Under the pieces are notes generated by a model. That model saw only the letters and a list, made by a program, of their open reading frames with translations, made no database searches and had not been told where the DNA came from. This document shows, piece after piece, positions 1 through 33,562 of a stretch of 33,562 bases of DNA (positions are counted from its first letter, which is position 1; every line of letters starts with the position of its first letter). Source of the stretch: Flavobacteriia bacterium 40-80 (GTDB taxonomy: Bacteria; Bacteroidota; Bacteroidia; Flavobacteriales_D; Crocinitomicaceae); assembly GCA_001899145.1 (NCBI GenBank), contig MKVF01000031.1, positions 1 to 33,562 of the forward strand, read 5' to 3'. The position numbers and the translations under genes were made by a program.

Positions 1-276
1 CTCGGAATCAAATGATAGCTTGAAATAATTGGCTCTTCCGTAATAGAGCTTTTCGTTGGAGAAGCGGCACTTGAATCCTATTGGAATGTTTTTGATGAAG
101 AGCTTGTTTTCGGTCTCAAAGAAGGCATATCCTGCGGCATAGGCATTGCGGTAAACAGGAGAGATTCCATAATTTGCACCGAACCGTATAAGTGTGCGCT
201 CATGCCACCCGAAATCCGCTTGTCCAAAAACCGGGAGACAGAAACAGATGATAAGTATAACGAGCGTGGTTCTCAA
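1..276 (-). CDS. Secreted protein, N-terminal part only (runs off left edge)
   Basis: The minus-strand frame is open from 276 to the window edge (92 codons). I see no ATG: an in-frame stop lies a few codons upstream, so TTG at 276 is the likely start. The N-terminus MRTTLVILIICFCLPVFGQA is a textbook signal peptide with cleavage after FGQA. The mature part alternates aromatic and charged residues (FGWHERTLIRFGANYG), as in outer-membrane beta-barrels, but the barrel assignment is inference. The family is not recognised. It lies downstream of the DUF4836-like lipoprotein gene on the same strand, separated by a hairpin terminator. Confidence 0.6.
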   Translation of the reverse strand, partial: MRTTLVILIICFCLPVFGQADFGWHERTLIRFGANYGISPVYRNAYAAGYAFFETENKLFIKNIPIGFKCRFSNEKLYYGRANYFKLSFDSE

Positions 277-421
277 TCCGATTGTTTTGCGGCCGGAAAA
301 TTATGAATTTTTAGCTTATTATTATTTAAAATTTCACTTGTTTTTACAAATATTTTATAACTCGTTTTGTGTCAGATTTTTAATTACACTGTTTTGACAG
401 CAGTAAAATTAAACGGAAATA

Positions 422-452
422 AAACAGGCGGACCTTTCGGATCCGCCTGTTT
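422..452 (-). terminator. Intrinsic terminator after the DUF4836-like gene
   Basis: A perfect 11-bp stem, AAACAGGCGGA (422-432) with TCCGCCTGTTT (442-452), closes a 9-nt loop. It lies 20 bp past the stop codon of the gene ending at 473. The tract that follows on the minus strand is only moderately T-rich. Confidence 0.75.
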
Positions 453-472
453 GAAAATTATTTGGTTTATAA

Positions 473-1906
473 TTATCTCTGTCCCTGAGAGGTATAATGT
501 TTTACAAGTGTTTCCAATCCATTAGTTGAAGCATCATTCATATTAATAGTGAGCTTAGCAATATTTTCTTTGGAATAGGCTTCCACACTTTTAATCGGTT
601 TTGTATAATATGCGGACGGATTCTCTTCCTGCTCAAGAACGGAAGTCACATAATTCATATCTAAAAACAGTTTCAGGACATTTCCGTTGATATCTGTATT
701 TTTTGAATACTTTATCGCTTTCGGAGCCTTAAAAATCGTACCTTGAATGGTATTGTCCGTAATTTTAATGTCTGAAGAAGGATCCCACGTTTTGATCAAA
801 CCGGCTAGATATTCTTTCATTCCTTTGTTAGACGAGCCCAGGTAGAAATTCAGATGAGGCATTTTATAATTTTCCTTGTTTTGTTCAGCGGTTAAGAAGA
901 AAACTCCGTTAGACAGACTTGTCAGCGGGTGATCTCTTGAAATGAATTTTTTGGACAGCTCCAAAAGCTCTTGCTGTTTTGATTTATAGATCAGCTCTTC
1001 CTCATCCATTTCCTTATATTCCGCCAGTTCTTCATCCAGTTTTCCCATCAGGTAATCAAATAGTTTTTTATTTTCTTTTTCTACCTTTGAAAAGTCAGCG
1101 TTGAGTACAAAATAGAAAATATCCGTCCCTGAAATTTTCAGTGATTTCGCTTCTCCTGAGTTATTTACAAAATCCAGCTTTTTCAATTTTGCCTTATCTG
1201 CAATGAATTCAGAGGTAAGCTCAATATTTCCTTTATTAAATTTGATATCCATACATTGAATTACATCCTTGTACAAATCTGCGTTCATGAGCTGTTTGTA
1301 TTCCTCATTCGGATTTAGCTTCTGATATTTATCAGCAAGCAGCGCCACAACAAAAGGAGCATCTTTGTCCAGTGCTTTTGCGATATTTTCATTGCTGATC
1401 GTTCCGGATTTAAGTGCTTTGAATGTTTTGATAAAGTCTGCTTTACTGTTGTTCTTGCCTGCTCTTAATGCAATCATGTTCTCATCAAATACAAGAACCA
1501 TCTCGTCTTCTTCCGTAACGTAAAGGTTATTATCTTTTGAAACAGTATTTCCCCTTTCTTTCAGATATTTGTTCAATGAATCTGCATTGGCTACTTTCGC
1601 AAATGCCGTTACTGAAAAGTCAGTTTCATCCTTTGCCTGGATTCCGAAATATACATAATCTGCGATGTCTATTCCGGACTGAACGTTTGACAATTCTTTT
1701 TTTACAATTTCACCAAAAAACGGAACAGTTTCAATTTTGGACTGATCTCTTATCTGACCAATCGAAATCTTTCCGAATCCTATAATATCAGCCTGCCCGG
1801 AAAAATAATTTCCCGCGACTTCCTGTAATTTCTCATTGCTTTTTTTGCTACATGCAGCAAAAATGAATAAGATTGCCAGTGTAAAGAATAAGTTTAATCT
1901 TTTCAT
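473..1906 (-). CDS. DUF4836-family-like lipoprotein
   Basis: A 477-aa lipoprotein. The chosen start (ATG at 1906) gives MKRLNLFFTLAILFIFAAC, a signal peptide ending in a lipobox (FAAC) followed by SKKSNEK. Another in-frame ATG at 1927 adds seven residues, but a good -7 promoter motif (TAACTTTG, complement 1925-1932) overlaps it, so I prefer the inner start. The mature protein is hydrophilic, with no catalytic motif I can name. Overall pattern and length recall DUF4836 proteins, common and uncharacterised in Bacteroidota; that family call is from memory. It stands alone, divergent from the gene at 1972, and has its own terminator. Confidence 0.75.
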   Translation of the reverse strand: MKRLNLFFTLAILFIFAACSKKSNEKLQEVAGNYFSGQADIIGFGKISIGQIRDQSKIETVPFFGEIVKKELSNVQSGIDIADYVYFGIQAKDETDFSVTAFAKVANADSLNKYLKERGNTVSKDNNLYVTEEDEMVLVFDENMIALRAGKNNSKADFIKTFKALKSGTISNENIAKALDKDAPFVVALLADKYQKLNPNEEYKQLMNADLYKDVIQCMDIKFNKGNIELTSEFIADKAKLKKLDFVNNSGEAKSLKISGTDIFYFVLNADFSKVEKENKKLFDYLMGKLDEELAEYKEMDEEELIYKSKQQELLELSKKFISRDHPLTSLSNGVFFLTAEQNKENYKMPHLNFYLGSSNKGMKEYLAGLIKTWDPSSDIKITDNTIQGTIFKAPKAIKYSKNTDINGNVLKLFLDMNYVTSVLEQEENPSAYYTKPIKSVEAYSKENIAKLTINMNDASTNGLETLVKHYTSQGQR

Positions 1907-1924
1907 AAGTTTAAAAATTTGTTT

Positions 1925-1953
1925 CAAAGTTAAACGTTTATATCTTAACTTTA
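1925..1953. promoter_or_regulatory. Divergent promoter region with inverted repeat
   Basis: AAAGTTAA (1926-1933) and TTAACTTT (1945-1952) form a perfect 8-bp inverted repeat between two divergent genes. Each arm contains a -7-like element: TAACTTTG on the minus strand (1925-1932, exact match to TAnnTTTG) and TAACTTTA on the plus strand (1946-1953, one mismatch). The two genes probably start from back-to-back promoters. A shared regulator is possible but not shown. Confidence 0.45.
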
Positions 1954-1971
1954 GTTAATAGTACTTTTTTT

Positions 1972-2538
1972 ATGCATTACATCGAACCTCATTTTCTTTG
2001 GAGAAATCATTACATCGCTTCTGAGGATGCTAACAGTCCTTTTTTCGAAAGGGAATACAGTGAATTCGAATTTTCGGATGCTGTTTACAATTACCTGCTT
2101 CATCCGCAATGGGATAGCTTTGGTTCAAAAACGTTGTATATTAAGATATTGTTTGCTGATTACGAAGAAGGTTATTGTATAATTGAGATGATCGGTGAAT
2201 GGAACGATGCCTTGTATAATGATATTATGATTTTAAAGCGGGAAATTTTAGAGGTATTGATGGAACACGGTATTAACAAGTTTATTCTTATCGGTGAAAA
2301 TGTCTTAAATTTCCATTATTCGGATGATTGCTACTATGAAGAATGGTTTGATGAAATAGAAGACGGCTGGATCGCTGCGGTTAATTTTCATGAACATGTT
2401 GAAATGGAATTCCGGCGAATTAATATTGATCATTACATTGCCTTCGGTGGAGAGCTGGATGAACAGGAATGGCGGACGATGGCCCCTCATCAGTTTTTCA
2501 GGCGAATTGACAAGATCATGTCTAAGCGGCTGGAATGA
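1972..2538 (+). CDS. Conserved-looking hypothetical cytoplasmic protein
   Basis: A 188-aa acidic, aromatic-rich protein beginning MHYIEPHFLWRNHYIASEDA, without a signal peptide or membrane segment. It has alternating strands and helices and many Glu, Asp, Tyr and Trp residues (DDCYYEEWFDEIEDGW around residues 122-137). No motif lets me name a function. The ATG start is the first in frame and sits about 20 nt after the plus-strand -7-like element. It is transcribed toward recA, which is on the other strand, with the recA terminator between them. Confidence 0.7.
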   Translation: MHYIEPHFLWRNHYIASEDANSPFFEREYSEFEFSDAVYNYLLHPQWDSFGSKTLYIKILFADYEEGYCIIEMIGEWNDALYNDIMILKREILEVLMEHGINKFILIGENVLNFHYSDDCYYEEWFDEIEDGWIAAVNFHEHVEMEFRRINIDHYIAFGGELDEQEWRTMAPHQFFRRIDKIMSKRLE

Positions 2539-2588
2539 TCTTTCCTTTCATTCCCGGTTTCTGAAAATCTTTTTTGGTTGTAAATAAA

Positions 2589-2621
2589 AAACCATCTGTG
2601 AACAACGCTCACAAATGGTTT
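2589..2621 (-). terminator. Intrinsic terminator of recA
   Basis: AAACCATcTGTGA (2589-2601) pairs with TCACAaATGGTTT (2609-2621). On the minus strand the hairpin is followed by TTTTTATTTA, giving a good rho-independent terminator shortly after the recA stop. Confidence 0.8.
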
Positions 2622-2640
2622 CAACAACAAACGATTTTTG

Positions 2641-3675
2641 CTATTCCAGGATTTCCGGTTCTTCTAACGAAACCTTATTTCCAAGAGCGTCTTTAATTTT
2701 CTGTTCTAATTCTGCCATCAGTTCGCGGTTATCTGCGATCAGTTGTTTTACGGCATCTCGTCCCTGTCCTAATTTTGTTTCCCCGTAAGAGAACCAGGAG
2801 CCGCTTTTTTTAACAATGTTCAGCTCTACGGCAAGGTCGATGATTTCTCCTACTTTGGAAATTCCTTCGCCGTACATGATATCAAACTCTGCTTTTTTAA
2901 ACGGAGGTGCGACTTTATTTTTCACCACTTTTACTTTGATATTATTTCCTATTACGTCTTCACCTTCTTTGATCTGAGACGCACGGCGGATGTCGATTCG
3001 TATGGATGAGTAAAATTTCAGAGCATTTCCTCCGGTTGTCGTTTCCGGATTTCCGAACATCACCCCGATTTTATCACGGAGCTGGTTAATAAAAATGCAT
3101 GTACATTTTGCTTTGGAAATGGAGCCGGTTAATTTACGCAGCGCTTTAGACATTAAACGTGCCTGTAATCCCATTTGGGAATCACCCATTTCTCCTTCAA
3201 TTTCCGCTTTGGGAGTCAGCGCGGCTACAGAGTCCACAATCACCAAATCTACAGCTCCGGAGCGGATAATATTATCCGCGATCTCTAACGCCTGCTCGCC
3301 GTTATCCGGTTGGGAGATCAGCAGATCTTTAATGTTTACGCCTAATTTTTGAGCGTAAAACTGATCGAAAGCATGTTCTGCGTCAATAATCGCAGCAATG
3401 CCTCCTTGTTTCTGGCATTCCGCAATAGCATGAATTGCCAGAGTTGTTTTTCCTGATGATTCAGGTCCGTATATTTCTATAATTCTTCCTTTCGGATAAC
3501 CGCCGACACCCAATGCAAGGTCCAGCGTAAGTGATCCTGAAGGTATAACTTCCATTTCTTCAATTGGAGAATCTCCCAGACGCATAATAGTTCCTTTACC
3601 ATATGTCTTGTCCAGCTTTTCCATAGTAAGCTGTAACGCTTTTAATTTTTCAAGGTTTACTTCTTTTGTTGCCAT
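2641..3675 (-). CDS. recA: Recombinase A
   Basis: A 344-aa RecA, the ATP-dependent strand-exchange protein of homologous recombination and co-protease of the SOS response. Visible landmarks are Walker [10 protein letters not shown] (residues 70-78), the Walker-B-like [10 protein letters not shown], the loop L1 region [19 protein letters not shown], the loop L2 region [16 protein letters not shown], and an acidic C-terminus (SLEEPEILE). Length is normal for the family. The ATG at 3675 starts [10 protein letters not shown]. It lies 61 bp downstream of bcp on the same strand but has its own likely promoter and terminator, so it is probably transcribed alone. The upstream inverted repeat is described separately. 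Confidence 0.98.
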
Positions 3676-3699
3676 AATCGTTTATTGTTTTTTGTTGTA

Positions 3700-3738
3700 C
3701 AAAGTTGCACGGAGAAGAACATAATCTATTTATGTTCT
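3700..3738 (-). promoter_or_regulatory. recA promoter region with inverted repeat (possible operator)
   Basis: On the minus strand CAACTTTG (3700-3707) is a one-mismatch -7 element about 24 nt before the recA ATG. Just upstream is a perfect 8-bp inverted repeat, AGAACATA (3716-3723) and TATGTTCT (3731-3738), separated by 7 bp, where the -33 region would be. This placement would suit a repressor such as LexA. The second arm overlaps the bcp stop codon, so a weak bcp terminator is the alternative reading. Confidence 0.4.
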
Positions 3739-4207
3739 ATTTGTTTTTTTCGTAAACAGCTAAAATTTCTTCTGCGTGGTTTTTGGTATTCGGTTTTTTT
3801 ATGATTTCAATGATCTCATTTTTTTCATTCATTACAAAAGTGGTGCGGTGAATGCCGTCATATTCTTTACCCATGAATTTCTTAGGGCCGAAAACTCCGA
3901 ATAGCTGAATAATTTCTTTTTCAGGATCGGAAATGATGTCGAAATTCAGCTGTTGTTTTGATGCGAAACGTTCATGAGAAGTTACAGAATCAGCGCTGAC
4001 GCCAATCACTGTAATTCCGTTTTCTTTTAATCGCTGTTCCCCGTCCCGTATACTGCAAGCTTGTGCTGTGCACCCCGGTGTAGCATCTTTGGGATAAAAA
4101 TAAATCACATATTTCCTGCCAATGAATTTCCCGGTATCGACTTCTTTTCCGTATTGGTTCAGTCCCTTAAATAAAGGAGCCTGATCTCCTGTTGATAAAT
4201 GAAACAT
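3737..4207 (-). CDS. bcp: Thiol peroxidase of the Bcp/PrxQ type
   Basis: A 156-aa peroxiredoxin that reduces hydrogen peroxide and organic peroxides using thioredoxin. The motif KDATPGCTAQAC holds the peroxidatic Cys46 and the resolving Cys51, the 1-x4-1 spacing typical of PrxQ. GVSADSVTSHERFASKQQL and DGIHRTTFVMN also match the family. There is no signal peptide, so it is cytoplasmic. ATG at 4207 (MFHLSTGDQAP) fits the family N-terminus. A strong consensus promoter lies upstream. Confidence 0.95.
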   Translation of the reverse strand: MFHLSTGDQAPLFKGLNQYGKEVDTGKFIGRKYVIYFYPKDATPGCTAQACSIRDGEQRLKENGITVIGVSADSVTSHERFASKQQLNFDIISDPEKEIIQLFGVFGPKKFMGKEYDGIHRTTFVMNEKNEIIEIIKKPNTKNHAEEILAVYEKNK

Positions 4208-4230
4208 AATGTTGTTGTTGAATTTTAAAT

Positions 4231-4261
4231 CAAATATACATTCTTTTTTGATGATTCCAAA
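4231..4261 (-). promoter_or_regulatory. Consensus Bacteroidota promoter of bcp
   Basis: On the minus strand TTTG (4258-4261), a 19-bp spacer and TATATTTG (4231-4238) match the TTTG-N19-TAnnTTTG consensus exactly. The ATG follows 23 nt after the -7 element. Confidence 0.8.
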
Positions 4262-4494
4262 AAAATAATCATTATTTGACTAAATTATAATCAAAATATA
4301 TGTTGTGGCTAAAAAGCCAAGGTAAAATAAATTTATAAGAATATGGATAGTTGTCAGTGTTACAATTGTTAATTCACAATTGATATTCTTTGAAAGGGTT
4401 ATGAATATAAACGATTAGCTGATAATAGCATTTGTTTGATCGTTCTGAATTCTTTCCGGAATAGATTTTACAGGCAATAGTAATATCAAAAAAA
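4262..4494. other. AT-rich intergenic region without a gene
   Basis: Between bcp and the OmpA-family gene there are about 316 bp without a convincing gene on either strand. The bcp promoter lies at the left end and the OmpA-gene terminator at the right end. In between is a small inverted repeat, ACAATTGT and ACAATTGA around 4362-4383 (CAATTG at 4363-4368 and 4377-4382). I assign no function to it. Confidence 0.5.
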
Positions 4495-4516
4495 AGACCG
4501 CTTTTTAAAGCGGTCT
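4495..4516 (-). terminator. Intrinsic terminator of the OmpA-family gene
   Basis: AGACCGCTTT (4495-4504) and AAAGCGGTCT (4507-4516) form a perfect 10-bp inverted repeat. A run of eight T on the minus strand follows. It lies 8 bp beyond the stop codon at 4524. Confidence 0.9.
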
Positions 4517-4523
4517 CTTAAAA

Positions 4524-6605
4524 TTATTTCACTGGTTTCACGAATATCAGGTAATTCGGATTGGCCGGCGGAGCTGTCTGCGGATCAAATTCCATTGACA
4601 GTACCCTTGCATCCGTACGACGATTTAACTGATGTAAACGTTCAAATTCTTTTTTATCTTTCTTGAACTGATTGATATAAGCTTCTGTTAACACCACATT
4701 TTTACCATCTACAACAATAGTTTGTGGAATATCTTCTCCTCGTCCTACCGGAACGATACGTCTCGGATCGATCCCTTTCTCTTCTACCAAGTATTTGTAA
4801 CATGCTTTAGCACGGTTATCGGAAAGCATACGGTTATAATTGTTGGAACCACGGCTGTCCGTATGTGAATTCAGCTCAAGAACCATTCCCGGATATTCCA
4901 TCAACAGGTTGTACACATATTCCAAAGAGTCTTTTGAGTTAATTGTAGAATCCACTAACAATGTCCACTGATCCAAAGGATAACGAACTTCCGGCAGTAC
5001 GAATGTTCTTTCCGGAACCAGCTGCATCTCGATGTAAAAGTTTTGGTCTTGTTCAAGGCCAACTGTGGTAACACCTGTTGTTTTTGTGTTTTCCTTGTAA
5101 CCTTTTACTGTTCCTAAAGCAATGGTGTAAGACATTTCTTCATTAATAAATCTGGACCCGTCTGCTTTTTTATCCCAGAAAACTTTTCCCTGTGCATTTG
5201 TAGTTCCCGTGAATGTTTGTCCGTCGTCTGTCTTTACAGTAACAGGAACTCCTGCGATACGTTTTGTTTTCGTTTTGTCACCTACTTCACCTACTACTAC
5301 TGTAAGGTCATAAATAAACGGAGGTAATTCATATTTCCAGATGTCTCCTTTAAATTCGGAAACGTTTCCATTTCTTTCAGAAGTAAAATAACCTGTTCTT
5401 TTTGTATGCTCCACTAATGCGTAGTCATTCCATTTTGTATTGATCGGTGTTCCATAGTTTTTAGGGTTTTCCCACTGCGTATCTCCGACTTTTTTCGCTT
5501 TAAAAATATCCAGTCCTCCGAAACCAGGTAAGCCATTGGATGCGTAAATTAAATCGTCATCTAAAGAGAAAGAAGGGAATAATTCATCTCCTGCAGTATT
5601 GATTCCTGGACCTAAGTTAACAGGAGCTGACCATGAATCAGATCTTTTGTCATAAGTTGTGTACCATAGATCTCTTCCTCCGAATCCGCCCGGGATGTCA
5701 GAAGCAAAAACCAATATTTTTCCGTCTTCGGAAACACATGGGTGCCCAACGGATAAAGAGTCATGAGTTTTCAAAATTAATTTTTCCGGTTTTCCCCATG
5801 TTTTACCGCTAAGCTCTGAAACCCAGATATCACATCCTAAATTTTGTTTTTTCTCGTTCGGACAACGTGTAAAGAACATTTTTTTCCCTTTATTGGAAAA
5901 AGAAACCGTTCCTTCATTATCTTCCGTATTGATTCCATCTCCTTCTATTAATTTAGGCTGTGTCCAGTTTCCTTTTTTGTCTAATTCAGCAACCCATAGA
6001 TCAAAATAAGGCTCACATGTTCTGGAGTCTGTTCCTCCTAAGTTGGATTTTGTCTGAGAAAATGTCATCTGGACATTTTTCTTATCCCCGAAGTTTGGAG
6101 CCATTTCCCAGCCTGCAGTATTGATCTTGCTTTCGTTAGATACTTTATAGCGGGTTGGTTTTGCTTCCATTCTTTCCTTAATAGACGCCAGACCATTTTC
6201 TGCTCTCGGATCTCCCGGAACCATGTTCAGAAATTCCTGATAATTTTTCTTTGCCTTAGCATCATCTCCCATGATCAGATACATATCTCCATTGTACAGA
6301 TATACTTCAGGATTTACATTCTGATATTTCAGGATCACCGCTTTTTCATACCACTCCGAAGCCAGCTTAGGGCTTTCCGTATTCCGGTAGCATTCAGCGG
6401 CTTTGAATGCCATCTCAGCCTTGCTTTTGAGGGCACCGGCAGATTTGCGGACAATTTTGCCGTAGGCTGTTTCACATTTTTGGGCTGCCTCACAGAATTC
6501 CTGATTCCGGAATGCTTTTCTGGCATCTTCAATGTGGTTTCTTTGTGCTAAAACCACTGTAGCTGAACCAAAAGCAACTATCGTCGCTAATGTCTTAATA
6601 TTCAT
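4524..6605 (-). CDS. OmpA-family envelope protein with TPR and PD40 beta-propeller (PorE-like)
   Basis: A 693-aa exported protein. ATG at 6605 gives the signal peptide MNIKTLATIVAFGSATVVLA; an upstream in-frame start at 6638 would only add residues before it. Order of domains: TPR repeats (about 20-150), WD40-like PD40 propeller blades (about 155-425; motifs such as GKKMFFTRCP and DDDLIYASNGLPGFGG), a carboxypeptidase-regulatory-like beta domain (about 435-530), and a C-terminal OmpA peptidoglycan-binding domain with NSHTDSRGSNNYNRMLSDNR and GRGE. This order is that of PorE, which anchors the type IX secretion machinery to peptidoglycan in Porphyromonas. Many Bacteroidota carry several such proteins, so an actual T9SS role is inference. 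It has no lipobox. Confidence 0.85.
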   Translation of the reverse strand: MNIKTLATIVAFGSATVVLAQRNHIEDARKAFRNQEFCEAAQKCETAYGKIVRKSAGALKSKAEMAFKAAECYRNTESPKLASEWYEKAVILKYQNVNPEVYLYNGDMYLIMGDDAKAKKNYQEFLNMVPGDPRAENGLASIKERMEAKPTRYKVSNESKINTAGWEMAPNFGDKKNVQMTFSQTKSNLGGTDSRTCEPYFDLWVAELDKKGNWTQPKLIEGDGINTEDNEGTVSFSNKGKKMFFTRCPNEKKQNLGCDIWVSELSGKTWGKPEKLILKTHDSLSVGHPCVSEDGKILVFASDIPGGFGGRDLWYTTYDKRSDSWSAPVNLGPGINTAGDELFPSFSLDDDLIYASNGLPGFGGLDIFKAKKVGDTQWENPKNYGTPINTKWNDYALVEHTKRTGYFTSERNGNVSEFKGDIWKYELPPFIYDLTVVVGEVGDKTKTKRIAGVPVTVKTDDGQTFTGTTNAQGKVFWDKKADGSRFINEEMSYTIALGTVKGYKENTKTTGVTTVGLEQDQNFYIEMQLVPERTFVLPEVRYPLDQWTLLVDSTINSKDSLEYVYNLLMEYPGMVLELNSHTDSRGSNNYNRMLSDNRAKACYKYLVEEKGIDPRRIVPVGRGEDIPQTIVVDGKNVVLTEAYINQFKKDKKEFERLHQLNRRTDARVLSMEFDPQTAPPANPNYLIFVKPVK

Positions 6606-6743
6606 AGAAAAGTATTTTTTACACATACGAAATAGCAATGTAAATAGTTATTACCAATATAGAAAACGGCTCTAATGTAATAAAAAATTATTAAATTAGC
6701 ATAGGACCGTTAATTTTTACGGATTAAAATCGAATAAGTTATA

Positions 6744-7775
6744 CTATCCGTCGAATTTTTTGATTTTATCAATCAGATTTTGGAACCCTTCCGGCAGCTC
6801 TGAATCGAATACAAGCTCTTTTCCCGTCACCGGATGTTTAAACCCCAATAATTTTGCATGAAGTGCCTGGCCGGGAATCAGATCAAAACAATTCTGGATG
6901 AATTTTTTATAATTTGCCGTGTTTGGTCCCGCTAAAATACTATCACCTCCATATTCGAGGTCGTTGAATAGGGGATGTCCCATGTGTTTCATGTGGACGC
7001 GGATCTGATGCGTTCGGCCGGTTTCTAATATGCACTCCACCAGCGTAAAGCAGGAGAACCGTTCTAATACCTTATAATGTGTTATTGCAATCTTTCCGTC
7101 ATTTTCATTGTCGAAAACGGTAATTATCTTCCTGTTTTTGGGTGATCTTCCCAGGTAATTCGTAATGGTTCCTTCATCTTGCTTTATATTTCCCCAAACC
7201 AATGCCTGGTATCTTCTTTTCGTCGTTTTCTCAAAAAACTGATTGGCAAGATGTGTCAGCGCGAATTCCGTCTTCGCAATAACTAATAAGCCTGTCGTAT
7301 GCTTATCAATACGGTGTACCAGCCCGGGACGTCCGTAAAAATCCTGTTTTTTTTCCGGTAAATTCTGAAAATGGTACATCATCGCATTTACCAGTGTTCC
7401 CGTATAATTTCCGTACGCCGGATGAACAACCATATTTGCAGGCTTATTTACTACCGCAACATCATCATCTTCATATACAATATCAATCGGGATATTCTGC
7501 GGAATCAGTTCAATCTCCCGGATAGGATAGGGCATTACCACAGATATCTCATCTCCGGGCTTTACTTTATAGTTCTGTTTTACAGCAATCTTATTTACCA
7601 GAACATTTCCGGATTTGCAGGAATTCTGAATTCTGTTTCTGGAAGTATTCGGCATACGGTCCATCAGGAACTTGTCGATGCGGACCATTATCTGTCCTTT
7701 ATCGGCCTTAAAGGAATAATGCTCGTATAATTCCTCGGATTGTTCTTCTATCTGTTCCTGCTCGTCGTTGATCAC
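6744..7775 (-). CDS. rluD: 23S rRNA pseudouridine synthase, RluD type
   Basis: A 343-aa RluA/RluD-family enzyme that converts uridines to pseudouridine in 23S rRNA. An N-terminal S4 RNA-binding domain spans about residues 32-80 (IDKFLMDRMPNTSRNRIQ). The catalytic motif GRPGLVHRIDKHTTGLL contains Asp157, and LECILETGRTHQIRVHMKHM is the second conserved block. The start is GTG at 7775; an in-frame stop lies just upstream and the next Met (residue 30) is too close to the S4 domain. It lies 52 bp after sufT on the same strand and is probably the last gene of the suf operon. RluD versus another RluA-family member cannot be settled by eye. Confidence 0.88.
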   Translation of the reverse strand: MINDEQEQIEEQSEELYEHYSFKADKGQIMVRIDKFLMDRMPNTSRNRIQNSCKSGNVLVNKIAVKQNYKVKPGDEISVVMPYPIREIELIPQNIPIDIVYEDDDVAVVNKPANMVVHPAYGNYTGTLVNAMMYHFQNLPEKKQDFYGRPGLVHRIDKHTTGLLVIAKTEFALTHLANQFFEKTTKRRYQALVWGNIKQDEGTITNYLGRSPKNRKIITVFDNENDGKIAITHYKVLERFSCFTLVECILETGRTHQIRVHMKHMGHPLFNDLEYGGDSILAGPNTANYKKFIQNCFDLIPGQALHAKLLGFKHPVTGKELVFDSELPEGFQNLIDKIKKFDG

Positions 7776-7827
7776 TTCAATTATTTTGTAGAATAAAGGC
7801 TGTATGGGGAATGGAAAATTCTCCTGG

Positions 7828-8133
7828 TTACAGGAATCCCAGCTCCAGCTTTGCTTCCTCGCTCATCATGTCTTTGTCCCAAGGCGGGTCAAAAACAATA
7901 TTGACTTTTGCTTCGTTCACACCTTCAACCGCTGCCACCTTGTCTTCCACTTCCTTCGGAAGCGATTCTGCTACCGGGCAGTTCGGAGAGGTCAGCGTCA
8001 TGTCGATCTGAACATTGTTGTCATTATCAATACGTACTTCATATACCAGTCCCAGCTCGAAAATATCCACAGGTATTTCGGGGTCATAGATGGTTTTCAG
8101 CACGTCAACTATTTTATTTTCCAGTGGATTCAT
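7828..8133 (-). CDS. sufT: SufT-like MIP18/DUF59 iron-sulfur assembly protein
   Basis: A 101-aa single-domain protein of the MIP18 (DUF59) family, which helps mature iron-sulfur proteins. Family signatures are DPEIPVDIFELGLVY (about 17-31) and MTLTSPNCPVAESLP with the conserved Cys. Its ATG overlaps the sufE stop by 4 bp (ATGA), indicating translational coupling. Being third in a sufS-sufE operon supports SufT over phenylacetate-pathway PaaD-type relatives. Confidence 0.88.
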   Translation of the reverse strand: MNPLENKIVDVLKTIYDPEIPVDIFELGLVYEVRIDNDNNVQIDMTLTSPNCPVAESLPKEVEDKVAAVEGVNEAKVNIVFDPPWDKDMMSEEAKLELGFL

Positions 8134-8555
8134 TGCTTGTTTTCTGCTAAGCTTGTTAATGCCAATAATTTAATTCTCTTTACCATGCTCAACAATCCGT
8201 TGGAGCGGGTAGGTGAGAGGTGTTCCTTCAGGCCGATCTCATCAATAAAGAATAAGTCGGTTTTAACAATGTCTTCCGGTTTTTCATCGTTCATGACACG
8301 AATGAGCAGCCCGATGATCCCTTTTGTAATAATTGCGTCAGAGTCAGCGGTAAAGTACATTCTGCCATTCTTTACTTCCGCATCCAGCCAAACCTGTGAC
8401 TGGCAGCCTTCAATAATGCGGTCTTTTGTTTTTTTCTCTGCGGCAATTTCCGGAAGGTCTTTCCCGAGCTCAATAATATATTCGTACTTTTCCATCCAGT
8501 CATCGTAAATGGAAAACTCCGCTATAATATCTTTTTGTTTTTCGTTAATTGTCAT
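8130..8555 (-). CDS. sufE: Cysteine desulfuration protein SufE
   Basis: A 141-aa sulfur acceptor that takes persulfide from SufS and passes it to the Fe-S scaffold. The active-site loop is IIEGCQSQVWL with Cys51 in this numbering. Start ATG at 8555 shares one base with the sufS stop (TGATG). A GTG three bases earlier would add one residue and is less likely. The stop overlaps the sufT start by 4 bp. Confidence 0.93.
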   Translation of the reverse strand: MTINEKQKDIIAEFSIYDDWMEKYEYIIELGKDLPEIAAEKKTKDRIIEGCQSQVWLDAEVKNGRMYFTADSDAIITKGIIGLLIRVMNDEKPEDIVKTDLFFIDEIGLKEHLSPTRSNGLLSMVKRIKLLALTSLAENKQ

Positions 8556-9790
8556 CACTTCAATAATTGAACGCTTTTCTGTACGGCTTCAATAAAATAA
8601 TCGATCTCCTCCTTTGTATTGTAAAACGCAAAAGAAGCCCTTACTGTTCCCGGAATTTTGAAAAAATCCATCAGCGGCTGTGTACAGTGATGGCCCGTCC
8701 GGACGGCGATTCCCTGTTTGTCCAGCAGAGTACCGAGGTCAAACGGATGAATCCCTTCTATATTAAAGGAAACAACACTTGCTTTTTGTCTGGCTGTCCC
8801 GACCGGCTCAATGTCCTCAAAAGTACTCAGCAGATCCTGTGCGTAATTCACCAGTTCTGCTTCATAATTTTCGATATCCTGAATATTGAACTGATCAAGA
8901 TACCGGAATGCTTCTGCCAGGCAGATTCCTCCGGCAATATGAGGTGTTCCCGCTTCAAATTTCAGCGGGAGCTCGTTATATGTTGTTTTTTCGAATGTCA
9001 CTTTCGCGATCATGTCGCCTCCGCCCTGATACGGCGGCATCTTTTCCAGGATAGCTTCTTTCCCGTAAAGCACACCTATTCCTGTCGGCCCGAAAACTTT
9101 ATGTCCGGAAAAAGCGTAAAAATCACAGCCCAGTTCCTGAACGTCGATCTTCAAATGCTGAATGCTCTGCGCTCCGTCAAGTAAAACCCTTGCTCCTTTG
9201 GAGTGTGCTTTGTTGATGATTTCACGGACAGGATTAATAGTTCCGAGGGTATTGGAAATATGGGTAATGGCTACCAGCTTTGTTTTTTCGGAAAGCAATC
9301 TGTCAAATTCTTCCATGATCAGCTCTCCTTTGGAATTGATCGGAACGACTTTCAGCACGCATTTTTTACGTTCGCATAATAACTGCCACGGAACGATGTT
9401 CGAATGGTGCTCCATTGCCGAGATAAGTATTTCATCACCTGCAGAAAGTAATTCGCCAAAAGAGAAAGCTACCAGGTTGATGCTGTCTGTTGTTCCTTTG
9501 GTGAAGATAATTTCATGAGTATGTTTCGCGTTGAGATAGTTTGCAATGAACGTTCTTGCTTCTTCGTAATGGTCTGTCGCTTTCTGGCTTAAATAGTGAA
9601 CACCCCGGTGAATGTTTGCATTTTCCTTTGTATAAAAGCGATCGATAGCATCAATTACTCTTTGAGGCTTCTGAGAAGTTGCGCCGTTATCGAAGTAGAT
9701 CAGGTTTTTATTATAAACCAATTGTCTGAGTGCCGGAAAATCTTCCCGCACTTCTCTAACGCTAAATCTTCTTTTTGTCTGATTTTCCAT
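8555..9790 (-). CDS. sufS: Cysteine desulfurase SufS
   Basis: A 411-aa PLP enzyme that removes sulfur from cysteine for Fe-S cluster assembly. Visible features are YFDNGATSQKP near the N-terminus, AMEHHSNIVPW, the PLP lysine in AFSGHKVFGPTG (Lys231) and the persulfide Cys369 in VRTGHHCTQP. These make it a group II (SufS) enzyme, not IscS. I chose ATG at 9790 because an upstream in-frame start at 9811 lies upstream of the promoter -7 element. SufE follows immediately. The scaffold genes sufBCD are not in this window. Confidence 0.96.
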   Translation of the reverse strand: MENQTKRRFSVREVREDFPALRQLVYNKNLIYFDNGATSQKPQRVIDAIDRFYTKENANIHRGVHYLSQKATDHYEEARTFIANYLNAKHTHEIIFTKGTTDSINLVAFSFGELLSAGDEILISAMEHHSNIVPWQLLCERKKCVLKVVPINSKGELIMEEFDRLLSEKTKLVAITHISNTLGTINPVREIINKAHSKGARVLLDGAQSIQHLKIDVQELGCDFYAFSGHKVFGPTGIGVLYGKEAILEKMPPYQGGGDMIAKVTFEKTTYNELPLKFEAGTPHIAGGICLAEAFRYLDQFNIQDIENYEAELVNYAQDLLSTFEDIEPVGTARQKASVVSFNIEGIHPFDLGTLLDKQGIAVRTGHHCTQPLMDFFKIPGTVRASFAFYNTKEEIDYFIEAVQKSVQLLK

Positions 9791-9800
9791 ACTTAATCTG

Positions 9801-9832
9801 CAAAGATACACACCCTCTCAAAAGTTTTCAAA
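9801..9832 (-). promoter_or_regulatory. Consensus promoter of the suf operon
   Basis: On the minus strand TTTG (9829-9832), a 20-bp spacer and TATCTTTG (9801-9808) match the Bacteroidota consensus. The sufS ATG follows 10 nt later, so the 5' leader would be very short. Confidence 0.8.
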
Positions 9833-9981
9833 CTTTTATTTTAGTATTTAGGCAGAAAGCGTAAACTGTATGGGGTCTGTCTTCCTTCTTTTTCTTACCA
9901 GGAAGAAAAAATTATCGATAATATCTTTTATATAAGATAGTTAACACAAATCGGACAGAAAGATCCGCCCTAAAATATTTT

Positions 9982-10680
9982 TTAGTTAATCTTCGTTTTC
10001 TGCCAGCTGTTGTCCACCAGCTTATAAATAAATTTCTCCTGTGTTAATTCCTCCAGCTTTTTTGCTGCTCCCCATAAATGGGAAACGTATTCTGTCTGAA
10101 ATTCTGTTCCGTTAAAAAACCTGGATTGCTGCACCACATCAAATGTAAGCTCTTCTTCCGGGCGTTCTCCTTCCTCCATCTTGGCAACCTGAAGGCACTT
10201 CTGAAGACGGTTATTGTTGAAATACGAAGCAAACACCAACATCCCGTCGTTTTTCTCTTTCTGGTTGGAAGAAGTATAATTCAGGCGCCAGAAAAGCGCG
10301 AACAGACTGTCATTCACCTGCATTTTACCCATTGCGTAGCATTCGGATTCAAATTCCTGAAGAGAGTCAGGTTGTTCTTCCGTCTGATTCAGAAAGCGTT
10401 GAATATAATATTTTGAGTCTCCGTAATTTTCATCGTTGAAAAGATGCAGGGCTAAAGCAGCCACCAGCTCTTGGGAGATCCGCTCAGCCAGTGTGTCCTT
10501 GATGGTGATAGTATCAATAATACAGAAGCTGCTTTTTTCCTGGAATTTGCTTAAATTTTCTGATACGACTTCCGGAAGCTGTTCTGTTTTATGCGGAACA
10601 TCGTTCTTCCCTTTCGTATCATTATTGGAATGGCATGATACCAACAGGAGCAGACAAGAAAAAAATAGCTGTATTTTCAT
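9982..10680 (-). CDS. Unrecognised lipoprotein
   Basis: A 232-aa protein whose start at 10680 gives MKIQLFFSCLLLLVSCHSNN, a lipoprotein signal peptide with lipobox LVSC. An upstream in-frame start (10728) would place 16 extra residues before it and is unlikely. The mature part is charged, with no known motif. A -7 motif TATTTTTG (complement 10686-10693) ends only 5 nt from the ATG, so it may be chance or a near-leaderless transcript. It stands alone, divergent from the outer-membrane gene at 10928. Confidence 0.7.
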   Translation of the reverse strand: MKIQLFFSCLLLLVSCHSNNDTKGKNDVPHKTEQLPEVVSENLSKFQEKSSFCIIDTITIKDTLAERISQELVAALALHLFNDENYGDSKYYIQRFLNQTEEQPDSLQEFESECYAMGKMQVNDSLFALFWRLNYTSSNQKEKNDGMLVFASYFNNNRLQKCLQVAKMEEGERPEEELTFDVVQQSRFFNGTEFQTEYVSHLWGAAKKLEELTQEKFIYKLVDNSWQKTKIN

Positions 10681-10915
10681 GTTTTCAAAAATACGCACAA
10701 TTTGCTTTTGTTCCCTGATGCTTTTCAAAATAATGTATGAACATCTGATTGTGGACGTTTAAAACCTGTTCTGTTTTCAAATTCCGGATTTCGGGGTTTA
10801 AATCAAGAACTTCCAGGCCAGGATAAAAACATTCTATAGCTCCATATACTAAACGCTTAAAACAACGTTATCAACTTGATTCATTTTTTCATTCTGTTTC
10901 AATAATAATATTTCC

Positions 10916-10923
10916 TAATTTTG
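10916..10923 (+). promoter_or_regulatory. -7 promoter element before the outer-membrane/waaA pair
   Basis: TAATTTTG matches TAnnTTTG exactly. A TCTG 19 bp upstream (10893-10896) is one mismatch from the -33 element. The ATG starts 5 bases after the motif ends, which implies little or no leader. Confidence 0.5.
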
Positions 10924-10927
10924 ACCT

Positions 10928-11686
10928 ATGAAAATTTATACGCTCATTTTCATTTTACTTATTTCCTCTGTCGGTTTTTCCCAGAAGAAAAACTGGAAGG
11001 AAAATACGGTATCTACATTTTTAATAGGTGTACACTATGCGCCCACCTTTGCTTTGGGAGATTTAGGGGATCGTTATGGTTTCCTGAACCACCTTGGAGG
11101 AAGCATTTCATACAAGACATCCGGTAATTGGGTTTTTGGGGTTGACGGAAGCTTTATTTTCGGGAATAACACCAAGATGACGGGATTGTTTGATCACCTG
11201 GTGGACAGTCATGGTAATATTTCTGATGCAAACGGAGATGTGGGAATTGTACTGGCAAATCCGCGGGGTCTGTCATTTAACCTGCATGCAGGAAAAGTTA
11301 TCCCGGTTGCCAAGTCCAATCCGAACTCGGGAATCTTTATCCGGATCAACGCCGGTTATCTTCAGCATAGGCTAAATGTGGAGACGCGCGATCATGTTAT
11401 CCCTTCGCTGGAATTAAAATATCGTAAAGGTTATGACCGGTTTACAACAGGGCTCGCTACGGAACAGTTCATCGGGTACCTGTATATGGGCAACAGTGAA
11501 TTTGTAAATTTCTATGCAGGTGGGTTTATTCAGGAAGGTTTTACCAGAAACAGAAGAAATCTGAATTATGATCAGCCGGATGTCCCTGTAGATAAAAGTC
11601 TCCGCCTGGATATAATGGTCGGGATCAAGGTTGGCTGGATGATTCCTGCCTATTCCAGGAAGTCCAAATCTTATTACTACGACTAA
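10928..11686 (+). CDS. Probable outer-membrane beta-barrel protein
   Basis: A 252-aa exported protein with signal peptide MKIYTLIFILLISSVGFSQ. The mature part has the alternating pattern and Gly/aromatic content of a small beta-barrel (GGSISYKTSGNWVFGVDGSF; NFYAGGFIQEGFTRN). The stop is 2 bp before the waaA ATG, so the two are almost surely co-transcribed, which hints at an envelope or LPS-linked role. The family is not recognised. Confidence 0.75.
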   Translation: MKIYTLIFILLISSVGFSQKKNWKENTVSTFLIGVHYAPTFALGDLGDRYGFLNHLGGSISYKTSGNWVFGVDGSFIFGNNTKMTGLFDHLVDSHGNISDANGDVGIVLANPRGLSFNLHAGKVIPVAKSNPNSGIFIRINAGYLQHRLNVETRDHVIPSLELKYRKGYDRFTTGLATEQFIGYLYMGNSEFVNFYAGGFIQEGFTRNRRNLNYDQPDVPVDKSLRLDIMVGIKVGWMIPAYSRKSKSYYYD

Positions 11687-11688
11687 AA

Positions 11689-12894
11689 ATGCGGTTTTTC
11701 CACACGCTGGGTGTTTATCTTTATGGAATGATCATTTTTCTGCTGATGCCATTTCATGAAAAAGCTTCAAAATGGTGGAACGGAAGAAAGCATTTCTGGA
11801 AACAGCTGCCAACGGTCCCGGAAAAAAAGGTTGTATGGTTTCATTGCGCTTCCCTCGGAGAATTTGATCAGGGAATTCCTGTTATGCGGCTTTTAAAAGA
11901 AAAAGATCCTTCAATTTTTCTGATCGTAACATTTTTTTCTCCTTCGGGAATGGAGCACTATCACAAGCGTAGCCATCTGGCGGACTGGGTGGGATATCTT
12001 CCTCTTCCGACTCCGGGAAATGCCCGCAGGTTTATCCGGTACTTTCATCCGGAAAGTGTATTTTTTGTGAAATACGAATTTTGGGAAAATTACCTGGTAG
12101 CGGCTCGTGATTCAGGAGCAAAAACCTATTGCGTTGCTGCAAATTTCAGGGAAAATCATCGTTTTTTCGGGCGGTTTAAATTTCTGTTTGCTCCCGTGCT
12201 TTTTCTTTTTGACACCATTTTTGTTCAAAACCAGCTGTCTCTCCGGCTTTTAAAACAAATTAATTATAAAAACGGAATTCTCGCTGGCGATACACGGATA
12301 GACAAAGTGCTGGAAAACAAACAAAAGGTACAGAAGGACTCCATCGTGGAAACGTTTCTTGAAGGAGAGCAGGCTATTATTTTAGGCAGTAGCTGGCCGG
12401 TGGATGAGCAATTCTGGAAAGTGTATATATTAACGCACCCTTCTCAGAAATTCCTTATTGCTCCGCATGATGTGAGCGAAAAGCATATTGAACAGATTTC
12501 AGCGCTTTTTCCGGAGGCGCAACGCTATACTTCGTTTAGTAAAGCAGCATCTAACATTCTGATCGTTGATTGTATCGGAAAGCTTTCCAACCTCTATCAA
12601 TATGGAAAGCTGGCATATATCGGCGGTGGTTTTACCGGAAAGCTGCACAATATTTTAGAGCCTGCTGTCTTCGGTCTTCCTGTTTTGACCGGGCCAAAGC
12701 ATCATAAGTTTCCGGAGGCACAACAATTAATTGATAAAGGAGTGGTGATTACGGTAAGTGAGCCCGGAGAGCTGGAAGCGCTAATCTCCGATATGCTGGA
12801 AAACAGAGAGGAAATTATGCGAAAGGCAACTGCATTTTTTGAAAACAATCAACATGCTGCTAACCGGATTGTGGAAAGGATCTCAGGACGATAG
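11689..12894 (+). CDS. waaA: 3-deoxy-D-manno-octulosonic acid (Kdo) transferase
   Basis: A 401-aa GT-B glycosyltransferase that adds Kdo to lipid A precursor at the inner membrane. An N-terminal hydrophobic anchor (about 8-22) is followed by WFHCASLGEFDQGIP with the catalytic-type Glu58, KYEFWENYL, FVQNQLSLRLL, ILAGDTRIDKVL, GSSWPVDE and GGGFTGKLHNILEPAVFGLP. All are family hallmarks, and the length is normal. It is the second gene of a two-gene unit ending in a strong hairpin. Confidence 0.95.
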   Translation: MRFFHTLGVYLYGMIIFLLMPFHEKASKWWNGRKHFWKQLPTVPEKKVVWFHCASLGEFDQGIPVMRLLKEKDPSIFLIVTFFSPSGMEHYHKRSHLADWVGYLPLPTPGNARRFIRYFHPESVFFVKYEFWENYLVAARDSGAKTYCVAANFRENHRFFGRFKFLFAPVLFLFDTIFVQNQLSLRLLKQINYKNGILAGDTRIDKVLENKQKVQKDSIVETFLEGEQAIILGSSWPVDEQFWKVYILTHPSQKFLIAPHDVSEKHIEQISALFPEAQRYTSFSKAASNILIVDCIGKLSNLYQYGKLAYIGGGFTGKLHNILEPAVFGLPVLTGPKHHKFPEAQQLIDKGVVITVSEPGELEALISDMLENREEIMRKATAFFENNQHAANRIVERISGR

Positions 12895-12931
12895 GACTTT
12901 GCGATATTATTTATAATTTTCGCTGAAAATA

Positions 12932-12966
12932 AAGCGAGGCTCATCTTTTTCAAGAGAGCCTCGCTT
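12932..12966. terminator. Bidirectional terminator between waaA and the T9SS cargo gene
   Basis: AAGCGAGGCTC (12932-12942) and GAGCCTCGCTT (12956-12966) form a perfect 11-bp stem with a 13-nt loop, between convergent genes. Moderately T-rich tracts flank it on both strands. Confidence 0.85.
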
Positions 12967-12985
12967 ATTAATTAATCTTATTTGA

Positions 12986-15900
12986 TTATTTCTTTCTTAC
13001 CAGATGGAAGAATCCATGACCTTCATGAACCTCATCCTTCAAGTCCGTGATACGGTATTTATAGAAGTACACTCCGTCCGAAGCTCCGTTTCCATCCCAG
13101 GTATCTGTTGCGTTTTCTAATTTGGCCATCAGGTTCCCCCAGCGGTTGAAGATTTCAACATATACTGTTTTTGCATAATGTGTTTCTATAAGGAATTCTT
13201 CATTGGCTCCATCTCCGTTAGGTGTGAAGACATTCGGGATATTGATAACGATTTCAGGGAATCCCAGCACAATAATGCTTGTGGTTGCGGTATCTGAACA
13301 CAAACCGTTGCTTGCCACCAGGATAACTTCATATTGTCCCGGAGCAGTATAAGTTGCCGAAACCGTTGCGCTTCCGGAGTTGCTTGTCTGCCCGTTTCCG
13401 AAATTCCATGCATACGTATTGGCATTGGAAGATGCGTTGGTGAAAACTACTTCCAGCGGTGGGTATCCAGTGTCAACATTGGAGCTGATCGCCGCATTCG
13501 GGTCAGGTAATACGGTAACTGTTACATTTGCAACACCTGTACATCCGCTTGCATCGGTGCCTGTTACAGAATAAGAAGTCGTTACTGTAGGATTAACCGT
13601 TATACTTGGTGTACTTCCTCCTGTTGTCCATGAATAAGATGTCCCGCCTGAGGCTGTCAGCGTGGTTGATTGTCCCGCACATACGGTCGTATTTCCGGAG
13701 ATGCTGATAGCAGGCTGCTGAGATGTTGTAAGCGCAACATTTGCTGTTGCCGTACAAGCCAGGTCATCTGTAACGGTAACAACATAATTTCCGGCTCCAA
13801 GATTCGTAAATGTACTTGTCGTTTGACTGCTTCCGCCTCCTAATGAATAAGTATAAGGAGCCGTTCCGCCGGTAACATTTACGGTAATGGTACCATCTGT
13901 CTGTCCACAGCTCGGAGGAGTTGTCGCTGTTGTGATCACAGGTATATTTCCCGGAAGAATCTGAACCTGGCTTGTTGTTGTACAGCCACCGGCATCTTTC
14001 ACCGTAACGGTGTAGCTGCCATCGTTTAAACTATTGAATGATGTTCCGTTCTGGAAGTTCGTTCCATCAATGCTGTAAGTCAGTGTTCCCGTTCCGCCGG
14101 AAGCCTGAACGGTGATCGTCCCGTCATTATTATTACATGTTTCATCCGTTTTATTCAGCTGATCAATTGCCGGAGCATTGTCATTCTGTACGGTAACTGT
14201 TCCGTTTGTGGTACATCCGCTGCTGTTTTTTACTACTACATTGTAGTTTCCTGCTCCTACATTATTGAAGACATTTCCGGACTGGAAGGTCTGACCATTA
14301 TTAATACTGTATTCAAAGCCTGTTGTTGATCCGGTAATGTGAATTGTAATACTGCCATCGTTTCCTGAGCAGGTCGCGTTTGTAGAGGAAATATTGTTTA
14401 TTACCGGAGCACTGCTGCTCTGAATGGTCGCTGTTCCGTTCACCGGACAGTTGCTGTCATCAATTATTCTTATGGAATAATTTCCGCCGGCTAATCCTGT
14501 AAATACATTGGACGACTGAAATGTCTGTCCGTTGTTGATACTATATTGAACGTTTGTTGTCTGTCCTGAGACATAGATCGTAATTGTTCCGTTGCTGCTG
14601 CCGCAAGGAGGATTGGTGACATTTACACTGTCAATGGTCAGCGCGCAGCATACACCATCAGTTGTTACATTTACGATATCCGACACGGTAACACAACCTG
14701 CAGTATCAGATGCTGTTAGTGTATATGCAGTGTTTACTGTCGGACAAACAGTTGGTGTTAATGTACTTTCTTCTCCCGGGCTCATATAAGTTGTCGGGGA
14801 CCATGTGATATCCGGAATATAGCTGTCTTCTTCATCATCGAAGGTGATCGACCAGCCGTCAAATGTCCCGGAACCGGAGAAGGCACTTGTTGTAACTGAT
14901 ATCGACCAGGTTCCGTTAGCCAGACAACCGTCAATATTTGAGAATGGCTGATTTGAATTGATATTACCTGTAATAGGGACCGCTGCACTTGTGTTGCTGG
15001 AAATACTGGATATGTTTATTCCTCCGGAAGGGACAAAACAAACATTCTGATAATAAGATGCTTGTGGAGGAGATCCAAGAGGAGGAAAATAAGGAGATTG
15101 CCCAGCTAATCCCGAAGGAGCACCGCCTTGTGGTACCAATATTACGGACGCACCGCCCGGGCAAGTAAGTTTCAGAGAGAGTGTTTCGACTCCGGAAGGA
15201 GGTAAATTCAATCCGGTAAATTTCAAATTAGAAATACAAACTTTTAAGAGAGATCCCGGATTTACATTATCCATATTTAAGTCCTGAATGTTGACATTCA
15301 CAGAGGCTCCGCTAATAATAGATGCATCAAACGTTTCTACTTGAGTATTAGAAAAGGTTTTGATTCCTCCCGGATCATTGACAACTTTAGCGACTCCCTG
15401 CAAATCAATACATTGTCCCGGGCAAACAGAAAGGTCAGGACCTGCATTTACCTGAACATCCGGGTTGGTTACAACTACTTCTACGTTTGCGGTACATGTT
15501 CCGGAACTGGAAGTCATTGTGACTGTATAAGTCGTTGTTGTGTGTGGAGAAACGGGTGTTGGGTTATCTCCGGGCAGAGAGGTTGTGTACCCGTCGTGCG
15601 ACCATGTATATTGAACGTTCGGGTCATTTACAATGATCTGTACATTGTCTATTCCCCAGTGATCATAAGCCGCTCCGGAATCCGCATCCTGAAACCATCT
15701 GAATTTTACGCCGTTGATCAATGCCGCTGCCGGGATGGGAAAACACCAGTTATTCCAGTTAATCAGCTGAGGGTCATATCCTCCGTTCGGATCGAAATAG
15801 TGAATGGTTACCCAGGTTGCACCGTTATCTATTGAATATTGCAGGAAAACCCCTTCATCTGATTCATCCGGCCCTTCACAAGGCGCGTTCCCGCCTTGTT

Positions 15901-16282
15901 CTGCCATCAGCAGATCAAAACAGATGGTTCCTCCGGCAGGAGCAACAGCAGGACCGAAGTTTAAAGGGTTTGTTTCCAGTGTTCTCGGAACTCCTGACTG
16001 GCTTCCCATCCAGATGTGGGTTGTTCCGTCAACACCGTTGGGACTGCAGGGATTTGTAAACGTTGCCTGTTGGGTAAACGCCCATCCCGTTGCAGTACCA
16101 TTATTAAAATTTTCGCTGAATGAAACATTTCCGGGAGTTGTCCCTACATGTGATAAGGTAACCGACTGGCCGCAGATAATGTTCAGTTTGGAAGCATTTG
16201 CGTTTACGGTACATTGTGAAAAAGCACTTGTCCGGAAAAGACAAGTGATCAATACTATAATTAGCAGTAGTTTTTTATTCAT
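12986..16282 (-). CDS. Secreted type-B T9SS cargo protein with SprB repeats and PKD domain
   Basis: A 1098-aa secreted protein. Layout: signal peptide (1-23, ending SAFSQ); reelin/MAM-like beta domain (about 50-220; YDHWGIDNVQI); Ig-like strand region (225-300); proprotein-convertase P-domain-like module (about 305-480; GCLANGTWSISVTT, GTFDGWSITF); four SprB-type repeats of about 75 residues (550-850), two with the motif YSINNGQTFQS; an Ig-like segment (CAGQSTTLTASGG); a PKD domain (about 930-1005; YAWNFGNGQTS); and a C-terminal CHU_C/type-B sorting domain (about 1010-1098; PNVFTPNGDGANEEF, IFNRWGNLM, DGVYFYKYRI). The C-terminal domain predicts export by the type IX system and surface attachment or release. 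Adhesion is inference. No enzyme domain is visible. Confidence 0.9.
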   Translation of the reverse strand: MNKKLLLIIVLITCLFRTSAFSQCTVNANASKLNIICGQSVTLSHVGTTPGNVSFSENFNNGTATGWAFTQQATFTNPCSPNGVDGTTHIWMGSQSGVPRTLETNPLNFGPAVAPAGGTICFDLLMAEQGGNAPCEGPDESDEGVFLQYSIDNGATWVTIHYFDPNGGYDPQLINWNNWCFPIPAAALINGVKFRWFQDADSGAAYDHWGIDNVQIIVNDPNVQYTWSHDGYTTSLPGDNPTPVSPHTTTTYTVTMTSSSGTCTANVEVVVTNPDVQVNAGPDLSVCPGQCIDLQGVAKVVNDPGGIKTFSNTQVETFDASIISGASVNVNIQDLNMDNVNPGSLLKVCISNLKFTGLNLPPSGVETLSLKLTCPGGASVILVPQGGAPSGLAGQSPYFPPLGSPPQASYYQNVCFVPSGGINISSISSNTSAAVPITGNINSNQPFSNIDGCLANGTWSISVTTSAFSGSGTFDGWSITFDDEEDSYIPDITWSPTTYMSPGEESTLTPTVCPTVNTAYTLTASDTAGCVTVSDIVNVTTDGVCCALTIDSVNVTNPPCGSSNGTITIYVSGQTTNVQYSINNGQTFQSSNVFTGLAGGNYSIRIIDDSNCPVNGTATIQSSSAPVINNISSTNATCSGNDGSITIHITGSTTGFEYSINNGQTFQSGNVFNNVGAGNYNVVVKNSSGCTTNGTVTVQNDNAPAIDQLNKTDETCNNNDGTITVQASGGTGTLTYSIDGTNFQNGTSFNSLNDGSYTVTVKDAGGCTTTSQVQILPGNIPVITTATTPPSCGQTDGTITVNVTGGTAPYTYSLGGGSSQTTSTFTNLGAGNYVVTVTDDLACTATANVALTTSQQPAISISGNTTVCAGQSTTLTASGGTSYSWTTGGSTPSITVNPTVTTSYSVTGTDASGCTGVANVTVTVLPDPNAAISSNVDTGYPPLEVVFTNASSNANTYAWNFGNGQTSNSGSATVSATYTAPGQYEVILVASNGLCSDTATTSIIVLGFPEIVINIPNVFTPNGDGANEEFLIETHYAKTVYVEIFNRWGNLMAKLENATDTWDGNGASDGVYFYKYRITDLKDEVHEGHGFFHLVRKK
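13740..14640 (-). repeat. Region coding for four tandem SprB-type repeats
   Basis: The DNA encodes four consecutive Cys-containing units of about 75 codons, each with an NGTITI/DGTITV-like strand, a YSI/YSL strand and a GGNYS/GSYTV/GAGNYVV turn. The two units nearest the N-terminus share YSINNGQTFQS almost exactly at protein level while their codons differ, so the duplication is old or under selection. Boundaries are approximate. Confidence 0.65.
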
Positions 16283-16402
16283 AATAAACTTGTTAATTAT
16301 TCTTTAAAATACAAATATCATTATTATTCTTTGAATAAGACGTAAGTTCTGCCAAAAAAGGTGCATGTGATTTAACATATACATAAAGTAATTTTAATTT
16401 AC

Positions 16403-16410
16403 TACTTTTG
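16403..16410 (+). promoter_or_regulatory. -7 promoter element of the feo operon
   Basis: TACTTTTG matches TAnnTTTG exactly and ends 17 nt before the feoA ATG. I see no good -33 element at the usual distance and no clear Fur or Fnr palindrome. Confidence 0.5.
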
Positions 16411-16427
16411 AATCATTCTAAATAACG

Positions 16428-16658
16428 ATGAAACTGTCAGCGCTGAAAAAAGGTCAGAAAGTGATTGTAAAACGAGTGATTTCTTCGGAATTTTCCTCAA
16501 AGCTTATTGAATTAGGTTTTGTGGAAGGCCAGGTAATACAATTTTTACACAGCGCTCCTTTTGGCGGTCCGAAAGCATTTCAGGTGGGAACTTATATGCT
16601 GGCTTTGCGAAATTCGGAAGCAGCAGTTGTTGAAGTAGAAATGGTGGAAAATGAATAA
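16428..16658 (+). CDS. feoA: Ferrous iron transport protein A
   Basis: A 76-aa SH3-like FeoA protein, thought to assist FeoB at the cytoplasmic face. It shows the family pattern: a short beta-barrel with SALKKGQKVIVKRV, KLIELGFVEGQVIQFL and FQVGTYMLALRNSEA. Its stop overlaps the feoB start by 8 bp, so the two are translationally coupled. Confidence 0.93.
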   Translation: MKLSALKKGQKVIVKRVISSEFSSKLIELGFVEGQVIQFLHSAPFGGPKAFQVGTYMLALRNSEAAVVEVEMVENE

Positions 16659-18570
16659 AAGAATCGCGCTGGCCGGAAATCCGAATACGGGAAAAACCTC
16701 TCTGTTTAACAAACTGACGGGTTTACATCAAAAGGTAGGGAATTATCCCGGTGTGACCGTAGATAAAAAAACAGGCGTTTTTAAAGTCGAAGACACCACT
16801 TTTACTTTAACTGACTTACCGGGAACGTATAGCTTGTTCCCTCATTCCAAAGATGAGGAGATTGTCTTTGAAGCATTGAAAAAGGCCAGTGAAAATAAGG
16901 AATTTGATAAGATCATTTATGTTTTAGATGCTAACAACATCGAAAGAAACCTTTTGTTCTTCAGTCAATTGCATGATATGGGGCTTCCGCTTATCCTGGC
17001 GGTAACAATGAATGATATTGCGGAACGCAAAGGCATTACTATTGACTTTGATGCCTTAAAATCCTGTTTTTCGGATGTAACCATTGTCTATGTAAATCCA
17101 AGGATCGGGTTGGGAATCGACCGGCTGAGAGAGGCGCTGAAGACAGATAATTATCAGCAAAAGGATAGCTTTTATTCGGAGGAAATAAAATCCATTATTC
17201 TCACCGATAAGGCAAAGCAGCAGGAAGATACAAACGATCGTTTCCGGAAAATCAGACAAATTCTGAAAACAATATTCAGACAGGAGAAAAAAGATAATAT
17301 TCAAAATTCCGGGTTAGACAAAATCCTTGTGCATCCGGTTTTCGGGTACCTGATCTTTTTCTTTTTAATGTTCCTGATGTTTCAGATGGTGTATTCAATC
17401 TCCGAAAAACCGATGGAATGGATCGAGCTTTTATTTGAATGGATTTCTTCCACTGTGAATAGCTTGCTGCCGGAAGGAATTTTAAGAAGCTTACTTGTAA
17501 ACGGGGTTCTGGCAGGCCTTGCGGGAACGCTGGTTTTTATTCCTCAGATTGCCTTGTTGTTTTTCTTTATTGGTTTACTGGAAGAATCCGGTTATATGTC
17601 GAGGGCAGTTTTCCTGCTGGATAAATGGATGCGTCCGTTCGGACTGAACGGAAGGAGCGTGGTTCCGCTGGTTTCCGGTGTTGCCTGCGCTATCCCGGGC
17701 ATTATGGCAACCCGTACCATTTCCGATTGGAAGGAACGCCTGATCACTATCCTGGTCACACCGCTGATTTCCTGTAGCGCACGGATCCCTGTTTATATTC
17801 TGCTGATCGGCCTGGTCATTCCGGATAAAACAGTTGGCGGAGTGTTCCATCTGCAGGCACTGGCTTTGTTTTCTATGTATTTTCTTGGTTTTGCCGGCGC
17901 TTTGCTGGTTGCTTTCCTTTTTAAATTTATTCTGAAAACAAAAAGTCTCAGTGTATTTATGCTGGAGCTTCCGGAATTAAAAGTTCCCTTGTTAAGAAAT
18001 GTGCTCATCCAGATCTATATGAAGGTCAAAACATTTGTGCTGGAAGCAGGAAAAATAATAGTGGCGATCAGCATTGTCCTGTGGTTTTTGTCCAGCTATG
18101 GGCCTTCTTCCTTTTCCAAGAAAGAAATGTCTTTTTCGGAAAAGCTGAAAAATACAGACATTCCGATAGAGGATTCGTATGTTGGAATAGTAGGAAAATC
18201 AATGGAACCGGCAATAAAGCCGCTGGGATATGACTGGAAAATAGGAATTTCCCTGATAACCTCTTTTGCAGCAAGGGAAGTATTTGTCGGAACGATGTCC
18301 ACCATATACAGTGTTGAAACGGAAGACGATGATCCGGGAAGGCTGATTGAGCGAATGCGGCAGGAAACAGACGCGCAGGGAAAACCTGTTTATACGTTGG
18401 CGACCGGGCTTTCGCTGATGGTGTTTTACACATTTGCGATGCAGTGTATGTCAACGATGGCCATTGTTAAGCGGGAAACAAAATCATGGAAGTGGCCGCT
18501 GATCCAGTTTTCTTTTATGGGATTTATGGCGTATTTTGCGGCTATGCTAACCTATAACATCTTTTCGTGA
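16651..18570 (+). CDS. feoB: Ferrous iron transporter FeoB
   Basis: A 639-aa G-protein-coupled Fe(II) permease of the inner membrane. GTPase motifs are G1 GNPNTGKTS (residues 9-17), G3 LTDLPGTYSL and G4 VTMNDIAE. The membrane part holds two Gate regions; GLLEESGYMSRAVFLLDKWM, VVPLVSGVACAIPGIMATR and CSARIPVYILL are characteristic. It is somewhat shorter than the roughly 700-800 residues common for FeoB, but all core segments appear present. It ends TGATG into the small FeoB-associated gene. Confidence 0.96.
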   Translation: MNKRIALAGNPNTGKTSLFNKLTGLHQKVGNYPGVTVDKKTGVFKVEDTTFTLTDLPGTYSLFPHSKDEEIVFEALKKASENKEFDKIIYVLDANNIERNLLFFSQLHDMGLPLILAVTMNDIAERKGITIDFDALKSCFSDVTIVYVNPRIGLGIDRLREALKTDNYQQKDSFYSEEIKSIILTDKAKQQEDTNDRFRKIRQILKTIFRQEKKDNIQNSGLDKILVHPVFGYLIFFFLMFLMFQMVYSISEKPMEWIELLFEWISSTVNSLLPEGILRSLLVNGVLAGLAGTLVFIPQIALLFFFIGLLEESGYMSRAVFLLDKWMRPFGLNGRSVVPLVSGVACAIPGIMATRTISDWKERLITILVTPLISCSARIPVYILLIGLVIPDKTVGGVFHLQALALFSMYFLGFAGALLVAFLFKFILKTKSLSVFMLELPELKVPLLRNVLIQIYMKVKTFVLEAGKIIVAISIVLWFLSSYGPSSFSKKEMSFSEKLKNTDIPIEDSYVGIVGKSMEPAIKPLGYDWKIGISLITSFAAREVFVGTMSTIYSVETEDDDPGRLIERMRQETDAQGKPVYTLATGLSLMVFYTFAMQCMSTMAIVKRETKSWKWPLIQFSFMGFMAYFAAMLTYNIFS

Positions 18571-18680
18571 TGGAAATAATTGTAGTGATAGCTCTTGTTG
18601 CCTTGTCGGTCTTTTTTATCGGGATAAAGTTTTTTGCCGGAAAGAAAAATGACAAATGTGATAAGTGTGGAAAATCTTAG
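18570..18680 (+). CDS. Small FeoB-associated Cys-rich membrane protein
   Basis: A 36-aa gene whose ATG overlaps the feoB stop by one base (TGATG). The product starts MEIIVVIALVALSVFFIGIK, a single membrane helix, then has a basic stretch and ends DKCDKCGKS, with a CxxC metal-binding-like motif. Size, layout and position match the FeoB_associated family, found after feoB in many Firmicutes and Bacteroidota. It may aid iron handling at the inner membrane; no biochemical role is certain. Confidence 0.85.
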   Translation: MEIIVVIALVALSVFFIGIKFFAGKKNDKCDKCGKS

Positions 18681-18710
18681 ATTTTACGACAATAAGATCT
18701 TACGACTTTA
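18679..18710 (+). repeat. 16-bp imperfect tandem repeat after the feo operon
   Basis: AGATTTTACGACAATA (18679-18694) is followed directly by AGATCTTACGACTTTA (18695-18710), 13 of 16 positions identical. The junction contains the perfect palindrome TAAGATCTTA. The first copy begins inside the stop codon of the small gene. Function unknown. Confidence 0.6.
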
Positions 18711-18808
18711 GGATGAATCAATCGTTATAAGCTATATTTCTCTACTCAAAAATTATCATCCGTCAATTCAAAATTCAGTATTCAAATATTCAAAATTCTC
18801 TCATCTTC

Positions 18809-18822
18809 CTGACCTGCGTCAT
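18809..18822 (+). promoter_or_regulatory. Candidate Fnr-type operator before ccoI
   Basis: CTGACctgcGTCAT is a perfect 5-4-5 palindrome in its TGAC/GTCA core, the layout of Crp/Fnr family sites. Its centre is 60.5 bp upstream of the ccoI ATG. Imperfect -7 elements follow (TTTCTTTG at 18845-18852, TGTTTTTG at 18856-18863), each one mismatch from TAnnTTTG, which suits an activator-dependent promoter. Confidence 0.5.
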
Positions 18823-18875
18823 TTTTTTTGGAATAAATTGAGCGTTTCTTTGCATTGTTTTTGACACCTGTTTCT

Positions 18876-21236
18876 ATGAAAGAAGTGCTGTTATGCGATC
18901 ACTGCGGAGATGAAATCCTTAATCGCAACGTTTATACTTATAAAACCAAATCATTCTGTTGCAATGGCTGCATGACGGTTTATCAGCTGCTGGTCGACAA
19001 TCAGCTGGGCACGTTTTACCAGCTGGAAGAAAAATCCGGTATCCGTCCTAAGAATGTTCAGGAACATAAATATGATTTTCTTGAAGTGGATGAGATCCGT
19101 TCGAAGCTAATTGACTTTGAGGATGAAAATTATATAAAAATCACTTTGTTTCTTCCGGAAATTCATTGTTCCAGTTGTATTTACCTTCTGGAAAACCTGC
19201 CAAAGATTTTGCCAGCGGTAACATCCTGCCAGGTAGCTTTTGTTCAGCGGGAAGCCTTAATTACTTTTCGCAAAAACGAATTGAAATTGTCTGAATTGGC
19301 AAAATTCCTGAACAAAATCGGGTACGCTCCGAACTTTGGGAACCGCAAGGAAGAAAGCAAAAAATTTGATAAAGTATTTTTCTATAAGCTGGGTGTTGCC
19401 GGTTTTGCTTTCGGAAGCATCATGCTGTGGAGCTTTCCGGAATATCTCGGAATTGAAAAGCAAGATGACAACCTGCGGAATTTTACCTCCTACCTTTCTT
19501 TTTTTGTCTCTGTTCCTGTCCTGCTTTTCTCCGCAAGAGATTATTTTATCTCTGCCTATAAGGCCGTGCGAAGCAGGAATCTGAATCTCGATGTGCCGAT
19601 TACGCTTGGGATCATCGCGTTATATGCACAAAGTGTTTATACAATCCTGACAAACGGAGGCCCCGGTTACATGGATTCTTTTGCGGGATTTATCTTTTTC
19701 CTTCTGATCGGAAAATGGTTTCAGAACAGGACTTACAAATCGCTTTCCTTCGAACGGGATTATACGTCTTATTTTCCGGTTGCCGTAACCCGGCTGACGG
19801 ATGGAAAGGAAGAAATTGTTGAAATTGAAAAAATCAATGCCGGAGAAATCTTATTGATCCGCAATGAAGAGGTAATTCCGTGTGACAGCGTCCTGGAAAG
19901 TGATTCCGCTAAAATCGATTATAGTTTTGTCACCGGAGAGTCTGATCCTGTTTACAAATACAAAGGAGATTTTATTTATGCCGGCGGAAAATTACTCGGT
20001 CAGAAAATAACCTTAAAAGCAGACAAGCCTTCTAGTCGCAGCCTGCTGACACAATTATGGAATGATATTAAAATAGATAAGCTGAAACCCAACCGGTATA
20101 AATTCCAGGATGTTGTTTCCAAGTATTTTCTGGCTTGTGTCCTTGTAATCGCTGCTTTGGCCTCCATTGCATGGATGTTTATTGATCCGAAACGAATCCC
20201 TGAAATTGTTGTCGCTGTCTTAATCGTTGCCTGTCCGTGTGCGCTGGCGCTTTCATCTCCGTTTACTTACGGAAACATCATGAAAGCGATGGGAAGAAAA
20301 GGATTGTATCTGAAAAATACTGCAGTCATTGAACGCATGGATGAGGTGACAGATATCGTTTTCGACAAAACCGGAACATTGACAGAAAGTGTTCACCTGC
20401 ATGTCCGGCAGACAGGAGATGAATTAACAAAAGAAGAAAAAGAAATGCTGTGCTCGCTTGCCAATTCATCGACACATCCATTATCCAGAGCAATTGTCCA
20501 TTTTTTCCGGACACAGAACATCTATGGGAACCTTGATTTATCTGATTTTCTGGAAAGAGTGGGACTTGGATTGTCCGGAGATTACCTGGAAACCAAAATA
20601 ACATTAGGGAGCCATTTGTTTATCTACGGAGAAAAAACCATTTCCAATGAAACGGAGACCTATTTTAAAATCGGCGATAAATCCGGAAAATTTATTTTCC
20701 ATTCAGAATTAAGAGCGGGAATCAAACAGCTGATCGGAAATCTGAAAGGATATAACATCCATGTGCTTTCAGGAGATAAAGATAAAGACCGGGAATTAAT
20801 GGAGTCTTTAGTAGGAAATAAAGCGAATATTCGTTTTAACCAGTCACCGAAAGATAAGCTGGACTACGTTCTGGAGCTGCAGGCACAAGGTAAAAAAGTA
20901 CTGATGGTCGGCGACGGACTGAATGATTCCGGAGCATTGGGTATTTCCGATGTGGGAATCGCTGTTTCAGAAGATGTATTCCGTTTCACACCTTCCTCTG
21001 ATGCCATTATCCAGGCAGGGCGGCTTCACGAGCTGAATACTTTTCTGGGTCTGAGCCATTATGCTAAAAAAGTATTGCGGATTTGCCTGACCTTCTCACT
21101 GACATATAATCTCATCGGGTTGAGCTTTGCGACAACCGGCAGCCTGACTCCTTTGGTAGCGGCAATCATTATGCCTGTCAGCTCTGTTACTGTTGTTGGG
21201 TTAAGCACTGTTCTCGTATTGCTGAAACGGATTTAA
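18876..21236 (+). CDS. ccoI: Copper-translocating P-type ATPase of the CcoI/FixI type
   Basis: A 786-aa P1B-type ATPase that supplies copper for cbb3 oxidase assembly. The N-terminus has a Cys-rich metal-binding domain (C7, C10, then FCCNGC around 27-32), then a heavy-metal-associated domain with HCSSC. Membrane and catalytic motifs follow: CPC at 453-455 (VACPCALAL), the phosphorylation site DKTGTLTE with Asp497, HP in SSTHPLSRAI, and GDGLNDSGAL. ATG at 18876 is preferred over an upstream TTG at 18855. The order just before ccoS and ccoNO, and the N-terminal Cys domain, favour CcoI over a general CopA exporter. Confidence 0.93.
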   Translation: MKEVLLCDHCGDEILNRNVYTYKTKSFCCNGCMTVYQLLVDNQLGTFYQLEEKSGIRPKNVQEHKYDFLEVDEIRSKLIDFEDENYIKITLFLPEIHCSSCIYLLENLPKILPAVTSCQVAFVQREALITFRKNELKLSELAKFLNKIGYAPNFGNRKEESKKFDKVFFYKLGVAGFAFGSIMLWSFPEYLGIEKQDDNLRNFTSYLSFFVSVPVLLFSARDYFISAYKAVRSRNLNLDVPITLGIIALYAQSVYTILTNGGPGYMDSFAGFIFFLLIGKWFQNRTYKSLSFERDYTSYFPVAVTRLTDGKEEIVEIEKINAGEILLIRNEEVIPCDSVLESDSAKIDYSFVTGESDPVYKYKGDFIYAGGKLLGQKITLKADKPSSRSLLTQLWNDIKIDKLKPNRYKFQDVVSKYFLACVLVIAALASIAWMFIDPKRIPEIVVAVLIVACPCALALSSPFTYGNIMKAMGRKGLYLKNTAVIERMDEVTDIVFDKTGTLTESVHLHVRQTGDELTKEEKEMLCSLANSSTHPLSRAIVHFFRTQNIYGNLDLSDFLERVGLGLSGDYLETKITLGSHLFIYGEKTISNETETYFKIGDKSGKFIFHSELRAGIKQLIGNLKGYNIHVLSGDKDKDRELMESLVGNKANIRFNQSPKDKLDYVLELQAQGKKVLMVGDGLNDSGALGISDVGIAVSEDVFRFTPSSDAIIQAGRLHELNTFLGLSHYAKKVLRICLTFSLTYNLIGLSFATTGSLTPLVAAIIMPVSSVTVVGLSTVLVLLKRI

Positions 21237-21245
21237 ACAAAAAAC

Positions 21246-21279
21246 AAATCCCTTTTCCGTACCGAAAAAGACAGGATTT
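21246..21279 (+). terminator. Probable terminator after ccoI
   Basis: AAATCC (21246-21251) and GGATTT (21274-21279) enclose a further CTTTTCCG / CGAAAAAG pairing. The imperfect hairpin begins 10 bp past the ccoI stop, so ccoI may be transcribed separately from the ccoS operon. Confidence 0.45.
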
Positions 21280-21321
21280 TGTACCCGGATTCCATTGTTT
21301 TTATTGATACCCCCTGAAAAA

Positions 21322-21335
21322 CTGATAAAAATCAT
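21322..21335 (+). promoter_or_regulatory. Candidate Fnr-type operator before ccoS-ccoNOQP
   Basis: CTGATaaaaATCAT has a perfect TGAT-N4-ATCA core, 8 of 10 positions of the classic FNR box TTGAT-N4-ATCAA. Its centre is 64.5 bp upstream of the ccoS ATG. A -7-like GACATTTG (21381-21388, one mismatch) would put the site near -61 to -64, a usual position for Crp/Fnr activation. No -33 element is visible at the right distance. Confidence 0.6.
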
Positions 21336-21392
21336 GTTTTTTGGTTGTTGAAGGTCATTCTTTATCCGTGACATTTCTATGACATTTGCACT

Positions 21393-21581
21393 ATGGGAAT
21401 TATCTACATAATGCTAATTATCAGTTTGCTGATCGCGCTGTTTTTTCTGCTCATTTTCATGTGGGCAACAAAAACAGGGCAATTTGATGATGATTATACG
21501 CCTTCTGTAAGGATTCTCTTTGATGATGAAAATAATGATCAACAAACAAATCAAACAAACAATGGAAATTCAGAAGTTTAG
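21393..21581 (+). CDS. ccoS: cbb3 oxidase assembly protein CcoS
   Basis: A 62-aa single-helix membrane protein. IYIMLIISLLIALFFLLIFM is the helix and is followed by WATKTGQFDDDYTPSVRILF, the CcoS signature (aromatic, GQFDD, tail with pro-charged residues). CcoS is needed to insert heme and copper into CcoN. The gene overlaps the true ccoNO start by 20 bp. Confidence 0.9.
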   Translation: MGIIYIMLIISLLIALFFLLIFMWATKTGQFDDDYTPSVRILFDDENNDQQTNQTNNGNSEV

Positions 21582-23751
21582 TTATGACAACAGAATTGTC
21601 AAGTACTTCGCTTATGCCACCATTATCTGGGGTATAACCGGAATGCTGGTAGGGTTGATTGCAGCGCTGCAATTGGCTTTGCCTGAGTTTTTTAATGATT
21701 ATTTAGGCTTTAGCTTCCTGTCCTTCGGACGGATTCGCCCGCTGCACACCAATGCCGTGATTTTTGCCTTTGTAGGTAACGGTATTTTCACCGGCGTTTA
21801 CTACTCGTTACAGCGTTTGCTGAAAACGCGCATGTGGAGCGATAAGCTGAGCTACATCAACTTCTGGGGATGGCAGTTTATCATCGTCTGTGCGGTAATA
21901 ACCCTTCCTTTGGGAATAACATCTTCCAAGGAATACGCCGAGCTGGAATGGTGGATAGATATTTTAATCGCCGGGATCTGGGTGGTTTGGGGCTGGAACA
22001 TGTTCGCAACTATTTTAAACCGCAGAGTAAAGCATTTCTATGTAGCGATCTGGTTTTATATCGCGACATTCGTAACCGTTGCTATTTTGCATATTTTCAA
22101 CTCTTTTGAGCTGCCGGTCAGCTTTCTGAAAAGCTATTCCTGGTATGCCGGAGTTCAGGATGCGTTAGTACAATGGTGGTACGGGCACAATGCCGTGGCA
22201 TTTTTCTTAACAACACCTTATCTGGGGCTGATGTATTATTTTGTCCCGAAAGCGGCAAATCGTCCGGTCTATTCTTACAGATTATCGATCATTCACTTCT
22301 GGGCGCTGATCTTCATTTATATCTGGGCAGGCCCTCACCATTTGTTATATACTTCTTTGCCGGATTGGGCGCAGTCGCTGGGAGTTGTGTTTTCCGTGAT
22401 GCTGATCGCTCCGTCCTGGGGAGGAATGTTAAACGGTCTGCTGACCTTACGCGGAGCCTGGGACCGTGTCCGTGACGATGTAACTTTAAAGTTCCTGGTA
22501 GTAGCGCTGACCTGCTATGGTATGGTAACGTTCGAAGGACCGCTGCTTTCCCTTAAAAATGTAAATATCATTTCACACTTTACCGACTGGACCGTTGCTC
22601 ACGTGCACGTAGGAGGGCTGGGCTGGAACGGTATGTTTACCTTTGGTATGTTGTACTGGCTGTTTCCTAAGCTGTTCCGTACAGAGCTGTATTCCAGGAA
22701 AATGGCAAATCAGCATTTCTGGATCGCTACTTTAGGAATCATTCTTTATGTCATTCCGATCTACATTGCCGGATTTGTACAAGGTCTGATGTGGCAGGAG
22801 TTTAATCCGGACGGAACGCTGGTTCACGGAGAGTTCGTTAAAACAGTGACCGACCTGAAACCTTTCTACATTTTTCGTTCAATTGGCGGAGCAATCTACC
22901 TGATAGGAGCAGTAATGATGTTCTATAATCTCTTCAAAACAGCTAAAAAAGGAAGTTTCTTAGCTGATGAACCGGCAGAAGCTCCTGCATTGAGCGCAGT
23001 TCTTCATCCGGGAGAAAAAGAAAACTGGCACAAAAAGCTGGAAAGAAAACCTGTTCAGTTTATGATCTGGAGCATTATCGCGGTTGCGATCGGCGGGCTG
23101 GTGGAGATCATTCCTACGGCGATCGTAAAGAGCAATGTTCCTACCATTGCCAGCGTGAAACCTTATACGCCGCTGGAGCTGGAAGGACGGGATATTTATG
23201 TCCGTGAAGGTTGTTACAACTGTCACTCTCAGATGATCCGTCCGCTGCGTTTCGAAACGGCACGTTACGGCGAATATTCAAAAGCGGGAGAATTTGTTTA
23301 CGACCACCCGTTTCAATGGGGATCTAAACGTACCGGCCCGGATCTGGCACGTGAAGGAGGATTGCGAAGCCATTACTGGCATTATCAGCACATGATCCGT
23401 CCGAAGGAGGTAACTCCGGGATCTATTATGCCGGCCTATCCGTGGCTGAAAGAGGATAATCTGGATCTTTCGCTGACCAAAAAGAAAATCATAGCGATGC
23501 AAACCTTAAATGTTCCTTATGAAAAGGGCTATGAAAATAAAGCGGTTAAAGATTTAAAAGCCCAGTCGCGTGAAATAGCATCCGCGCTTGTGACGGACAT
23601 CTATAATAAATTGCCTAAAAATATCCAGAAAGAGTTCGATTTTGACGGAGAAGTGGCAAAACTGGAGAAAAAAGAAATTGTTGCACTTATAGCTTACTTA
23701 CAACGCTTGGGTACTGATATCAAAGCAACGGAGGAGCCAACTAAGAAATAA
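21562..23751 (+). CDS. ccoNO: cbb3-type cytochrome c oxidase, fused CcoN-CcoO subunit
   Basis: A 729-aa fusion of the catalytic heme-copper subunit I (CcoN, about 1-490) and the mono-heme cytochrome c subunit (CcoO, about 500-729), which in proteobacteria are separate genes. CcoN heme and CuB ligands are visible in RPLHTNAVIFAF, WWYGHNAVAFFLTTP, GPHHLLYTSLPDW and FTDWTVAHVHVGG. CcoO shows EGCYNCHSQMIRP (heme Cys551, Cys554, His555) and KRTGPDLAREGG. I chose ATG at 21562 (MEIQKFSYD); upstream in-frame starts fall inside ccoS and add a charged tail. The enzyme reduces oxygen to water at low oxygen and pumps protons. Confidence 0.96.
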   Translation: MEIQKFSYDNRIVKYFAYATIIWGITGMLVGLIAALQLALPEFFNDYLGFSFLSFGRIRPLHTNAVIFAFVGNGIFTGVYYSLQRLLKTRMWSDKLSYINFWGWQFIIVCAVITLPLGITSSKEYAELEWWIDILIAGIWVVWGWNMFATILNRRVKHFYVAIWFYIATFVTVAILHIFNSFELPVSFLKSYSWYAGVQDALVQWWYGHNAVAFFLTTPYLGLMYYFVPKAANRPVYSYRLSIIHFWALIFIYIWAGPHHLLYTSLPDWAQSLGVVFSVMLIAPSWGGMLNGLLTLRGAWDRVRDDVTLKFLVVALTCYGMVTFEGPLLSLKNVNIISHFTDWTVAHVHVGGLGWNGMFTFGMLYWLFPKLFRTELYSRKMANQHFWIATLGIILYVIPIYIAGFVQGLMWQEFNPDGTLVHGEFVKTVTDLKPFYIFRSIGGAIYLIGAVMMFYNLFKTAKKGSFLADEPAEAPALSAVLHPGEKENWHKKLERKPVQFMIWSIIAVAIGGLVEIIPTAIVKSNVPTIASVKPYTPLELEGRDIYVREGCYNCHSQMIRPLRFETARYGEYSKAGEFVYDHPFQWGSKRTGPDLAREGGLRSHYWHYQHMIRPKEVTPGSIMPAYPWLKEDNLDLSLTKKKIIAMQTLNVPYEKGYENKAVKDLKAQSREIASALVTDIYNKLPKNIQKEFDFDGEVAKLEKKEIVALIAYLQRLGTDIKATEEPTKK

Positions 23752-23756
23752 ACACC

Positions 23757-23960
23757 ATGTTACGATTTATCAAACAAAATCTGGAAACGATATCGGGAGT
23801 AGAAATATTCCCGCTGATTTCCCTTCTGATATTCACATTGTTCTTCTTAATTGTGATTATCCGTGTTATCCGGATGAAGAAATCAAGTGTGTCAGAAATG
23901 AGTTGTTATCCATTGAATGATGGATGTGAGGAAGAAGAGTTCTATCAAAAACAGCATTAA
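23757..23960 (+). CDS. ccoQ: CcoQ-like small cbb3 oxidase subunit
   Basis: A 67-aa protein with one membrane helix (about 19-40, IFPLISLLIFTLFFLIVIIR), a basic RMKK after it and an acidic C-terminal tail. Position between ccoNO (5-bp gap) and ccoP (4-bp gap) is the strongest argument for CcoQ/FixQ. Sequence identity to the family is too low to judge by eye. The tail carries two cysteines (SCYPLNDGC) that are not typical. Confidence 0.75.
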   Translation: MLRFIKQNLETISGVEIFPLISLLIFTLFFLIVIIRVIRMKKSSVSEMSCYPLNDGCEEEEFYQKQH

Positions 23961-23964
23961 TACT

Positions 23965-25110
23965 ATGAAAGCAAAATATATATATACTCTAATTGCCGGA
24001 TTGTTCTTTTTCGGGAATGTGCTTGCTGAATCAGCAGTGGCGGCAGAACCTGTCGTTAAGACAGTTCCGAATTACGCGAGAAATTTTGACCTGTTCATCG
24101 CGTTTGTAATTCTTACAGGTATTTTGCTGCTGGCAATATCAATGATTGCAGTAAATATCAAATCATTGCTAAGCTCTGATTTTTACAGAGATAAGCTGAT
24201 CGCGAAAAAGACAGCGGGGCAAAAAGACCGTGACGGCTCTTCTTCTGTCCTGCCACTTGTCATTCTGGGTGTGCTGGTATTGTCCGGTAACAGTGCGATG
24301 GCCTTAACGTTCAATCCGGAAGAAGGAGGAAACGGTATGCCGTGGCTTCGCGTGGAAAATTCCGACCTGACCTTATTGCTGGTATTGGACATTGTGCTGT
24401 TGTTCGTGTTTTTCTACCTGAGAAAGCTTTTTACGCAGCTGCTGAGCAATATCCGCGCGGAGAAAAAAGAAGCCGAAGCTAAAACAACTGTGGCGTCTTT
24501 CAAAAAGATCAACAGCGTACTTACGGATTCTGTTCCGATCGAATACGAAGGATCCATTATGCTGGAGCATGAGTATGATGGTATTAAAGAGCTGGATAAC
24601 AACCTTCCGCCGTGGTGGGTAGTGATGTTTTTCATCACCATTATCTTCGCCGTTGCATACTTGTTCCATTATCATATCCTGAAAACAGGAGACCTGCAGC
24701 TGGCAGAATACAACAAAGAAGTAAAGAAAGCAGACACGGAAGTTCAGGAATATCTGGCTAAGATGGCGATGAATGTGGATGAAACAAACGCAACGGTAAT
24801 GACCGGAGCAGACGATCTGGCTGCCGGAAAAACGGTCTTTAAAAATAACTGTGTGGTATGCCATAAAGAGAAAGGAGAAGGAGATATCGGCCCCAACCTG
24901 ACAGATGATTACTGGCTGTACACAGGAGATATTAAAGCGATGTTCGGAGTGATTAAGAAAGGAACTGTCAACGGGATGCCTGAACATGCGTCTAAGCTGA
25001 ACCCGATTCAGATTCAGCAGGTAGCTTCTTATGTCCGGAGTCTTCCTTATACAGAAGGAAAAGAGCCTCAGGGTGAAAAATATGTAAAAGAGCCGGTAGC
25101 GGCAGAATAG
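23965..25110 (+). CDS. ccoP: cbb3 oxidase subunit III (CcoP) with extended N-terminus and one heme motif
   Basis: A 381-aa membrane-bound cytochrome c subunit that feeds electrons to CcoNO. Start ATG at 23965 gives MKAKYIYTLIAGLFFFGNVLA, a signal-like helix. Residues about 25-200 hold further membrane helices not present in proteobacterial CcoP. The canonical FixP N-terminal motif comes next (HEYDGIKELDNNLPPWWVV, near 205-225) with its helix, then a single cytochrome c domain with CVVCH (Cys296, His300) and a late GMPEHASKL with the probable Met ligand. Proteobacterial CcoP has two CxxCH motifs; only one is found here. Confidence 0.93.
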   Translation: MKAKYIYTLIAGLFFFGNVLAESAVAAEPVVKTVPNYARNFDLFIAFVILTGILLLAISMIAVNIKSLLSSDFYRDKLIAKKTAGQKDRDGSSSVLPLVILGVLVLSGNSAMALTFNPEEGGNGMPWLRVENSDLTLLLVLDIVLLFVFFYLRKLFTQLLSNIRAEKKEAEAKTTVASFKKINSVLTDSVPIEYEGSIMLEHEYDGIKELDNNLPPWWVVMFFITIIFAVAYLFHYHILKTGDLQLAEYNKEVKKADTEVQEYLAKMAMNVDETNATVMTGADDLAAGKTVFKNNCVVCHKEKGEGDIGPNLTDDYWLYTGDIKAMFGVIKKGTVNGMPEHASKLNPIQIQQVASYVRSLPYTEGKEPQGEKYVKEPVAAE

Positions 25111-25123
25111 AAAGAGAAACGCC

Positions 25124-26518
25124 ATGGCGGAAGAAAACGAAGATTTCAGAGACAGGATAGCTACTGTCGATGAAAAAGGCAAACGAATCTGGATCTTTCC
25201 GAAAAAACCTTCCGGAAAATTCTTTAACAAACGTAAAATCGTAAGCTACGTTCTTTTGATAGTGCTGTTTGCTCTCCCTTATATAAAAATGGAGGGAGAG
25301 CCTTTTCTGATGTTCAACATCCTGGAAAGGAAGTTTATTATTTTCGGTAAAATTTTCTGGCCGCAGGATTTTTACCTGTTTGCGCTGGCAATGATTGTCG
25401 GAGTGGTATTTGTCATTCTTTTCACCATTATTTTCGGAAGGCTTTTCTGCGGATGGGTATGTCCTCAGACCATTTTTATGGAAATGGTTTTCCGCCGGAT
25501 CGAATACTGGATTGACGGAGATTACACGCACCAGAAAAAGCTACGTGATGCTCCGTGGAATAAAGAGAAGATCTTCAAACGGGTGCTCAAGCATACGATC
25601 TTCTGGATCATTTCCTTTGCGATTGCCAATACGTTTCTCGCGTATATCATCGGAAGTGACCAGCTGTGGCAGATCATCCGGGAGCCGGTAAGTGTTCATT
25701 TGGGCGGATTTATTTCCATAATCGTTTTTACCAGCGTGTTTTATATGGTTTTTACCCGGCTGAGAGAACAGGTGTGCACCACTATTTGTCCTTACGGGCG
25801 TTTGCAGGGCGTTTTGCTGGATCCGAACTCGATGGTCATTGCGTATGACTATGTCCGTGGAGAAGAAAGAGGAAAATTCCGTAAAAATGAAGACAGGAAA
25901 ACAGCGGGAAAAGGAGATTGTATTGACTGTAAGCAATGCGTTCTGGTATGCCCTACGGGAATTGATATCCGGAACGGTACGCAGCTGGAGTGTGTGAACT
26001 GTACCGCGTGCATTGACGCCTGTGATCACATGATGGAAGGAGTCGGGCTGGAAAAAGGGCTGATCCGCTATGTCTCAGAGAACGGTATAAAAGACAGGAA
26101 ACCGTTTCAATGGACAACAAGAGTAAAAGCCTATTCCGCATTGTTGGTGTTTTTAGTTCTTACGCTTATCACGCTGCTCGTGACGAGAAATGATTTTCAG
26201 GCAAAAGTGACGCGCTATCGCGGAACTACTTTCCAGATCACACAGGACGGACAGGTAAGTAACATTTTTGAAATTTACCTGCTGAACAAGACGCGAAAAG
26301 GGTATAATATCCAGTTAAAGCTGGAAGGAAATCACGGGACGATTGAAACAGCAGTGAAAAAATTGCGCCTCGCTCCCGAGAAAGAGCTGAAGGAACGGTT
26401 TGTAATCAAAATTCCTTACAAGGAAGTGGAGGATAAAGAAAGGGTTTCCATTATCGTATATGGAAACGGGAAGGAGATCCAGCGTGTGAAAACAAAATTT
26501 ATAGGTCCGAATTTTTAA
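25124..26518 (+). CDS. ccoG: CcoG (RdxA/FixG) iron-sulfur protein of cbb3 assembly
   Basis: A 464-aa membrane protein with several N-terminal helices (about 37-55, 85-105, 158-178, 190-215) and two [4Fe-4S] ferredoxin motifs: CIDCKQCVLVCP starting at Cys266 and CVNCTACIDAC starting at Cys290. A CGWVCPQ motif near 108-114 is also conserved in the family. The C-terminus is the Ig-like FixG domain (about 350-464). CcoG is reported to reduce Cu(II) for delivery to the oxidase. ATG at 25124 is 13 bp after ccoP. Confidence 0.95.
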   Translation: MAEENEDFRDRIATVDEKGKRIWIFPKKPSGKFFNKRKIVSYVLLIVLFALPYIKMEGEPFLMFNILERKFIIFGKIFWPQDFYLFALAMIVGVVFVILFTIIFGRLFCGWVCPQTIFMEMVFRRIEYWIDGDYTHQKKLRDAPWNKEKIFKRVLKHTIFWIISFAIANTFLAYIIGSDQLWQIIREPVSVHLGGFISIIVFTSVFYMVFTRLREQVCTTICPYGRLQGVLLDPNSMVIAYDYVRGEERGKFRKNEDRKTAGKGDCIDCKQCVLVCPTGIDIRNGTQLECVNCTACIDACDHMMEGVGLEKGLIRYVSENGIKDRKPFQWTTRVKAYSALLVFLVLTLITLLVTRNDFQAKVTRYRGTTFQITQDGQVSNIFEIYLLNKTRKGYNIQLKLEGNHGTIETAVKKLRLAPEKELKERFVIKIPYKEVEDKERVSIIVYGNGKEIQRVKTKFIGPNF

Positions 26519-26529
26519 AATTAAATGCT

Positions 26530-26949
26530 ATGAACTGGGGAAAAGGATTGACAATAGGGATGGTTATTTTCATGAGCTTCATCATTACTCTGACCACCAT
26601 TATGATGCGGAAAAGCTCTGACCTGGAAAGTGAGGATTACTATTCCCGGGAAGTAAATTACGAACAGGAGATCCAGGCACAGCGCAATGCTAATTCGCAG
26701 GAAAAAATAGCGGTGAATCATGACGAGGAATTTGTGGTTTTAACGATTCCAGAAGCATTAAATGTGCCGGGAGTAAAAGTACTCTTCATCCGTCCGAATG
26801 ATAAGCTGCTGGATAAGGAATTTCAGTTTGAAGGAACAAAAACACTTCTGATTTCCAAAAAGGAATTAAAGGAAGGCAGATACAAGCTGGAGATCACTTA
26901 TCAGCTGGAAAATAAGGATTGTTTGCAAAAAGAAGAAATTATCATCTGA
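26530..26949 (+). CDS. ccoH: CcoH (FixH)-like assembly protein
   Basis: A 139-aa protein with one N-terminal helix (about 6-25, LTIGMVIFMSFIITLTTIMM), then SEDYYSREVNYEQEIQAQRN, which matches the FixH pattern (D/E-YY, then a helix with Q-rich residues), and a beta-rich periplasmic domain. It sits directly after ccoG (11-bp gap). CcoH stabilises the cbb3 complex and works with CcoI in copper delivery. Confidence 0.88.
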   Translation: MNWGKGLTIGMVIFMSFIITLTTIMMRKSSDLESEDYYSREVNYEQEIQAQRNANSQEKIAVNHDEEFVVLTIPEALNVPGVKVLFIRPNDKLLDKEFQFEGTKTLLISKKELKEGRYKLEITYQLENKDCLQKEEIII

Positions 26950-26951
26950 TC

Positions 26952-27698
26952 ATGTGGGCGGTTTATACAAGTAGTCTGATCATTGGTTTAAGCGCCTCGC
27001 TGCACTGCCTGGGCATGTGCGGCCCTTTGGTGATGGCAATCCCGATGAAGACGAATAACGTGTATGAACGTTCCCTTGGAATGCTGCAATACCATATCGG
27101 GAAAACGTTTACCTATGCGCTGCTCGGCTTACTGGCAGGATTGATCGGGATCAGCCTCCAGACATTCAAATGGATGCAGCTGCTTTCCGTTATAAGTGGT
27201 GTGGCCATCGTTTTTTTCGCATGGGCAAAATTCGTCCGCTTTCCATTCGGAAAAAAATTACAGCAATTGTTTATTCGTTTTTCCGGAACGACACTCCGGA
27301 ATCTGTTTCAGTCCAACATACCATTGAAACCATTGTTTTTTGGGATCATTAACGGACTGCTTCCATGTGGGCTTATCTATATTGCACTTATAAACAGTCT
27401 TTTGGCAGGCAGTCCGTTTTCCGGTATGATAGCAATGATTTTTTTCGGTTTGGGAACAGTGCCGGTGCTGACACTTGCCCGCTGGATTTCGGGTAAATTT
27501 CAGTGGAGAACCAACCGCTGGACTCCTGTATTGATCACACTGGTGGGATTGATGGTTGTTTTCAGGGGTCTGAACCTGGGAATCCCTTATCTGAGCCCGA
27601 AAATCGAAGTACAACAGGCTACAAACGATGTAAAGGAAGAAACGGAAGAAGTCGTCATGAGTTGCTGTCACAAGGGAAAGGCCTGTGAGAAACCTTAA
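26952..27698 (+). CDS. TauE/SafE (DsbD_2-like) membrane protein linked to cbb3 maturation
   Basis: A 248-aa protein with about six membrane helices. ATG at 26952 (MWAVYTSSLIIGLSASLHCL) follows the ccoH stop by 2 bp; an upstream in-frame start would overlap ccoH. The first loop holds HCLGMCGPLVMA, and the middle holds NGLLPCGLIYIAL, a pair of Cys/Pro motifs typical of the DsbD_2 domain family often annotated as sulfite exporter TauE/SafE. The C-terminal tail CCHKGKACEKP is Cys/His-rich. Membership in the cco operon suggests a copper or thiol role in oxidase maturation; sulfite export is unlikely here. Confidence 0.85.
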   Translation: MWAVYTSSLIIGLSASLHCLGMCGPLVMAIPMKTNNVYERSLGMLQYHIGKTFTYALLGLLAGLIGISLQTFKWMQLLSVISGVAIVFFAWAKFVRFPFGKKLQQLFIRFSGTTLRNLFQSNIPLKPLFFGIINGLLPCGLIYIALINSLLAGSPFSGMIAMIFFGLGTVPVLTLARWISGKFQWRTNRWTPVLITLVGLMVVFRGLNLGIPYLSPKIEVQQATNDVKEETEEVVMSCCHKGKACEKP

Positions 27699-27747
27699 TT
27701 TATAAATTTATTAAATGTTATTGCAACTGTTTGGATAACTTTATGTT

Positions 27748-27755
27748 TATCTTTG
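27748..27755 (+). promoter_or_regulatory. -7 promoter element of the Crp/Fnr gene
   Basis: TATCTTTG matches TAnnTTTG exactly and ends 14 nt before ATG 27770. It lies inside a longer in-frame reading that begins at TTG 27731 and ATG 27743, which decides for the inner start. The -33 candidates (TTG 27721-27723, TTTG 27730-27733) have poor spacing. Confidence 0.6.
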
Positions 27756-27769
27756 CAGAAAACAGTGCA

Positions 27770-28459
27770 ATGTTGGATAAGTCTCACAAATACGTAAGTT
27801 GTGAAACATGCCAGGTAAGAAAAGACTCATTATTCAGTTCCTTTTGTACGGAAGAAGTACATCAGCTGGACGAGAATAAGGTATGCTCTTTTTACAGGAA
27901 AAATCAGCCGCTCTTTGTGGAAGGAACCTTCTCAAGAGGCGTTTATTGCATTAATGACGGCAAGGTCAAGATCTTTACCATCGGGGAATCCGGAAAAGAG
28001 CAAATCATCCATATTGCCAAGGAAGGAGATGTTGTCGGGTTCAAAGCCATGTTCAGCGATGATCCTTACAAGCTGTCCGCAACCACACTGGAAGAAAGCA
28101 ACATCTGTTTTATTAAAAAGGAAGACTTCCTTTCTCATTTAGAATCCAATCCGGGCTTATTGCAGACTGTTCTGAAAGAGCTTTCGAAAGAATTGGGAGA
28201 ACGGGCCGTATTTATCAAAAATATGGCGCAGAAAAGCGTCCGGGAGCGGTTAGCTACCATTCTGCTGATACTGGACGGCGTTTACAAAGATGAAATGATC
28301 AACCTTTCACGGGAAGATCTGGCAAATTTTGTCGGAACAGCTACAGAGACAATTATCAGGCTGCTTAAAGAGTTCAAGGAAGAGCAACTCATTGAGATCC
28401 ACGTCCGGAAAATCGAAATTTTAGACCGCAAAAAACTTCTGAGAGAAGCAGGAAGCTAA
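27770..28459 (+). CDS. Crp/Fnr-family regulator, possible Fe-S oxygen sensor
   Basis: A 229-aa transcription regulator with a cyclic-nucleotide-binding-like fold (about 35-145), a dimer helix, and a winged helix-turn-helix (LSREDLANFVGTATETIIRL). The N-terminus has VSCETC (C11, C14) and further cysteines C26 and C39. Cys113 in LEESNICFIKKEDFL aligns with Cys122 of E. coli FNR. The recognition helix has ETIIR where FNR has ETISR, keeping the Glu and Arg that read the TGA half-site. It closes the cbb3 cluster and is the natural candidate to bind the palindromes before ccoI and ccoS. Fe-S binding is inference, as the C14-C26 spacing differs from FNR. Confidence 0.9.
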   Translation: MLDKSHKYVSCETCQVRKDSLFSSFCTEEVHQLDENKVCSFYRKNQPLFVEGTFSRGVYCINDGKVKIFTIGESGKEQIIHIAKEGDVVGFKAMFSDDPYKLSATTLEESNICFIKKEDFLSHLESNPGLLQTVLKELSKELGERAVFIKNMAQKSVRERLATILLILDGVYKDEMINLSREDLANFVGTATETIIRLLKEFKEEQLIEIHVRKIEILDRKKLLREAGS

Positions 28460-28548
28460 AGAAGTTGTTTTTATTGCGGAGAAAGCTTTGAATATGATTT
28501 TTTAAATTATAATTTCGAATTCTGATTACTAATTAAAATTTTTTACCC

Positions 28549-30132
28549 TTGAGAAAAAAGTTTGTTTTTACGAGCATTGCTGTTGTTTTACTTTTATCAA
28601 TAGCAGGTTATTACAGCTGGAACGGCTGGTGGTATGTTTTGGGAATAGTAATGATTCCTGTAATCATCGGCTATGTCGATTTTTTCCAGAAAAAGCACAC
28701 CCTGATGAGGAACTTCCCGATTTTCGGAAGACTGCGTTGGACGATGGAAGCCTTACGGCCTAAAATGTATCAGTATTTTATTGAAAGTGATACTGACGGA
28801 ATGCCGATAAATCGTATCGATAGAAGTACTATTTATCAGCGTTCCAAAAAAGAGGTGGATTCTATGCCGTTCGGAACACAGCTGGACGTTTACAAAGAAG
28901 GGTATGAGTGGATGATGCACAGCATCGTCCCTAAGAATTTTGAATCGGTGGATCACGATCCGCGGGTGCTGATAGGAAACAAAGACTGTACACAGCCTTA
29001 CAACGCCAGCATATTAAACATCAGCGCCATGAGCTTCGGCTCGCTTTCCACTGCAGCTGTTGAATCATTGAATTCAGGCGCGCAGATTGGTGGTTTTGCC
29101 CACAATACAGGCGAAGGAGGTATTTCTCCTTATCACCTGAGAAATAACGGAGACCTGATCTGGCAGATCGGAACGGGATACTTTGGGGCACGGGACAGAG
29201 ATGGCAATTTCAGTATTGATGTGTTCCGGAATAACGCAACGCTTCCACAGGTAAAAATGATCGAAGTAAAGCTTTCCCAAGGCGCGAAGCCCGGTCACGG
29301 AGGGATTTTACCGGCCAAGAAAAATACGGAGGAGATCGCTGCTATTCGTAATGTCGTGCCGTTCACTACGGTCTATTCTCCGCCTTATCACTCTGCATTC
29401 AGCACTCCGAGGGAATTGATTCAGTTTATTCAGCTGCTTAGAAAAGAATCCGGAGGAAAACCTGTTGGCTTCAAATTATGTATCGGTAAGAAAAGCGAGT
29501 TCGTTGCGATCTGTAAGGCGATGGTAGAGCTGGATATTTACCCGGATTTTATCACTGTGGATGGTGGTGAAGGTGGGACAGGAGCTGCTCCCCAGGAATT
29601 CAGTAATTATGTCGGCGCTCCGTTTCTGGATGCGATCGCTTTTGTAGATAACATGCTGACAGGATTTAATATCCGCCACCATATCAAGCTGATCGGTTCC
29701 GGAAAGATTGTTTCTGGATTCAGCATTATCCGTGCAATGGCATTAGGTGCAGATGCTGTTAACAGTGCCCGCGCCATGATGATGGCCTTAGGATGTATCC
29801 AGGCGTTGGAGTGTAATACAAATACCTGCCCGACCGGAGTTGCCACGCAGGATCCGCAGCTGGTTGCCGGTCTGGATGTCAGCCTGAAAAAAGTCCGTGT
29901 TGCGAACTTCCACAAAGAAACTCTCAAAGCGTATGTCGAGCTGCTGGCTTCTGCCGGGTTAAATCATGCAGACCAGATTACAAGGGATCTAATTTACAGA
30001 AGGGTATTCTTGTACGAGACCCGTTCTTATGAGGAGATTTTCCCAAGCCTTGAGCCAGGTTGCCTGTTAGAAGGGATCATTCCGGAGAAATACCGTGAGG
30101 ATCTGAAAAAAGCGAACCCGGATCAATGGTAA
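28549..30132 (+). CDS. FMN-binding glutamate synthase-domain protein
   Basis: A 527-aa protein with two N-terminal membrane helices (about 5-45) followed by the GltS/GOGAT synthase (alpha/beta barrel) domain. It shows ISAMSFGSLS, GEGGISPYH, KPGHGGILPA, VDGGEGGTGAAP and the three cysteines C416, C422 and C427 in CIQALECNTNTCPTG that bind a [3Fe-4S] cluster in glutamate synthase. It lacks the glutaminase domain and the NADPH subunit, so it is one of the stand-alone, membrane-anchored relatives whose substrate is not established. The start is TTG at 28549; no in-frame ATG gives the membrane segment. Confidence 0.88.
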   Translation: MRKKFVFTSIAVVLLLSIAGYYSWNGWWYVLGIVMIPVIIGYVDFFQKKHTLMRNFPIFGRLRWTMEALRPKMYQYFIESDTDGMPINRIDRSTIYQRSKKEVDSMPFGTQLDVYKEGYEWMMHSIVPKNFESVDHDPRVLIGNKDCTQPYNASILNISAMSFGSLSTAAVESLNSGAQIGGFAHNTGEGGISPYHLRNNGDLIWQIGTGYFGARDRDGNFSIDVFRNNATLPQVKMIEVKLSQGAKPGHGGILPAKKNTEEIAAIRNVVPFTTVYSPPYHSAFSTPRELIQFIQLLRKESGGKPVGFKLCIGKKSEFVAICKAMVELDIYPDFITVDGGEGGTGAAPQEFSNYVGAPFLDAIAFVDNMLTGFNIRHHIKLIGSGKIVSGFSIIRAMALGADAVNSARAMMMALGCIQALECNTNTCPTGVATQDPQLVAGLDVSLKKVRVANFHKETLKAYVELLASAGLNHADQITRDLIYRRVFLYETRSYEEIFPSLEPGCLLEGIIPEKYREDLKKANPDQW

Positions 30133-30172
30133 TTATTTGATATTTATTTATCCTCATCAAAAAATAATAAAA

Positions 30173-30607
30173 ATGGGAGTCGCAGAGCTGCTTTTAAAGA
30201 GAAAACAGGAACAGGCAAAGAAAAACCTGGAGGAAGGTATTGCTTTCCAGGAGGAGAATGCTAAAAACCCGAATGTGGTGACGCTCCCGAGCGGGCTTCA
30301 GTATGAAATACTCATCGAGGGAGCAGGAGAGAAGCCTAAAGCTGCTGACAAGGTAAAATGTCATTATCACGGAACAACGATTAAAGGAACTGTATTTGAC
30401 AGTTCGGTGCAGCGCGGCCAGCCGGCAACATTTCCCCTGAACAGGGTGATTAAAGGCTGGACAGAAGGTTTGCAGCTGATGAATACGGGCAGCAAATTCA
30501 GATTTGTTATTCCGCCCGGGCTGGCTTACGGAGAAGAGCAGATCTCAAAAGAGATCGGCCCGAACTCCACACTGATCTTTGAAGTGGAATTATTAGGAAT
30601 TGGATAA
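30173..30607 (+). CDS. FKBP-type peptidyl-prolyl isomerase
   Basis: A 144-aa protein with an N-terminal charged helix (ELLLKRKQEQAKKNLEEG) and a C-terminal FKBP domain (about 45-144) containing VKCHYHGTTIKGTVFDSS, FPLNRVIKGWTEGLQLM, IPPGLAYGE and NSTLIFEVELL. These are the usual active-site and hydrophobic-pocket segments, so it probably catalyses proline cis-trans isomerisation in protein folding. No signal peptide is visible. ATG at 30173 is chosen; a TTG at 30137 would add a non-conserved stretch. It lies 40 bp after the glutamate-synthase-like gene. Confidence 0.93.
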   Translation: MGVAELLLKRKQEQAKKNLEEGIAFQEENAKNPNVVTLPSGLQYEILIEGAGEKPKAADKVKCHYHGTTIKGTVFDSSVQRGQPATFPLNRVIKGWTEGLQLMNTGSKFRFVIPPGLAYGEEQISKEIGPNSTLIFEVELLGIG

Positions 30608-30661
30608 TTGTCTGTGAATAGTATTCTAAATTATAGACTTTTAAACTATTTAAAAACAATC

Positions 30662-30682
30662 GGGTGAGCATTATGCTCACCC
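30662..30682. terminator. Bidirectional terminator between FKBP and the accessory cluster
   Basis: GGGTGAGCA (30662-30670) and TGCTCACCC (30674-30682) form a 9-bp perfect stem with a 3-nt loop. T-rich tracts follow on both strands (AATTTTAA on plus; GATTGTTTTT on minus), fitting convergent transcription. Confidence 0.85.
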
Positions 30683-30757
30683 AATTTTAAATATATTAAA
30701 ATAAATTCTGTTTTTCAGTATGTTACAAAGATAAATTTTGATATTCGATGATGAGCA

Positions 30758-31306
30758 TTACCGATTTAAAAACTCTTCCATTTTACGAACATATTCATCA
30801 TGAGACAAGATAAAATAGTTATCCTCAAAAATTATTTTTTTACCAATATCATCAAGTAAATATATAGTTTGGTTTGCCCCAGATCTAATGGTATTAAAAC
30901 CTGTCAAATTCACTTTATTTCCCTTCGTCTGTCCATTAATTAAATATACCAGAGGTGAATTATACATTGATTCAATATAAAAAAATGACAATTTAAAGTT
31001 ATTCCCATTCAAATACAGTTTCCCACTAAATATCTTTTTTAGAGGTTCATTCTTAACCACGTGCCCAAAAACCAAATGAGAAAAATCAACTTTTACTAAT
31101 GAATCTTTCAGAAATTCAAGATGAAATGTATCTGGTCTTTGTTCTTTTTCGGTATCCCAAGGAATACAACGTGTAGAATCTATGATAGTTAGTTTTACAA
31201 TCGAATCCGATTTATAATCAATGGTTATTCCAATATGAACTTGTCCGTAAGAAATGCTTATTATAATTATAAAAAATGATATTATTAATATGATTTTATT
31301 TTTCAT
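30758..31306 (-). CDS. Unrecognised small secreted protein
   Basis: A 182-aa protein with signal peptide MKNKIILIISFFIIIISISYGQ (cleavage near YGQ). The mature part is beta-rich and polar, with one Cys, and no named motif. Codons are strongly AT-biased compared with the genes to the left. It is last in a row of minus-strand genes, 13 bp after its neighbour, and the hairpin at 30662 can end the transcript. Confidence 0.65.
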   Translation of the reverse strand: MKNKIILIISFFIIIISISYGQVHIGITIDYKSDSIVKLTIIDSTRCIPWDTEKEQRPDTFHLEFLKDSLVKVDFSHLVFGHVVKNEPLKKIFSGKLYLNGNNFKLSFFYIESMYNSPLVYLINGQTKGNKVNLTGFNTIRSGANQTIYLLDDIGKKIIFEDNYFILSHDEYVRKMEEFLNR

Positions 31307-31319
31307 ATCTAATCTGTAT

Positions 31320-31883
31320 TTATAGGTTCTGCTCTCTATAATATTTAATTTTTTTTATTAATCCTTCAGAGGTTCTAATAGCATTAATATTGTTCGTTAT
31401 TGTATAATATTTGTCTGTATTGAAACCGGCACTTAAATTTTTAACCAGGCACGTTTTTAATACATCATTATCAAAAAGATAAATTCTGTAATCTGAAATA
31501 TCCTTCTGTTCAAAAATGGCGTTTACAATAACAATACAATACTTCTGTTTAAAGTAGAAACATACACTATATTTTATTGAAGGATTAATATTGTAACTTT
31601 TAACTTTAATTAATTCATCAAGTTTATAATACATCTCCAAGTTAGGATCTACATGCTTTTTCTTTATATTGCCATCATTTTCAATGGGATAATCGATTTT
31701 ATTAATTTCAGAAAAAATAGCATTCAATTTTAAATCACTCTTTAAGTAATGTTTTTCATTAAATTGAAAGTCCAATTCAATGGTATCTTCTAAATCTATT
31801 GCTGAAGAATGACCCTCATTACATGAAATCAGTAAGCACACTAATAAAATATATAAAGCCTTTTTAATCAAGTTACAATTCAT
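31320..31883 (-). CDS. Unrecognised small lipoprotein
   Basis: A 187-aa protein. The chosen ATG at 31883 gives MNCNLIKKALYILLVCLLIS then CNEG, a lipoprotein signal peptide with a lipobox around LLISC; an in-frame ATG at 31916 would add 11 residues. The mature part has no recognised domain (EDTIELDFQFNEKHY). The gap to the next gene upstream is small, so it is probably co-transcribed with it. AT-rich codon use, as with its neighbours. Confidence 0.62.
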   Translation of the reverse strand: MNCNLIKKALYILLVCLLISCNEGHSSAIDLEDTIELDFQFNEKHYLKSDLKLNAIFSEINKIDYPIENDGNIKKKHVDPNLEMYYKLDELIKVKSYNINPSIKYSVCFYFKQKYCIVIVNAIFEQKDISDYRIYLFDNDVLKTCLVKNLSAGFNTDKYYTITNNINAIRTSEGLIKKIKYYREQNL

Positions 31884-31939
31884 CACCCCTTTTATAATTA
31901 TTTTTACCTCTTTCAATCAACTTATTCTTAATAAGCCCC

Positions 31940-32521
31940 CTACCTACCAAAAAAAGATTTAATACATTCATATTTATCAAATTCATCCCAAGAAAAATTA
32001 TCATATCCTAAATTAAAATGGAAAAAGTACACAACTTCTAAGCTTGAGCAGTCGTCAATTTTGATTTTTTCAAATAAAATAGGGTCATTCTCATGCTGTT
32101 TGTTGTACCAGATATTTTCAGAATTAAAATCTTCTATTTTTAAACTCTCTTTTTTTATCCTATAGATTGAAATACAATAATGTAATTGTTTATAGTAATC
32201 GAAAAAATAAGGAGCTATATATTTTGGACATTTTTTTTTGTTGATTTCTTCCTTTAAATTATAAATAAATTTACCATATCCATTTTCGTTAAAAAATTGC
32301 AATGGATTGCTATAATTACTACTGAATTGATAATCAGCCTTTATTCTAAAGAAAACAGGGCCGTATAAAAGTATGTCGCCATATACTTGTTGTGCTTGCC
32401 CTTCCATAATAGAAGCAATAAAGATATAACTTGAATCATCTTTATTATCAGATTTTTCCATTCCGCTCACCCTTATAGAGAGTAATAAAACAAAACAATA
32501 AAATATAATATTTTTTTTCAT
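31940..32521 (-). CDS. Unrecognised secreted protein
   Basis: A 193-aa protein with signal peptide MKKNIIFYCFVLLLSIRVSG. The mature part is rich in Phe, Tyr and Lys and contains several Cys; no family motif is visible. Its ATG overlaps the stop of the small reading frame upstream by 4 bp (ATGA). Codons are strongly AT-biased. Confidence 0.65.
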   Translation of the reverse strand: MKKNIIFYCFVLLLSIRVSGMEKSDNKDDSSYIFIASIMEGQAQQVYGDILLYGPVFFRIKADYQFSSNYSNPLQFFNENGYGKFIYNLKEEINKKKCPKYIAPYFFDYYKQLHYCISIYRIKKESLKIEDFNSENIWYNKQHENDPILFEKIKIDDCSSLEVVYFFHFNLGYDNFSWDEFDKYECIKSFFGR

Positions 32522-32718
32522 GGTTTCAAAGATTCATCGTTCATTATAATCATAAATAATTCAAAAATAGTAGGGTTAGTTACTTTTCCTGAACGCCCCA
32601 AAATATTACTGCCATTTATTACTTCTCCATCTATTCTTATATGATTGTCAAATCGAACTGCTGGATTCCAATATCCATTCAACGACCATATAATCTGGTA
32701 CTTCACCTTGTAATTCAC
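32518..32718 (-). CDS. Small hypothetical frame, possibly a gene remnant
   Basis: A 66-codon frame starting with GTG, directly preceded by an in-frame stop. The product (starting VNYKVKYQIIWSLNGYW) has a protein-like middle (RIDGEVINGSNILGRSGK) and overlaps the next gene by ATGA, which speaks for coding. Against it, an ATG in another frame at 32722 (MSELQGEVPDYMVVEWILES) stops after 24 codons at 32648, so a longer gene may have suffered a frameshift. No family recognised. Confidence 0.35.
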   Translation of the reverse strand: MNYKVKYQIIWSLNGYWNPAVRFDNHIRIDGEVINGSNILGRSGKVTNPTIFELFMIIMNDESLKP

Positions 32719-32832
32719 TCATTTTCAAATACACTTCGAAATATTTGTTTTAAAAAGTTCGTAGAAGTTGCAATTTAATTAATTGAAAATGAGAAATAAA
32801 TAAAAATAGCAGATAATCTGATACGCAACCAT

Positions 32833-33339
32833 TCACCAATACTTATATTTATATTTCAGTTTCAAAATAATCATATTCTTGTAGACTTCATCATATTTTA
32901 TAGCTTCTGAGATATAACCCTTTTTATTATATTTACATTGTACAAGAGGACTATCTTGCTTGCAAAAATCGTATGAATTAGTTATTAAGAATGGAATAGT
33001 GTTTCCTGTTTTATCTCTCTTTGCAATATTTTCTTTTATTTTCTCACCTTTTCCACTAAAATTTGTAATTGCAATACAATGTCCCAAGTCATCGTAATCA
33101 TAAGTTGTTACGTGGTCAATATGACAATCATTATTATAAAAAACCTCTTTAACTTTCTTCCCGATGCTGTCAAAACTAGAGGTACTATAAAGTCTACTTT
33201 TTCTTAAAATATTTCCTGTTTTACTATCTCTGAAAGAATATTCATTGATCTCTTTAATGAGATTGAGATTTGATTTTTGAGAAAAACATCTAATATTAAT
33301 AGATAAAAAAAGTAATAAATAAATCAATTTCATTGCCAT
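32833..33339 (-). CDS. Secreted protein with YD-repeat-like segments
   Basis: A 168-aa protein with signal peptide (MAMKLIYLLLFLSINIRCFSQ; a second ATG at 33333 would start MKLIYLL). The mature part has YDYDDLGHCIAITNFSGKGE and YNKKGYISEAIKYDE, which resemble the YD repeats of Rhs-type proteins (Y-D-x-x-G-x), typical of small Bacteroidota exported proteins of unknown role. The start codon is only 14-20 bp from the presumed insertion-sequence end, so its native promoter may have been lost or replaced. Confidence 0.65.
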   Translation of the reverse strand: MAMKLIYLLLFLSINIRCFSQKSNLNLIKEINEYSFRDSKTGNILRKSRLYSTSSFDSIGKKVKEVFYNNDCHIDHVTTYDYDDLGHCIAITNFSGKGEKIKENIAKRDKTGNTIPFLITNSYDFCKQDSPLVQCKYNKKGYISEAIKYDEVYKNMIILKLKYKYKYW

Positions 33340-33352
33340 AATATTTATTTAT

Positions 33353-33562
33353 GGTACTAATCCCCAACAAAGCTTTTAAATTAGAGATCAAATAAATTGC
33401 ACGAAATATACACACTTTTGATTGTTTTAACAAATAAAATCGAACAATCATCCCCAAAAATAAATCTTCACAACAGCCAGTAACATCATCAGAGATTTTG
33501 AATAACAAATAGTTTTGCGGTTTAATCTTTTTAAGTGTGTTCGCAAATTCAGATTTTGGCGT
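33353..33562 (-). mobile_element. Partial IS1-family insertion sequence at the right edge
   Basis: The minus-strand tail of an IS1-type transposase enters from the right edge and stops at 33448. About 95 bp further on, GGTACTAATCCCCAACAAAGC (33353-33373) starts with GGT and contains CCAAC, like the IS1 terminal repeat (GGTGATGCTGCCAAC), and is taken as the element's end. The other end and the target duplication are not in the window, so this boundary is provisional. Confidence 0.5.
33448..33561 (-). CDS. IS1-family transposase, C-terminal part only
   Basis: The frame is open from the window edge to TGA at 33448-33450 (37 codons). It reads RQNLNLRTHLKRLNRKTICY followed by SKSLMMLLAVVKIYFWG. 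The block LRTHLKRLNRKTICYSKS is the characteristic C-terminus of IS1-family DDE transposases, which follows the catalytic Glu; that Glu would lie just outside the window. The longer frame on the same strand that reads through to 33296 is not the gene. Whether the full element is intact cannot be seen. Confidence 0.72.
   Translation of the reverse strand, partial: RQNLNLRTHLKRLNRKTICYSKSLMMLLAVVKIYFWG

Follow-up and report, generated by a model that had tools for sequence, protein, structure and literature searches.

Putative Fnr-type operators at conserved promoter positions before the cbb3 oxidase genes ccoI and ccoS of a Bacteroidota bacterium

Two palindromes before the cbb3 oxidase genes ccoI and ccoS probably serve as operators of an oxygen-responsive activator of the Fnr type, most likely the Fnr encoded at position 27770 of the same gene cluster; on sequence comparison, this reading is given a probability of about 0.83. 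The palindromes are conserved at fixed promoter positions in relatives, so they are most likely docking sites for an Fnr-type protein. Low-oxygen sensing and the switch to cbb3 oxidase in Bacteroidota seem little described, and the outcome is a concrete operator and promoter architecture together with a candidate regulator of unusual cysteine pattern.

The window is the whole stretch of 33,562 nucleotides of Flavobacteriia bacterium 40-80 that was analysed, and all features given here lie on its forward strand. The cluster includes ccoI (18876-21236), whose product is a P-type heavy-metal ATPase of the type linked to cbb3 assembly (E1-E2_ATPase and ATPase-cat_bd; the name is taken from context). 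This gene is followed by ccoS for a cbb3 oxidase assembly protein (21393-21581; FixS, TIGR00847), a fused ccoNO (21562-23751; PRK14485, start codon picked by eye in an open reading frame beginning at 21520), ccoP (23917-25110; FixP_N and Cytochrome_CBB3, under the TIGR00782 cut-off), ccoG (25124-26518; TIGR02745), ccoH (26530-26949; domain match FixH), a gene for a DsbD_2-type membrane protein (26919-27698; domain match, provisional start) and fnr (27770-28459) for a Crp/Fnr-type regulator.

The pattern CTGAY-N4-RTCAT has exactly two matches in the window, CTGACCTGCGTCAT (18809-18822) and CTGATAAAAATCAT (21322-21335), which confirms both palindromes of an earlier sequence-only reading, as well as their distances of 60.5 bp to the ATG of ccoI at 18876 and 64.5 bp to the ATG of ccoS at 21393. 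A window scan with the canonical TTGAY-N4-RTCAA, allowing up to two mismatches, gave no signal (66 matches versus about 80 expected). The -7 boxes were placed at -12 to -5 after Flavobacterium data in parts of PMC6847099 and PMC9723704, and promoter positions are counted from the box. That the two sites lie almost equally far from the start codons looks coincidental, because the -7 boxes place the ccoI site at -41.5 with a leader of 19 nt and the ccoS site at -64.5 with no leader. Both promoters had also been described as lacking a good -33 element, as expected of activated promoters; this is weak evidence, since the element is weak in Flavobacterium anyway, according to a section of PMC6847099.

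The predicted operator of ccoI, CTGACctgcGTCAT (18809-18822), is centred at the class II position, and the last base of the -7 box TTTCTTTG (18845-18852; consensus TAnnTTTG) lies 36.5 bp from its centre. Judging by this box, transcription would start at 18857. The -7 boxes of ccoI and ccoS are each one base off the consensus. The nearest relative, L031, has ATGACATTTATCAT before ccoI at unchanged spacing to an identical -7 box. Lack of conservation of the ccoI site was suggested by its presence directly upstream of ccoI in 7 of 40 loci, and was overturned by the hemN-ccoI arrangement of the relatives, where hemN is followed by ccoI. There, the divergent fnr/hemN region holds the site in 22 of 23 loci (L067 has none), and the TTTG end lies exactly 36.5 bp from the centre in 21 (the exception being L034). 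The ccoI site of the window corresponds to this fnr/hemN site. The promoters of ccoI and hemN both carry a full dyad at -41.5, as in class II promoters, with the start site predicted from the -7 box.

The ccoS promoter is built differently. Its predicted distal operator, CTGATaaaaATCAT (21322-21335), is a full site centred at -64.5, followed by a predicted proximal half-operator, TTGTTGAAGGTCAT (21345-21358), centred at -41.5 with the right half GTCAT kept, and by the -7 box GACATTTG (21381-21388) at TTTG-N4-ATG spacing. From the box, the transcription start is predicted at 21393, the A of the ATG, so the mRNA would be leaderless; leaderless mRNAs make up only 5.5% in F. psychrophilum, according to a section of PMC9723704. 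Among 58 related loci, a TGA-N6-TCA site is found before ccoS in 56 (it is absent in L080 and L085), and its distance to the ATG is 63 or 64 bp in 42 loci. Conservation in relatives, named as a check by the sequence-only reading, is clearly borne out before ccoS and between fnr and hemN-ccoI, with promoter positions fixed. TTTG lies 2-9 nt before the ATG in 47 of 57 ccoS promoters, all 47 with TTTG-N4-ATG spacing, and is missing near the ATG in ten.

The typical ccoS operator of the relatives can be written AAAn-[AC]TGAY-N4-RTCA[GT]-nTTT. In 46 promoters selected because the core is present at that place, the unselected flanks are kept (three A's and three T's, each in 44-46 of 46), and the spacer positions are not conserved. 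The shared pattern CTGAY-N4-RTCAT is present at both window sites, but its flanking C and T are no rule over these promoters: on the left, the outer position is taken by A in 28, C in 15, G in 2 and T in 1, and on the right by G in 35, T in 7, A in 3 and C in 1.

At the -41.5 register of ccoS, the right half TCA is present in 45 of the 47 promoters (exceptions L042 and L070). The conserved TCAT at -38 to -35 could instead form part of the -33 region recognized by the sigma factor and be no regulator half-site, which we consider unlikely. In favour of this, TCAT sits immediately 5' of -33, and 43 of 47 promoters have no left half TGA. Nevertheless, TCAT is in register with a dyad at -41.5, three loci (L031, L047 and L048) carry a full core there and no distal core, and six (L071-L075 and L090) have two cores 22 bp apart, although the register of L071-L075 is not fixed, because no TTTG lies near the ATG. 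Moreover, the -33 element has the consensus TTTG and is weak in F. johnsoniae (a section of PMC6847099). A dyad at about -63.5 or -64.5 together with a half-site at -41.5 has the geometry of class I or tandem promoters. A secondary TCA register stems not from the distal site but from the string TTTCAAA, which some promoters contain; the TCA of the distal site itself lies 22-23 bp upstream. The conserved half-site at -41.5 was overlooked in the sequence-only reading.

The strict register is also seen in spacing histograms, which were used instead of reversed-pattern controls. These controls (50 versus 6 matches for the 14-mer in the own genome; 48 versus 0 in a further search; 98 versus 18 over 30 genomes) were given little weight, since a pattern read in reverse has other dinucleotides. 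Over the 30 genomes, 48 of 98 site-to-box spacings fall at one gap and 65 within one base of it. Among the matches listed for a second histogram (150 rows, 59 genomes), the counts peak with 21 at 36.5 bp and 24 at 58.5 bp, and other spacings count 1 to 9 each. Of the listed second-peak rows (n = 28; 58.5 or 59.5 bp), 19 have TGA, the complement of the half-site TCA, in register, and at any other tested place TGA occurs in at most 2.

The bare CTGAY-N4-RTCAT pattern has 50 copies in the own genome, 43 inside open reading frames and 7 outside, with about 25 expected from scaled window shuffles. Apart from the ccoI and ccoS sites, two copies outside open reading frames, L014 and L023, have the start of a reading frame within about 115 bp; neither upstream region has a T-tract and -7 box directed at it. 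When the operator is combined with the -7 box, the own genome gives one exact match, before a Bac_globin gene, and three with one mismatch, namely ccoI, L116 inside a long open reading frame and L115 with no convincing downstream gene. The expected enrichment before respiratory genes thus fails for the bare 14-mer. Two-mismatch matches of the promoter pattern (23 of 27 rows; reversed control 9) were taken to be largely chance hits and left out of the targets; inspection of the pattern matches covered 21 loci and L116.

The window Fnr is matched above cut-off by cNMP_binding, HTH_Crp_2 and Crp and consists of a CNB domain followed by a Crp-type HTH. Its nearest structures are those of FNR (8qto, 1.3e-20; 5cvr and 5e44, 3.1e-20). 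The best NCBIfam family, NF008365 (Fnr), scores 95.2 bits where 228 would be required, and the protein is FNR-like and outside the curated Fnr subfamily. The earlier statement that its recognition helix keeps the Glu and Arg holds: this helix reads T-E-T-I-I-R, and E193 and R197, which we take to be the TGA-reading pair, are present in 26 of 26 readable orthologues. Three of its cysteines, Cys11, Cys14 and Cys113, fall on cysteines when aligned with the FNR structures and are kept in 27 of 27 orthologues; Cys39 and Cys60 are invariant too, and no invariant cysteine occurs at the spacing of E. coli Cys29 among the orthologues compared. In place of Ser212 of E. coli FNR, all 26 readable orthologues have Ile. 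Residue 212 of the helix might be firmly tied to the outer operator base, as suggested by the paralogue L218, which has R-E-T-A-T-R and lies near a GTGAT site; since the base before homogentisate dioxygenase genes elsewhere is A, C or G, the link is no more than a lead.

At low oxygen, Fnr would hold an iron-sulphur cluster, dimerise and bind. Before ccoI, a single dimer at -41.5 could contact RNA polymerase directly (class II). Before ccoS, a dimer on the full site at -64.5 would act in a class I-like manner, two helical turns upstream of the degenerate -41.5 position, where mainly the promoter-side half is conserved, and would probably assist a second dimer in occupying it. Bound Fnr would switch on ccoI and the ccoS-led cbb3 genes, and probably the globin gene elsewhere. 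Positions of -41.5 and about -63.5/-64.5 are classical for activation, which speaks against repression. A regulator that represses, or that responds to another signal such as nitric oxide or redox state, seems improbable; a third cluster ligand probably unlike that of E. coli FNR and the globin gene as a predicted target could favour another signal, but hemN, ccoI and ccoS are genes of low-oxygen life. In F. psychrophilum, cbb3 oxidase is strongly raised under oxygen limitation, as stated in a section of PMC9723704. In one Flavobacteriales genome, a CRP/FNR homologue is assigned to carbon sensing (MalR-like), not oxygen, in a part of PMC8510549.

The sites could also be genuine Crp/Fnr-family operators with another reader, be it a further Crp-type protein or, among relatives, a fusion of receiver and Crp-type parts; we consider this quite improbable. 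In the own genome, two genes score above the HTH_Crp_2 cut-off, and the TGA-reading Glu/Arg pair is limited to the window Fnr, the second helix being R-V-V-V-S-R with no Glu at that position. A protein search added two weak Crp-like matches with no HTH_Crp_2 match, one with an internal stop, and no receiver-Crp gene exceeds the HTH_Crp_2 cut-off there. Support for another reader comes from the relatives G015, G016 and G042, which have the tandem site before ccoS, encode a Crp-type protein of 350-370 codons and gave no close Fnr among the protein-search matches (G016 is 79% and G042 84% complete); the operator by itself is therefore not enough to identify the protein that reads it. A receiver domain was read in the long proteins of G015 and G016; all nine long Crp-type proteins read are receiver-like at the start, eight with an E-[ST]-x-[IV]-R helix. 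In the two relatives tested, the receiver-Crp gene has a gene for a PAS histidine kinase as its neighbour, and in G006 the receiver-Crp gene stands directly before ccoI. Related genera seem to read one and the same operator with two kinds of sensor. The odds are about even that Bacteroidota of this order share one low-oxygen promoter type, with the above operator in strict TAnnTTTG register and, for ccoS, a full distal site, a conserved half-site at -41.5 and a transcript without a leader, in which the reader was exchanged between a cluster-type Fnr and a kinase-driven receiver-Crp fusion and the operator was kept.

That the palindromes are chance 14-mers before cbb3 genes, as at least two matches in 3 of 100 window shuffles (mean 0.24) and the 43 of 50 genomic copies inside open reading frames might suggest, is hardly credible, conservation in the 56 and 22 loci with a mostly fixed -7 box register being decisive.

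In Proteobacteria, cbb3 oxidase is already known to be controlled by FNR; the new parts are the promoter layout, the operator flanks, the cysteine pattern and the apparent sensor swap in relatives. A literature search limited to open-licence PMC papers yielded no recognised description of an Fnr-cbb3 regulon from this phylum, the Bacteroidota. A Flavobacterium study on oxygen limitation (PMC9723704) mentions neither Fnr nor Crp in its main text.

The window Fnr resembles FNR of E. coli and Aliivibrio fischeri in its CNB domain and Crp-type HTH, in the helix Glu and Arg and in the -41.5 sites, and its N-terminal CxxC and later Cys align to cysteines of FNR structures. The FNR box of both species is TTGAT-N4-ATCAA, whereas here the outer base is mostly A or C and not T. 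Unlike E. coli FNR, the orthologues have Ile for Ser212 and invariant Cys39 and Cys60 instead of an invariant cysteine at the Cys29 spacing, and unlike in either species, the promoters carry a Bacteroidota -7 box. With FnrL, ANR and FixK of Proteobacteria, the proposed system shares hemN and cbb3 genes as targets, Anr boxes lying upstream of hemN (in a section of PMC6588701) and fixNOQP being under FixK (in a section of PMC7888657). It differs from them in phylum and promoter, with the distal full site of ccoS, the half-site at -41.5 and the predicted leaderless mRNA. The PAS kinase gene beside the receiver-Crp gene, and the position of the latter in G006, resemble the FixL-FixJ-FixK cascade of rhizobia, but in the relatives the receiver and the Crp-type DNA-binding part are fused in one protein. 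Class III CRP/FNR promoters have tandem sites, and ccoS likewise shows two positions two helical turns apart, at -41.5 and about -63.5; unlike in class III, the proximal position is mostly cut down to its promoter-side half in the promoters examined.

All genes of the cluster lie on the plus strand of the window: feoA-feoB, ccoI, ccoS, a fused ccoNO, ccoP, ccoG, ccoH, a DsbD_2-type gene and an fnr-like gene. The paired 14-mers of pattern CTGAY-N4-RTCAT noticed by the sequence-only reading before ccoI (18809-18822) and ccoS (21322-21335) were confirmed at 60.5 and 64.5 bp from the respective ATGs, and the window has no third copy. The bare pattern occurs 50 times in the genome, 43 copies being in ORFs (mechanical calls) and 7 outside, and the 14-mers alone are weak proof. 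Of the seven non-ORF copies, two show, by reading, a T-tract and a -7 box (consensus TAnnTTTG) in register with the downstream gene, namely the ccoI and ccoS sites. On the minus strand (12986-16282) the window also encodes a protein of 1098 aa that has SprB repeats, PKD and a CHU_C type IX secretion signal.

Loci of relatives were chosen by CcoNO similarity (n = 62), chiefly from Crocinitomicaceae and other Flavobacteriales, so that the window itself probably comes from a member of the Crocinitomicaceae. Conservation of the ccoS site was borne out: among the 58 loci whose ccoS match was usable, 56 carry TGA-N6-TCA within 260 bp upstream, in 42 of these at 63 or 64 bp before the ATG, and the distant L080 and L085 (63 and 66% CcoN identity) have none in this interval. 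A profile was built from 46 promoters picked for TGAY-N4-RTCA about 60–66 bp from the ATG, so that invariance of TGA and TCA in it follows from selection. The unselected flanks AAA and TTT are each conserved in 44–46 of 46 per base; several positions of the spacer are nearly uninformative. The flanking C and T are indeed common to the ccoI and ccoS sites, but they form no rule in the 46 promoters, where the left outer base is A in 28, C in 15, G in 2 and T in 1, and the right one is G in 35, T in 7, A in 3 and C in 1.

Passages of two studies (PMC9723704, PMC6847099) place the Flavobacterium -7 box TAnnTTTG at -12 to -5; therefore a distance of 36.5 bp from site centre to the last G corresponds to a site at -41.5. 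Gene order in many relatives is fnr (reverse), hemN, ccoI, so that ccoI is not first; the intervening gene was identified as hemN by NCBIfam TIGR00538 in the one case run (L054, 392.7 bits against a cut-off of 324.95). The counterpart of the ccoI site is found in the fnr/hemN divergent region of 22 of the 23 loci with this order (missing from L067), exactly 36.5 bp from the last G of a TTTG in 21 of the 22, the exception being L034. A core site stands immediately before ccoI in 7 of 40 loci. L031, which is the closest relative (CcoN identity 90%), shares the window's box TTTCTTTG and has it exactly 36.5 bp from its site; L076 has a site with TTTG at 37.5 bp. The distant L072 and L073 carry two sites 22 bp apart, with TTTG at 57.5 and 35.5 bp; such a register was not seen in L059, L067 and L085, save TTTG at 37.5 bp in L067. 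Since a search of the own genome with relatives' HemN returned at best a 26% match, ccoI may here have taken over the hemN promoter of relatives.

The same register appears in spacing histograms. Binning all 98 matches to CAAANNTA-N(5-34)-AANNTGAYNNNNRTCA in 30 genomes gave 48 with a gap of 19, 10 with 20, 7 with 18 and 0–4 at every other gap. With CAAA alone and both site flanks (59 genomes, 150 rows among the matches listed), two peaks stand out, one at 36.5 bp with 21 rows and one at 58.5 bp with 24, against 1–9 elsewhere; the peaks correspond to -41.5 and -63.5.

The ccoS promoters examined number 57 (the window and 56 loci). TTTG stands 2–9 nt before the ATG in 47, always with a gap of exactly 4 nt; the other 10 include L071–L077. 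This gap, found at hemN in 16 of 21 cases, makes the A of the ATG the predicted transcription start of ccoS. It counts against a leaderless reading that, according to a passage of PMC9723704, few mRNAs of F. psychrophilum (5.5%) lack a leader. In 43 of these 47 promoters the full site is 57.5–59.5 bp away from the end of the TTTG (59.5 bp, or -64.5, in the window). Counted from this TTTG, position -41.5 carries the right half TCA in 45 promoters of the 47 (the exceptions being L042 and L070) and the left half TGA in four; L031, L047 and L048 have both halves there, and all three are without the distal site. In the window the half-site is TTGTTGAAGGTCAT (21345-21358), and its centre and the end of the TTTG are exactly 36.5 bp apart. 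Further TCA registers in more than four promoters belong to the distal site (-22 in 26, -23 in 16) or to a TTTCAAA string (-13 in 16). A pair of core sites with a spacing of 22 bp occurs in six loci (L071–L075, L090). A direct repeat, TGACATTTC-TATGACATTTG, runs across the -7 region at 21370-21389; by eye, similar TGACA repeats are seen in L031, L032, L033, L035, L037, L041 and L078, not in most relatives.

The tandem layout extends to other genes. Among the matches listed, 28 rows have 58.5 or 59.5 bp spacing; 19 of them show the half-site (TGA on the strand given) in register, against at most 2 at any other place tried. Nineteen regions were taken from these rows for inspection, with selection partly by eye. 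By blastp, ccoS follows in six (L191, L195, L199, L202, L205, L209), and a Usp-family gene (L198) and a homogentisate dioxygenase-like gene (L208) were also found. A membrane-like protein of about 93–113 aa (NRYGII...GGIAVGLGA type) repeatedly lies 3' of -63.5-type promoters (L196, L197, L200, L203, L204), with no Pfam match for L196, the sole member run. L192 and L193 (MBL/rhodanese-like) and L196 carry the distal site without the TCA half-site, and no convincing gene follows the L206 promoter.

The exact site plus -7 box gives 48 matches in 30 genomes, the own included. Genes were grouped by blastp, with Pfam on part of the cluster members: hemN-like (4), DUF983 (4), rhodanese or MBL (4) and homogentisate dioxygenase (3), with single genes including CtaA, PaaA/PaaC, cytochrome c and Usp proteins; six matches have no ORF behind them. 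In the own genome the sole match without mismatch (G000:C6:441953-441995; L114, L210), which has class II spacing, is upstream of a gene for a bacterial-type globin (Bac_globin, 28.8 bits, cut-off 21); one mismatch gives three matches, ccoI among them. Not every predicted regulon gene has an evident link to low oxygen, and certain members may belong to paralogous regulators. At L218 (G009:C85), a paralogue resembling Fnr, with the helix R-E-T-A-T-R, is encoded a few hundred bases away from a homogentisate dioxygenase-like gene; the site of that gene has G and C as its outer bases (GTGAT...ATCAC).

The regulator at 27770 has FNR crystal structures as its best structural matches and scores 95.2 bits against NCBIfam Fnr, under the cut-off of 228; it is FNR-like, outside the curated subfamily. 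Cys11, 14, 39, 60 and 113 are invariant in 27 orthologues (>50% identity, window included), and position 26 is Cys in 16. The recognition-helix Glu and Arg are kept as proposed, T-E-T-x-I-R occurring in all 26 readable orthologues. The own genome has one further gene above the HTH_Crp_2 cut-off (helix R-V-V-V-S-R, no CxxC at the start) and two additional weak Crp-like protein matches. Where fnr is divergent, a TAnnTTTG on its side is 38.5 or 39.5 bp away from the shared site in 17 of the 22 loci (e.g., L054, L087). This puts the site at -43.5 or -44.5, off the activating register by two or three bases, and hints at negative autoregulation of fnr. The window fnr has TATCTTTG (27748-27755) 14 bases before its ATG and, in agreement with the sequence-only reading, no site at the matching place. 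It may be transcribed from a promoter of its own that has no Fnr site at -41.5.

The sensor could differ between relatives. By hand count among the matches listed, a match of at least 42% beginning at residue 10 or earlier occurs in at least 21 of 59 genomes, a match in a 340–375-codon frame in at least 28, and both kinds in at least three. All nine long Crp-type proteins read (L211–L217, L221, L222) have a receiver-domain-like start; Pfam found receiver-CNB-HTH in 3 of 3 run and PAS-histidine-kinase in 2 of 2 neighbouring kinases run. Eight of the nine have E-[ST]-x-[IV]-R as their helix sequence (L212, from G012, lacks the Glu). In G006 the receiver-Crp gene is immediately upstream of ccoI, and many relatives with the fusion have no close Fnr among the matches listed. 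Because G015, G016 and G042 join a tandem ccoS promoter and a long frame (receiver start read in G015 and G016) with no close Fnr among the matches listed, the fusion protein may be the reader of their ccoS operator.

Fnr binding at the sites, an oxygen response and cooperativity are predicted from sequence. A literature search found no description of FNR-type cbb3 control for this phylum. The candidate operator pair before ccoI and ccoS is real, conserved and of a known kind, namely FNR-type control of cbb3; the promoter layout and the possible sensor exchange would be new, as far as we are aware.
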